64,000 nt of DNA. Source: Capitulum mitella (taxonomy: Eukaryota > Arthropoda > Thecostraca > Pollicipedomorpha > Pollicipedidae). A program made the translations under genes and the position numbers. The notes under the pieces were generated by a model, which saw only the letters and a list, made by a program, of their open reading frames with translations, had not been told where the DNA came from and did no database searches. Positions 1 through 64,000 of the stretch are shown in pieces (the stretch's first letter is position 1; each line of letters begins with the position of its first letter). The stretch lies in NCBI GenBank assembly GCA_030062745.1, contig CP099848.1, forward strand, positions 11,367,501-11,431,500, in the 5' to 3' direction.

Positions 1-1424
1 GAGCGAAGAAAAGACGCCCGTGCCATGGCTAGGGGGAACATAGGCTCGACTATGCCGAGCCGGACAACATTTTAGACGTTCCTGGGAATAATTAACGTCA
101 TCAATGTAGGCTGCAACGGCGGGAAAATCCCTGAGGCATAACTGCGGGAAATTTCAACGTCCTGACAGGAGAACTTTAGGACCCACACCATGTCAAAATG
201 ACTGGGGAACAAGCGTGCCGAAAGTTCCGCACGCCTACCCGAAGACGGCTGTCCTTAAGTAGCAACTGGGAACCGCTTCCCTCCCCACCGATGCGAGAGT
301 TGACGCGTAATCCCTGCTGGTTTGGCACGGACCGTAGCGCGCGCTGCGAGATCTGCTCAGGTCTATGTAAACTCCGCGACGGCAGGGAAACCGATCGGGT
401 TTTGTGGACACGGACTCGGCCGGCCGCCGATCATTCGCACGACACAAAGACCCTCATCGCAGAAAGCTCGTAACGGATAAACTATTCAGCGTTCGCTCAT
501 TGCGCCATCGACCGAAGTTCGACATTCAAGGAAGTTTACGGCGCACGCCGGCGTCGGAGAGGCAGGCCAGCACTGCAATAACTTCGAATGTCAAGCTACA
601 CGGCCCGACGTGGCAGTTTCTAAAATTGCCTCATGCAGTTTGTTAGAGGAAGATCAGGAGTGCAAATGACAAAAGTTCCTTTGCGTGTTAAGCCTTTCAG
701 CGTACAAGGCAAACAGGTGGCGTCTGATTACACCAGAGGGTAGGGACGGTAAGGTCTTGTCAGGAGCTCCCAACATGACCGCAGCACGCATCCCCCCTAT
801 TCACATGGAGTACGCCCATTCGTATTTCTACGACACAAGAGCCCGGGCGGCGTTGAACCATTGAGCTCCCGCAAAAATAAATGCAGTTTCTACGAAACGT
901 AGATGCATGTTCAACCGGGCAGTTGCTGGAGCAATTTCACCATCTGTTGGCCGGGGTGGAACGTCAGACGCCTCCAATCAATGGCTCCACAACCAAAGAA
1001 ACGATGCGGCTGATTCAGACGGCAGTCTTCGATGATGCAATTTCGAGTATTTACATTTTTGAACCTCAAGATTATATGTTGAGGCAAAAGTCTCGTCAGG
1101 GCCAACATTCGATTGATTTGGAGCGTACCATTTTTGCACCGTCAATAAAAGGTCATCGTCAGCCTTTATTACGCTACTGATACCGACAATTATGGTAAAT
1201 TATCTCAGAACTAGAATTATGGTCATGGACAAACGTACAAAAACGTCGTCATTACTGGGATAAGTGACAAAAATTACAGTCGGTTCTAAGCGATTTTGAG
1301 GTCGTTTATGGTCAGTGCCCTCACATAGCTATGCACAGGCTATCGGCCTGTCAAGTTCTCTGACATATCGTGAAACACGCGCCCTGTAAGCCCCAAAAAG
1401 TCTTGAATCAAGACAGACGCGATG
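1..1424. other. No gene recognised
   Basis: The first 700 bases are moderately GC-rich with short overlapping frames on both strands (91 codons or fewer). None shows a recognisable domain or a splice-flanked reading frame. A 99-codon plus-strand frame at 881-1180 also lacks recognisable features. Confidence 0.5.
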
Positions 1425-1680
1425 TCTCGTCAGACTCTTGACGAGGAGGCCAAAATATGGCTCAGGTCTAGAAAAAACGAACTGCAGATCCTCGAGAATG
1501 ACGTGAGAACCAAGTAACCTAACATGACTTGGTAATTTATTTTTTTAGATGCGGAAAGGCTGTAAAATCAACTATTGCAAGTTTCAGGTTCTTGATGCCG
1601 GCCGTTCGCTACAGTCTTAAAAAATGTCCGCAGGAGGGAGAGGATGACGGCTGGAAACCAGCCCGTCATCTGGCGAGGGG
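1425..1680 (+). repeat. Interspersed repeat, family C, copy 1
   Basis: Bases 1425-1625 align by eye along their length with 57409-57612, so this is a dispersed repeat rather than a gene. The right part carries a strong hairpin at 1643-1670 (GATGACGGCTGG, a 3-base loop, then its near-perfect complement). It is followed by GGCGAGGGGTAAA, which resembles the GGGTTAA ends of the TTAA elements listed elsewhere in this window. The element class is not certain. I could not define the left end. Confidence 0.6.
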
Positions 1681-2704
1681 TAAATAGTTGTTGTTCAGCG
1701 AAACAGGCGCGAAATTTTTTGATCGAATCTGGATCAAACCATCATTTACGAGGACGCAATTTTTACTTCACGACTTATAGTTTTTTTTCGTTTTGAGGCA
1801 CGAAAACCACGTGCATATATTTTTTTCGTCGCCAAATGGGAAACCATTTGAATACGGAGCCCTGCAAAAATAGCCAAAACCTAAAATCTGGACACATGAA
1901 ACGGATATCTGTTAGGTCACTTGTTACAACATACCCCACTCTCCTTCACGATAAATACATAGCCTTTCAAGACGTTTGTGCGCCGCGAAATGCGAGTCCC
2001 TGTTGTTGAAAAGGACTATAAAGTTTCGGCTATTTCCTGTTTGTTTCCACTGAACAGTCAATGGATACGTCCACTCGCAGTCCACTGAATTTTTGGAAAG
2101 GCGTATTTTTTGCTCATTTTGTGGAGATCATGGCCTACAAAACCAATGTGAATCATAACATAGTCATGTGAGGACAACTTACGGCGCCGAATCAACCACT
2201 GACACCTCGCAAATAGATATAAATTTCGATCTGAAACCAAGGAAGCTACTTTAGCTTAGACCGTGTATACAACTTGCAAGCATCGAAAACAATGCTGCCC
2301 TTCTGAAATTAAAGGTTGGTCATATTAAGCTATGTGAAGTTTATTGGGAAGCATTCCTAAATTGAACTGCGGGGTTTTGATACAGTACGGAAGACGACAG
2401 TAGCATCTCAGATGCTGAGTTAAAATGTTCCGATCCTACTTGGTCTCTTCTAAGCTTACCTTTCTAGGCGTCCACGTCCTTTTCCACCAATGTGTATATT
2501 CCACCACCATAGCCGCGAAGAATTTCTAGAAGAAAAGTATGGGACAAGTACTTACCCAGTTTGGTTTTGGCTAAGTCGCTTTCTTTCATTCCATGTTCAT
2601 ACGAATTTTCGACAGGATGCACCCACTTAGCCGTTAATTTCTTTGCTTCAAAACTCATCATGATGGGAGAAGCAGTAGTAATGTTAGCATGATAATACGT
2701 GGGC
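1681..2704. other. No gene recognised
   Basis: AT-rich sequence with short T-runs. The only frames are 60 and 65 codons on the minus strand and have no recognisable features. Confidence 0.5.
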
Positions 2705-3885
2705 TTAACTCTATTCCCTGCAGGTTGGGGCTGAATCCGCTAAGCTGTTTTTTTTTCCTTGCCAATTCTAGGCTTTTAGCGCATTTTCTCGAAACTTGGT
2801 GACTTTTCCTAACCATCCTTTCTATGTGTTGTAACAAAACTTAGTAATTCTATTTTGCTCAAGGGCGAAGCCAGGCAACGTTTTTGGAGGAGCCTCAGGC
2901 CGTTTTTGACCCTGTTCAGGGTAAAAGGAAAATGTTTGCCAAAAGTAGCATTTTTAAGATAGAACTTAATATTTTATATGGATGTATAGGTAAGTAGCTG
3001 GACAACATACAGACACACTTTTGTTTGTCTGAAACCACTCTACAAGGTAAGGTCAAGTTCAAAAATCAAAATTTGGTTTTACAGTAATAATTTTTGCGCT
3101 ATTATTTCAAACGGCAAACCCAAACATATATGCCGTAGAAGGGTACCTGTGTACCAAGGGTACTTGTGTACCAAGTTTCAGCTTGATAACGGGTCGGGTC
3201 ACGGATCTATGACCTACAATGTCAGTGCGCGCACCCAATATCACAACAGCCGTAAAATGAAAGTTTAGAAATAGAGTGAATTCAAATGATTGGAAACGTT
3301 TTCCAATAATTATCCTAAGGTCATTGGAGGTCATTTAAGGTCAATGGTCATAAGTTGATCTGAACAATATGTCACCATGATAGTTTTCCCTTTTCATGTC
3401 CCTGGTACCGCCTACGCTAACATTATGCCAACACTGTAATACGATTTGTACTTCTTCAGCATAACATGACTATGAGAAGATAAAAAGGTATTTTGAACTT
3501 CCTTTTTTTATTCAGTTTTTGAAAAACTAATCCTCCTATTTTTGAAACCACGTGAACGCCTATAACTTTCCTCAAAATCTGAAATGTATGGGCCAACGGT
3601 AAAAGTCCCATCCATAATCTCCTGATTCATGCCAGTTTCATCAAAATCGGTCCATAAACAACAGAGTTATAACAAGTGCAAAAATGTCCCCCATTTTTGC
3701 CCCCTGTATCCAACCCTTTCGTAATTTTGAAAACTTCTTTTTCTAAAAATGTAGTCTACATCATGGCAAATCGATTGCCGTTTGTTGCATTGAAATCGAA
3801 TGAATAGTTCTCAAGATCTGGGGGGGGGCGAATCCCCCCTGCCGGGAATCCGCTATACCGTTTAGCCCTCCGGGAATAAAGTTAA
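2705..3885 (+). mobile_element. TTAA-flanked non-autonomous DNA element, family A, copy 1
   Basis: The sequence is bounded by TTAA at 2705-2708 and 3882-3885. The terminal inverted repeats read TTAACTCTATTCCC on the left and TTAACTTTATTCCC on the right (reverse complement). A G-run/C-run hairpin sits just inside the right end (3820-3838). The whole interior aligns with the split copy at 37619-38046 plus 42814-43556. It holds no transposase frame, so it is non-autonomous. TTAA targets are known for piggyBac and Kolobok transposons; which of these it belongs to cannot be told here. The interior carries three AGGTCA-type half-sites at about 3316-3345. Confidence 0.75.
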
Positions 3886-4935
3886 TACACAACTCTGCTG
3901 CGCTAACCTACGTTACTCATTAAATATACGCGAATGACTTGAATGAAAGAATTCTGATTTCACTTAAAACTTGCTCACGGCAAGACAAGCGAGAACAATT
4001 TTCCAGTTCTGTGGTTGAAACAAGAGCAAACATTCCATCAAACAGTTTAAGCTGTCCAGTTATTCGTGGTGATTATGTGTCGCAACATTACTGAGGCAAG
4101 AGCTGGATTTGGTCTGCGGATGAAACACTTTCTATTATTTGAATCTGGGCCCGCGAATTTAATAAAGAAACTTTGGACACGCTGAAAAACTCTCTGCGCT
4201 CGGAAATGTGCCATCCCGAGACCCTCCAGGTTAGCAGCATCAGAAGCTTGCGCTGGATTTGTCTCAGACGTATAGTTTTACGTGCACCTGATCAAAATAT
4301 GCTTCCAAATTGTATAATGTTTGCAACGCTTGCAATGACCTGGTTTTTTCAAAGCTACGATGCATAAAATGCGACAGCAAAGTCTACCTGCAATATCATG
4401 TTCGGAAACGGTAGTTCAAAAGGATCTGATGAGAAGTGCCCATTATCTATTTGCTCTCCTGACAACACTGTTAAAATCTGAAGAAGAGGTTCCTTTAGTG
4501 TTTTCAATTACCCATTGTAAACCATGCGTTTACTTCACATCGCCGACATATGAATGTAAATGGCTGTTATTCACCAACATAAGCTTAAGCATTTGATAGC
4601 ATTTCGTATTCAGCATAACGTTGGTCAGTGGCCTGAGGTGACTTATCAAAGTTTTCTTAGGATGTGAAACACCGCCAACAAAGCCTCATTAGTGTTTTGA
4701 GTTTTACGCTGTCAGTATTTCAGTTTTAAGGAACTTTTTGCACTTGCACGTGGTTCTCGATCAACATGGCAAGCTCCTAGACATTTTCCAAGAAGTGTGC
4801 CGAACAACTGGCTACCAGAAACAGAACGCGCGTCGCACGGAAAACGAACGCTTTTTCAGTCTCCTGCCAGGACGCTCAACGCAAGACGCACTGCTCGCCA
4901 TGCGCAGCCTGTGCCAAAGCCACCAGTCTGCCCAC
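3886..4935. other. No gene recognised
   Basis: Intergenic or intronic sequence. Short frames of 62-83 codons have no domain signal. If the exon at 4936-5069 belongs to a minus-strand gene, this stretch is its downstream intron or 3' part. Confidence 0.5.
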
Positions 4936-5069
4936 CTGGCAGCTCGAGGAAGTTGGACGTCCTCCTGTGCCGGAATCGGGCGTAGTTGAGTGGCGTCGGC
5001 TCGCCCCGCTCCGAATCCTTGCTGCTGCGGCGGGAGGCCAGGTAGGCCAGGTTTCCGCCGCGGAACGGG
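4936..5069 (-). CDS. Internal coding exon of an unrecognised protein
   Basis: Read on the minus strand, a pyrimidine-rich acceptor (TTCTGTTCCAG) ends at 5070, and an open exon of 134 bases runs to a donor CCAG|GTGGGC at 4935. The exon has one leading base, 44 complete codons and one trailing base, so it starts in codon phase 2 and ends in phase 1. The peptide includes GGNLAYLASRRSSKDSERGE and ends FRHRRTSNFLELP: basic, serine-rich, with RRSS and RRTS sites that basophilic kinases could phosphorylate. Nearly every third base is G or C, unlike the flanking sequence. I do not recognise the family; the composition would suit a cytoplasmic segment of a channel, transporter or signalling protein, but that is speculation. 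It could belong to the same minus-strand gene as the first exon at 19752-20071, since both use GC-rich codons on that strand; nothing proves the link. Confidence 0.6.
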
Positions 5070-7151
5070 CTGGAACAGAACCGCCGAGAAGCGTCAGCAG
5101 TTCAAACACAACCGTGCTGGGACGCCGCCGCTGAAACGCAGGCATCTCTGAAACAGTGCGCCCGCCGCTGACGCAGAACAAGCCTGCCGCTGAGCGGGGC
5201 TGTTGAGATCAGCAGGCGCTGCTCGTTGGCGCGACTGGTGACGACACCAGCTGACGAAGCAACAGTCATTATCTCTACTGAACTTGAGTTGGCGTATCAC
5301 CACACAATGTGGGCCGTGATTCACTACCGACCGCATGACATATTGCAAGAGATGCCCTTCATTCCGTGCTACGGACTGCTGTGATTGAACAGATTCGACC
5401 CACGCTTGCCAGTGACATATCGTACACAAAAGCCTTTTCACTGGTTTCATTTGTGTTTCGAACACCTTTATTGGCATTTGTCGCGTCGCTTGGTGAAGTG
5501 GCAGAAAGGACCAGTGGTCGAACTCATTGACTCAGGGCAACAGATTACCTGCGAATCAAGTCTTCATTGTTTATCAGTGCAACGACGAGAGAGCGGCACC
5601 TAAGTCACAGCGAATAAAGCCGAGGGCGACGACCAGTCCTCAGACATCCGCAGACAGTCCACAGCCTTGTTCACAGCTGTCCCACGAGCAGGCCTCAGCC
5701 CGGCCACAAACAGTCGGCGGTCAGCTCGCGGCGATGGAGTCCGCTCCGCCGGTCGATGGCGCCGGCCGTCGTCACGGGAGGAAACAACAGACGATGGCTT
5801 TTGTTGGCCGCCGAGCGCCGGGGACGTCCCGAGCTCGTCGCCGCCGTCGAATCGGTGCTCAGCGGGCGTTCACCCTCCGGCAATCGGGCGGCGGCGCGGA
5901 TCGCGGCCCGTTTTTCGGCCCGCGCCTGCCCCCAGCCGCCGCCGTAATGCGGTCGTGCCGGCGCGCGGCGTCCCCGTCACAAACGACGCCTTCATTAAGG
6001 CGAACGCCGCCCTGAATCCCCGCCGGCTGTGTCGGTTGTGAATCGGCAAAGTGGGCCGGCGGGACTGTCGCTGGAAAGTTATCGGCGGGTGTGGTTCGGG
6101 GATTGGAAATGGCACCAGCGTCGGCGCCGTCACCGGGGTGCAGGGGTACACGCGTGCCCTGGCGTGACACAGGCAAGACATAAATCATCATCTGTTATTA
6201 AATTTCCCCAAAACAGTTATCAACCATACTAAAGTTCTGATTTTAACCCAAGCATTCAGTCACAATAAGTACCATACGTCCGGTGCTTTCAACTCTTACT
6301 TGCAAACACATGCTTGTCATTTATTCTGTCTTTCGTTCAGTTTGCGTCCTCAATCGGAAATCAGTCGCGGTGCCTTTGGTAACGCCCGTCATGAGATCGT
6401 TTTGAAAGGCAGAGCTTGACTCCCGTTCAAGGCGAAAAACTGATTTTTATTTTATTTTTAAGTAATTCTTTTAAACTATCCCCGAGCAGTTTTTCAAGTG
6501 CATTGCGAATGCAGTTGAAAGAAAATCCAGTAATAGGAGAGCAGTTTTAATGTATCGGCCACTAAACACTGGCCAGACAATAAAGATTGTGCAAAAAGGC
6601 GCATGCCATTAAGACTATACAAGGTGCATGGGAAGATTTCTGATGTCCCCAAAGTGGTATGGCTCATGGTACGTTAATGCTTTTGTGCGTTACAAGGCAT
6701 TTTATGCGCAAACCTAAGGGACTCGCTGGAATAAATATTCTGTGTTTCTCACCGACTCATTTGTCATTCGGAATAAATAACCTGCAACCGAGCATCATCA
6801 GCATCTCACATGTCTTGACCATTAACAACAAGGCGGCATCGTTTACGTCGGGAAAGCTGTTTTCTCAGCATCACGGATGACATTGTCAACTATCGAGCTT
6901 TAGAATTTTATTTACGTTCTGATAATGACGCATTGACGTCGGAAGCGAAGGAGGCCCAGGCAAAGTAGCTTCACCATTGCTTGAAAACTTTATATCAGTG
7001 CCCTATGCCCTATGCTCCATGGCATTATATGAAAAAATAACTGGGAACATGCCACTCTGAAAGCATATCCACCGCTTTACACAAGTTTGTAAAGAAATAA
7101 AAAATGATTCGTTACTTGTGCGGGGAATACATGCTTACACCCACATAATGT
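5070..7151. other. No gene recognised; GC-rich island at 5690-6160
   Basis: A GC- and CpG-rich island lies at about 5690-6160 with overlapping open frames on both strands (up to 162 codons). These are low-complexity Arg/Ala/Pro strings typical of chance translation of GC-rich DNA. The island may be a promoter or untranslated exon. The rest is AT-richer and empty. Confidence 0.45.
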
Positions 7152-7230
7152 TATATCCTGCTAGGAATTTAAATAATATGATAATAAAAAATAATTAACA
7201 GCACATATCCTGCAAGGAATTTAAATGATT
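7152..7230. repeat. Short direct duplication
   Basis: The block ATATCCTGCTAGGAATTTAA at about 7153 recurs near-identically at about 7204 (one base differs), giving a 51-base spacing. It looks like a local tandem duplication. It has no coding content. Confidence 0.6.
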
Positions 7231-7486
7231 TATTGAAAACAAGGCATTTTAAAATATCTCGAGGAACGCTCAGGATACCAGCGGATTGGGAAATAACATG
7301 GTAGCTGTTAGTGCATCTGGAAATAAACATCAGTAACGTGTCGATATTACCAGAACCAGCTCCTGAAATCCGCTTTTTACCAGCACCAACCCAGTAAGAA
7401 ACAAGGAAGCCGGTGGGTAAAATCAAACATGTGAATAAAGATTCAAGCGCAGTCCATATGATCCAAATGAGGAAGGATGCAGAAGT

Positions 7487-7933
7487 TTAAACCAAATGGA
7501 CAACTGGAAAAATAGGCCAGCATAGGGATAACCAGCATACTCGCTGGTCCTTCTCTGCAATAACCCATGGCTCGTCGTCTTCATCAGAAAGAAGACCGTC
7601 ACTCGCCAGCGTTATCTGCGTAGGTGGACTGGCGTCATCAGTGCCAGTCGGGTAGTCGGAAGGCCTCCCCGAGGATCTGTCTGACGCCAATGCACGCCAG
7701 TGCGAGCATCCGCCAAGGATCGTGGAAATGGCGAATGGCGCTGCATCCAAAAGGAGCCTTCTGCATGATACGCGTCGCGAGGGCAAAGACGTAAGGTCCA
7801 AATTAGCGGACTTTTCGCCCGTCAGCAGTGCGTTGAGAGGCGGCCTCTTATCAGAGGAATCCATCATTGATCGAAAGAAAACCGAACGACCGCATTTGTA
7901 GTGACGTCGTTTCAAAACAATGGAATAATCCAT
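7487..7933 (-). CDS. Hypothetical open frame, 148 codons, possible exon
   Basis: A minus-strand frame of 148 codons, with internal ATG ATG at about 7867, encodes a peptide with balanced composition. It contains an acidic stretch, DGLLSDEDDEPWVIAEKD, near its end. A possible donor (GCGA|GTATGC) follows that stretch at about 7550, so the true exon could end there. No family is recognised. The composition is more protein-like than that of neighbouring random frames, and it lies on the same strand as the supported exon at 4936-5069. It may still be chance. Confidence 0.22.
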   Translation of the reverse strand: MDYSIVLKRRHYKCGRSVFFRSMMDSSDKRPPLNALLTGEKSANLDLTSLPSRRVSCRRLLLDAAPFAISTILGGCSHWRALASDRSSGRPSDYPTGTDDASPPTQITLASDGLLSDEDDEPWVIAEKDQRVCWLSLCWPIFPVVHLV

Positions 7934-8580
7934 ATATTTCGTTTTTATGCCTTAACATCAGGTGCGTTTTCATCGTTTTGTGTCCACTGACAATGCTATA
8001 TAATCTTTATGTTTTGTCTTTTCTTTCTGATTGCTGAAGGACGAAGGCCGGCTTTCGTCGCGGTTTCTCGAAGAGTGCGCAGAGGATTCATGGAAGGGCG
8101 TGACGAAAATGACACGCAGACCACGCACTGAAATATCTTGACTGCATGACCCGTGACGGCGCTTTGCCATCTGGGAGAACGATTCTTCATTACTTTCCAC
8201 ACGCACATCCGCGCGCATCTCGCATAGGTATTCCAAGAATAGGTAAACACGCGCCTTACTGGAATACTGCCGTGGTCTGTTTTCCGCCTTTCCCGTCACG
8301 CCCGCAAAAACGACGCCAGGGGGTGCTTCCCACTCGCGGCACGGCGGCTGCCCGCGGGCGCCCTTTGTCCATCGGGCGACACCCCGCCCGCCGTATTGAC
8401 CCCAGCGGTGGGGCGGCACGGGCCGCCGTGCGGCGGCCGCCCCGCGCCGGAAAAAGACGCGCCACTCGCCGCTCGCGGCGGCCAGCGTTGCCGGGGTGCG
8501 GCCGGCTGCGCGGTCAGCGCCGAGTCCAGCTTCACGTCCGGCGGCGGCGTCCAGCCGGACGTCCGGCGTCAGAGATATCT
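7934..8580. other. GC-rich island, no supported gene
   Basis: A CpG-rich block at about 8281-8575 is open on both strands. The frames (196 codons plus, 256 codons minus) run straight through the adjacent GA microsatellites and have Arg/Ala/Gly/Pro-rich low-complexity translations. This argues against coding. It could be a promoter or untranslated exon. Confidence 0.4.
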
Positions 8581-8582
8581 CT

Positions 8583-8614
<32 letters not shown>

Positions 8615-8697
8615 GGCAGAGCCATAAGCATAAAGAACAAGCGCCAAACCAGACACCCACCATAAGAGAGAGAGAGAGAGAGAGAAAGAAAGAGAGC
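8583..8697. repeat. Two (GA)n microsatellites
   Basis: A (GA)14-type run at 8583-8610 and an (AG)n run at 8665-8697 (decaying to AAAG units) are separated by about 55 bases of unique sequence. Confidence 0.9.
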
Positions 8698-8776
8698 ACC
8701 CAGATGAACTTCCGAAGCCAATCGGATCTGGTGTAAGCACTTACTTAACTTCTGGACAAAGCTATATGTTGCTCAC

Positions 8777-10096
8777 TTAAGCCGGCGCAACCTGGCGTGT
8801 TTTTGTACCTGTGGCCGCCTGGAGGGTGTCAAAAAGGCGCCACCCTGTTATCTCAGGATCTAACCGTCGGATCTGAACCGGTCTACCACCAATCGATAGA
8901 CCAGACTCTTGCGATTCAAGAAATACTATGTTAGCTCTAGTCAAGTGACGGATGACGTCACAGGTCATATAAACGCTCACACGGCATCGGAAAAACTGAT
9001 ATCGGTTTGTACATCACATCATCCGCAGTTGTGGTCTGAGAGCCTTGAACTGGGTATCAAACGAAAGGTCACGATCTTCTGCGCCAGAAGCATACCAAAA
9101 TGTTAAGAAATGTCGAGTCAGGGCCAGCCTAGGTCAGGTGAAATACTGGTCTTACTTTAGATGTCAAAGATCGATACTTAATCGCAGCCTTTTTGACCCA
9201 CGTAACAAAAAGAACAGAAGTGAAATCTTCTGATGACCAGTTTTGCATTACCTGACTTTCGTCGCTGCATTATTCTTCCTGCCAAAGAACAAAAATTACT
9301 CGCTTGAATTCTATTTGCGTGAATCACAGAAATGAAATGACATCTCGTGGTAGTTAAAAACGCGCTGTCTGCTCTTTATGGGGTCAAGGTCACGACAAGT
9401 CAGGACAAATAGTCATCTTCTTTTTTTCTTTTCTTTTTTCTTGTTTTCTCCTTTCTTGCTAGGAACAGTTATTGCTCTCTGCTACTACTGAACGATCCTC
9501 ATGCGTTTTTTTTTTGCATTTGGTACTGAGCGGCTTTCATTTGTTTCAGTTGAATGTTGCATTTCATTTCGTTTTGACATCTACCAGTGACGTGACCTAA
9601 CATGACCTCACATTACATTTGGTGAACCTTGCTAGGAGGCAGATATAGATTTGCTTGTCCGGCTTGAACGATAGGGAGGGTTAGCGCCAACCACTTCTAT
9701 CACCCATAATGCAGAACAGTCCAATTTTCATCATGCATGTGACCTAGCATGACCTCTGTTGTTGATGTGTGACGGTCGCATATCCTTTTGAGGACCGTTT
9801 TCTATGTAAATCCAAATAATTCATGCACTATATTCGCGAATATTATCCCAAAACGACGCATGTTCGTCCTACCGTCAGAAAAGCAAAAATGAGCCTGCAA
9901 GAGTTCACTTGTGACGTCATATCTCAATGACTCAATGACTTGACATAGCATAAAAATGGTTTTGATGTAAAAAAATATATAATTGATTGGTGAACAGGTA
10001 CTGAGACTTTGGTTGAGCTTACTCGAACGGTTCAGAAGTTATTGAAGAAAAACCGAGGGGGTGCCCTATTTGACACCCCCGGCGGTGCCGGGTTAA
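8777..10096. mobile_element. TTAA-flanked non-autonomous element with terminal hairpins
   Basis: TTAA occurs at 8777-8780 and 10093-10096. The left end starts GCCGGCGCAACC and the right end (reverse complement) starts CCCGGCACCGCC. A few bases further in, both ends carry a matching hairpin: GGGTGTCAAAAAGGCGCCACCC on the left, GGGGTGTCAAATAGGGCACC on the right. Internal sequence beyond the hairpins is also weakly alignable between the ends. There is no transposase frame. TTAA plus CCC at the tip is typical of piggyBac-like elements, so a piggyBac-derived MITE is my best guess. The interior contains a TCAAGGTCA site (9384-9392) and a polypyrimidine tract (about 9418-9455). Confidence 0.55.
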
Positions 10097-13000
10097 AGAG
10101 AAGTTCCAGCTACTCATGCATATGGCCACTACCGTTTTGGCTTAAACATGACTTAGTTTACATGAGGCGATTTTAAAATAGTTTCCTGAATTAAGAAGGA
10201 AATGTCACAACTTAGCGACATCTCATTCCTTCCCTCATTGACATAAAATGAGAAATCATCACTCATAATTTGCACCAGATATTTAAGTTCCCTTCCCTGC
10301 GACTGATTTCCGTAAAAACGTATCTTGACCAAACTGACCTGGCTGAAGGAAATGAAATCTGGGATGGATGCAAGTGTCTTCACGATAACTGCTTAGTACC
10401 TTCTTGAATGAGGATGAACTTTATTGGCCTTCGTATTGTGAGAAAGGTAATTGTAGCTCGACTCGGTATGATGAAGTCAGCATTAACCCGTACTGTTCTC
10501 GGAAGCCATACGGATAGCCGACCTAACGTGCAAGCCTAAAACAGCGGATCTGTGTGGAGTAAATCGCAGACTGGTAAATGAAGGGGAAAGACGACGATAA
10601 TTTTTTTACCGCTCTGCATTATACAAATGGCATGTCTTAACAAACACTGTAAAAGAAAAGCAGGGCAACTTATTTATCTAACTCAAACACCTCATGAAAG
10701 CAGAGGGCAATTTGTGAAATCGCTGAACGTCATTCTTGTGAGAACGTGCGGTAGCCTTCAAATTCATAGCCCGTAGCAATCTGCTTCTGTGTTAGCGTCA
10801 AAGTTTCGGATGATTTCCCCTAATCACGGCATGTTATCTGTGACGGGCCCATGTAAAGTTACTTTCGAAGCATTTTTCAACCGAACTGGAAGAGTTGGTC
10901 AAGTTAAGTAATTTATCAACCATTAGCAAGTCTAGGAACGAGCGACTTTACTTTGCATTCCGCCTTTGACGACGTCGTAATAACAGCACAGAATTCGAAC
11001 GATTGGTTGGTGGCAAGGGTATCGACAGGAAGGATTGTTCTATTTGCCTAAAACAACGTTTTATCACTATGCTGGTTCCCGAAAATAACGCAAGATACTA
11101 TCGATGTCGCGAAACTTTATCTGCGAAGTTGTAAGCAGGCCATTCCCGCTTTTCTGTGTGACGGGGCCTGCTGTCTCTCTCCTTATTTTGATTCTATATT
11201 TTTGGGGTTAGGGGAATTCGACAGTTACAAAGCATTCATCTTAAGACATCACAAACATCAATATAAACACATAAACGCAAACTTCCAGAGTCAGATGCGA
11301 AAAAAACGCATATATTTTCAGTGTAACACCGCAGTGAACATGGTCTTAATCTATGTCGGACGATGGCTGGATGCAAAGTTATTAGGAAAGAGACTGGGTC
11401 ACGGCGTTGTGTCCAAAGGCGTGCAAACTGTTGCGCCCGCTGTTTACCCATATTTGGACTCCTTGCTCAGTATCTTGACGAGGAATGCTGTTTATCTCTC
11501 ATACAAGGAAATCTTGGTGGGTAGCAAAATTTGCAAAAACACCGGCCCCTGGAAGATCAGTGACTTTTGCAAGTTCAAGTAAAATCCTTTTCCTCATTTG
11601 ACCTTTAAGGGGCCATAGAGCAGATCATACTCGTACATTAATCCATACCGTCTCTGAGTTACTGAGATCTCTGAAATCACTGAGTCATTATGACCGTCTC
11701 ATACGATGTGACCGTAACAACAGTGGTGGCACATGATATCAAGTGCCCTCTTTCTCTACGACCTAACCAACCTCTCACCGTGTAGAAACTTGAACGACCA
11801 TAACTGCTAACTGTTCAGATATGATTCCTGTGAAATGTCTTTCATTACGAGATAACGAGGTAACAAAAATATCTGTTAGACGTGCTTAACATTTTGGATC
11901 GATAAAAAATCATATTTTGTGGCATTTTCCCATGGCGGTATCGCCATGAATACTTGCCGGTATGTTCGTTAGCATTTTAACATCAGACCTTGTGCAAACA
12001 GAGTTCTTGTGACGTGTGACGAAGTTCCTGTGACGTCATGCGTGACGCTTTAAGGGACCAGCGTCGCTCAGGTGTGTTATACCCATGAAGTCTGCCGCGT
12101 CTGTGTCGTCTGAGACATATTTCAGTTAGTGTAAAATGCACACCATCTTATGGAAAATTAAGCAGAAAACCTCATGGCAGATTATCATATTCGTAATTAG
12201 TTTTTGCAATAGAAGACATAGCTTCAAGGCCTGACTGCTATGAATTTGAAAAGATACCTCGCAACTCAGCTTTAACGGAAACAGGTACCATGATTATTCC
12301 GTTGCCGTAACACAAGCAATTAATTCTGCGTCGAACGGCACTAAGACCGCAGCAGTCCACCCACACTGCATTGTTTATGGCCTGTCGTGCATTTCACGGG
12401 CCTGCCCGCCGGGCGTCGCCGGCTGCGCCGGATACCGCCTGGCACTGCCGGGTGGTGCCGGCCGAGTGCTGCCTCTGTGCGCCGGACTTCCAGCAATACA
12501 AGACGTAATGATCGTGGCGTGCGCTGTGCGGACGAGGAAATAACAAGGACCGCCTCACGTTCAGACAGTGCACTGGGACAGAGGCAGCAAAGAGCACGAT
12601 CGCTTTGTTGGTGTCTGGCCATCACAGCCACGCATATGGCCATCACATCACAACCGGAATTCGAAAACTGATACGAAATTCGCTAGGACATCTTTTCCTG
12701 TATTGTTTTGCACTTTTCCAAACAGAAAGACAGCGACATTGCCGCTGATGTCAGGTTAAAAGCTACCATTCAATAAATACACTGCTTAGGAATTAAGAGT
12801 TGTGCATTTTCGTGACATTTCCGCCGTCTTCTTGAACTGCAACGTCACATATCGGCTTAAGATGTCATTTTTGTGGCCAAAAATGAGCCCCATTGATAGA
12901 TGTTGGAAACATAGGTAAATACAATCGGACCATTACTTTATGAGATACCAGAGTGTCGATCTTTACCCTCCCCAGGAATTTACAGATGACGAAATACCCC

Positions 13001-13822
13001 AGGCAGAGGCGGATTAATAACCTGGAATGAAGGGGAATTTACTTTGAAGTGGTTCTCTCACAATACTGCCATCCGTGTGCGGAAGCGTCACTTCTAAAGG
13101 CCATTCATCAAGATTTGCGGACATGTGGTTTTTCGGCGCGGTCACGAATGTGTTCTTGGGTGTTAAAATACCAGTAAAATGTATCCTGACGAAAGGAACC
13201 ACTTCCTCAACTTGTCACTAGTCGTTTTTCATGCTTAGAGCGCAAAACTCTTCAGCCTTTAAGACAAAACGACGGTTTAATGATCTCAACCTTGTGGGTC
13301 TCGTTCAGCTTACGCGCAATAGACTGTCGCCGGTCAGCTGAATATGGTCTTTGACCCCGCGACTGCTGAGAGCCAATCAGCGTCAAGCATTACATGATTG
13401 TGGATTTGACGCTCAATAATTATTTCATGTGCTTTATATCACGAGCGAAACTTAGTGGTTCTGATTTGGGATGCATAAACAGACTGGAATGATCTAACCA
13501 AGTATGGTTTTCTCGTCGGATTTCGGCCACTTTGTTTTGCTGCTTTTGGATTTTAGGGATTCCCGTAGTTTTTTTTATTTTACATCTATTTCGCGATTTG
13601 TGCGATTTAGCGATTTCCGGCTTGTAATTTACCTGCTTTCTGACTAAACTATTTACAGTACGCATCAACTGACAAAATAAATTTTGGCTATGCGATAAAT
13701 GTAGTACGATGGTTCGGAACGGAGGATATAATTTTTTTTACTGACATGGCGCACCCAGGATGGCCCAGGGGCGTTCATCCTCTTCCAGAACAGAGCAGTG
13801 AAAAGATTATATGAAATGGTTC
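10097..13822. other. No gene recognised; small GC-rich island at 12385-12610
   Basis: Mostly AT-rich sequence. A 126-codon plus frame at 11202-11582 has no recognisable domain. The GC-rich island at 12385-12610 is open on both strands (94-101 codons) with Arg/Ala/Pro-rich translations and no convincing splice-flanked exon. Confidence 0.45.
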
Positions 13823-13834
13823 TGCGCATGCGCG
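13823..13834. promoter_or_regulatory. NRF1-type palindromic site
   Basis: TGCGCATGCGCG matches the NRF1 / Drosophila Ewg-type consensus (YGCGCAYGCGCR) exactly. It sits at the edge of a GC-rich patch (13820-13960). An ATG in strong context (GCCATGG) follows at 13880 on the plus strand but opens only a 27-codon frame. The patch may be a promoter; no downstream gene is visible. Confidence 0.35.
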
Positions 13835-13959
13835 CTCGCAATCACGCTCAAAAACAACGACGCCCGGCGTTGCAGTCGCCATGGGCCGCGCGGTGTCGGC
13901 CGCCGCAGCTAACACCAGACGGCGTCCGGCGGGCGGTCGAAAACGACGAGGTCTCGGAG

Positions 13960-15772
13960 TATAATACTTCTGGACACTTGGTGAAATCAGTTCCAACGGT
14001 CCTGGGGTAGCACAGGTCATAGAATCCACCTGTGCAATTTTTGGATTAATAATCCGAACGGATTAGCAATTACAGGGCTACGAACAGTCCAGATTTCGGT
14101 GGGCTCTGCGTCATTGGTGGGAAATGTGAAAGCCAAGAGCGTTTGCGGTGTTATAGCATCGCCTTATTTCAGACGATACACACAGCTTGCTCCGGAATCA
14201 CGAACAACGGTCCTAGCAGTCGTGGTGACTGAACCTGGTTGATGAAGTTAGCATCCATTATTCCAGGATGATTATAGCCTGGACTGTTATCGCAACGACG
14301 CTTCCCATTAATTCTACTCCCTAGTCGGTAGTGATTCACGCCTGAGTGTTGCTGACTTCAAAAACACCAGGCTGAGATGTCAGTCTTCACCATGATACAA
14401 ATCGGTATGCAGTTTTTATTTGTATATCGCGTCGTCGTCAACATTGAACAATGATTGGCAGAATCTCGATTGTCGGTGCTGCTGCAACTGCTAATCCGTT
14501 CGGTGGACCAACCGGAAAATTCGCAGATGAAATCTATGCACTAGGCTACCCTGAAGCCATGCGAATTGATTTTATGAAGCATTCGGAAGTATTGTTTTCT
14601 TTTATGGCCTGTTAACTGCGGCGGCCGACGCTACACAGCCAATGGAGACTCCATCGTCGGGCGTCGGCATGTTTGCGCTTTAGCATTGCGAGCACGCATG
14701 TTCAGAGCGCTCGACTGAAAATTTTACACGACTATTCTCCTAATACACAGACCAGGGACCAAGCGCTCATACCCTGGCCATGCGCAAGTTTTTTTGCGAA
14801 CCATCCTAAATTATATAGGGCCTTGACTACGTAAATAGCATGCGATAGAACCGTTAGAATGCCAGTACTGTCAAAACAGGCAATGCGTAGCAACGTCAGT
14901 GACTTCTGTAGCATCTGGGTTTTGTTACGTACCTGAGGATATTGGAGCAAGGCAGGATTTTGTGGACCAGGCCAAGCTCAAGCCACTGAAGGTCCCAATC
15001 ATTTAGTGAATTTCAGGCATTGCTTAGCCTATTTTTCTTTCTGCGCAAAGCTCCCGCTGGCAATGTTGTTAAGTTGGCTTGCTCTAGACTCAACAACACT
15101 TGCGCCTGTAATGCGATGTGCTAGTTATAACATTAGTCATACACGGAGAACTGAGTCTCGGTCTGATTATGTGAACACAACTTGCTCTCTTACAATACAT
15201 CTTCTGTGTATGAAATAATATGTACAGATCGTCCCAGGTCATTGTTACAGACCGCTTGCGATACAGTTCATCTTGTACGAAATCATCTGATTTTGCAACA
15301 ACACGATAGTCTCTTTTACATCAGCGCTAGTCTTTGTTGATTTTTCAGATTTAAAGATGACATTTCATGTTCTGAGAATTAGCAATGGTTTAAGCATCTT
15401 GATGTATCACGTATCATACCCGTAGATATGGGAATGCAAGGGAGTACAAGCGTTCATATAATGCCATAGATGACAAGACAATGAAGCCAGCAATGGCTTG
15501 TGTAAATTCGAAAAGGTAATGTAGCCAAAGATACATGCTTTTTTGAAAAATGTTAACATGGCCCGAAAAAATGATGTATTTCAATATTATACATCAAATA
15601 CCCAGCAATAACATACAGTAGCACTTATCCTCTGAGCTTTGTAGATATGTTGGGGCAGGACTGCATGTGTTATGGAAGTAAGCATTGACTTGACAACTGT
15701 GATGTTAAAAAGTTGGGGATGCACTAAGCAATGGGTTGGGAATGCGCATTTTATCGTTGGGATGCAAGTGCA

Positions 15773-15774
<2 letters not shown>
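13960..15774. other. No gene recognised
   Basis: AT-rich sequence with only short frames (72 codons or fewer) and no domain signal. Confidence 0.5.
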
Positions 15775-15775
<1 letters not shown>

Positions 15776-15813
<38 letters not shown>

Positions 15814-15890
15814 ACGTTTTATATATATATATATAATACATCTTATATTTCTATTACATGTATTATATATCATATAATATATGATATGTT

Positions 15891-15943
<53 letters not shown>
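15776..15943. repeat. Compound microsatellite (CT)n then (AT)n
   Basis: A (CT)16-type run at 15776-15807 is followed by AT-rich sequence. Long (AT)n runs lie at 15819-15835 and 15895-15943. Open frames through it are repeat translations. Confidence 0.92.
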
Positions 15944-15945
<2 letters not shown>

Positions 15946-15949
15946 GTTC

Positions 15950-18900
15950 ATCCATGTTTTAAATACGGTTTTGCAAAGAAAGAATAAAAAATGTAGGCCC
16001 GGAAGACAAAAATATCACTATGAAGAAATGAAAAACCAGCGGTTGGGAGAAGTTAAACACGTCTGTTAGTAAGGGCTCTTACTGCCCGAAATGACCACGA
16101 TGATAAGTTATATGACGTCCATAAAAGGGAAACAATATTGACGCCTTTGTGGCGAACTGAACAGCATCATGGTTGTCTCTGCGCCGCCCAAAAGTGAGAA
16201 ATCGTTGCCTCCTGTTGCAGCATGTGGCAACTGAGTGGCGTCTCTATTTAGATCATCAAATTACAGCTGACGCATCGCAAATCGATTTCCAATGTAATAA
16301 TGACGTGACAAGGTTAAAGGACTCAAATGGCAAAGAGCAGAGCCAGAAACATTGGCAACATCTTGCGCAATAAGGAAAGCAGGGCCAACGGGACAGCGTA
16401 GTGGGACGAATTTCGCTAGGTGTTGTTTTTGCTTTAACAAGAATTGTAATGGTAAGTTAATTTCCTCACACAAAGCAGCTGGAGCAGCTATCGTCGGTAT
16501 GCCAAACTACAGGACAGTCGCGGCCGTGCAAGAGCCGTGAAAACGCAAAACCTGTAGAGATGACGGCGAATTTCGCTTTTTCAGCCACAGCTGAGCCAAT
16601 GTCAGCTGAAGAGCTGAGAAGTTGGACCATCAGTCAGAAAAGTGGACTGCTTGGTGAAAAAGAAGACAGGCAAAACAAGACAAATCACCCAAAATTAGAA
16701 AACGAATTTAGAAATTTAGTTGGATCAGACAAAATCCCAGCAGTAAGTGGGTGACTGCTGCAGTAACAATGACTACGTTGGATGGCGAAGACAGCAGACT
16801 TCAGAATCATTAGACGGGAGTGCGTTTAGAAGGAGTAAGGCGGAAGATGACTGGATATTTTCAATCATCTTGTGCAGATAAACATTCTCACCAGAACAGA
16901 AGAAGAAGCACGATGATTCGGCCCAGCGTGAACGCGGGTACCCTCTCTATCATTGACGCGGAAACATCGGGAAGTCCGACCAGGCACAAGGAAAGGTTCG
17001 CCGGGTTCGCCGGGAAAGCCGTCTGACATGTGAACCTGGCGCGGCTCCAGATGATCGGGACCGTCAACATCTGCCCGCCGTTGAACAACGCTCGCGAGAA
17101 CAAAGCGGCACCGCCGGCCAGGGCCGGGGCCGGAGATCGGCGTCGATCGCTCGCCGACGATTCCGGCGGTATCGATCGGTCACAAAACGTCTACCGCGCG
17201 TTTCCGGGCCCGACGAGGAAAAACGGCAAAATCTCGTTATGCTGAGAGGGAGGGGAGAGAGAGCGAGGTAAGGAGGGGGCATAACAGGGAAAACTTGCTT
17301 GGGTTCAATAGATTTTTGTATTGCCATCGTGTAATATTGCGCTTCGTCGTGTTTGCATTTGTTTTGCATCGTGTTCCTGGCCTTTCCTGTCCAAATTTTG
17401 TCACCTTATCTTTGCGCTACTCAACGGTGTGACAACGGCACAACGCCAAAACCGCGATTAAAATCAGGTCCTACCAGCGCAGCACGACCATGCACTACAC
17501 GGAGCTCTATCCGACAAATTTGAGGCTGTCCTTTAAAATTGGCGTTGAGTTCAGAGTCAACAATGGCGAAAGTCATATGCTACATATCATGGGCACCATG
17601 AGACAAGCCACGACAATCCACACAGAAGGAGCGAACAGTCCAGCTGACTGCCCTGCAGCCACCGATAACGTCCAAGGGACCGTGACTCCGTGATGTCTGA
17701 CGGAAACAGCCGATGATGCGAGAATTCCCTATCTCGGAAGCCTGATCTCTTGTCATTACAAGCGGACAGACTAATTCTCTGACGAATCGAATTCCCCAGC
17801 GCCTCTGATGGGCTTCTGGGCGACAGACCGGAAACGTCTGCACCCCGCACATTGAACGACCTTCCCAGCAAAGCGCTCCACCGCTTCGGCCAAACGATCA
17901 GGCTCGGGAAACGTAAAATAAAGTAAAGCCGTAGATCGGGAAAAAATCAGCCATAACCGTCGTTTCTTACGCAGGTAGCAAGCGAATGCCGACTGCGTGC
18001 TGAGCCAGCTCTTCGGAGAGCAGCCCTTATGAGAAACCGCCTGATATGTTGTCTGCGGTAGGAGTACCGAAGAGAGCGGATCGGACGGCCAGCTGAAGCA
18101 GTCTGTCCTGAAGACGAAGGAGAAAGAACTCCGCTACCAACCTCTGTCTGGAGGCGAGTTTGGGACGGCCTGAATGAAGCGTATATCTTCCCAGAAACGT
18201 GCGCTGAAGAACATTGGAGCTATGGAGGCCACTGCGCCTGACATTGAGGGCCTTCTCTAAATTGATGGGATGAAACCCACTGTCGACACTCATACCACGA
18301 TTTCTTCTAGCCGGTGTGTGGCAAATCGGAAAGCGCCTGATGTTTTTGAAATCGCGTAGACGAAGCCTTTGACAGGATGCCTTGAAAATGTTTTTGAACG
18401 GAAGAAAGTTAAAAAATGCAATGTCAGCAATACGAAGAATGACGCCCGAGGAAAATAATGTTCCTGTGCAACACGCCCATGTCTAAAATCAACCAAAGGC
18501 AAAGTATGTGGCCAATTGAAGTGTCTTCTAAGGACTTCAAGAATTTATGTGCCACACCATAATTCATGAAATGGCCAGAGACTTTTGGATCCTCGAGTTA
18601 TACAGCTCAGACGGCGACACATTTCAGATTATCATAGCTCATCCGACATCATTAGTATTACAACATCATCATTCGGTATTCCTCACCGGTTGCACCAGGT
18701 ACCAGGACATAACTATGAATCAGTGGTGCGAAAAGAATTTGCAGCAGACTCGCTGTAAATAAAAACGCTGATCAAGTCAAGATTAGTTTGACATCAAGGG
18801 CAATGCTGGAGAGCTTCAATAAACCCTTTGTCAGTCACCTGGCTATGCACACCATATACAAAACAAACTCAACAGGAATAACATCAACATACACGCCTGC

Positions 18901-19718
18901 TGTTCCTGGTAACCTATTCTGCAACACGGAGACCTCACACAAAGCTTCTGGAAAGCCAGTGCTCGACACAGAGTGACTCTATCGGTAAGTCGGAGTGACT
19001 CTGCCTGTGGGTCGGCACAAAGAAGCTGGTAGAGGATCTGCATGTTCTTGGAGGACTGGCGATGCTTTGCGTTTGGACGGGAAGACTAATGATTTTTAGG
19101 GAAGATAACAGAGAAGGCCAAACATTTTCAAAGGTAATAAATGAAACACCTGAGCGCATCTGTAGATAAATATCCTGAAGGATCATCATGCATATGAATT
19201 CACAATAGACATAGCTCCAGTCTCGCTGGGTGGAACTTCCTTCTACTGCGGGGAGAGAGAAAAACGGAACCACGCATCATCTGACCCGTAGACGAAGCCG
19301 GAGTTTCGCAATAAACCGAACGCAGGTCGTTACAAGTGAACACGATTCAGCGATATGCCTTTTCCTACTGGAACAGAGGCCGGCCTATCGGTCAACAGAG
19401 TCATTCCAAAATGACACATTTAGAGCAGCGACTGGTCTGTCTCTGCTCTCCGCCCCCAGCAGGCGACAGTGAGCCGTCCCTACTAACTACCAAAAACCAG
19501 TCTACAGATGCAGACCCGCATCTGGCTGTCGGCAGAATCGCCCCCGCATCAGCAGCCTTCGCTCTGTGCGGATGGTTCGCCTCTGCCGCCGGGAGCCTGA
19601 CCGGCTCCGTCCTCCGGAGCCTCCTCCTCTCGCGGCTGTCAGCGGCCAGGCGGTCTGCCGCTCCCGGATTGCCTCATCTCTCGGCGATCCCTGCTCGGGA
19701 CTCCCTGGGGCGTTATTA
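15950..19718. other. No gene recognised; GC-rich patch at 16915-17225
   Basis: No frame in this stretch shows a recognisable family. The GC-rich patch at 16915-17225 is open on both strands with low-complexity translations. If the exon at 19752-20071 begins a minus-strand gene, this stretch is its first intron. Confidence 0.45.
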
Positions 19719-19731
19719 CCCCCCCCCCCCC
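19719..19731. repeat. Homopolymer C run (13)
   Basis: Thirteen consecutive C on the plus strand (G on the minus strand), about 20 bases inside the intron that follows the exon at 19752-20071. Such a G-run just downstream of a donor could influence splicing. Confidence 0.9.
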
Positions 19732-19751
19732 ATCGCTGCTGGCGGACTTAC

Positions 19752-20071
19752 CTGCTCGGATGCGGCGAGGGCGAGCGAGACACGCCCGGGCTGCACGGGC
19801 TGTGCGGGCTGCGCGGGCTGCGAGGGCTGCGTGGGCTGCGGGGCGTGCGCGGGCTGGGCGACCGGCCTCGCGCCGAACCCATGGCGGACGGCGCCGTGTT
19901 GGCGCGCGTGGCCCGCGACAGGTGGAACGGCTGCGGACTGCGCGGACTGCGCGGGCTGCAGCGGCTCTCCTCCAGCTGCTGCAGCGCCTCGTTCAGCGCC
20001 AGGTTCGAGCTGGACGAGCGGTAGCTGTTCTTCATGATCTCGAAGTCGTCCTGGTCGGAGGAGGCCGCCAT
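19752..20071 (-). CDS. First coding exon of an unrecognised protein with SPR repeats
   Basis: On the minus strand an ATG in strong context (GCCATGG) at 20071 opens 106 codons plus two bases, ending at the consensus donor AG|GTAAGT (intron starts at 19751). The peptide begins MAASSDQDDFEIMKNSYRSS. It continues with a probably helical LALNEALQQLEE segment, then low-complexity SPR/SPRSPRSP repeats built from 9-base DNA units. These are potential sites for proline-directed kinases. An in-frame ATG three codons upstream (20080) has poor context. The frame stays open far upstream (to 20596), so the true start could lie further 5'. I do not recognise the protein; a cytoplasmic or cytoskeletal regulatory protein would fit its composition. 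Codons are strongly GC-ending. Confidence 0.62.
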
Positions 20072-20600
20072 GGCGCACATGGACCGCTGTCGCAGCGCCG
20101 GGCCTGGTCGGGCGCCGCGGTCGGGCGCAGGCAAGCTACGGGCGCGGCGGGGACGCTGTTCACGGGCGCACCGCCGCAGAGCGCGCGCGCCGCTGCCGTC
20201 CTCGGGAGGCGTCGCCGCCGACTGAGTCGCCGGCGTCGACGCCGACGGTGCGCCGCCTACGCGGCACCTGGCGGGCGGCGCTGTCGGGCGCGTCGACTCT
20301 GGCCGCGGGGTTTGCTCCGAGGTTTGCTCCGAGTGCTGCTGTCGTTCGCAGCGCCTGCGGGAACGAGCGGCTCGCCCGGCGCCCGCGGACCGTGCAGCCG
20401 GGCGGTCCGGGACTCCGCCCGGTGTCCGGGCGGAGTCCCAGGAACGGTGCCCTGAAGCAGCCGGCAGCCTCGCCTCCGACCCCGGCCTGGACCGTCCCGC
20501 CGCCAGTCCGTCGGACCCACACGCCAAACGAGCCAAATCCAGGTCTGATGTGCTGAAACGGATCCAGGACCAGGCCCACCCGACCAGGACGAGCATCGGC
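20072..20600 (-). other. GC-rich 5' region of the gene starting at 20071
   Basis: A CpG-rich block, densest at 20080-20480, lies immediately upstream (minus strand) of the proposed start codon. It probably holds the 5' untranslated region and promoter. Open frames on both strands here (up to 231 codons plus, 282 minus) are Arg/Ala/Pro-rich, and I treat them as composition artefacts, except that an N-terminal extension of the downstream protein cannot be excluded. Confidence 0.4.
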
Positions 20601-23600
20601 CCTTACCCGTCCTCACACGATGGGCCTCGGTCCATGTCCGTCCTGACGGGACAAGTCTCAGCTCAGATCCGTCTTGCTGGTGTGGATCTGAACGGATCTG
20701 AATGGAACTCGGTCCGGCCCGCTTCTGCAGCCATTGATGAGTCACTGATGATATTTCACGAGTAAGCGAAACGGCTCCCTTCAGATATCTCTTTTTAGGA
20801 CGTGTTTCGGCAACGTTTTTTAGGAGACCTTGCATCATAGCTGGCCTGGTTTATTGCACAGAATTGTAGATCTCGTGGTAAAGAGACGGTGCTGGTTTTC
20901 TGTTGACTACGCAGAAAATACTCCGAACATTTCTTTTTTCTTGGGAGGCATGACAGCAGAGTTTCAGGCATCAATCTAGTTAAAAAACAACAATGGATTG
21001 GTTTGCGGGTAAAGTGAACGATTCAGAGAGCACATTGCACTGAATTGTGCGTAGTTTTTGAAACCATTTCAATCCGCGTTAGGTATCTGCGGCAAGGTAA
21101 ATGTGTGAATTTCAACACGGCTGTAGGCGGTGGCCGTCACCACAATGATTTTCCCAGGACCGATTCTAGAATTATTGATGGTGCGTGCTACGGCTGTCGC
21201 TATGGGACGTATGGTAGCTTTGCATTATTCATGCCCATCGCCTTGGTTTGGAGGGGCGGACACGTGAAACTTAACGACCACTTGTGTATAAAACAAAACA
21301 CGTGACAAATAATACTTTCGTGTACACTACCTTACACTAGAAACACCTTGGTGCTAAAGCCACGAGAGGCATCCTGTCTTTTAAGCGCAAGCCTGAAACT
21401 GCAGTGATCTGATCGAGTCTGAGCCCTCAGACAAAGGACTAGAACAGCCACTCAGACCCAGAAAACTCTGGGGTCGGTGGGGTGGCATGCCTCTGGTGAT
21501 CAGACCTCAGCCGATTAGAGGACGTGACACCCTGCCGGACACGTCCATCAGGCTGATTACGCTCAATTCCATGATTGGCATGCCCAGAAAAAGTCAATAA
21601 GTTTGGAGCACGGCATCCCCGGCACATGCCCAAGCAATTCATTGCTGTGCTGTGGTTTCTCTGAGTTTGTGGGAGTCCTGTCTGATCACCTTTTATCTCG
21701 AAACAACGTAACGTGAATAAGATTTGATGTTCTGATGGTACAATATTGGAGGTGACAGTAAGCTTAATGGTAACCTTGTACCCAGAGCCATATTTTGGCA
21801 TCCACAGACATGTGTGCATAGGTGCGCAACAGACTCGCTCTGCCGTAAAAACCGACGGCAGGACGCTGAAATCAGCAAATTTTGCCATTATGCTATCTGC
21901 GATATTATGCTATTCATTACATACATGAGATGTCTAACGTGGAAACCGGTAAAGCTTTAAATTTTGGAATTCGGCCAAAGTTATATTTTCTTCTGATTGA
22001 TTTTCGCTCGCAACTCGCTGAAAATCCAAAAAGGGCACTATTGTCGCTGACGAGATCTTAGAATTGGCTTCACGGGACAGAATATTATTATTGACGGTGA
22101 TGCCATATGGCTCCCACGCCTCGCCATAAGGGACTGATCAAAACAATTAATTAGTTATTTGGACCCCGAAAATCGTCTGCTGGCCTCGTAGTAAACAGCC
22201 TTACTGAAACTCGAGCTGTGAGGTATGCCTGTGCTGTCTGAGACTGAGTCTTAGTCTCAGTTGTATCAACACACATCGCTTTGAAAATAAACAGTTTGCA
22301 TTTAAGAATATATTTCGACCATAGAATTCACGTGACGGGCATATGCGACTTGATGCGGGTTACTATTCCACCGCAAGGAACAAAAGGATGGTACGATTAC
22401 GTCTTACAAAAACTGGTCTCTGATGACATCAAACATCAACCTTTCCACCAGAGACATACGTTCTCACACCAGCCCTCTCGTGACGTGGCATGTTGCCGTT
22501 CCTTCGGAAGACAAACAGGTGAAGGAAAAGCAAACACAAGCCGGAGCTAATTGGTTCAAGCGAGACGTATTTGCACATTATGCCGCAACGGAATAGGTCG
22601 TGAACACCTTCGGGCGTGGCCGACAATTTCAGAAAACTGTCTGATAAGGCTTTCAGCTCTGTTTCCATTGGTTTCCATAGAAACTTCCGTAATAAACAAG
22701 GCGAAGGGCCTTTAGCAGGATGGAAAAGGGCAACGACATTCTGTCTCAACAATTAAACAGGATATCGACGAGGAGGCACAGACCATCAGAGTCGGTGGAC
22801 AGCCCATACCTTGACATCAGCTTCCATTTGACATCATTCATTTAAGCGGATGCCGCATTTTCCACCAAAATTGAAAAGTAGTTTTGTGTACAGGTGACAT
22901 GTATTAAATTTCGTCTTCAACGAAGGTAAAAGTTCTTGAAAGATTTTGCTTTATTCATGATAACGTTTTTCGTAAACAATTTTTTGAAACGCCTAGAAGA
23001 GACGTGTATTCCCTTGCATTCATTATCCGGATCAGCGAATCTCCATTGTCATGAGCTAGAGCTATTCCTCGTCAATTTCACGACCACTTCCTGTAATGTT
23101 TTAGCTGCAATAAATGCCACGATAACGATACTAGTTTCCCCTGGATCTTCAAAAGCAATATCCACAGAGGATATAACTTACAACCCATATTTCCGTCATC
23201 AGATCAGGAAGATCGTTTAGCATACGTTATTACACCGTGGCTTTGCATCTTTGCAGCTGTTGCTCAAAGGCAGACATTCCTCGCAACAGTGAAACGCGTT
23301 GTAAGTCCCTGGCAATGTTGTCGATCTGTAGTGTTGGTTGCGTGAGTGCCTCGTTTGTGGACCCGTCACACTTAGCACGACATGCTTGGCCAAGTTGCGA
23401 CTTCATAGGGATCTCTGCAATAGACAGCGTATAACTGCAGAACTGGAAATATTTTTCCTGAAATGTTACGATATTTATTTTATATATTTTACGCACATCG
23501 TCGTGTCATGGGTGTATGAACAGGAGCTATGTCTAGTTGGCTTCTGGCTGGGGAGTAAATGTACGCGGAACATTTAGGTATGCAACTTGTGAGTGCAATT

Positions 23601-24248
23601 CTTATCGTTTGGTATCCTACACAATCAGCTTAAATTGCTTACAAACGAAGACGTACATCTTGGTTAGAAGTATTTCAGACTAGCAACGCACCATTCATGT
23701 GCTCAAGCCAGGTCGAACAAAGTTAAGTGGTCAGTTACGGATGTATCGCTGGTGGGCCTGGGCGTTAATCATGACGTGACCATCTTACCTGATGCGTTTC
23801 ATTGGTTGATTTATCTTTCGTCTGATTCTTATAGCGTCACGCGCCAATCCAGCCTAACATACCTTCTTCCCTCCTTGAAACATTAGGACGAGAAAAACAG
23901 TAACATCATTCCAAATCCGCGTTATCAGTTCGGGTGAACGAAACATTGATTTCATCTGGAAGAAAGTTAACTTCCTACTTTTTCAGAACGTAGTATTTCG
24001 TACTTACGAGTACTAAAGATGCCATGTAGCGAATGTCTGACAACGTTCAAGTTTCTGGACTAGTTTTCTCTGCCACTTCCGTAAAAAAATGTGAACAAGG
24101 TAGTTCTTGACCAATCCTGGCAAACTTCGGGTCAAAATGTAGCGGATGACATTGGCTTTCGTATACGACTAAAATGGATAAGGTTCACATGAAATATACC
24201 ATGCTGAGCAATAAAGCTGGAAAATGGCCAAAATCACCATTTCGCGAG
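20601..24248. other. No gene recognised
   Basis: Mostly unique AT-richer sequence. A 149-codon minus frame at 21439-21888 starts with ATG but has no domain, signal peptide or splice context that I recognise. Nothing else is supportable. Confidence 0.45.
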
Positions 24249-25474
24249 TTAACCCGCGCACGACCGTCGGTCCGTCCCGAACACCGGCGACTGGGGGGGC
24301 AGTTGACTGCCCCCCCTCTAACTCGCGAACGGTTGGTCGCACGATAAAAATAAGCATACCGTTGGAAAGCCTGTGACGAGTAGAGCTCGAAACTGGTCTC
24401 ATTTTGAGTTTTAGATAATATTTAAGCCAATTTACGCCCTATATATGTTTTTCTCATAGCCGACTGCATGAGACCGAGAAATGGCCTGAATCTCAAGGAC
24501 TGTGACTAATAACGCATAGGTAAAGGCACCAGCGCACAAGTAAATGTCTGCGGATGCCGATACACGTCTAATTCCCCCAGATTTGTTCAATATATACGCC
24601 GAAACGTTGAGTTAAAGACACCGTAATTCTCCCGTCAGCCGTCCAGTGTGCGCCGCGGCCGTATGCGGTACCAAATTGACGGAAACTAATTTTGGCGTTC
24701 CTTTATTTTTGCGAAAAAAGACAATCTATGTAAATTTTATTGATCTTGGTGGTTCTTGTGATGGTTTCTCGTGCTTAAATTTTGGAAAAATTTATTAGTT
24801 ATCAATGTACAAAGTTGGCGGAGCTTTATTCGCGAGAGCCTGTTTATTTCCAGAATATGCTACTTTTTCAAACTTTTTGAGGTTCCTGGTATTAATTACG
24901 TCTGCGCACGCTAGTTCTGCCATTTTCTACCCATTCTGAGTAATTCATCGTCGATTTTGACGGTGGTACATTTTGGCCCACTACAGTTATTCGTGACCTG
25001 ACCTCAGGTCAATGGCTGGAAGTCACTGATACTTTGCCCAATGACGGTAACCAGATGTCTGCTTCATTCCACAGTAAAAATGTTATGGAATGTTCCGTCA
25101 ATTTCCGAAAAAAATGGCGATATGTCTTAAAAATGGGCTTGACCTTAGGTCAATGACCCGAAAATTTCCGAAAAACCTGAGATAGCAGATTTGTTGCATC
25201 TATCACGATCACTAATCCCTGAAAGTATTATTGAAATATCTTGTTTTACGAAAAAGTTAGAGGGCGCTAAACTTTTTTTGACATAGGTCTGTTGGACCTG
25301 ACCTAGGTTAGGCACCTGACGTGACCTGAGGTCAAAATTTTGATACAAGATGTAAAATTGATGGAGCAAAACGTACACAAAGTTTCGTGGATCTGTGTTT
25401 GTTGGTTCTCTCGCAATCCCAGAAAAACCTCAGGGGGGGCAGTCAACTGCCCCCCCCAGTCGGGGACGGGTTAA
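24249..25474. mobile_element. TTAA-flanked element with long G-tract terminal hairpins (piggyBac-MITE-like)
   Basis: TTAA occurs at 24249-24252 and 25471-25474. Reading inward from each TTAA, both ends begin CCCG. They share GACTGGGGGGG followed by CAGTTGACTGCCCCCC, a palindrome able to form a perfect G/C-stemmed hairpin (24293-24316 and 25433-25457). The left arm has extra sequence between CCCG and the hairpin. Just inside the hairpins both ends show further weak similarity. The interior is about 1.2 kb without a transposase and carries several AGGTCA / TGACCT half-sites (24996-25335). TTAA plus CCC tips point to a piggyBac-derived non-autonomous element. Confidence 0.62.
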
Positions 25475-27141
25475 AGAAAAGAAAACTGTCGCCCACATGC
25501 CAGCAGCAATGGCACGTGGACAAGTAACCCGAAAGTGCTCACTCATGGTCAGTTTTATTGATCGTTCATTGTACTTTCGAGCTATACTGGGGCACTTTAT
25601 GCTTCTTTATGTTTTCTTAAACCACTTTGGCGCCGTGGTGGCCCATATCCTAACTGTTCCAAGTAAACAAAGCAGTTGCTGGTAGTCATTTCCGTATAGC
25701 ATTTCCTTAAACCGTGGACTTTGATACCCTAACCTGTAGATATTTGAATACACTAGGTTATAGGTCAATAAGGTGGCGCTTACGGATGAACTGTGCAAGC
25801 CACGCATTTGTAGCTCAAGGTAGCTAGCCACTGCAGTTTGTAAAAAAATCAAGGGTTGTGCAAAAGAAACATCACAGTCCACATGGGACCTAGGTACATG
25901 GGTTTAGGACAAAAACGATGCATCCTGTAGGTACATATCTAGGCATGAGTTTCTGTTGGTTTTGCAGTCCATCTGAGGCCCCTAAAAACATGCTGTTTTT
26001 TCAAGGTGGATGCAGTACCAAAATGCCCCTAAATATGTGAACTCCACCACTGGGTGCTGCATTTATACATTACAAAGTTGATTTCATGCTATTTTGGTAC
26101 CAGAAATGAATTCCTGGCAAAATTTTGGTCCCAATAGATTACCTTTCTAAGTCGAGAAGAAATTTAAAATATAAGAAATTTGGGCGAAAATTGACAGTAC
26201 ACCTGGTCTAGAGACGGGAACGTTGTCGACTGTAACGCTGCCTAGGCATGTTGAAAGGAAAAACGCAAATATCGGGTAAAAATACTCCTCTTTTTGATAA
26301 CACAATGACTGGCGATCACTTACATCTGCATATTTTTTGTATAAGTGGCATGACAGTATACAAATCAAGCTTTCACTTTCAAACTGATTCGGCAGAGGGG
26401 AATTTCTTGCTTATGCATTTCACACAGGTTTCCGGAATCCGGTAGCAACAAAGAGAGCTGAAAGATGAAATAGACCAGAAGTTGCTTTCGGTACCTAACG
26501 CCATGATCATCAGGAAAAAACCGTTCCGATAGTGTTCTGGTGTGGAACTGTATAAATTAGATGGAACTAGGGAAAAAAATTGCAAGAACAAATTAGAACC
26601 TTCCAACCTTCATCTGAATCCAGCGCAGCGTGGAAACGGCCGCAGCAGCGGAAACGCTCGGAAATCAGCCCTTTTATTGCACCCGTATCCTTACCTCCTA
26701 TTCGGCAAATGTCTCGCATTTAAGCGCATCGCCCTACAAAGGTAACAGTGCTCAGGTGGGCATTTGTTGTTGAATCGCTGCACCACATGTCATCAACACC
26801 AATGCTTGTTCGGTCCCATGGTGTTTAGGTACGTCAGCGTACTTCTTTTTCAATCACTAATTATTTTTCTTTGCGAAGAATAGCCTCACTAATGAAGACC
26901 CACGCCTGGAAAGTACGCAGAAGAACAGAAAACATCGCCCATCGGAAAAAACTGCACAGGCTGAGTTGCTTAGATAAAAATGAAATAATGACAACACGCC
27001 ATATCATTAGAAACCACAGATAATCCAGACAAAAACAAATTCGATTCGAGAAACTGCGCAGTTCAGGACGCCCACCTTCCCTCGTATTTATCGGCCATCA
27101 CGGATTGCCATTCTCGGTAGTTCACGCGCCCAGCCGGAGCG
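25475..27141. other. No gene recognised
   Basis: AT-richer sequence with frames of 96 codons or fewer and no recognisable domains. The last 80 bases before 27142 become GC-richer, leading into the CpG island that follows. Confidence 0.5.
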
Positions 27142-27331
27142 TCAGTCATTTCTCAGACTGACAGCAGCAGCTCCTGCCGTCGCGACGGCTCCGAGGTTTC
27201 GCCGTCGGCGGGCGCCGGGCCGGCGCGGCCCGTCCTCCGCCTGCGCCCGGCCGGCCGAGCCGGGCTCAGCCGACTGCGCCGCGGCCGTCCGCCGTCGGCC
27301 GTCAGCCGCCGCCGTCGACGCGGCCGTTCAG
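27142..27331 (+). promoter_or_regulatory. Candidate promoter and untranslated first exon (CpG island)
   Basis: An arthropod-style initiator TCAGTC at 27142-27147 is followed by a very CpG-rich block with no ATG-opened plus-strand frame. The block ends at the consensus donor TTCAG|GTGAGC (intron would begin 27332). Initiator, CpG island and a perfect donor together suggest a non-coding first exon of a plus-strand gene. The GC-rich sequence continues to about 27500. No downstream coding exon is firmly identified; the candidate at 28198-28422 is on the same strand. Confidence 0.35.
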
Positions 27332-28197
27332 GTGAGCGCCGGAGGCGAGGCGGCGCCGAATCGATGCCGGCCGGCGGGTGATCGCGCCGCGCTCGTCTCG
27401 GTCGGGCATGTCTTCATTACGCGCCGCCGCCGGCCAGACACTGACCCAATTATCGGCGCCCGTCGCCTCCTGCAACGGGTCGTCGCGCCGGCGGCAACGA
27501 TTGGCACGGAGAGCGGGAACTCGACCCGGTTCCCGGAATACAGCCAGCGGGGCAAGGATTGGTGGGTGGGTGTGGAGGGGAAGGGGGGGGGGGCAGGACA
27601 ACTGCGCACGAACAATGCGGTCAGCGATGGCTGCAGGATGGAAAGGCACCGCACTAACAATGGTTGCTTCTGGTCCGGTGCTGCTGGCATGGGAAGGGGC
27701 TTAGGGAGACAATCACGCATTTTTGGCGTAGTTGAGACCCCTGGTTCGGTCTATAAGTTTGGATCTTTCAAGCCAGTGGTCTCTTTATATTTCGCCTTCT
27801 ATCGCTCGTAGGCAACGCTGGCTTCATTGTAAAACTTCATTGTCTTTACAGTGGTTTCCAAATGCGCTTTGTTGCTAACCGCACAGGAAATTTTTCTCTG
27901 CCGTAAGTTTCTGGGCTTTTTGACTTTCGACATCATCTTCTCATCTGTTTCCTCCCCCTCCAACAAAACAAGCGAAAAAGTTTGCCATGATGGTGCCATG
28001 CTCTTTCCAAGTCTCACCATGTTTTTTGTTGTGTCGATGTACCTCTGTGGTCTGAAAAGAGCCTAGCCTGGAAAAGAGTCTGCGACAGATATCAGACAAA
28101 TCTCGCCCATGTGACATGAAAAAAAGACATCAAATGCACGGAAGAATCAACAGAGCAAAAGATTCAGTATGCGAGGGATCACCAGCCTTGTGCTCAG
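27332..28197. other. No supported gene; GC-rich tail and poly-G run
   Basis: The GC-rich island continues to about 27500 and is followed by an 11-base G run (27583-27593). Frames of 108-159 codons here overlap on both strands and have no domain signal. The stretch would be intron 1 if the first exon at 27142-27331 is real. Confidence 0.4.
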
Positions 28198-28422
28198 TCT
28201 GCTGCCTACCTGTTCCCAGCCCGCTGCGTCAGTTTCTGTGATGAGCGGCTGCTCGGAGCCTCGGACGATAAGCTGATGGCCCTCAACGAGCGCTGCGTCT
28301 ATCGCAGCTCTCGTTACGCAGCTATAATGAGTGACAGGATGTCTGCTGTGTTGCAAGAGCGAACTGTCAATGGCGAATGGAACCTGCCGCCATTTACTGG
28401 ACCGCGTTCCCTGAAGACGTAA
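28198..28422 (+). CDS. Possible terminal exon of a small Tim9/10/13-like protein
   Basis: After a candidate acceptor (TTGTGCTCAG ending at 28197) the plus strand is open for 74 codons to TAA at 28420. The peptide contains CVSFC, then after 18 residues CVYRS, followed by a helical stretch ending SAVLQER. Small Tim chaperones of the mitochondrial intermembrane space carry twin CX3C motifs spaced by about 11-18 residues between helices. Here the fourth cysteine would be Ser, so any relationship is weak. The reverse strand is also open across this block and ends at a candidate donor (ACAG|GTAGGC at about 28207), so the coding strand is itself uncertain. Confidence 0.22.
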   Translation, partial: SAAYLFPARCVSFCDERLLGASDDKLMALNERCVYRSSRYAAIMSDRMSAVLQERTVNGEWNLPPFTGPRSLKT

Positions 28423-31400
28423 TCATTTCTCTTGGCGTTTGGCACAGCAACATTAGTCTACGGGTGAGCCTTCTGCCGCACGCTCATTACCTGACGCTAA
28501 GAACTTCACGCCGGTTGTTGCTATGTTATGTTTATGAGGCCGATGTAGTAGATAATTTAAGTCTGGAATAGTCGTAACCTACAACACCCTTTCATGTAAT
28601 GTATTAGTTCCATAGACACGAATTTCGTGAAATGATTAGCAACGAGTTATGATGACATTGCAATAGGTCGTACATTCCCCTGTCAACATTTTGTGAGGCA
28701 TGCTCAACGTAATTAAACGGGACATTTGAAGAAGGGCTCAGGGCGCAAGGGGGGGGGGGGGATAGCTCTGTTTGACGCGTTCAGTCACTACTGTATGTCA
28801 CCACCAAACATTGCTTCGTTTGTTTGTTTGTTTTTTCACCACGCGCAGCTGGCGGGAACATCGCGTGATACTTGGCTTCATTGAAATAGGATGATAACAC
28901 TTTTAAAGATGATTATTAAACATGGCGGTCGGAAAATCATGGTGAATCGAGGTAGTAAGGGCAATACCAGTACCTACACAATGAGCAGTCTGATTAAATC
29001 ACAGGAAAAGAACAGACAAGGTCTCTGCGGGATGACTTCCTGAACTACCTGGACCTGGACTGCGCAAGACAGAAATACATCGGTGTCATCTGTGTAAACG
29101 TCAAACTGACGGCTTCCAAAATATGACTCTTGAAAGAGCACCTGTCGCTTGATATCCTACGTTGAATTCAACTGGAAGTGCCAGATGAAAGTTCGCGAGA
29201 ATTGCCAAACTGGGGATGGTCCCCTGCTCGCCCTCAGTTCGCATGCCTAGGTCATCTGGAGCCGTCAAAGCAACTTTGGCTTGCGTCAGGCAGTCTGGGC
29301 GCAGAGTTCTGGTGTCTGGCGGAAACCTCGGCTCGTTTACAGTCTAGGCTAGCGCGGGGGGACGGGGGGCTGAGTTATCGGCTGGCGGCGCCAAGTATCG
29401 CCAGCGTCCCGAGAGACATCGCCAAAGGGCGGCCCACCATTACCACCGCCCAGTCGGGGGGGACCGCCGACCATTACCGAAGGGTGGAGAACCGCTTAAG
29501 AGGGAGGAGCGGGGGAGGGGGGGGGGGACGGCCAGCCGGTGAAATGATATCACCGCGACGTTTCGAGATATGGCATTAGGATTTTTTTTCGGAAATTTGA
29601 TCAGAATTATTTGCTATGGTGGTGCTCGGTGGTTACTAGTACCTGTGTTACCAGTCTGCTCGTCTACTGCCACTATTACCAGTCACCCCGCGATGGTGAC
29701 TGGTACCCGTACTAAACAAAGCTTGTTGCATAGAATTCAGCCCCTTCACCCGATCTTGTAATTCCAGGCAACGGTTAATTTTATGGCGGGAATCTAACGG
29801 GTCGTCAGTGGTACGATGCGACTTTATTTATTCACTTATTTATATACATACGGGCATCCACATAGCACCGTGGCTATTAACACCCCGGCGTCCCGATTAC
29901 CACCGCGACATTGCAATTGTCATCGTGACGTATTTATTGGCCAGTTGCCAGGTGACCTGCGAGCAAAATATCGAGCGTTTGGGTGACTTGAACACATCTT
30001 GCCAGGCGGGGACCAGCGTTCTCTTTTCTCTCTTTTCTCGACCAGTTCATTCTCTTGCCAAATGAACTATCGATCGCTGTTCGCCGAGGAATGCGTGTGA
30101 GTATCTAACGTACTTTTCAATTGACTTTTCTACCTAGATAGCTTTTGTAAATGGCTTGACTTGACCAAAGTGGTGCCTTCCATTACAAAGTCAGCAGTAT
30201 TTTTGTTGTGAAAATCACATGTCAACGTAGGAATTTAAGCGAAAGATTTCCTAGTAACGCATTCTACGAAGGAAAAAAACACTTTTGAGGGTGATCTGCG
30301 AAACGCAAAACAACTATTCGTATCCCAATCTTCATACTCGGTCTCTAAAACGTGAAAATAGACTTTTCGCCATTGCCGTTTTTCTCTGGGAGGTCCCGTC
30401 GCCAGGGGGGCGGGAGGGGTGAGGGGACTCCAGTCTGCCGCCTGTCCGCGGAACTAAGGCAGCGGCCGGCCGAGACAGCACCGACCTCTCGTTTTCTCGT
30501 CACGCCAGGCCGCCATCGACCGGTGCGCGTAACGCGCCGGCGAGCCGCCAGCTGCAGCCAGGAAGCCGCCAACTGCAGCTGTGGGGCGCCGCGGGTTGCT
30601 GACCGTGTGATCAGCCCCGCACCTGCCCCGTCCTGCCCGCAGGCGCCCGCCGTTCGTCGCTGAGCCCTCGCCCGTGACGTTTTGGTGTGCAGGCGGTGAC
30701 CGTCCTCACGTGTTCTGAGCAGCACTCGCCTCCTGTCGGCCGGCAGTTCAGTGACGATGCGCTGAGGACTCAGTCCAGGTACTGACCAGAATACGGCGCC
30801 TCTTCCGCTGAGGCCTGCGCCCATTGGGGTACTAAAGAGCAGGTATCCGGCGAGATCTCAGTTCTCATTAAAGATGATGATGCTACTTCATCAGAGTCCT
30901 AGACGTTAACGCTATCTTCAAGGCGATGAGAAAAGTTCGCGGTGAGCCCGCCTAATAACAGACTCGAGGCCGCTTTCAAGTAAGCGTGCGTTGGTGACGT
31001 TCCATACGATACTTTCTCAGTGAACTCTCACAGAACAGCAGCAGGGACAAAACACCCTTTTCGTCATTAGCCCACAAGCTGACCGTCTTCACCCCATCCA
31101 CAGTCCAAAGCAACAGCAGTACCAGCGGTCCTAAATAACCATCGTGTCTATTACAAAGGAAGCTTCAAAGTTCTATTTCCGAACCCTTTTGCGTAACTAT
31201 GCTATCAAATTGTAGATGAACTGTTCCGTAACAATGCTAAATTTCCAGCCCCGAAACATCCGATTCCAATTTGTCTTGCTTGACAGTTAAGACACCATGG
31301 CGTGGCACAGGGCGGGAAGGGATCACCCCGTCCAATACCCCAGTAATGAGACGGCGCTGTCGCGTGGCAGGTGTGACCGTCACAGACAGCAGCTCTCTAC

Positions 31401-32689
31401 ATCTAATACGGCCGCACCGGCGGCGGCCGCCGGCAGTGAACGGTCCACGGCTCCGCTGGATCGAACTGATGGCGATCAGCTCTCAGACCACGCTGGAGGC
31501 GACTGCTGTCGACTCCCGTCCCTCGCTGGCGGGGAGCGCGAGTGCGGCCGGACCTCGACGGCGGGAGGAAGGAATCCAGAGCCGGGCGGTGGCTGAACCG
31601 GAGCTCAACCTCCCAGCGTAGCTTTACTGCGAATCGCGAGCTCCTGGGCCCCGTGAAACCTCTGAAGTTGCTCGCCAGATGGGTGGCTGATGACTCGCAG
31701 CCGCAATTATGACTGCTTAATCTGTGCTTTAGTAGAATTTTTTAATAAGAGCGAGTTTTGCTGTTACCATTTTGCGTTCTTGCATTTACGCATTCACGAT
31801 TTACGCGCAGTCACACGTGCCAGGTATTCGAGGCAAGGTAGATTCATTCGCTGGGTGAACTGGAAATTCAGTTCAATGCAGGTGAATCTAGCGAATTCCG
31901 CCCAGAACCCAGAGCCACGGGTTTAACAACGCCGGTGTGATACCCGACCTCGTATTCAGTTTACCCAAAAAATGCCGCCGCATGGCACGTTTTCAATGCA
32001 TGGCGAGGCCAACCAGGCGTATTTCAAGGAGTTCCTGACCTCAGGTCAGGCGTCACTGGTCAGCCCGTCAGTCGGTCAGTCAGGATATCCCTGAACTCAG
32101 ATCAGAGGTCATAGGTCAATTGGTCAGCCAGGATGTCCCTGAGCTTTGACCAGAGGCCATGGTTCAGCGGTTTAGTCAGTCAGTCAGAACTTACAGCATC
32201 TCTCCCTCTGGATGCTGTCAGTCACTAGCCCTCATCACGGTAACTGACAGACTCTTGTTATCGGCCAAGTATTACAAGGAGCCGTTAATATCGGTCTTAC
32301 TGTTCCCCTCCCCCTACTGCGTGCCCGAACAATCTGCGTGTTGTGATGGTGACGTGCACTGTTAATGAGCCCTTTACTGGGGCGATGTCGATGCTAAATC
32401 ATCGACGGGACGGGAGAGCCTCAGTGAACTGGGATGCGATCACGTATATCTGTAACGAGCTCCGAACGCTTCACTGGCGTAACAACACAAAACGACAGGA
32501 CGCACACCATTGCACCAGAAGAGAAAAATGCTTGCCAAAGGTTACTGTGCCTTCCCCAGTCAAGCACAGAACGTACAGACAACTGTGGCAGATATCTCAG
32601 AGGCGTCCGCAGTCTCCCGTGCAGGCCCGCGCGGCAAAGGGCGCCACCGGCGGCGGACCTGCACCTGAGGCCGTCAGCGGCCGGCGATG
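28423..32689. other. No supported gene; GC-rich patches and poly-G runs
   Basis: There are G runs at 28749-28761 (13) and 29517-29527 (11). GC-rich patches lie at about 29210-29560, 30380-30810 and 31290-31620. Each is open in several frames with low-complexity translations (up to 159 codons), without a splice-flanked frame I would defend. The 30.4-30.8 kb patch contains acceptor-like CTGCCCGCAG at about 30640 and donor-like CCAG|GTACTG at about 30778, so it could hold untranslated exons. The region 32035-32200 has many GGTCA/GTCAG repeats. Confidence 0.4.
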
Positions 32690-32694
32690 AACAG

Positions 32695-32876
32695 CTGTGT
32701 GCGTGTGTGGCGGGAGTGTGTGTGTGTGCGTGCATGTCTGCCTCCTGGACGGGCCCCGCACGGCTCGGCGCCGGCCGCTGGCCTGCACCTGGCACCCATC
32801 GATCGACTCCGACGGGGCCGATCACCGCCACCACCGAGCCGAGCCGAGCCGAGCCGCCGCCGCCGCCGCCGCCGCG
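32695..32876. repeat. Degenerate (TG)n and (CCGAG)n/(CCG)n repeats
   Basis: A GTGTGTGCG-type run spans about 32695-32735. GAGCC units at about 32835-32854 pass into (CCG)n to about 32872. Both lie in a GC-rich patch (32600-33060). Frames through them translate as Pro/Ala/Arg or Cys/Val strings and are not genes. Confidence 0.8.
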
Positions 32877-33419
32877 CGCCGACCGCTTGCCCACCGGCCC
32901 CGCCAATTAAAGGTGTCCCATTATTTCGGGTTAAGCGGCGGGCAAATGCACGGCGCAGCCGGTTTAAGTGGCGCGGCGCGGCCCCGTCGACCTCCTCCCT
33001 CCAGGCGCCGGGCGGGTGGAGGCGGGAAGGCCGGACGAGCCGCAGGGGACCAATTCAGCCGTCAGCCACGGCGCCACGATGCGATCAGGCGATCGGCTCG
33101 TGTGCGTACACCGCGGTGGGCAGCGGGTGGACAAGTGTGAACACCAGGCGTCCAGGGGCGTAGTGGCCATCTTCCTGCCAGCTTGATTTGATTGGGCCAA
33201 TATGTACACATAGATATAAATGGTTGTCCGTATGCATCCATAGGACGATGCGTATATATTTGATAAACGTACATCGATATATATGTATAAACAAAGACAT
33301 ACATTTAGGCAATCCACAAAGCACTTGTGGCTATTATAGGCCATCTTCGAGATGATAAAAGAGCGCAGATGTCAGGGGGCGGCGATGTCAAGTAAAACGC
33401 ACGCACAAAACGGTACGTG

Positions 33420-36180
33420 ACTAGATGACACTGTCAGGTCTTATTAGTGATGGCGGGCACGCACCAAATGACGCTGCAGTGCGAGTCTGTAAGGCGACAC
33501 GGGCAGCTGATGGCAGCCAGGTGCCAGGGCGTTGTACAAGACGGCAGCTGGCGTGCAAAAACAGCGCTTTCCCATCTCGGTGCGGGACCGTGGGACATGA
33601 AGATCACCGTCCTGCCTGGTGTTCCTCTGATGCGTCTCAGATACTGTAAGGAGCCAGCCGGCATGGTCCTCGGGTTTGCCCTACATGCGGACCTTGTGTA
33701 ATAGCCAGAGAGCAGGCAGCCTCACCAGACCGTCAGCAGAGAGCCAGCCGATCTTCTGAAGCAGGTCCGACACATGACCGGATTTTTGCGACCGGAAATA
33801 ACTTAAGTCGCGTAATTCGGTGTCTTTTTTAAGCCGAGACAGGTTGCTCTTCGTACCATTGCCATAGACAGAGATGCAATATCGGAACTGCGACAGAACC
33901 AAGGCGTTCACTGACGTCGTGATGACGCCGGTGGCAGGCAGTGCTTCAGATGTGACAGACCAGCCAAGATTCCGAAACATCGTTTGATAGTAAAAGATAT
34001 ATGAAAATTCCAGCTGAGACTGCGAACAATCCGAGGTTTTTGGCTTCCAAACAGGGTATGAGATGGTGGTCGCGAAATTTCATCGTGAAGATGGGGATAC
34101 TACGAACATTTCTGGCACTTACGAGCAACATCAACTGGGTTTCGTCGGCACTGACCTTTAAACCGTTGGATCTGCTCCAAATATCAAGTGAGGCGAGGAC
34201 GCGTTCCAATCGAGTGGTGATGTTTTTTAATTGAGATTCAGGGCCACCTACCAAAAGCTGAATATCATCCGCGTGCTGGACCACCACTGCGTCCTCCGCG
34301 AACAAACTGAGGTCGTTCGCGAATTTCTGGGAGACGCCGATGTTGTTGGGAAAGAGAATTTGGTGGAACCCGGACTGTCAGTGATGCTGACGCTCTAGGT
34401 ACGATCCTGAAGACAGGCCGAAAACCAGGAAAAGCAAATTTCGTGGCCTTGGAGATTAGAAAGAAGTCTGGAGTGGTCTATCACATTGGAGGCCTTGCTG
34501 AGGTCGAGGAGACAAAGCAGTGATATTTCTCCACGGTTGTTGACAGACAAGATGTGGTCGAATATGGAGATCAACGCGGTTTCCGTCGAGTGTCGCGAGC
34601 GGAAGCCGTGCTGTGCGGGGGAAAGGAGGTGGTTGTAAGATAGGTAATCGTAGAGCTGCTGGTGAACAGTTCGTTGTACGAATTTGGTGATCACTGGGAC
34701 AATGGAAATGGATCTGTAGTTGCAGGGCTGTGTGTGATCGCCGGATTTAAAGATGGGGAAAACTAGTGAATGTTTCCAGGATGTCGGGACTTTGGAGAGA
34801 GATAGGCTGGGGTTGATCAGGTGAAGAAATGTTAGGCCGATAGCCTCATAGTTGAGGCGGATAAGGTGCACGCAAATACCATCCTCACCAAAGGCCGAGG
34901 AGCTGTTCATAGTGAACACGATGGTATGCAGCTCGATAAGGGTGAGGGGCGACAGTGACAATGCGCAGGCGCCAACACATGACAAGCGGCATGCAGTGTG
35001 GGGCAGCACTCCCTGACTGGTTACCTCGCCGGTCACACGTGGGCGTACACCAACAAAAAAGGTGTTCAGCTGGTCAGGTGCCGCTTCCGGTATCACACGC
35101 GCGGGCCTACTGCCACTCACAACAGCGAGAATGCACCGTCACATGGACATGCGTGTCGTGCGGCAGCGCCGGCCGCACAGCGCGGTTTAGTTCCCTGTAG
35201 GAGTGGGGACAAAGTCCGTGCCGCGCTAGAACCCGCCGGCCACGCCGCATCAGGCCTCAGGTTCCGTCGGCCTCCACAGGGGCGCTAGGGTTGCGTGGGC
35301 GCATCAAGAGGAACGGGACGTGCGCGTCCATAGTTGGAGTGAACACTTCGATAAAACGCTGCCAGTTCTCTGTCCCAGTGCGAGATAAAGACACCGGGCT
35401 GCCAGTCGGCTCTCAGTAAATCGTAATGAAAAAATGGCAGGTCAATGCGGCGCAATGGACGAGCACGAGTGGTGATCGCTGGCGGGCGGGTTCTGGGTAC
35501 AGAGATAAAGAGCGAACTAATTTATGCGGACTAAAATTAAAGAAACGGGTGCCTTAGCAAACGACTAGATCACGATCGTTATCTAAAAACGAACCAAAAA
35601 TAAAAGTACTAGAACTGACATAATAAAACAGTAAAAAATTAGACAAAAATCGAGTCAGGCGAGCCTTGCAGCAGTCGCTGCTGGGTTTGAGGTAGTCACA
35701 ATTTAAACCATCATAGAGCAGGACCTTAGACGATGAAAAGTCAGCTACTAGACGCTGCAATTGAGCATCAAGACCGCTAAAGTCCGCCCCCAAAATCCGC
35801 CATTGAACGTTTCGGAGGCCGATATAACGAGCTAACGAAGGCCTGACCCTTATCAGCGGGCTTCACTAATTCCTAGAGATTCCATACTGCTACCGGGATG
35901 AGGCGGGACAGCAGCCTTGATACGCGCTAAATTGAGTCCACCCCGGGCAAGCTCTGCGACGCCGCCATAGCCGCGGCCGTCCGGCCGGTCAGCGCGCAGC
36001 AGCTGGTAGCCGGGCGCGACCAGAAGCCGGGTCGAGATAGTCGGTTTGAGCCAGGACTCGCTGAGCGTGAACAAATCGTACTTGAACTTGTCCAGTTCGT
36101 GAGTGAGCTCCAGGATCTTCGGCTTGGAGCTCTGATTGTTCAGATAGCCGATGAGAAGGCTTGGAGTCGCTCCTGGCCGT
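33420..36180 (-). pseudogene. Degenerate CR1/Daphne-like non-LTR retrotransposon
   Basis: Minus-strand fragments in different frames spell, in order, parts of one LINE ORF2. An apurinic-type endonuclease part lies at about 36150-35560 (SESWLKP, GYQLLRADRPDGRG). A reverse transcriptase part at 35120-34395 includes CNYRSISIVPV, QHGFRSRHSTETALI and the motif A region LCLLDLSKA, where the usual AFD is ASN. Motif C HADDIQLL sits at 34305-33946. The C-terminal part runs from 33980 to about 33430. Frameshifts and stops break it at least four times. Around 34330 the conserved block between NNIG and NDLSLFA (the GxxLGPLLF motif) is missing, so the copy is inactive. Such elements reverse-transcribe their own RNA at a nicked genomic site. 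The 3' boundary is uncertain. Confidence 0.85.
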
Positions 36181-36358
36181 GTAGCAAGGGGCCCAACACG
36201 CTATACTCGCTGGTCGCCGGTCCAGCGTTGTCCCCTGCTCCCCCGGCGGCGAGCTCCGAGCGCGCGCCTGCCGCGCCGAGACCGGTGGGGAGGGGCGACC
36301 GCGCGGGTCAGCTGACCACGGGTTGGGCGGCACGCGTCCGGGCGGCGGCTGGCCTCGG

Positions 36359-36372
36359 TCAAGGTCACGTGA
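36359..36372 (+). promoter_or_regulatory. TCAAGGTCA site fused to a TCACGTGA E-box
   Basis: An ERR/FTZ-F1-type extended half-site TCAAGGTCA (36359-36367) overlaps a palindromic TCACGTGA E-box (36365-36372). It lies in GC-rich sequence just upstream (minus strand) of the LINE endonuclease region, so it could belong to the element's 5' region. Function is inferred from motif match only. Confidence 0.3.
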
Positions 36373-36424
36373 TGCCCCATAACTCCGGCCCATACTTTAG
36401 CTGCATATATAGGTATATATAATA

Positions 36425-37240
36425 GATATAGATATATTTCTGTCATTCGCATTTTCCTTATAACGTTATTCAGCTATGCATATACAAATCTCGACGTTTC
36501 GGCATGATGGTGCCTCTTCAGGGGAGCAAAATTAACATAAATATTATACAGTGAATCAGAACACAATACAAGAAAGCATCAGTGCGGGCAGAAAAAGGAC
36601 AACTCGGATATTCACGCAAATATTGGTAACCACCCACATTTAGGAGAGTTTAAGATACAGCCTTCAGTAGAAATGATGAAACCATAGTATTTGAGGTGGG
36701 TTACTATTTTTTAATGTATGGCGATACAAGAACCCGTAAGTCTAAAGCTTTGCTTCATCTGCGAATGATAGTGAAATTATCAATACGTACTAAAGAGTCT
36801 CAAAGTGCGGAATGATCTCTAATTGGAGAGGGATCTGGATGGGAGAGGGGGGAGACCTGTGCGGTCAGACCTAATTAAATGTGCTGAATCTGAGGTGGAG
36901 ATTACGAAGGGCAGACCCAATGTAAGACGCACCACACGAAGCGCAAAAGAAACGGTAAACCAATGACGATTGGCAGCATTTACGTATTCCGTCCTTGACT
37001 TTACACAATGACCTTGTGACAATGTGACAGACAATGAATTCAAACAATGCCTCTGACCCTAAACTGGACAAATACTTCGTGTTTCCTTAATTCGGACCAG
37101 AATTTGAACAAATGAGGGCTGTTGTCTCCAATGTAATCGCCACTTTCTACTCTTATCTGAACTCTAAAATTATTTTGGTCAATTCCTCCAACACAGGACC
37201 ATTGTTTAAATTCAAGGACAAAACACCTAAATGATGCCAA
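36425..37240 (-). pseudogene. Penelope-like element, 5'-truncated copy 1
   Basis: The minus strand encodes the C-terminal GIY-YIG-type endonuclease region of a Penelope-like element: a Cys-rich VYRFFCASCGASYIGSALRN block at about 36950-36890, then IRDH, then DNFTIIRR and DLRVLVSPYIKK-like remnants. Stops interrupt it. It aligns inversely with 37205-37618 plus 43557-43775, which gives an empty-site copy for the TTAA insertion: the target lies at 36650-36653. Reverse transcriptase sequence is absent because the copy is 5'-truncated. The 3' part carries a hammerhead-like motif (36496-36521) and ends in AT-rich sequence. Confidence 0.8.
36496..36521 (-). ncRNA. Hammerhead-ribozyme-like core in Penelope copy 1
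   Basis: On the minus strand, CTGAAGA is followed by GGC, an 8-base loop, GCC and GAAAC. This matches the hammerhead core CUGANGA / stem II / GAAA. Penelope-like elements are known to carry minimal hammerhead motifs near their ends. Stems I and III are not obvious here, so self-cleavage activity is uncertain. The sibling copy has CTGAAGG instead (43684-43710). Confidence 0.42.
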
Positions 37241-37618
37241 TCATTATTGGTTTCCCGTTTCAACTGCGCCTTGTGCGGGTCGTCTTGCGTTGGGTCCATT
37301 CTTTGTATCGTTTATATATCGTATGTGTATCATCGTGGTCCCAGTCAATCGTCGGGTCCGCCCTTTGTAATCTCCACCTCAGGATTCAGCAGCATTTATG
37401 TCGGTCTGGCCTCTCATGTCTACCCCTCCCCATCCAGATCCCTCACCAATTAGAAATCATGTCGCATTTTGTGACTCTTTAGAAAGCATTGACAGTTTCT
37501 CTACCATTCGCAGATCAAGCAAGGCTTTAGGTTAAGGTGTTCTTGAATCGTTAAACATTAAAAAAGAGCAGCCCACCCTAAATACTATGGTTCCACCATT
37601 ATCACTGAAAGCTGTATC
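37205..37618 (+). pseudogene. Penelope-like element copy 2, part a (5' of insertion)
   Basis: This plus-strand stretch is an inverted homologue of 37040-36654 and encodes the same GIY-YIG-type region (FQLRLVRVV, GSALCNLHLRI) in broken frames. A short AT-rich duplication interrupts the Cys-rich block. Copies 1 and 2 are head-to-head, both 5'-truncated near 37.2 kb. The copy is cut at the TTAA at 37619 and resumes at 43557. Confidence 0.78.
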
Positions 37619-38156
37619 TTAACTCTATTCCCGGCAAGAGGGCTAAATCAGCCCTCTCCTCGCGTGTTTTGCTTGCCAATTCTCGAAATCTGGTTGGTTT
37701 TCCTGACTGTTCTTTCTACGTACTGTAACAAAATTCCGTAATTCTTTTTTGCTCAGGGGCGGGGCTAGGCATCGTTTTTAGGAGGCGCCTCAGGTCATTT
37801 TTGGCTCTACCGAGGGTAAAAGAAAAATGGCTGCCAAAAACAACATTTTTAAGATAGAATTTAAAACTTAATATGCGTGTATAGGTAGATAGTTGGACAA
37901 ACACGCAAATGTAATTTTGTTTATCGGAGGCCATTTCACAAGGTCAGGTCAAGGTCAAAAACCAAAATTTGGTTCCATAATAATAATTTCGGCGCTATTT
38001 CCCTAAATACCAAGTCCGGAATACATGTGACGAAAAGGGTACCCTCCAGGGCCTATTTTAAGGAAAAATGACTGCGGGGGCAATTCTGCGAACGAGACGC
38101 ATTGGTTGAGACCACCCCCTCCCCGGCATTTGTGTTCTCCTTATTAAATTTTGTCC

Positions 38157-38162
<6 letters not shown>

Positions 38163-38216
<54 letters not shown>

Positions 38217-38292
38217 TATATATTCCTAAGGAAAGACATATATATATATATATATAAATGCTTTCCTAAGGAGGGCATACATATATACATAC

Positions 38293-38332
<40 letters not shown>
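38163..38332. repeat. (AT)n microsatellite with embedded inverted repeat
   Basis: Long (AT)n runs are broken by a perfect 11-bp inverted repeat, CCTAAGGAAAG (38225-38235) and CTTTCCTAAGG (38261-38271). The loop between them is itself (AT)n. The whole could form a cruciform near the left end of the hAT element. Confidence 0.88.
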
Positions 38333-38333
<1 letters not shown>

Positions 38334-38799
38334 AGGGCGAATTACGATGAGCACTTCCACAGCGCTCTGTCATTAACTGATATGTCTTTTGGAGGAAACC
38401 ATGTGTGCAAAATATGGCCTTGGTCCAGCACTCTTAAGCACTTTCACACAAAGACTGTATGTCGTTTGTGGTGGATTTTATTTTATTTCGATGAAATTCG
38501 CGCTGGCTTTTGTGCATTCCGAGCCCATTAAATTCAAAGGGCACCATTTCATTTATCCCCAGCAAGAACTCATTCTCCCTGGATTTGTGATCCCTGGGAG
38601 ATTCGCTCAGGGATGTCTGAAATGCCCCCAAACGTGTTTTGTGCTTCAGTTTTTTAAAAGAAGCGCACGATATGCATAAAATGCACATTATAGTACTCCT
38701 TTTCACACACTGGATCGAAAGACACTTCGCATTCTGTCTCAGGTCATTGGTCACTGGCCCTGTCGGCAGCAGTGTGGCTTAGGTGGGAATGATACTTCA

Positions 38800-40990
38800 G
38801 TCCTCTTAGTGGTCTCGGGGTTCTGGCGACGATGCTATTCGACGACTTGCAGCAGTTACTGCTTTTGCCCTTCATCCTTCGTCAGCACCTTGTTGTATAC
38901 TTGGATAAGAGTCACAGCTCGTTCGGCGAAGTCGCTAACTACCGCGATCCCGCACAGGACTTCCTTAGCGTTCGTGAAGCCAGGTGCTGTCTCCCAATCA
39001 GCGGCATCGGCGGCAAGGAAGTCCATGTTGATGCCGTAGGCTTTCGGGTTTCCCACCGACTTTGCGGTAATGAAGTCGACGATGATCTTCCTGGGACGAG
39101 AACCTCCTTTTCTGCGAGATCCACTTGCGCTCGCTGGGAGGACTCTCCGATCCCTGTTCCTGGAGTGCCGCGATCATCCTCGTCTTCATCTCACACGGCA
39201 CGCCCTCGTCGAAGAACGACACACCAGCCAGTTCTTCGCTGGGGCACCATAATAGGTGATTGTTATAATAAATCATATGTCGACTATAATGTCATAATAG
39301 ATAAAAGGTGATCGGCAAACTCCTTGGAGATCCCCTTCGAAATTTCAGCATTCACATCAGACTTTGCAGAACGGCCAGGTCGTGCACGGAAGCGCTGACC
39401 GCCGATGAAGAACAGAACCATGCACTGACATACAAAACAACCATGAAAGAGACGAAGCGCTTGAGTGCTCCCAATTCACTGAGAGTCACGGAGAACTGAC
39501 GGCAAAGCAAGAAGATCTTGATCTCGCAGATTATGCGCCCCATCCATCTGGCGCGATGGAACCATCTATCTGGGACGTTGGAGAGCACCCGGCTGGGGAA
39601 CTTGATTCGCCGTGGAGGCTCTTGACCAAAGGGGATAATCGAGACCTCAAAGAACCAACGATGATCATCGCTAGGCTGGATTTCGGCGAGCTTCTCACGG
39701 CAGAAGGCGACGAAACGATCATTGGAAGAGAAAAACGTCTCGGCCACTGCTGGCTCCAGGTCTTCATACACCATAGGTTCAAACTTGTTCCAATCAATGA
39801 GTCTCCATCTCTTCTTGAAGCTCTTGAACAAGGAGATCGCGGTCCCGAGGACGAACCGAAGCGCGTGGAGAAAGCCGCCTCTGCCACCAGTTCGACGATA
39901 TGATGACGACAAGCAAAGTGAAAAGGCCGTCACTCAAGCTTCTGCTGAAGAAGCGTGTTTGCTCCCACAACTTGTCCAGTATTGCTGGAGGTGGTGTCGA
40001 AGCTCATGCCGACGACGTTGTCCGAAACCTCTCAGTATTCCAGACAAAACGCGACAACGTCGGCTGGCGTTGCTCCGGCTCTACTTGCAACTTCCAAACA
40101 CCGAAGAGCTTGGCGGCACTTCTTGGACCGGCTACAATGACAGAGTCGATCCACCTTTTCCTTTCTATCGTCAGTAACAGTTTGCCGTCCCAGTGGACCA
40201 CCAGGTTGGGTAACGCGGAGAAAGAATGCTAGATTTCGTCCGCAATGGCTTCCCTCTGCGATCTACGTGCGCGCCTGCCCGAGCTTCTGTGATCGCCAAT
40301 TCAGAGGAGTCGTGGCCGAGGACCGAAGCCGTCGCCGATAGGAAGTGAATTGCAGAGCGATCATTGAGCTTGGTCCGATCGAGGGCTGCTGCCTGACCAG
40401 GAGTGGCGATGTTCTTGGCTTTCCTGCAGGGCCGATTCGAAGGCATGGCCAAGGGCTGCGGGTCATCCTGATCTGTCAATTATGTGTTGTCGGTAGGCGA
40501 GTATTCCAGTTGGGCAGTTGCCTCATGCTCGGTCTGCTGTTTAATCTAATGGCGGGCCCTTTAAAGCTTCGGCCTACTGTTGTCGTTGAAGAGCTCGCTC
40601 CTCCTTCTCAGAAGGGAACTTATCGAATACCACCATGACGCCTCGGCGACCTGGATCGCTTTGGGCCTAGAGAATGTCTTTATCCTCTTGGTTTTGATGA
40701 TCTTAATGGTGCCGACAAGGGCAAGGTCAAAAACATTGTTAAGGTTGTCCCTAAATCCATTCTTCTTGTCAATTTCCGGGCTGAACCTCCAGAATTTGCC
40801 TTTGGTACTGGTCAAGCTTCCTGTTGAGCTTCTTTATCACGTTCCGCTCCGGTGCAGTGAGAATACGGGCTTTGTTCCACACCTTTATCATTTCGCGGAC
40901 GATCTGTGTTTTGAACTACCTCTGGGTAAGCCTATCCGCACGGTGGGACTGAAAATATTGCTGCAGCACTTCTCCCCGCGAAGGCAGTTC
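38800..40990 (-). pseudogene. Broken hAT-like transposase
   Basis: The minus strand preserves, across several frames, the landmarks of a DDE transposase found in many invertebrate genomes. HWDGKLL (about 40195) is the likely first catalytic Asp. FDTTSSNTG (about 40008) is the likely second. ACRHHI follows at about 39915 and resembles the C-x2-H motif of hAT proteins. Next come the helical block FHRARWMGRIICEIKIFLL (about 39555) and PSEELAGVSFFDEG (about 39240). The C-terminus has VVSDFAERAV and TKDEGQKQ (about 38940-38860). At least four frameshifts or stops separate these pieces, including a TGA just before ACRHHI. The N-terminal third (40990-40270) is more eroded. The product would have excised and reinserted the element; this copy cannot be active. 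Confidence 0.75.
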
Positions 40991-41184
40991 TGATCACCGG
41001 TCAACCAAAATTCGGCTTTTTTCTCGTGGTGCAGCCATAGTGGCACAGACTTCCGTTATAAAAGGTACTTTCTGCATTGACGCAGGTGGTCCTTAAATAT
41101 CCTGACGTCTAAGAACGCGCGGAAAATTGCCAGACCGGCACCGTGGGTTGCCGTGGCATGGCAAGGCGTGGTACTTCAAATATA

Positions 41185-41782
41185 CAGGGTGTCCATAAAG
41201 TCTCTTTACAATTTTAAAAATTTATTACAAAGGCAGTTGATAAATTATCTTAACCAGACTTGTTTTGTTTTAATCCGTGTTTATTAAAGTTTGTGATCAC
41301 ATTGAAATTTTGTGTTTCAGGTATTCTGTTGGTGGACGGGGTGCTGTTAAATGGAACCCTAAAATATGGCTACTCCTCAAGAGAAGGCACAATGTGTATC
41401 ACGGTTTATTGAGACAAAATCGGATGTGCAGACTCAGCGAAACTATCTACCAGATATCACTCCCTTGGGCTTCTTTCTATGGGGTTATGTGAAAGATATC
41501 GTGTATCGAATAAAGATACGGGACATTACTGACTTGAAGCAAAGGATTTCTGACGTCATTGCCAACACTAAAGAGGCTGTGCTACAGCGAACATGGCAAG
41601 AAATCGAGTACCGTCTTGATGTGCTTCGTGCAACTAATGGTGCCCATACAGAGGTGTATTAAATGAGGTAAAAAAAACTTTGACAACCACTGATTACATT
41701 AGATCAAGTCTAGTTAAGAAATCTTGTCAACTGCCTTTGTAATAAATTTTTAAAATTGTAAAGAGACTTTATGGATACCCTG
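41185..41782 (+). mobile_element. Internally deleted mariner-like element
   Basis: Terminal inverted repeats of about 55 bp with only isolated differences (starting CAGGGTGTCCATAAAGTC left, CAGGGTATCCATAAAGTC right) are flanked by the dinucleotide TA at 41183-41184 and 41783-41784, the Tc1/mariner target. The element is 598 bp long and lies inside the hAT element. Confidence 0.92.
41366..41662 (+). pseudogene. Deletion-fused mariner transposase remnant
   Basis: The 98-codon frame joins the first roughly 28 residues of a mariner-like transposase (ATPQEKAQCVSRFIETKSDV, the start of its helix-turn-helix domain) directly to its C-terminal end (PDITPLGFFLWGYVKDIVYR to LDVLRATNGAHTEVY). Full-length relatives are about 330-350 residues, so most of the DNA-binding domain and the first two catalytic Asp residues are deleted. 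The third, in PDxTP, is retained. The frame is still open, so a short peptide could be made. It may only act as a substrate for an intact relative elsewhere in the genome. Confidence 0.88.
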
Positions 41783-43556
41783 TATAAGTCACAGTCTGCA
41801 AACGATGGCCAGAATATTGGCGAGATGTTGCGGCAGCTTCGATTCTTCCCTAAATGAGACAGTAGGTTGCCTGTCCGGGGTAGTTTCTGTTAATCTAATC
41901 TATCCCCAAAATACATTTTCTCACCGAATTTTGGCCATATGTTTTTCAACACTGCGCAGAAGTGTAAAAGCTGTCCTAACACAGGCAGAACAAACTTCTC
42001 CATTTCCAGGTTATCGGCCCCAAAATAAAAAAGTCACCTCAGATTGAAATATTCGCCTTAGGCCCGTCTCAATGACATATCACCAACATTCGTCATTATC
42101 TGCAGTCTGGGCCATGCCATGTTCGTTAAGCAGATGAAGCATGCTCATGGGATGCTCAAACCCATGCACTAGGAGCAGCAAGATTGACGGTTTTAATATA
42201 CGACTGATTAATTTTCTGTTTTCCTCGCGTAAAACTCGGGTTTAACCGCCTAGTTCAATGAAGTTCTACCAATCAGGTACTGGGATTTTAGCAGGGTTTT
42301 CGGATCAGGATGATTGGTGATGACTACAACACTGCTGGACTGTTACCGCATTCATATAAACCTTATCTCACCATAGCGAAACCGCCCTGCGCACCAGCTC
42401 GCCCTTCAGTTTGCTTGCGCTTGAACACATCAGGGATGGTTATCATCATTTTTAACGTGCTTACGATGCAATGAAACGCCTTGGCCGCCCACCAGACAAT
42501 CGCGACATCGGGTGCCGGCGTACTAATTACGAAACACGCTCGCCAGCGGTCACTAGGTGTGCCTGCAATACGTATTATAAAGTGATGCTTCTAAGTGTGC
42601 TCCCACATTACTCAGTGATTCAACACATCCTTCGTTGATAAGATGCTGCTTTGCGAGCGCAGCGCTTTATGGAATACTTTCCTGGGTACGCTAGTACACC
42701 TGGCTGTTTTTTTCCTTGCATGGGCAAAGGATCTTGACTGGGGGGGCAAAGTGCCCGACTGGGGGGGCATTTGCCCCCCCAGTTAACATGTTAAAATAGG
42801 CCCTGGTACCCTCCACTTGTGTACCAAGTTTCAGGACAATATTAAATTGGGTGTCAGTGCGCTTACCCTCTATATCACAATAGCCGCAAATGGAATTTTA
42901 GCAATAGAGTGGATTCAAATGACTGGAAACGTTTTCAACCAATATGAAATGCACCCAAGATCATTCCATGTGACTCTAAGGTCATTGCAGGTCATTTAAG
43001 GTCAGAGGAAGTAAGCTTACCCGATGAACATGTAACCATGACAGTTCACCCTTCTCATGTCCCTGGCACCGCCTATGCTAATATTATACAAACAATGTAG
43101 TACGATTTGTACTTCTTCAGCACACCATGACTAGTACAAGCTAAAAAAGTGTTTTTAACTTTCTTGTTGCTTGAGTTTTTTTTAAAAACTAATGCTCTTG
43201 TTTTTGAAACCCTGTGAGCGCCCATGAAATTTCTCAAAATTTGAAATATATGGACCGATGGTAAAAATCCCATTTATAATCTCTCGATTGACGCCGATGT
43301 CACCAAAATCGGCCGATATACAACAGAGTTATGATCAGTCCAAAAATTTCTGCCATTTTGACTTTTTTTGCCCACCTATATCCACCCCTTTCAATATTTT
43401 GGAAATTTCTTTTCATAAAAATGTAGTATGCATCATGGCAAAGCGACTGGCATTTCCTGCGATGAAATCGGATGTGTATTTCTCGGGGGGCCAAATCCAC
43501 CTCCCCTCCTTGCCGGAAATCGGCCATTTTGTCCACCCCTTAGGGAATAGAGCTAA

Positions 43557-43775
43557 ACTCTCCTAAATGTGGGTGGTTGCCAATATTTACGTAAATGTCC
43601 GTCTCGCTTTTTTCTGTTCGCACTGACGTTACCTTACGTTATCTTTTTATTCACTGTGTAATATATGTACTAATTTTGCTCTCCTGAAGGTGGCACCATA
43701 ACGCCGAAACGTGGGGAAGTGTATATGCATAAATAAAGAATGCAATAAAGAACATACGAGCGACAGAAAAATATT
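43557..43775 (+). pseudogene. Penelope-like element copy 2, part b (3' end)
   Basis: This resumes copy 2 after the TTAA insertion: ACTCTCCTAAATGTGGGTGG matches the reverse complement of about 36649-36630. It continues through a hammerhead-like motif (43684-43710), then TGTATATGCATAAATAAAGAA and a run similar to the 3' end of copy 1 at about 36430. Confidence 0.78.
43684..43710 (+). ncRNA. Degenerate hammerhead-like motif in Penelope copy 2
   Basis: CTGAAGG then TGGC, a loop, GCC and GAAAC. This is homologous to the motif in copy 1 but has G in place of the conserved A9 of the CUGANGA core, so it is expected to be inactive. The stem II pairing GGC/GCC is kept in both copies while the loop differs. 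Confidence 0.35.
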
Positions 43776-43973
43776 TATCTCCAGACGAAATATTCAAAAC
43801 AAGCTGAAACTATACATACATATTTTCCTTCGTTGATATGCTCGTCTGGGATGGTGTCTGGGGTCATTATGATTAAAAACCGTGGAATTACGCCAGTCAC
43901 TCTATAATTATATTTATATTGATCGATATCACTCATCGTACCTTGGAACATTCTCAAGAAATAAACAATCGCG

Positions 43974-44050
43974 TCCAAGTTTTTTGGGTGGTATTCAGTC
44001 TGGCGTCTCGAGCTGAATATGCAGCATATTTTCCACTATTTGGACGCTTT
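43974..44050. repeat. Nested inverted repeat
   Basis: GCGTCCAA at about 43974 pairs with TTGGACGC ending at about 44050. Inside them ATTCAG pairs with CTGAAT. The structure lies at the expected 3' side of the third Penelope copy and may be part of its terminal structure. Confidence 0.45.
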
Positions 44051-44572
44051 TCTAGGTGCCCTTTTTGTAAATACGCACGCATGTATATGAACATGTATAT
44101 GAACAGTGCAGATTTTGTACGCGTGGCTCGCGGGTTCCGGTTATCTCCACCTGTCTGTGTCAAGGCACGGCGGCGGACCCTCTTATAATGGCGGCGTTCC
44201 GCGTGCGTCTGTCTGCCTGTTGATAAACGGGGTCATATTCCCTTATGTAGATCGCTTTCAGGGCGTTGAGGAGTCGCTTGTTTTGTGTTTTGGCCAAAAT
44301 CTTCGTGCTGTCTTCTAGTGTTTTCCTGTTTTGTGGTGTGTTGTGGTGCTCCTCAGTGTGTGTGAGTGGGCCGCCGTTCTGCTGATGCATAGTGAGTAGT
44401 CTGCTGAGTGTTATGGTTGTGAAGCCAATGTGCGCACTATTGAGTAGCGGCGCGCAGTCTCCTATGTTCCATTTGTAGTGACAGAGGGCGTTGGTTTCTT
44501 CCAGACTTCCTGGATCGTAAGCAGTGTTGTTCTTGGCGCTCAGTGATGATATGGTGGGACTTTGGTACTAAG

Positions 44573-46188
44573 TGGCCGTTTTCACGATGGTTAATTTCGG
44601 AGAGTACCGCCCGTAAATTCCTCAGGGACCTAAGTGAAAACTCATGGAAAGTTCGCTAAACTTGAGATAAATACGTGTAAATTTCTCGGAATCATCAAAA
44701 TATTCGACAGATTTAACACTAGAGGACCGTTGCTTGCTGCGATGTCCATATTCTACATTCGAAGTTCGCGGGTACCAAATGTTTGGTCCCACTCACCGCG
44801 TTGGACCAAATCCGATCTGGCAGCTTGCTTCCAATGGAATGCGGCTGGGACCAACCGCAAGAACTATCTAAAACCCTGTACCAACCAATCAGCGCCCCGG
44901 TTATGAATCCGCTGATCGTTCGTTGGGTTCACCTTAGAGCCTGTTAGCATTCTTGTCGCCGCGGAATTTCGACCAATCAGAGCTTAATTGATAGCTTAAT
45001 TGATAAGGATTCCGGAACTCTGATTGGTGAAGAGCCATGTGCTTTGAGCTTCTGTGCTTTGAGTTAGAGTCAGCCCCAGTTTTTGCATTCTGGCTTCGTG
45101 AAGAAGTTCATAGAAGATAGTGGGAGATATGGCTGGTAAGTATTGGTATGGAATGTTTTATTGTGTGCAAGTAGCTTGACTTTGTCCGCCACTGGCACTG
45201 GTTAATGTCAGATTGGTATAGTAGCTCATAATTGCTTGTGTTCTAGTCGTATATATTCGATTAAGTTACGGCCCTGAATGTACCAGGAGACGTATTGTTA
45301 TGTAAATCAGTTGCAGATCAGACGTCCATGGAGTTTATGTTTATCTCACATATACCAATATCCAGGGGTATTGGGACCCAGGCGAGGGGAAGGCAGCTGC
45401 CCCCCAACTTTGGACAAGATTAAGCAAAAGCCCTATGGTGGTGCATTTAAAATACGAGATAAAAGGCATGTTTGCCCCGTCCTCCCCTCGTCTCCACAGA
45501 GGTTTCACGGCTACTGCCAATACAGTCATGTATATTGTTTAATGCAAAACATATTTTTTCATATATACCAAAATATCACATATACCATGTCTAAAAACAA
45601 GAATTATGTCAAAGCTATTCTTGAAGATGCTAAATGCGTTCTCATCTTTCAGTCTTCTGCATTGGCATACTGACATAAAGCAAGGGGTCAAGAGTACGGA
45701 CAGGTCGAATGTCTTGAACATTTTCATGCTGTGATGTGAATGGGACTGAATTTTATAATTATTTACACCTCATTTCGAAGCATTCTGCACACACTGCATC
45801 ATGATTTGCGAATCAAATTTCGCGAAACGGTTGCCTGGACTCGCCCTCAATCTTTCCTTCGGTTTTCATGTCGCCCACCTTGCACACGTCGCGAGAACCT
45901 CTTGCGCTATCACTGTATTACACTTGCAGTTGCCAGTTTACAAACGTCTAGTAGGATACCAAATATGGTTTCGTGCAACAGACAAATATAGCTCCGAAAT
46001 TCACATGCAAGTGCTTTATTGGGCCTAAAAGTTAATTTCTGTAATGTTAAGTTGTAACATGTAACATGTGTCGAGTAATCCATAAAAGGCTACCATTAAA
46101 CTAAAAAATAGCCTACTTTTGTTCCCTGTGGAATTTTGGTAGCTTTCGGAGAGTACCAACGCAAAATTAGCCATCGTGAAAAGGGCTA
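44573..46188. mobile_element. hAT-like non-autonomous element, 1616 bp
   Basis: The inverted ends TGGCCGTTTTCACGATGG (left) and TAGCCCTTTTCACGATGG (right, reverse complement) continue for several bases. They are flanked by 8-bp duplications GTACTAAG (44565-44572) and GTATTTAG (46189-46196) with two mismatches. The insertion interrupts the Penelope coding sequence between its RT and nuclease domains. An 8-bp duplication and TAG-type tip suggest hAT. No transposase is recognised inside, but a promoter-like region and a short first exon are present (44880-45135). Confidence 0.68.
44880..45135 (+). promoter_or_regulatory. CCAAT-box promoter and ATG first exon inside the hAT-like element
   Basis: CCAATCAG occurs at about 44884 and 44974, with its inverse CTGATTGG at about 45018. 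The last two form a long inverted repeat around TTAATTGAT direct repeats. About 110 bases downstream, ATGGCTG (45129-45135) is followed directly by GTAAGTATT, a consensus splice donor. The arrangement looks like a transposase-gene promoter with a two-codon first coding exon whose downstream exons have been lost. The + orientation is inferred from the ATG and donor. Confidence 0.4.
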
Positions 46189-46280
46189 GTATTTAGTTTA
46201 AAGTGGTCCATTGGTTGTGTTGTCTTGCAGTTACGTCTGATGATATTCTGTAGTGCTTGTTCGTCTGCTTTGTATCCTAC

Positions 46281-46305
46281 TGACATGACATGACATGACA
46301 TAACA
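46281..46305. repeat. (TGACA)n microsatellite
   Basis: Five TGACA-like units lie inside the Penelope copy 3 coding region, where the translation reads HVMSCHVMS in place of normal linker sequence. Confidence 0.8.
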
Positions 46306-46998
46306 TGCCTGTCTTCGTAATGCAGGTGAGAGGTAGTGATGTCTTCTTCGGACTGTTTGGTAAGCTTTAGGTGTCCGTGTATGCTATGGTGTAGTTGTTC
46401 GTGAGTGTTTGTTCTGTCCTTCGCTATTCCTGGTGGACAAGGGGACACGTGCTACAGTGTTTTAATGCTCGATTTACCATGTTCTGATGACACTGGCTTT
46501 ATGGCGATCGGGGCACTCACCTTGCCCCGTTCACGCATTTCTCGGCGTTGGTTGGTTTCCGGTATACGCTGGTGATGTAGTCCGTATCTGGAGCACTGAT
46601 GTTGACATCGAGGTTGCTGACGTCTCCGCTGCTCTCCTCGGTAGTGAATTGAAACTCTGGTGTTTCTTCGAGGCGTGATTTCAGCTTCTTGAGTGCTGTG
46701 GTGTCTGTGACGTTGACCAGGATGTCGTCCATGTACCGCTCGTACATGTGAGACCGGACGTCTGCCATATTCAGGACTGGGTACTCGATGACGATTATGG
46801 ACTTGTGCAAATGGGACACCTAGAAGAGATCCCATTGCGATGCCGTCGGTTTAGTAGTGGAATTTCTCTTGGGGGCATGTGAATGGCGCTTTGGTCGTGC
46901 AAAATCTTAGCATGGTACGTAAGATGTGCTCATGTATTTCTGATGCTGCCATTGACTCGTGATGGAAGGCGAAACAGGTTAGGATGGCGACTGTGCTT

Positions 46999-46999
46999 T

Positions 47000-47030
<31 letters not shown>

Positions 47031-47035
47031 GTATG

Positions 47036-47070
<35 letters not shown>

Positions 47071-47112
47071 GCTCATATATACACATATATCTGTATGTAT
47101 ATAGGCATATAT
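46999..47112. repeat. (AT)n-rich microsatellite
   Basis: Long TATATA runs broken by CATATG and GTATGTATA. It abuts the 5' limit of the recognisable Penelope copy 3 sequence and may mark its truncation point. Confidence 0.9.
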
Positions 47113-50100
47113 ATGACGGTCAGTTATTTCCGTAGAACCTGCCGATCAGTTTTTTCCGTCACAACATGTCCCGAACTTCAGGTCAGGGGCCTCGGTGTAT
47201 GTTGGACTCAAGACTTGTCCGACGAGACCTTTGCGCCGCCTTTTCTAGCTAAGATCCATCTCGGGATAAAGGCCTGGCGCCTCCTGAGAGCTCCGCAAAG
47301 CTTAGGCGTGCAAGAACTTTGGAACGGAGCTTAAGATACCAATACCATGTCATCCCGGTCGACATGTGCCTCCAGGACCGTGGCATGGTTACGATTTAAT
47401 TTAGCGGCCTGTTAAAGATGTCTTGGGGCCAAGACTTCCGTACCTGGGCATTAATTAATGCGTCCTGAAATTGTAGACTGTGCCGCATGCCCTAGAGTTC
47501 AGCGGTACAGTCGTGATCAGGCGGCGCCGACCTAACCTGAAGCAATCTGAGCCTGCACAATTCAGGACGGGCGATTCAAACGAATATAAACGCCGATGCC
47601 GGGTTGACCAACTTGGTCTTCATGCTTATTTATGAGGAAAACATTGTTTTAATTTCCGCCGCTTTAACCGTCTAACTTACGGATTCGGCCGGGGAGAAGA
47701 TTCGGAACTGTCTGATAACTGCTTGGAATGAGCACAGTCTATAGATTCAGGAATAAACACTGGCTGAGAATTCCGCTTGGACTCCGACAGTCAACTCGCA
47801 TGAGAGAAATGCGGTAGCTGTAATATGAGCCGCTTGCTTTGAAAAACAATGTCAAAGCATCGATACGGGGCAGGTCAATGTGCAGGTCAATGTGGACTAT
47901 TTCCAGATCAGATGGGTAACACCATATGCCGCATCGAAAAGAATCAATGATATATTTATTGTGGACGAGAACATCAAGACAATAAATATCACAACTGATA
48001 TTGTTGTTTTGTGACGTGAAAAATATTTTAAGGCACATTAGTAACTCTTTTGTTTTCATGTAATGAACTATCGATACCTGGGAACGTTCAACTCAAACAT
48101 TCATGGCGGCGACGTCGGGTGAAACCTGTGACGGAGATATCAAGCGCCAGATTGTGGTCGAATAAATGTAATAGACTATGTGTTGTGGATTTTGGCCTTA
48201 CGTTGGCTGTTTGTCTCTCGCTTTGAGACGACGCCGGCATATATCATCTAGGCCAGTGGGATGCCTTGATCCAATTAATGGGCCGCAAATATGACCACAG
48301 TTTTCCTCTGGCGTTCTCATCCTTGGCTATGCTGGGATATGTCGGTTCGAACTATGGCTGGGCGTCCTTCACATGTCCGGTAGTCAACCAGCAAAAACTC
48401 GCCGACTATTCGTGGCCGCACGCTAAACGCGGTACCCTACCGATCCCGTCACTGTCACCTTACTCTTCGTCGTACTGCGCCGCAGCCCCTTGACAACATT
48501 CCCTCGGCCGGCACCTTCCCCGGCGAGCTCCCTTCCCCCTCCCCGCCCATATGTCCCGCCAGCTGGCGCCCGGAATTCGGGTCGGCTAACCGCTCGACGA
48601 GCGCTTTTCAGAGACACTTTGGCGGCCCTGGAAACTAATAGCATTGGACATTACGTGTGCATTCGCACATCTACACTTTGCCCAATGTTTTTACTTCTTG
48701 TATCTCGCTTACTTTTGCAAACAAACAACGTAGTGTTTCTGCTACATGAAATATTGGTAACTCAATCAAACATGAATGCACATTTTTCCGTAGGGTCCCA
48801 AGTATTAGCTTTGCTTGGAGCTGTTTACGATTACTTGACCTGGGAGCTACTTCCGATACGACATGGAGGTCGGCAACTAAATCATAAAAAGGGCATATAT
48901 TTCTCTCTACGTTTCCAGCTTTTTTTTGAAATTTCATCTGTTTCTCCAGATACTGATAAATTCGTAGGACTTTCTTCGTTCAGCCCACGCAAACGTCTTA
49001 CGGTGCCGCCCGGTCGGGACGCTGCGCCGCGCGGAGAGTGGGCCGGGCAAAAAAGGGTTCGCTCTGACCTGTAACGTGTGGACCACGATTGTTGCAAAAT
49101 TCGACTGGCACCTGTCGTTTCCACTTGACGCCCTTCGCCTCCCCCGCCACGACCACCTTTCACGCCCATTTATCACACTTATCCATCGCGCCAATCCTGC
49201 CACTGCACGAAACGCAGCCGCCGCATCTCGCAGCCATCCAATCAGTTGTGTCGGCACCGCACGGCGCAGAACCGTCTGTGGTGTCTCGACTTACGGAGCC
49301 GCCCACTGAATCTCTACTAGTGTTGATTTTCGGTATCCAAAGTCCGACTTTTCCGAAATTTTCCGATTTCCAGATCGGAAATCGTTTGGACATAACGCTT
49401 ATTTTTTTGGATGAGCAGGTTATTGCACACCAACGGACGAAGAGTGTGGTAAAATCAAACACTGCCTAACATGCCAGTTAAAAACTCAACTCCAAGCATG
49501 GCACAAAACTATGATGTTGGTACAGTCACTCAACACCGTGGATGGCTAAGCTTCTGCATTTATGCACCAACAGACTAGACTAAATGATTTTCAGCGTGTT
49601 ATGAGTCACACATACATAAATGCAGCTTTATGGAATTAGAGTGCTCAACCAAACTTCGGGTTCGCTTTCTTGTGCATTGTCGATGCCCATACCCATCGGC
49701 AATGTTTCATTTTGAGATTACTGGGGCTGCTCACGCACCCCAGAAATACGCGGCATTATCCCTATGGAAGTCCCACGGCTATTTCATAGCACTGCGAACC
49801 GGAAACTGGCCTAATAATCTGAAGATGACCAACAGCTATTTCACAGCGTGTGCAAACTGCAAACTAGCGTTCATGACGTGCTTAATGCTACGTAGCTTAA
49901 GCATACCTTTTCCCCATGACATTGGCTTGTAACATAACTGCATATCGGGGAATCCATAGGTTCGATGTTGTACCCTATTCCCCTCCAGCCATTAACCTGG
50001 CTTGTTTGCTTATATAAAATGACTGGATTCCCAGCCATGCCTGTTATTTATTATCCTGCACCACTCAGTCTTCTTCATGCTCGTCTTCATGCTGCCAGTC

Positions 50101-51708
50101 CTTCTTTGCTCGACAGCCACAGTCCTCTTCACTCTTCTTCATGATGTCAGTCCTGCTTCGCTCGATAGCCTAGAAAGATGCCTAACATTTGTTGTTATAT
50201 GACTGTCCGTTGACCTGCAGGGCTGCCGGCTTGTGCAGTCACTATCAGTGATCATTTTTTTAAGGAGCAATATTTATCTGGATAGAAATCTAAGGACAGA
50301 CACTACTACAACGCCCGTAGTAATGTCTGCTAATACTGCACCATTGAAAAATATAGCGGAATTCTCTTGGACAGACTCTGGACTGATACAGAGACATCAG
50401 CTATGCGGGCCGTCCACTGTGTATACGCGTACACTGATACTTATGAGGCCCCCATTTGTTGCACGTTGTACTGTGGAGGCTCTCTGCCTTACTATGTCCC
50501 TTACTTGCTGTCTAGTCGACTAATTAACTGTTTTTCTTATCGCAAAGTTTCCCAATTTAATGCGGTCATTTATGTTGATGAGACAGCATATGTTATGGTA
50601 CCTTAGATGAGGTGTACATATCACGATATAGTGGATCTCTTTCACGAGACTCATGACGCTGTCCATTCACTAGTCGTCACATTCCTGCAATTGACAGTTG
50701 GGGAGGGGAAAGGCAGCACTAGACGTCGACGGGTATTTCATAGTTATGTCAATCATTAATACGCAATGGTGTTCCTACCGACATATGCCATTAAGTTTCA
50801 TGTTACTTACCCAAAATAATCGCGTCGTCCTTTCGGAAAATGCCAAATCCCTTTGAAGTGGTCCACTTTCGTTCAGCCAGTCACAAGAAGGTGGCGAATA
50901 GTCAAGAAACCAAAGCAGCATGAACATTATCTTCAGGTGCATTTATTCAGTTGCTGATGCACTGTATTCATTGATTAAACAAAAGTGATTTGTGATCTTC
51001 CACTGAAGAAACACTACAAATAAAGCCGAGTGCTAACATTGCTGACGGACAAGTCAGAAATCCAACGCAGAGGTTTAAAAGATACTCATAAAATCAATCA
51101 TGTCCGTCAGAGAAGTAAATACCACCATACAAGAAGCTGGGTGATGCCAGCAGCAGGTCACTGACGATAAGCCACATACATTTTTTTCAGAAGTTCAAAG
51201 ATACGAACCTCCTTAAAATCAACCAGACAAACCAACAAAGGAACAAAAAGCAAAAAAAACAAAGAACAAAAAGTATCGAGAATGGCTGCGGCATAGCCTG
51301 TTGCGTAATGAGATACCCGGCTGCAACAACCTTTGAGTGAAGCATATTTTTTTCGCCGCGCTTTTCCACATAATGTCGATGTGGTTGCGCAAAAAACTGC
51401 ACCAAAACCAGCTGGCTGTAGCCCTTGATAGGAATCCTGGATTCTGGGAAGCACCTAAGTGCGTACTCGCCATGTTCGCAGCTGGCGTACAACCACTTAA
51501 AAACCTAACGGAGCAAACAATACAGAGCAGAGGATTAATGGGCCGAGCAGCGTCGACTGGATGCCGAGGCACGCGAAGAGGGCCTCCAGAGCACCAGCTC
51601 GTGCTACAGACGGGAAAACACAGGGAGCGGAGGGCACGGCCTCACGTCACATCACAGGGACGGACCGCCCAGCCCCCTCGGAGCAGCAGCTACAACTAAC
51701 ACGGCTCA
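47113..51708. other. No gene recognised
   Basis: The largest frame is 194 codons (48490-49074, plus), in a GC-richer block. Its translation lacks recognisable domains and overlaps an open reverse frame. A roughly 55-base imperfect duplication (CTTCTTCATG with CAGTCCT and CTCGA) lies at about 50066-50168. Sequence just below 51951 should hold the IFT74 3' untranslated region. Confidence 0.45.
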
Positions 51709-51870
51709 GCATCTTAGCAGCGGCCTCAGCCAGTCACGGCCGAGAGTCTCAGCAGCCCCAGCCGGTGACGGCTGAGGGTCTCAGCAGCGGCCCTAGCCAG
51801 TGACGGCTGAGACTCTCAGCAGCGGTCTCAGCCAGTGACGGCTGAGGCTCTCAGGAGCGGTCCCAGCCAG
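51709..51870. repeat. 33-36-base minisatellite 3' of IFT74
   Basis: About five diverged units of the type CTCAGCAGCGGCCTCAGCCA plus GTGACGGCTGAG, phased at about 51728, 51761, 51796, 51831 and 51866. It lies 80-240 bases beyond the IFT74 stop codon, so it may be transcribed in the 3' untranslated region. Confidence 0.85.
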
Positions 51871-51950
51871 TGAGTGCAGGGTGTGTCCGGGACCCGCCGG
51901 GCAGGGAACAGCCCAGGCCGGTCCCAGCGGGGGGGGGGGCGCCGGCCGGC

Positions 51951-52166
51951 CTACAGCGTGGCGCGGCCGGCAGTCGCCTCCTCCATCAGCCGCTTGTTCG
52001 ACTCGTAAATGATGTGCATGACGTGGCCGCGCACTGCGCCGTAGTCGACCTCGGCCCGCTTCGAGGCGACGAACTCGTGCAGCGAGTAGTTGTTCTGCTC
52101 GATGGAGGCCAGCCGCCGCTCCAGGATGCCCAGCTGGATGTACGGGTCCATCGACTCCAGCTCACC
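51951..52166 (-). CDS. IFT74: IFT74 C-terminal exon with stop codon
   Basis: After an acceptor (GGTCGGCAG, AG at 52168-52167) the minus strand encodes 71 residues and a TAG at 51953-51951. ILERRLASIEQNNYSLHEF, followed by VASKRAEVDYG and a terminal helix, matches the conserved C-terminus of IFT74 (LERKWQHLEQNNFAMKEF in vertebrates, from memory). IFT74 pairs with IFT81 as a long coiled coil in the IFT-B complex and helps carry tubulin and other cargo along cilia. The exon starts in phase 0, which fits the end of the upstream exon at 53489. In an arthropod it would act in sensory or sperm cilia. Codons are strongly GC-ending. Confidence 0.87.
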   Translation of the reverse strand, partial: GELESMDPYIQLGILERRLASIEQNNYSLHEFVASKRAEVDYGAVRGHVMHIIYESNKRLMEEATAGRATL

Positions 52167-52179
52167 CTGCCGACCGGCG

Positions 52180-52580
52180 GGGAGCGGTCACCGCGGCTGT
52201 CCCTGCGCCGGATACCGGAAGCCGGATGCCCGACCGGATACCAGACACCGAAATGCATGCACCGGGAACGGATATCAAGAACAGACATAGTGGTGCCGGA
52301 CACGGAGAGCAGACACTGCTGCACCGGTCAACGAGAACGAGCACACCGGCACCAGAAACAGGCATGGATAGCGACACTGCTCACCGGTACCGGCAATCAC
52401 ACGGCACCTGTGCCGGCAATCTGTACTGACACCGGTACCAGACAGCGGTTCAAGACAGTGGTACAAGACGACTGTTGCCAGGCGTCGGTACAAGACCTGC
52501 GCGCCGACCACCGGTACCAGACACCGTTGGCGGATAAGGGGCAGGCACTTTTCGTAGCCGTCACCGGCACCGCACGTGAC
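52180..52580. repeat. Degenerate CACCGGTACCAGACA-type repeats in the last IFT74 intron
   Basis: At least ten diverged units resembling CACCGGTACCAGACA occur between 52180 and 52580, starting about 15 bases upstream of the acceptor of the last IFT74 exon. The 240-codon plus-strand frame that spans this block is a repeat translation and runs antisense to the true exon. Confidence 0.7.
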
Positions 52581-53488
52581 CTGGTGTCATGACTTTACCC
52601 GCCGTGCAGTAAACTGATTTATTCGTCAGAGTATGGCGCCTCGGGACACGTGGCGCGCGAGTCCGACCTAACAGCGCCGCGCTCATTAAAACAAGTCGCC
52701 CCAGGGCACGAGAGCCGCCGCCGAATGCTAAGCGACCGTCACCAGTCTTGCATAGCCGCGAAGGCTCTGAATTGGCTAGTTGAACCTGGATTCTCTCTGG
52801 AGCGTTCGGGCCAGCGTTGCTCTTCCAGAATTTTGAGCATTCTGCAGTAAGTCCGTTGCGATGCAAGCTGTACGGGCCTCACTTTCTTTGAAGCTTACAC
52901 GTTAACTCTGCGCCATGCAAAGGGTGACATGAACGCAAATGATGTGTCGAAGTAAAATTAATCCAAACATTTCCCAAAGAAAGCACAATGACTTTGGATC
53001 AAAGACTGCCGGGATGTAACCCGTTAGATGCAATACATTAAACTGCGTCTGGTGTGACCGAGTGGGGGCCGGCTGGGAACGTTTAGTCACAGAAAATCGT
53101 GTCTTCGTCGTCCATTCACCGCGCGAGCACTTCCACTGTTCGTTAAAAATGAAGCAGGTGGGCTGCCGATGCCTGCCTGGACAAACCCCATTCTTTTCTA
53201 AAAAGGCAAAGCTTGATGTTCCCGATTTAGGTCGACGTCCTCATGGTACGCACACAAAGGCGATGGATGCGAGTTAATCTGAACCATCCTTAAAAGGGCA
53301 CCCCGTGATATATGGCCGAGGAGAAAGGGAAAGGATCGCGGCAATTAATGGTGTCTCGGGGTGCCTGGACCGTTTGCGTGATGTTTTGCCGCGTCCAGGG
53401 CGCCGGCCGGCGGATCGCGGACGTATCCGGGGCCGAGGCGACGCGGCACGTGAGGTGCCGCCCCGCGCCGCCCTCCCGCCCCGCCAAC

Positions 53489-53606
53489 CTTGACGGCGCT
53501 GTGCTCGATCTCTGCCTCCTTCAGCTGGGTCCGGGTGGCCTCCTGGCGGTTCTGGCAGTCCACCCGCTCCACGTTGAGCCGGGAAGTCTTCTCGTCGTTC
53601 TGCTGC
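53489..53606 (-). CDS. IFT74: IFT74 penultimate exon
   Basis: The acceptor CTGTTGCAG (AG at 53608-53607) and donor GTCAAG|GTTGGC (intron from 53488) bound 118 bases: one leading base and 39 codons, ending in phase 0. The peptide begins QQNDEKTSRLNVERVDCQNR and ends KEAEIEHSAVK. Joined to the last exon it reads SAVK then GELESMDPYIQLGILERRL. This keeps the coiled-coil heptads and corresponds in position to the vertebrate stretch before the C-terminal LERKW motif. It starts in phase 2, so the exon at 61201-61308 (ending phase 0) is not its direct neighbour; one small exon is missing between them. The intron to the last exon is about 1.3 kb. The surrounding GC-rich sequence (53340-54000) is intronic. 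Confidence 0.82.
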
Positions 53607-54200
53607 CTGCAACAGCGTGCCGGCGCCGCGTCAGCGCCAGCGCCAGCGCCGGCCCCGGCCGCGGGCCCCGCGGCAGTTCGGCGGCCCTACTCCTGTCGGT
53701 TCGCGAGCGCCGCTCTCGCGATATGAGCCCAACTTCCCGACGGCCCACGGCCAACTTGGAGCCTGACGCGGAAGTTGGCGCGCGGCGGCCGAGTCGTCGG
53801 CCCGGGACGGACGGCAGCAGGGACGCCTCGGAGCAGGAGGCCTTTGCCGGATCGACGGCGGCAAAGCTGCCGCCACCGCCGCCGCCGCCGCCGGCGGCTT
53901 TCTGTCTGATTGGCCCCGTCACCGCGCCGCCGCCTCGCCGCCCGCGGCAGCGTCCATCCATAACGGAACACACGTGGATCGGACAGCACAGAACGACGCC
54001 GCCGGCCGCAGGTAGACGGCCGTATTGATCGGCCGAGGAAAACCATACCGCACGCTGACGGCCGGCGGCGGACGCCGAGCCGGGCACGGCCCGCTGAGCA
54101 CGGCCTGCTGAGCACGGCCCGCTGAGCACGGCCGATTGAGCACGGCCCGCTGAGCACGGCTAGCTCAGCATGCATGGCAGAGGACGCTGGGCTGAGCACG
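53607..54200. other. GC-rich intronic sequence with a 14-base minisatellite
   Basis: This CpG-rich stretch within the IFT74 intron contains (CCG)n at about 53872-53893. It also has a 14-base tandem repeat of CTGAGCACGGCCCG type at about 54080-54205, with six to seven units. Frames of 170-238 codons on both strands here are composition artefacts: they read through the repeats and, at their lower end, through the real exon at 53489-53606 in wrong frames. Confidence 0.65.
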
Positions 54201-54205
54201 GCAGA

Positions 54206-57200
54206 CGCGCATCACGGTTGGAACTACCCTATCAAAGCTTCTGCTACACGTAATTCCACCGAAGTGGGTAAAAATTATTACGCGTATTCCCTTTTGGTGG
54301 CGAGAGTGGACTAACCGTTGCAGTTTTTCGGTCACCGTTTACTTTATTTGCATAACTGAGGTCCGCACAGTTTCAAGGATGAGCAACGTTTAAACCAAAT
54401 GCTCGAAGTCTGTTAAAACCGAGTCACGTCTTCTGTGTAGTAAAGCAACGGTTGCTGCCATCTGTGCAGGAGCGTTTCGAAGTTGGTAGGTTCGAAGCCA
54501 TTTTTATGCAAATTCGTCCCATGCAACGCCATTGATACTGTTAAAATCATACAAAGTTGGTCGGGCCGTCGACAAGTTGGAAGGACTGCAGACCCATCCA
54601 CCCTATGTGCTACACACATGGCCTTTACGGACTCTGGGACCTCGCCATTGGCATCACGTTCTGAGTCGCCTCAGTAGCCTCGACAGGAGACGTCGGAGCA
54701 GTGCAGAAAGTTCTGGATCACTCTTCAGAGGCGGTCTACGCCGGTGACAAACAACTTGCTCGCATATCGTTGGTTCTGAAATTAATTACGAAATGGTTCA
54801 TTTCGAATGTTTGGCGAATTTCGAGCATGAGGTTTAAAAACGCAGCAGGAGCTGATAGATATACGGCAGCATTTCAAAATCGAATGTGGGTGTAAAATGC
54901 ATGACGCAACATTTTGAAAAAGAAGTAAGGGCCCAATGTGACATCGCGGCAATGCCTTTAGACACGTGGAAAAACAAACCTTTCGCATTTTTGCTTTGTC
55001 AGGCACTGACGTTGGCAAATGCTACAAAGTAATGACAATTTCAGTAAATGTGTGACGAAATGACGAGAATTTAATGACAATGCAAACACGATTATGTCGC
55101 ATGGCAGTGCCGATACAATATTAATGTAACAAATTACTCTAGGTTTGGGAAAAATAAGGTGTGTGTTGTTATCTTGTACGCCGTATATAAACCATCGAAA
55201 GATACCAGGGAAGCTATCCGACGCGATGCGCCAATTCTAAATTGACTAGTGCTGTTCTTAGATTCACGTAGCTCCTGTACCCTGACGCCGGGCTAAAAAA
55301 TTTCACACGTCGAACGCCATGCGCAGCATGCCTATATTCCTGCATTACAAATACTTCACTCTAAGGATTTTACACTAGTCGTTTTTGCGAATTTTAAGTC
55401 ACATATAGAACTCGAAATGACCCTTAAAAACTTGGTCTATAGAGTGAAAAATGGTGACAAAACGCTATTGCGTTTGAGGCTTCATGTGAAGAAAAACAAC
55501 GGAGGGGCATTTGGGGGCACGTGCCGTATAACAGAAGCAAATCTAACCCTGTGAAAAATGCTTATTGTCACCACTAGTGAACACGGCAATTCCACAAAAA
55601 CGAGTAAAAGTAGCATACGTGGAAGAAATCATTTTTCAGAATATATGAAACTTGATATTAGACTGAAGTTCGGTACAATCCCACGACATCAGAATATACA
55701 ACTGAAATGGCACATAGTTCAAAGACCAAAAAATACCCTATAAATTGATACTGACGCTTGTGAAAACGATCACGTTTCCTTCATCACGATTTCGTGACTG
55801 CGATAGAGATGTGACAACTAGACTCAGAGCTGTGATGCATTACCACCTATCGCTATCCACAATGTCCATCATTTATACATTTTGCCGTATATCAGGCCGT
55901 GAAGATGCAGTTGGACAGGAGACCGACTTATTTACAATAAAGTAGGTGCTTGAATTTTCCGCTTGATGCGTCACTTCTTTACCCGCCATTGACTCGGCAT
56001 CTGGCGTAACGTCATCGACCGACGGGGGGGGGGGGCAAAAATGGCTCTCCAGGAATGGCTCTTGAACTACTGACGGCTTTGAATGATTCAGACATCAATC
56101 GATAGTCCTGCATCGCACGACCTTGTAGTGTTAAACAACCAGGTCTGGAAAAAATGAGGCCACACGTCAAGGTCAAGTCCACAGTTGCATTTTTAACGTT
56201 TGTCTAGGAAAGAAAATATGCAATCAATGCACACACAAATCAAATTACAAACAAACAAACTGAAAAGTAATTTCAGGGCTATACAATTATACCAAGCGCA
56301 TGGAAACCATTAATCTCACGTTCTGGTTCGGGTCAAAGGTCAAAATCAAATGAGACCAAAGTCCTACGGTGTATTACCTCTGGAACTGCTACACCGCGAC
56401 TCCATCACAGTGAACATCGATCGATAACACTGTATTACACCATCTCGAAGATACGTCTTTTGTTAATAATAAGGTCGAGTGTGAAGGTAAGCAACGCTAT
56501 TGAATCATCTCTTTGCGGCGTATGTTTTTACCTACAATGACCTTATATGAAATCAACAGTGTTATATATTCAGCTCTCGTTGCGTAATGACACGTGGCAC
56601 GACACACCAGCATGTTGCAGTTCATTCATATCCGTAAAGAATAAGTAACTCTGAATCTTTATAACGCCGCTCTGATATGGCCAAATTGCATGACCTTGTC
56701 AGTTTTGAAGTAAGAAAATGCACCGAACGTTTCAAATCGATGCCTTCGTCCATTTTTGGTGTTCGCAGTTCGCCTGGGAAGGCAATCTTTGCCCCACTCA
56801 GCCAATCGCGGGTTAACTCTCGCCGGACGCGAGGATTTTAACCTCCGTCGCCGACAACGTGGTTGGCCGCGATCTCCGTTCTGTTTCCATCATTATCAAA
56901 ATAGAGTGACGAAACAGAAACGATCGCATAGGACGCCTCTTCCCATTTCGAATAGTGCCTGATTTTAATCGTTCAGGTTACTCAGTAGCCTCGGGCGACA
57001 GGCAAAGGGCTCATCGTTTGCTGTGTCCATTGTCATCGTAGTAGCTTCATAGGATTTCAGCCGACAAACTATGCCTTTGCAGAGATCCGGTTATAACACT
57101 GACCATTCATTCCAGTCAATGACTGTTTTCCTTCAGGTCAAGGTCAGGTCAATGAAAGGTCAAATACCAATGCCAATTTTCGGTATGCTGCTGGCGGCGA

Positions 57201-57408
57201 AAATGATTTTGATTTTAGATACCAAATTCTGACCACTGAGTCGGCGAAATCAGCGACAAAAAATACCCTCTAACAGGTTCAAGGCCATTTTGAGTCCATA
57301 TAAGATGCGAGACCTGGCATGATCTTGGAGAGATCAATGACCTTTCATGTCTCGATATGCTGTCAAGCATGTTTCCAAACAGCTTCGTATAAAAAAAAAC
57401 TAATCACA
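54206..57408. other. IFT74 intron; no other gene recognised
   Basis: AT-richer intronic sequence with a 12-base G run at 56024-56035. TCAAGGTCA sites lie at 56167-56175 and 57138-57146, the latter with flanking AGGTCA units. The missing small IFT74 exon must lie somewhere between 53607 and 61200, but I could not place it. Confidence 0.45.
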
Positions 57409-57612
57409 TCTCCTCAGACTCTCGAGGAAGAAGTCAAAATGTAGCCCAGGTCCTGTAAAAACGGCTTGTAGATCCGCGAGAATGACATCACAACGTGGTA
57501 ACATGAAACGGCCCGGTAATAATGTTTCTAAAATGATACGAAAAAGATGTAAGGCCAGGTACTGTGAATTTCAGGCTTTTGGCGTTTGGCAATCGCCGGA
57601 AGTCTAAAAAAA
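57409..57612 (+). repeat. Interspersed repeat, family C, copy 2
   Basis: Aligns by eye along its length with 1425-1625, in the same orientation. A hairpin-like GGGGGTTGGCAGCTACCC follows at 57620-57637, at the place where copy 1 has its hairpin. It lies in the IFT74 intron, antisense to the gene. Confidence 0.6.
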
Positions 57613-60600
57613 ACCCTCTTGGGGGTTGGCAGCTACCCTCTTGTCTTGCAAACTGGCGATGATTAGATGTCAACAACGACGAATAATCCTTTACGAATGT
57701 TGATCATATCATGGACGGACATAATTATTCCACTCGTTGTTCCTATCACATTGCAAGGTCTGTACTACCGTTTTCTTTAAAGAGCAAGTTACCGACGAAA
57801 TATTTTGCGATATCGCACAAGCTGTGCTTATTCCCAAGGTTTTATGTCACCGCTGTTTTTCAGATAGTATGCATCTGTCTATTTTGGGGCTACGTTGATA
57901 TCAAGTCCCTGCTGAATTTAAAACCAGTCAACGGGTTGCGCTTGGACTTCATAAGAACGGTAAACGAACTACATCAGGGTGAACGAAAAACGGTTTATTA
58001 GTTCTTGCGGGGACGAACGAACGGCTGGGAGACCGCAAAGAACGTTCCAAGAATTCACGGACGACAGGCTACCCTAGTCAGTGCTGATGAGAAAACCAAA
58101 GGACCCTCCCCCCCTAAAACAGCCGATCAGCCTGTCAATAATCGCGGATGAAACAGCGCAGCAGAAGCCTTCTGAAGTCGCCGCAGCTTGAAACCGCCTT
58201 CACGCGCCAACGGGCCAGTCGAGTGAGCGTGAAATAGGATCGGCGAGCTAAATAGCTGCATCGCCTGGGGGACGGTCGCACAAACCCTCTCGGTGTCTGG
58301 CGAGGGCAGCGATATGCGCGGACAGACGGCGAGCTGGGGCAGCAGGGGGCACTGGGCCCAGTCAACCGGCACACAAGACGGATGGCAATCCAACGATGGT
58401 GAAGACAGCGGTAAGTACGAGTAGGCACGGAGCTGAGGATTTCAGAACGAACTCAGCTGGGAGACTCAAGCCAGGGAGATAGCGCGGACTAGTGATTGCA
58501 GCATAAAAGAACGGCATCAGATTTTGACTTTGTGAGGCGAGTTGACGTTATGGCGGCTCCACTGATGTACGAAATGATTGCTATTTCTTTAAGGGCTTAT
58601 GTGCTGTAAAACTACTAACTACTTTACCATACCATGCATTGAGAGTCGATGCGAGAAAACATGAAGGTCATGGCGAAGAAAATAGCTTAATTATTGCAAA
58701 AGTACTAGGGTGCCATTGTGAGAAAATAATCGGTGGGGCTTTTACGTGCTGCCGGACAGCCTATGCTCCGTTCAACCTCTCTCCAAACGTGAATTTGTTT
58801 AGAGGTTTTGGACTGTTTTATTCTGTCTGAAGCCATTCTTAATTTGTTCTTTTAACAAAAAAACATTGCAGTCGCTCTCTAGGAAGCCCACGCAAATTCC
58901 ATGCCACACTAATTTACTTACAATGCACTTACATTTGCATCGCGCTTTACTGCCAACAGCACTCCGTTATTTCTAGAATGATCATCACTCCCACCACGAT
59001 CCCAATTCTGACCAAATGCTGTCGCCGCCGCGGCCGTAGTGGATAAGGAGCCTGACAACAAGAGTCCAGTATATTGCAGCCAATGGGTTCCAGTCCCAGA
59101 ACTAGCACCTACATTTGGCCTAAGGCCAAAAGGCCAGCCAGCCCCCCCCCCCACACACACCGTTACGGGACGGCCGTGTCGTTACATTGCACCGTACGAG
59201 AAAAATCCTTCGGCGACACCTGGTTCGGTGCCTGGGGAACGATCCCTCCATATTCGGCCACACTTGAATGGTGGGAGCAAGGTCTATCAACAAGCTCGAC
59301 TCAGCATGCACTCGAATTCCCACACCACCACTTTAAAATGTTTCGGCTAAACTTGCAGTAAATTACATGAAAACAAACACACGTATTGGGGACTAAATTT
59401 GCATTGGTGTGTCTCGGGTCACGCGACAGAACACATACTACCCTGGAAAATCACAATATCTAGAACATAAGAATGAAATAAGACGTGCTTCACTACCATG
59501 GCGCTTCAAAAAGAAGGCAACCCAACTGCGCGGAAACGCTAGTCCTAATAATAATCAATTATGCAGCAGCACTGATGTCAAAAAGCAAACCCTATGCCGC
59601 AATGGCGTTCCGAGAATTTCCGACAACTAACACAATTACAGAACAACGCCAATCTTGATAAAAACGTCGAGAAACACCGCTTTGATAAAGAAATATTCAC
59701 TTCCGTGCTATAACGTCGGCCTGTCTGCGGATCGTTGCAAAATGGCTCGCAATCTCAATGCTTTAAGAACCATGCCTCTTTATCCATGTAGACGATGGAG
59801 TGGGGAGAAATATAGAACGACGTTGTGGGCTACATTCATGAACGTTTGGCTGTCTCCTCGTTCATTTATTATTTACTCATTCAATTATTTAATCTCCTCA
59901 TTCGCTAATCTGGAGTGCGTTTTGCTCTTCGTTGTTCGGAGAGTTTCTCGAAAATCCCGTTATATTGATAACTAATGCAGCAAAATAAATGGAACGGACA
60001 GTGACGCAAACAGTATCAAATTTCAGCGAGGACGGAGCCAAACGTGGATTTTTAATTTTATTCCAATTTATGAATTTTAGGAAAAATGGCAATGTTTTCA
60101 GTTGCATCACGTGCATTTCAAAGTGCCACAAGCTAAACGAACTACATCAATGTTATGCGTCCATGGAAATCATCTTGAGTGATGAAGAAAGTGTAAACAG
60201 TTGTTATATCGTGAATGTCAGGTCCGTCCAGATCAGATCAATATTGCAGTTAAAAATCACAGTCTGGTGCACAAAACTGCCGTTCAGTTCTCTGCACAAC
60301 ATAAAACAGTCTCCAAAAATGCTGAAGCCTATAAAACGAGCTCAGAGCGCTGACTCAGGTGCCTAATGCTAGCTGCAACCATAAAGCCAACCTGGGTCAA
60401 GTGAGCAATCGTTTATAAAACCAGAGTGAAACGATTTTTGCACCCATTTTCAGAACTCCTGAGCACGAGAAGTATCCTGACACCGTTCGATTAGTGCAAG
60501 GCCATGCCAGGTCGCGGCAGGTCATGTCATGTCAAAACGTCCAGTTTCATCTTATGATTTCAGATTTTCGAAAGGATACAGTACAGAGCTGTTGATCGAT

Positions 60601-61200
60601 TTTCGCTTTGATCAAATCGGTGCAGTAATTATTTCACGTCTTCTCCGTACGGTATTATCTATCGGTAATTTTCAATGCCGTTTTTAACACGCTTCAGTCA
60701 TAAACTGACGCGACATATTCGGCATAGTTGCCAACAGAGGGGAAAAAGCACCTTGGTAACTAGACTGTGAAAATGATCGAATGTCGGATACTGCCTTTGT
60801 AATTGTGAAAAATGCGTAAGTGATGCATTTCCATAATTTCATAATCACGTAATTCAAATCGACATAAAAGAGCTATTGCAGTTCACGTTTCTAGCTCCAT
60901 TGGTTCCCGGGATAGGTTCCAAAAACTTGAGGGGGGGGGGGAGAGGCGAGAATTCTCGAGAATCCCCGCAAATGCGATAGTTAACAACCAAACAGCGGAA
61001 GTGGTCTCTTTTTGTGGGTTACGATTGCGGATTTGAGATCGCAATCAGCCACCGACAGGAGACCGAGTTTTCCGGCGCTTACAAAACCTAAGCCAATGAC
61101 GCTACCTGGTATACTGCCTCGGTCTCATTTTCATGTGATTCGGCGCTCAGAGCGACTGGCATGCACGACACGCGACAATCACCACAGCCAGATGCCTTAC
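57613..61200. other. IFT74 intron; no other gene recognised
   Basis: There are no convincing additional exons. Consensus GTAAGT donors occur on the minus strand at about 58927 and 58918 (after DAN and five bases later), but the upstream peptide is not coiled-coil-like. Poly-C (59142-59152) and poly-G (60931-60941) runs are present. The block 60400-60960 resembles the other TTAA-type repeats (AGGTC motifs, G-run hairpin, GTTAAC near the end) but its boundaries are unclear. Confidence 0.45.
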
Positions 61201-61308
61201 TTGAGAGCGGGTAAATCCGACAGCACTATCATCTCCTTCACGCATTTTGGCCATCTTCTCTCGCAGGGTGCTCATCTCCTCTTTTACTTTCTCGTCCAAC
61301 GCCTCGAT
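61201..61308 (-). CDS. IFT74: IFT74 coiled-coil exon
   Basis: The acceptor GATGTTCACAG (AG at 61310-61309) and donor CTCAA|GTAAGG (intron from 61200) bound exactly 36 codons in phase 0. The peptide starts IEALDEKVKEEMSTLREKMA and ends GFTRSQ. It is a charged amphipathic helix matching in register the vertebrate IFT74 segment LLESKMTEEQHSLKSKI (from memory), upstream of the segment encoded at 53489-53606. Third-position GC is clearly lower than in the two downstream exons. By itself a short coiled-coil exon is weak evidence for a particular family. The shared strand, order and spacing raise confidence. Upstream exons are not visible before the window ends. Confidence 0.68.
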
Positions 61309-63069
61309 CTGTGAACATCATCGATAATGTTCACGGTGATGAAGACCATCGCCTGTTCAGAAAATGGTTTAGGAATAAGAAGTTGCGATAATCTGTGAGT
61401 GCTGAGACATTTGAACCAAACATTTTCGGAATCCTCGATGAATCCGATGATGCATATGTCTGGTGAAACTGTTCTGTGTTTGTTAATCTGGGCCTGTTTT
61501 GCCATTTATGATAAAAATCTCGGCGACTAAAACCCTCACATTTACGAAACTCCGCTCATTAACGCGCCATTGAGGCTGAAAGTAAAGTTTGAAAACTGAA
61601 TTTCATTTCAAACTTTGGCCGTGTGTTCTAAGCCTCAGGTGGTCCAGCAGTGCAAGAGTTGGCCGACACTTCCGTATTAAACAGACTTGACAAGACTCAT
61701 CAGCATCTCAAAGCGGCAGTTATTTTTTAATGATTTGCTATTACTGGTAATTAAGCACAGGCCGCTTTGTTACGGGAGTTTCCGCGAAAGATCAACACGA
61801 CATTTTACTTTCTTCGGAGACACCAATGTTGGTAATGACGCTGCCCAACCTGACAGACAGACGGTAGCTAGCCCCATCATGCGTTGTAAGCAGCTCTGCC
61901 TTTTCTAACTCATGAAAACAAAAGCCTGCTGCGAGTCACTAAATATTAATCAATGACTGATGTTTCCACCACCATGATAACCGCGAGCTGCTCAATACTT
62001 TCAAAAGCAATCTTTGCTTCAGGAAGGAAAGAGCTCACTGTGGACGGGTGTATTGTTCGGACCATCACCGTGACCAAAATCATGCATATTATCGAACTCG
62101 CAAACACATCGGGTATCAGAAAAAATGTTGAAATGGCTACGACAATAAAATCAATGGCCAATCAATTCAAGCCCGTCAAAGCGGAGCTGCTATCGCCACG
62201 ACGACTTATCACGTTTCCAGCACCGCCATGCCAGTTGTCATGTAAATTAGACTCTCTTTTGTTTGTCTGGGATCTAAATTCCAAATTATGAAGTGGCTCT
62301 CTCAGTCCCGCGGCGGCGGCCCGTACACTGAGAGGAAAATATCTCTTGTGCAAGATTGACATTTTAGAGGATGGCCTATTACGACCATCCCTTTATCCAG
62401 AAACAGGGCGGCCATTCATTTCCTTTCGAAAGATAATTGCTGGATAATCGATGCAATGTCATTTAAATGTCTTACAACGAGGATTTCCACCCATAAGTTG
62501 TCACTTCACAATGATATGCTAGTCTCCCTGTTATCACGTAGGTGTCCACAAAAACTTCATCGTTTATCCGTTTAGATACTGCAACCAGCATTTATCATTC
62601 GTGAATCCATGTGAAGACCAATGACTGTCCTCCGTTTCTTTTGCGCCCATCCAGACGTTGATATGGCAACATGCTGCACTTATCCAGCTTGCTTAACGGC
62701 TTGACAACCTAGGCCATACCTTGGCACTATCTCCTCATAACCCGCTTCCTACCATACAGCTGTCAACCACGACACCACTGGAAATCTTTGCCAAGTCTGC
62801 TACTGGTCCATCGCATTCTCCATGCGACATTCGTCCCCGAGCTTTGCCGAGATAAACGCAAAAATAAGAAATACGCAAACTTTATTCTCCATCGCCAAGC
62901 ACTGCACAGCGCCATTGCGACCATGTCCGCAGTGCACCATTGTGCTCGAACAACTTGCGTTTTCTTTGCACAAACAACTTGGTTTTATCTGTATGATTAT
63001 CGCGCATGTGCTGCTCTGAAGTGACTCGAATCAGACAGTAATCCACGCGTTGGAATGATTCGCAGAGAA
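61309..63069. other. No further exon recognised
   Basis: Presumed IFT74 intron. A 112-codon plus frame at 61953-62291 and the overlapping 71-codon minus frame lack recognisable features. I could not find the preceding IFT74 exon. Confidence 0.45.
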
Positions 63070-63092
63070 ACTGAACTGAACTGAACTGAACT
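63070..63092. repeat. (ACTGA)n short tandem repeat
   Basis: Four to five ACTGA units at 63070-63092. Confidence 0.85.
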
Positions 63093-63100
63093 TTGCAAAT

Positions 63101-64000
63101 GGGTCATTCCATGTCAAATTGTACACGAATTCACCCGTCTATTTCGATGGTGATGGAATTTGGTACGCTCATAGCACCTATCGAAAAAACGATCCGCCAT
63201 AAATTTTTAGCCCTGGGTGACCTCTGAGGTTAAAATTACAGGTCACGAAAGGTTACTGATTTTTACAGATACTGCATAATTCAAATGCCCATGATTCGGT
63301 GATAGTTTGCATCAGAAAAGCGTGATTAGCGCCATTCGAAAGAGAAATGTTCATCTTTCATAAAGAGCTTTAGTTTTTCGGTGATCTCGGGAGGACCTTT
63401 CACTTGATTAGGTCCCATTGAACACTTTGGGTTTTAATCATGCTTGCCTTCCGTGATCTTCGCGAAAATGTAGCACACTGTGTTCCCAAATGTCTGCAGT
63501 AAGCGTGGCAAAAAAACATCTCTGGGCAAATTAGTTTTTTCAGTTCCCTCCAATTTGGTGTTACCAAGTGACGTTTGAGAAATATGCCCTGAGGCTATGT
63601 CACGAATTTTGATTGATTTCGTGCCTTTCGTTTGTCGGATTGTTTTGCAATTTGGTGAGCACAATGTCCTGCGTATCTGCTGCACACCACCTTAGTTTTA
63701 AATTGCTTGACACGAAAGGTCAAAGATCCCGATACCCCGTCATCAATTCACTCCTGCCATCAAGATCTGACAAATATGTTCTTCACATTCGCACGAAGGT
63801 GAGTCTGTCGGGTGTCCTTAGGCCTTTAAGCTAAATGGGACAATCTTAGTCGAGCATTGGGACCTTTAAAGGTCAATCGAGATCAATGGCCCGAGTGATC
63901 TTGAACTACCTGACTTCAGATCATTAATGACTTTTTTAGGGCAATGATTCCATGTATTCCATATATTGTTGACGTACTGGAGTTTGCAGGTATCAAAGAT
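63101..64000 (+). repeat. Probable transposon-derived repeat running off the window
   Basis: It begins GGGTCATTCCATGTCAAATT, a string that I recall as the recurrent tip of interspersed repeats in several invertebrates. Downstream are several AGGTCA / TGACCT half-sites (63216-63250, about 63865), the same flavour as the TTAA elements elsewhere in the window. No coding frame. The right end is not reached. Confidence 0.4.

Follow-up and report, generated by a model that had tools for sequence, protein, structure and literature searches.

The window, by which we mean the whole stretch of 64,000 nucleotides of Capitulum mitella DNA that was analysed, holds four transposable elements nested one inside another, a mariner within a hAT within a TTAA element (family A) within a Penelope-like element, and the landings that built this four-deep stack number three: a Penelope-like pair, then family A, then a hAT::mariner composite. 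We are highly confident in a history of three local insertions in which the last was a hAT pre-loaded with a mariner from a single ancestral capture. The initial annotation had described the same stack and had read its layers as four successive events; all four elements are present and their limits hold to the base, and the order of the first three stands, but the mariner was not the last to arrive, the same mariner lying at the same hAT position at 15 other loci.

Architecture of the stack

The outermost layer comprises two Penelope-like arms, identified by self-BLAST and by comparison with genome copies. Arm 1 (36425..37018, minus strand) is antisense and 5'-truncated and contains an uninterrupted TTAA near 36650, and a head-to-head spacer of about 42 bp (37019..37060, unstranded) separates its 5' end from that of the sense arm 2, whose 5' part (37061..37622, plus strand) ends in TTAA at 37619-37622 and whose 3' part (43557..43781, plus strand, self-BLAST) lies beyond family A. 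The left part of family A (37623..38046, plus strand), a TTAA element with piggyBac-like ends, includes the first hAT target copy, and the right part (42814..43552, plus strand) is followed by a target copy that now reads CTAA (43553..43556). The TTAA proposed as the cut site in the Penelope element is present on the left side, and the duplication is no longer exact. Within family A, the hAT::mariner composite (38047..42805, minus strand, 4759 bp) sits, as first described, between exact 8-bp copies of GTACCCTC at 38039-38046 and 42806-42813. It contains a TA-rich microsatellite (38162..38335), a decayed transposase (about 40480 to 38860 on the minus strand, limits by eye) and, as a passenger, an internally deleted mariner of 598 bp (41185..41782, plus strand) with TA directly on both sides (41183-41184 and 41783-41784). 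No N occurs anywhere in the window, and hence neither 38.05 nor 42.81 kb, where an assembly join had been named as a possible objection, bears a marked gap. Rfam gave no match on the window at gathering score and 25 weaker matches, most of them in the TA-rich stretch; Pfam, run on ten window frames, returned one reverse transcriptase fragment and one EACC1 match below cut-off.

In silico excision supports the claimed boundaries. With family A taken out, the flanks meet as ...CTGTATCTTAAACTCTCCTAAATG, which, read by eye, is identical to the other Penelope arm over the junction. With the hAT taken out, family A becomes colinear with other copies of the family over the junction except for a gap of one base slightly to the left of it, as displayed for the seven of 13 copies that hold the exact anchor used. 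Family A copy 1 (2709..3881, plus strand, with TTAA at 2705-2708 and 3882-3885), offered as an internal empty-site control, is indeed uninterrupted by the hAT but is the poorer control because a short local duplication lies, by eye, exactly at the hAT insertion point.

Ends were extracted from 13 of the 19 family A copies fetched (the six others, not aligned to both ends, were left out). Family A shares with piggyBac-type elements TTAA on both sides, found at copy 1 and at 13/13 extracted copies, and ends that read CCCTATTCCC or a close variant in those 13. At about 1.2 kb, it is an element that we take to be piggyBac-like from its ends and from general features of piggyBac elements.

The hAT and its mariner passenger

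Twenty full-length hAT copies were compared, 15 with the mariner (window included) and five without; these are few against 553 first-look candidates, and the hAT and mariner copies form a biased sample, having been selected as the closest matches to the hAT or the mariner of the window. In 18 of the 20 (15 found by script, that of L027 read by eye) the element lies between exact 8-bp duplications, whose sequence differs from copy to copy, and in L024 and L025 the duplications are exchanged between the two copies. The ends read CAGGGCC...GGCCCTG in the window and in other copies compared, with L078 starting CAGGGCT and L027 carrying a changed stretch ahead of its right end. Such duplications and CAGGG ends recall Hermes-type hATs, as does the predicted fold of a transposase relative: the transposase read-through matched 228 proteins at E <= 0.001, and the best ten PDB matches to the predicted model of relative P0005 (mean pLDDT 89.4) are all Hermes chains (best E 6.7e-6, TM 0.32-0.44). 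The gene is accordingly best described as a decayed transposase of predicted hAT fold, the protein folded being the relative and not the window copy. Unlike Hermes-type elements, the hAT here has a mariner aboard and lacks a long open frame in all eight of the copies that were inspected, and its ten scanned transposase relatives match neither a hAT domain nor any other Pfam model; the read-through itself gave only a chance-level eIF2_C match in Pfam (E 0.23). Relative P0070 is labelled DUF4371 by its source, a domain absent from the Pfam scan at E 0.01. Related frames that are still open do exist. L083, an intact hAT relative, has no likeness to either hAT end in the fetched sequence, in which its own end was not located.

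The same mariner occupies the same hAT TA at 16 loci, window included, 15 of which are full-length hATs; one mariner-bearing hAT, L038, is seen in part only, its left side reading N. Counting the mariner of the window itself, 15 mariner matches of a genome search are 98-100% identical, and every one of them lies at a hAT locus; the 16th hAT-borne mariner, with hAT flank, matches at 95%; in the hAT copies examined the mariner lies at hAT 3135-3740. The five mariner-free hATs all carry the unfilled site CAAATATATAAGTC, which has a single TA and lacks any footprint of excision, and the Tc1/mariner TA target duplication can be read from filled and empty sites alike. The mariner retains a 99-aa frame whose start and end we take to be mariner-like and which has no Pfam match.

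An unrooted tree built from hAT sites separates mariner-bearing from mariner-free hATs on a branch with support of 99.6/100 and 10 fixed sites; with L078 added, which has the bearing state at 10/10 of these sites, support is 99.9/100, whereas support for the relative placing of L039 and L078 is 0/66. In a set of 13 bearing copies that excludes L039, pairwise divergence averages 0.61% and 0.84% in the two hAT parts and 0.50% in the mariner. The shared TA position, the empty sites, the supported branch and the alike divergence together point to a single mariner entry, in an ancestral hAT, elsewhere, and the mariner insertion predates the landing of the window's hAT. That landing was recent: the window copy has 3 changes of its own in 3959 hAT sites and 0 in 602 mariner columns. 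Insertion of the mariner last, into the window's hAT at this locus, is permitted by nesting alone and by the TA on both sides, but the occupied position at 15 other hAT loci and the lack of private mariner changes leave it next to no probability, and we regard a final local event as refuted by the shared hAT position, the separate target duplications and the divergence.

Independent mariner copies might instead have hit a hot TA in the hAT repeatedly. Mariners insert at TA, a number of free copies lie within TA-rich runs, and L078 differs from the window at 21/598 mariner sites (3.5%) versus 71/3955 hAT sites (1.8%), so that the equal-divergence argument fails for this copy, whose excess of mariner changes would be accounted for by a second insertion or by conversion from a free mariner; L039 (10/598 in the mariner, 73/3954 in the hAT) is consistent with that argument. 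The mariner also exists on its own, since left flanks are unrelated in 16 of 17 further copies, but the main-group mariners are 0.5% apart whereas the full-length free copies checked are 93-96% identical to the window's, orientation and position are identical in the hAT copies compared, and the branch with 10 fixed sites splits bearing from mariner-free hATs. We therefore reject repeated insertion as very improbable. Among the mariner matches listed, 16 of 33 near-full-length copies are hAT-borne, all at one transposon position, and so descend most simply from one host-moved insertion.

Spread of the mariner among existing hATs by gene conversion, in place of joint transposition, would draw on the uneven right part of L037 (2.1% from the window vs 0.65% in the left part), because of which gene conversion among hATs probably does occur. 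The bearing hATs, however, are each young from end to end, and the tree of hAT sites by itself recovers the split by mariner content, which makes this route equally hard to credit as the source of the pattern. Joint transposition of hAT and mariner remains our reading.

Order of the local insertions

Self-BLAST aligns 36425-37018 with 37192-37626 and 43554-43781 as an inverted pair, 78-82% identical in pieces. The second Penelope copy, put forward as an uninterrupted homologue, is a valid empty site, but it is the other arm of this pair and probably not an independent insertion. The two arms have their 5' ends facing, a layout that recurs at other loci: in other genome Penelope copies, query 637-816 aligns to the opposite strand beside 1-594, on which the head-to-head junction is based. 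Passages of PMC3846280 describe this inverted head-to-head layout for Penelope elements, 5'-truncated arms included; here, by contrast, the arms retain only the endonuclease end and the 3' region, and the GIY-YIG match (PF01541) on the by-eye read-through lies below the curated cut-off (E 0.023, 15.4 bits vs 22.6). Two separate insertions are a less likely possibility that deserves some weight, as the divergence between the arms, about 20%, is similar to that from other genome copies, and inspection by eye revealed no target duplication flanking the pair; the facing 5' ends, the recurrence of the layout and the published description speak against it. One head-to-head inverted insertion is thus the best reading, though not proven. 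A search with the Penelope read-through protein found no relative and no GIY-YIG match. Near the 3' end of both arms we noted by eye a CUGAAGA...GAAAC motif reminiscent of a hammerhead ribozyme, and the Rfam scan gave no hammerhead match.

The order Penelope, then A, then hAT is supported by sequence comparison: Penelope copies without A and A copies without hAT exist elsewhere. Outside the window, 40 alignments in the match table cross the Penelope TTAA position, and no copy examined at any other locus has either this Penelope/A or this A/hAT junction. The stack copy of A differs by 18.6% from the majority sequence of 13 other copies; set beside Penelope arms about 20% apart, clocks alone do not prove the Penelope/A order, and nesting does. 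A single insertion of A into Penelope that was then copied along was rejected: no arm 1 match lies within about 1.5 kb at any of 19 other family A loci, and none of the four copies fetched, out of six genome Penelope alignments beginning at query 223-271, has family A at that position (L079 carries a different TTAA-CCCGCC sequence at the insertion point). Duplication of the whole stack was likewise discarded, as the outer flanks of other hAT copies differ and BLAST places family A beside two of them only, L023, where hAT::mariner cut a different family A copy, and L028, with family A some 140 bp from the hAT.

In the history that we propose, a 5'-truncated Penelope-like pair landed head to head, family A, with its piggyBac-like ends, then entered the sense arm, and much later a hAT without working transposase landed in A, bringing the mariner. 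The mariner had entered the hAT ancestor once, at a TA outside the recognisable part of the dead transposase gene. Because the hAT ends were intact, the whole 4.7-kb unit could go on being moved by a transposase supplied in trans, and it gave rise to a small hAT::mariner subfamily; both the supply in trans and its source element are inferred. That hAT::mariner became a selectable unit, the mariner conferring an advantage (spacing, chromatin or silencing evasion) that made the bearing branch the youngest and most active sampled, is an unlikely extension of this history.

Nested insertions as clocks

Passages of PMC3014933 on TinT (transpositions in transpositions) derive time order from element-in-element insertions, as we do here; they concern retroposons and do not treat a case like ours, in which one inner insertion is common to many loci, having been moved by its host, and would be miscounted if each occurrence were scored as a separate event. 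The plant PIF/Harbinger elements with nested insertions in the sections of PMC2213677 consulted are likewise DNA transposons holding other elements, there single interrupted elements and here a multiplied composite. Our literature search found no described hAT::mariner composite, and one may still be in print.

The stack is one of ordinary nested transposons with one instructive correction. Nested insertions serve as clocks when the inner element is taken to be younger than the arrival of the outer one, and counting layers gives the wrong order here because hAT and mariner are found together at fifteen other loci. The locus is a clean counter-example to the inner-is-younger reading: with host-moved inner insertions, transposition counts come out too high and local orders reversed, and a single search for shared inner junctions catches such cases.

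Layout of the stack and its element-free counterparts

The outermost layer of the stack is a Penelope-like sequence, which is broken after the TTAA at 37619-37622 and continues past the CTAA at 43553-43556. Between its halves lies family A, a TTAA element with piggyBac-like ends, which is split by a 4759-bp hAT (38047-42805) flanked by the exact 8-bp duplication GTACCCTC; the hAT in turn carries a 598-bp mariner (41185-41782) with TA on both sides. The four-element nesting with readable boundaries described in the initial annotation is borne out, and no assembly gap is marked at the stack, the window containing 0 N. Just upstream, a reverse transcriptase fragment (PF00078, E 1.8e-8) lies on the minus strand at 34398-35138.

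The source genome (477 Mb in 16 contigs) holds uninterrupted copies of both outer layers. For the Penelope-like sequence the best 40 of 123 candidates were scored, and by our table count, in which some loci appear twice, once per arm, 40 non-window alignments span the TTAA position; six alignments among the scored candidates start at query 223-271, and family A was absent from that site in all four of these that were fetched. For family A the best 40 of 8525 candidates were scored and 19 non-window loci extracted, with TTAA on both sides in 13 of the 13 copies that align to both ends (the other six being excluded). Family A copies are uninterrupted at the hAT position, where the exact anchor is present in 7 of 13 and a one-base gap lies close by, and the second copy in the window (copy 1, 2709-3881) has a small local duplication exactly at the hAT-insertion point. 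A Penelope copy elsewhere (L079, G000:C3:3370600-3370800) ends at the TTAA where the stack's copy is broken and gives way there to a different TTAA-CCCGCC sequence; this is perhaps a favoured TTAA site.

The two Penelope arms stand head to head, as query 637-816 matches the opposite strand adjoining 1-594 in many copies, which places the end of arm 1 near 37018 and the start of arm 2 near 37061. This plus-then-minus layout recurs elsewhere (for example C9:403608-404811, C10:28069052-28069970 and C2:13778480-13779346), and head-to-head is described in a passage of PMC3846280 as the commonest inverted layout observed. Divergence between the arms is about 20%, the level also seen among genome copies, so distance cannot separate one insertion from two; one insertion is favoured. 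The Penelope label itself is putative, drawn from layout, a GIY-YIG match below cut-off and reading by eye. Nine Penelope-derived copies (query 51-487 plus inverted 399 to about 535-550) share a common inverted structure, breaking at almost identical positions and leaving a short gap between their parts, and resemble a fixed hairpin element that is either amplified as a single unit or carried within another element.

Position and descent of the mariner

In the mariner search the best 40 of 60 candidates were scored, 33 of them near full length by our count. All 15 mariners at 98-100% identity, the window's own included, sit in hAT loci at the same place (L038 in part, its left side reading N). 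One flank was fetched for 17 further mariners, a set outside which the near-full-length C10:17158874 falls; 16 have unrelated flanks and one, L061, lies in a hAT at the identical position, and this locus, refetched as L078 (G000:C6:16548000-16553200), contains a complete hAT flanked by a target duplication of its own, GGACAAGC. Among the scored candidates, therefore, 16 of 33 near-full-length mariners occupy one hAT position, at which five mariner-free hAT copies read CAAATATATAAGTC, the site prior to TA insertion. The initial annotation was correct and well read as an observation, and its sequence of Penelope, family A and hAT agrees with the element-free Penelope and family A copies elsewhere, but its last step, with the mariner arriving after all the others, is wrong.

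In an unrooted tree of 3959 hAT columns, with mariner and microsatellite excluded, mariner-bearing and mariner-free hATs are split with support of 99.6/100 and 10 fixed differences; the split persists when L078 is added (99.9/100), L078 agreeing at 10/10 sites, though the tree gives no supported order for L078 and L039, another bearing copy. With L039 set aside, pairs of the 13 bearing copies differ on average by 0.61% and 0.84% in the two hAT parts and by 0.50% in the mariner (0.80%, 0.98% and 0.68% with L039 included). L039 differs from the window at 73/3954 hAT and 10/598 mariner sites. L078 differs at 71/3955 hAT and 21/598 mariner sites, so that its mariner is about twice as distant as its hAT, a poor fit to simple joint descent, which a second insertion, gene conversion from a free mariner, or chance might explain. 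This excess slightly raises the standing of repeated independent insertion into the hAT, which we nevertheless regard as very improbable, and slightly lowers our confidence in a single capture. We conclude that the mariner very probably entered an ancestral hAT once and reached this locus as a passenger. In L037 (G000:C7:9082400-9089300) the right part of the hAT differs from the window by 2.1% and the left by 0.65%, and gene conversion with another hAT copy may account for this unevenness.

Independent landings and the source of transposase

For the hAT right part, 553 first-look candidates were found and the best 40 scored, comprising 16 mariner-bearing loci and 24 absent from the mariner matches (themselves 40 scored of 60); L031 and L034, read from among the 24, were both empty. 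Because copies were selected by likeness to the window, such counts do not give genome-wide proportions. Full-length hATs among the copies retrieved number 20, 15 with the mariner (window included) and five without. Exact 8-bp duplications flank 18 of the 20 (15 found by script, L027 by eye, plus the window copy and L078); all differ in sequence, and regional duplication as the source of the copies was rejected on this ground. Two hAT::mariner copies on G000:C7 (L024 and L025, about 17.31-17.32 Mb) lie in opposite orientation ~3 kb apart with left and right 8-bp duplications swapped, as if recombination between the two hATs had inverted the ~3-kb segment. At L023 (G000:C9:29035100-29041900) another family A copy is split by a hAT::mariner at a different position, with its own duplication, CTGTATCC.

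The window hAT transposase, on the minus strand, is broken, and none of eight hAT copies inspected has a frame longer than 219 aa. Its read-through resembles mostly unnamed proteins, the named ones including those of Artemia franciscana, Chionoecetes opilio and Bemisia tabaci. The homologues (P0001-P0120, alignment A1) appear to form a large hAT transposase family with a predicted Hermes-like fold, the structure predicted for P0005 fitting Hermes best; the ten relatives scanned had no Pfam match. Queried against this genome, P0005 matched many frames, some long and stop-free, with open frames of 500-880 aa among them. Supply of transposase from elsewhere to move the hAT is inferred, and any of these frames that recognised the CAGGGCC ends would be a candidate source.

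Relative ages of the layers

Measured against the column majority of 13 other family A copies, the stack copy differs by 18.6% and copy 1 by 16.6%, the 13 themselves lying at 4.3-7.5%; these distances are upper limits, because the 13 were selected for similarity to the stack copy, which may have favoured younger copies. The window hAT has three private changes in 3959 sites and its mariner none. Judged by such divergence, the hAT landing is far younger than family A. In substitutions the capture stands at about 1% and the landing here at 0.1%, a rough reading with no rate applied, so the capture considerably predates the landing. As a general point, an inner element postdates its host sequence but can be older than the landing of that host at a given site.
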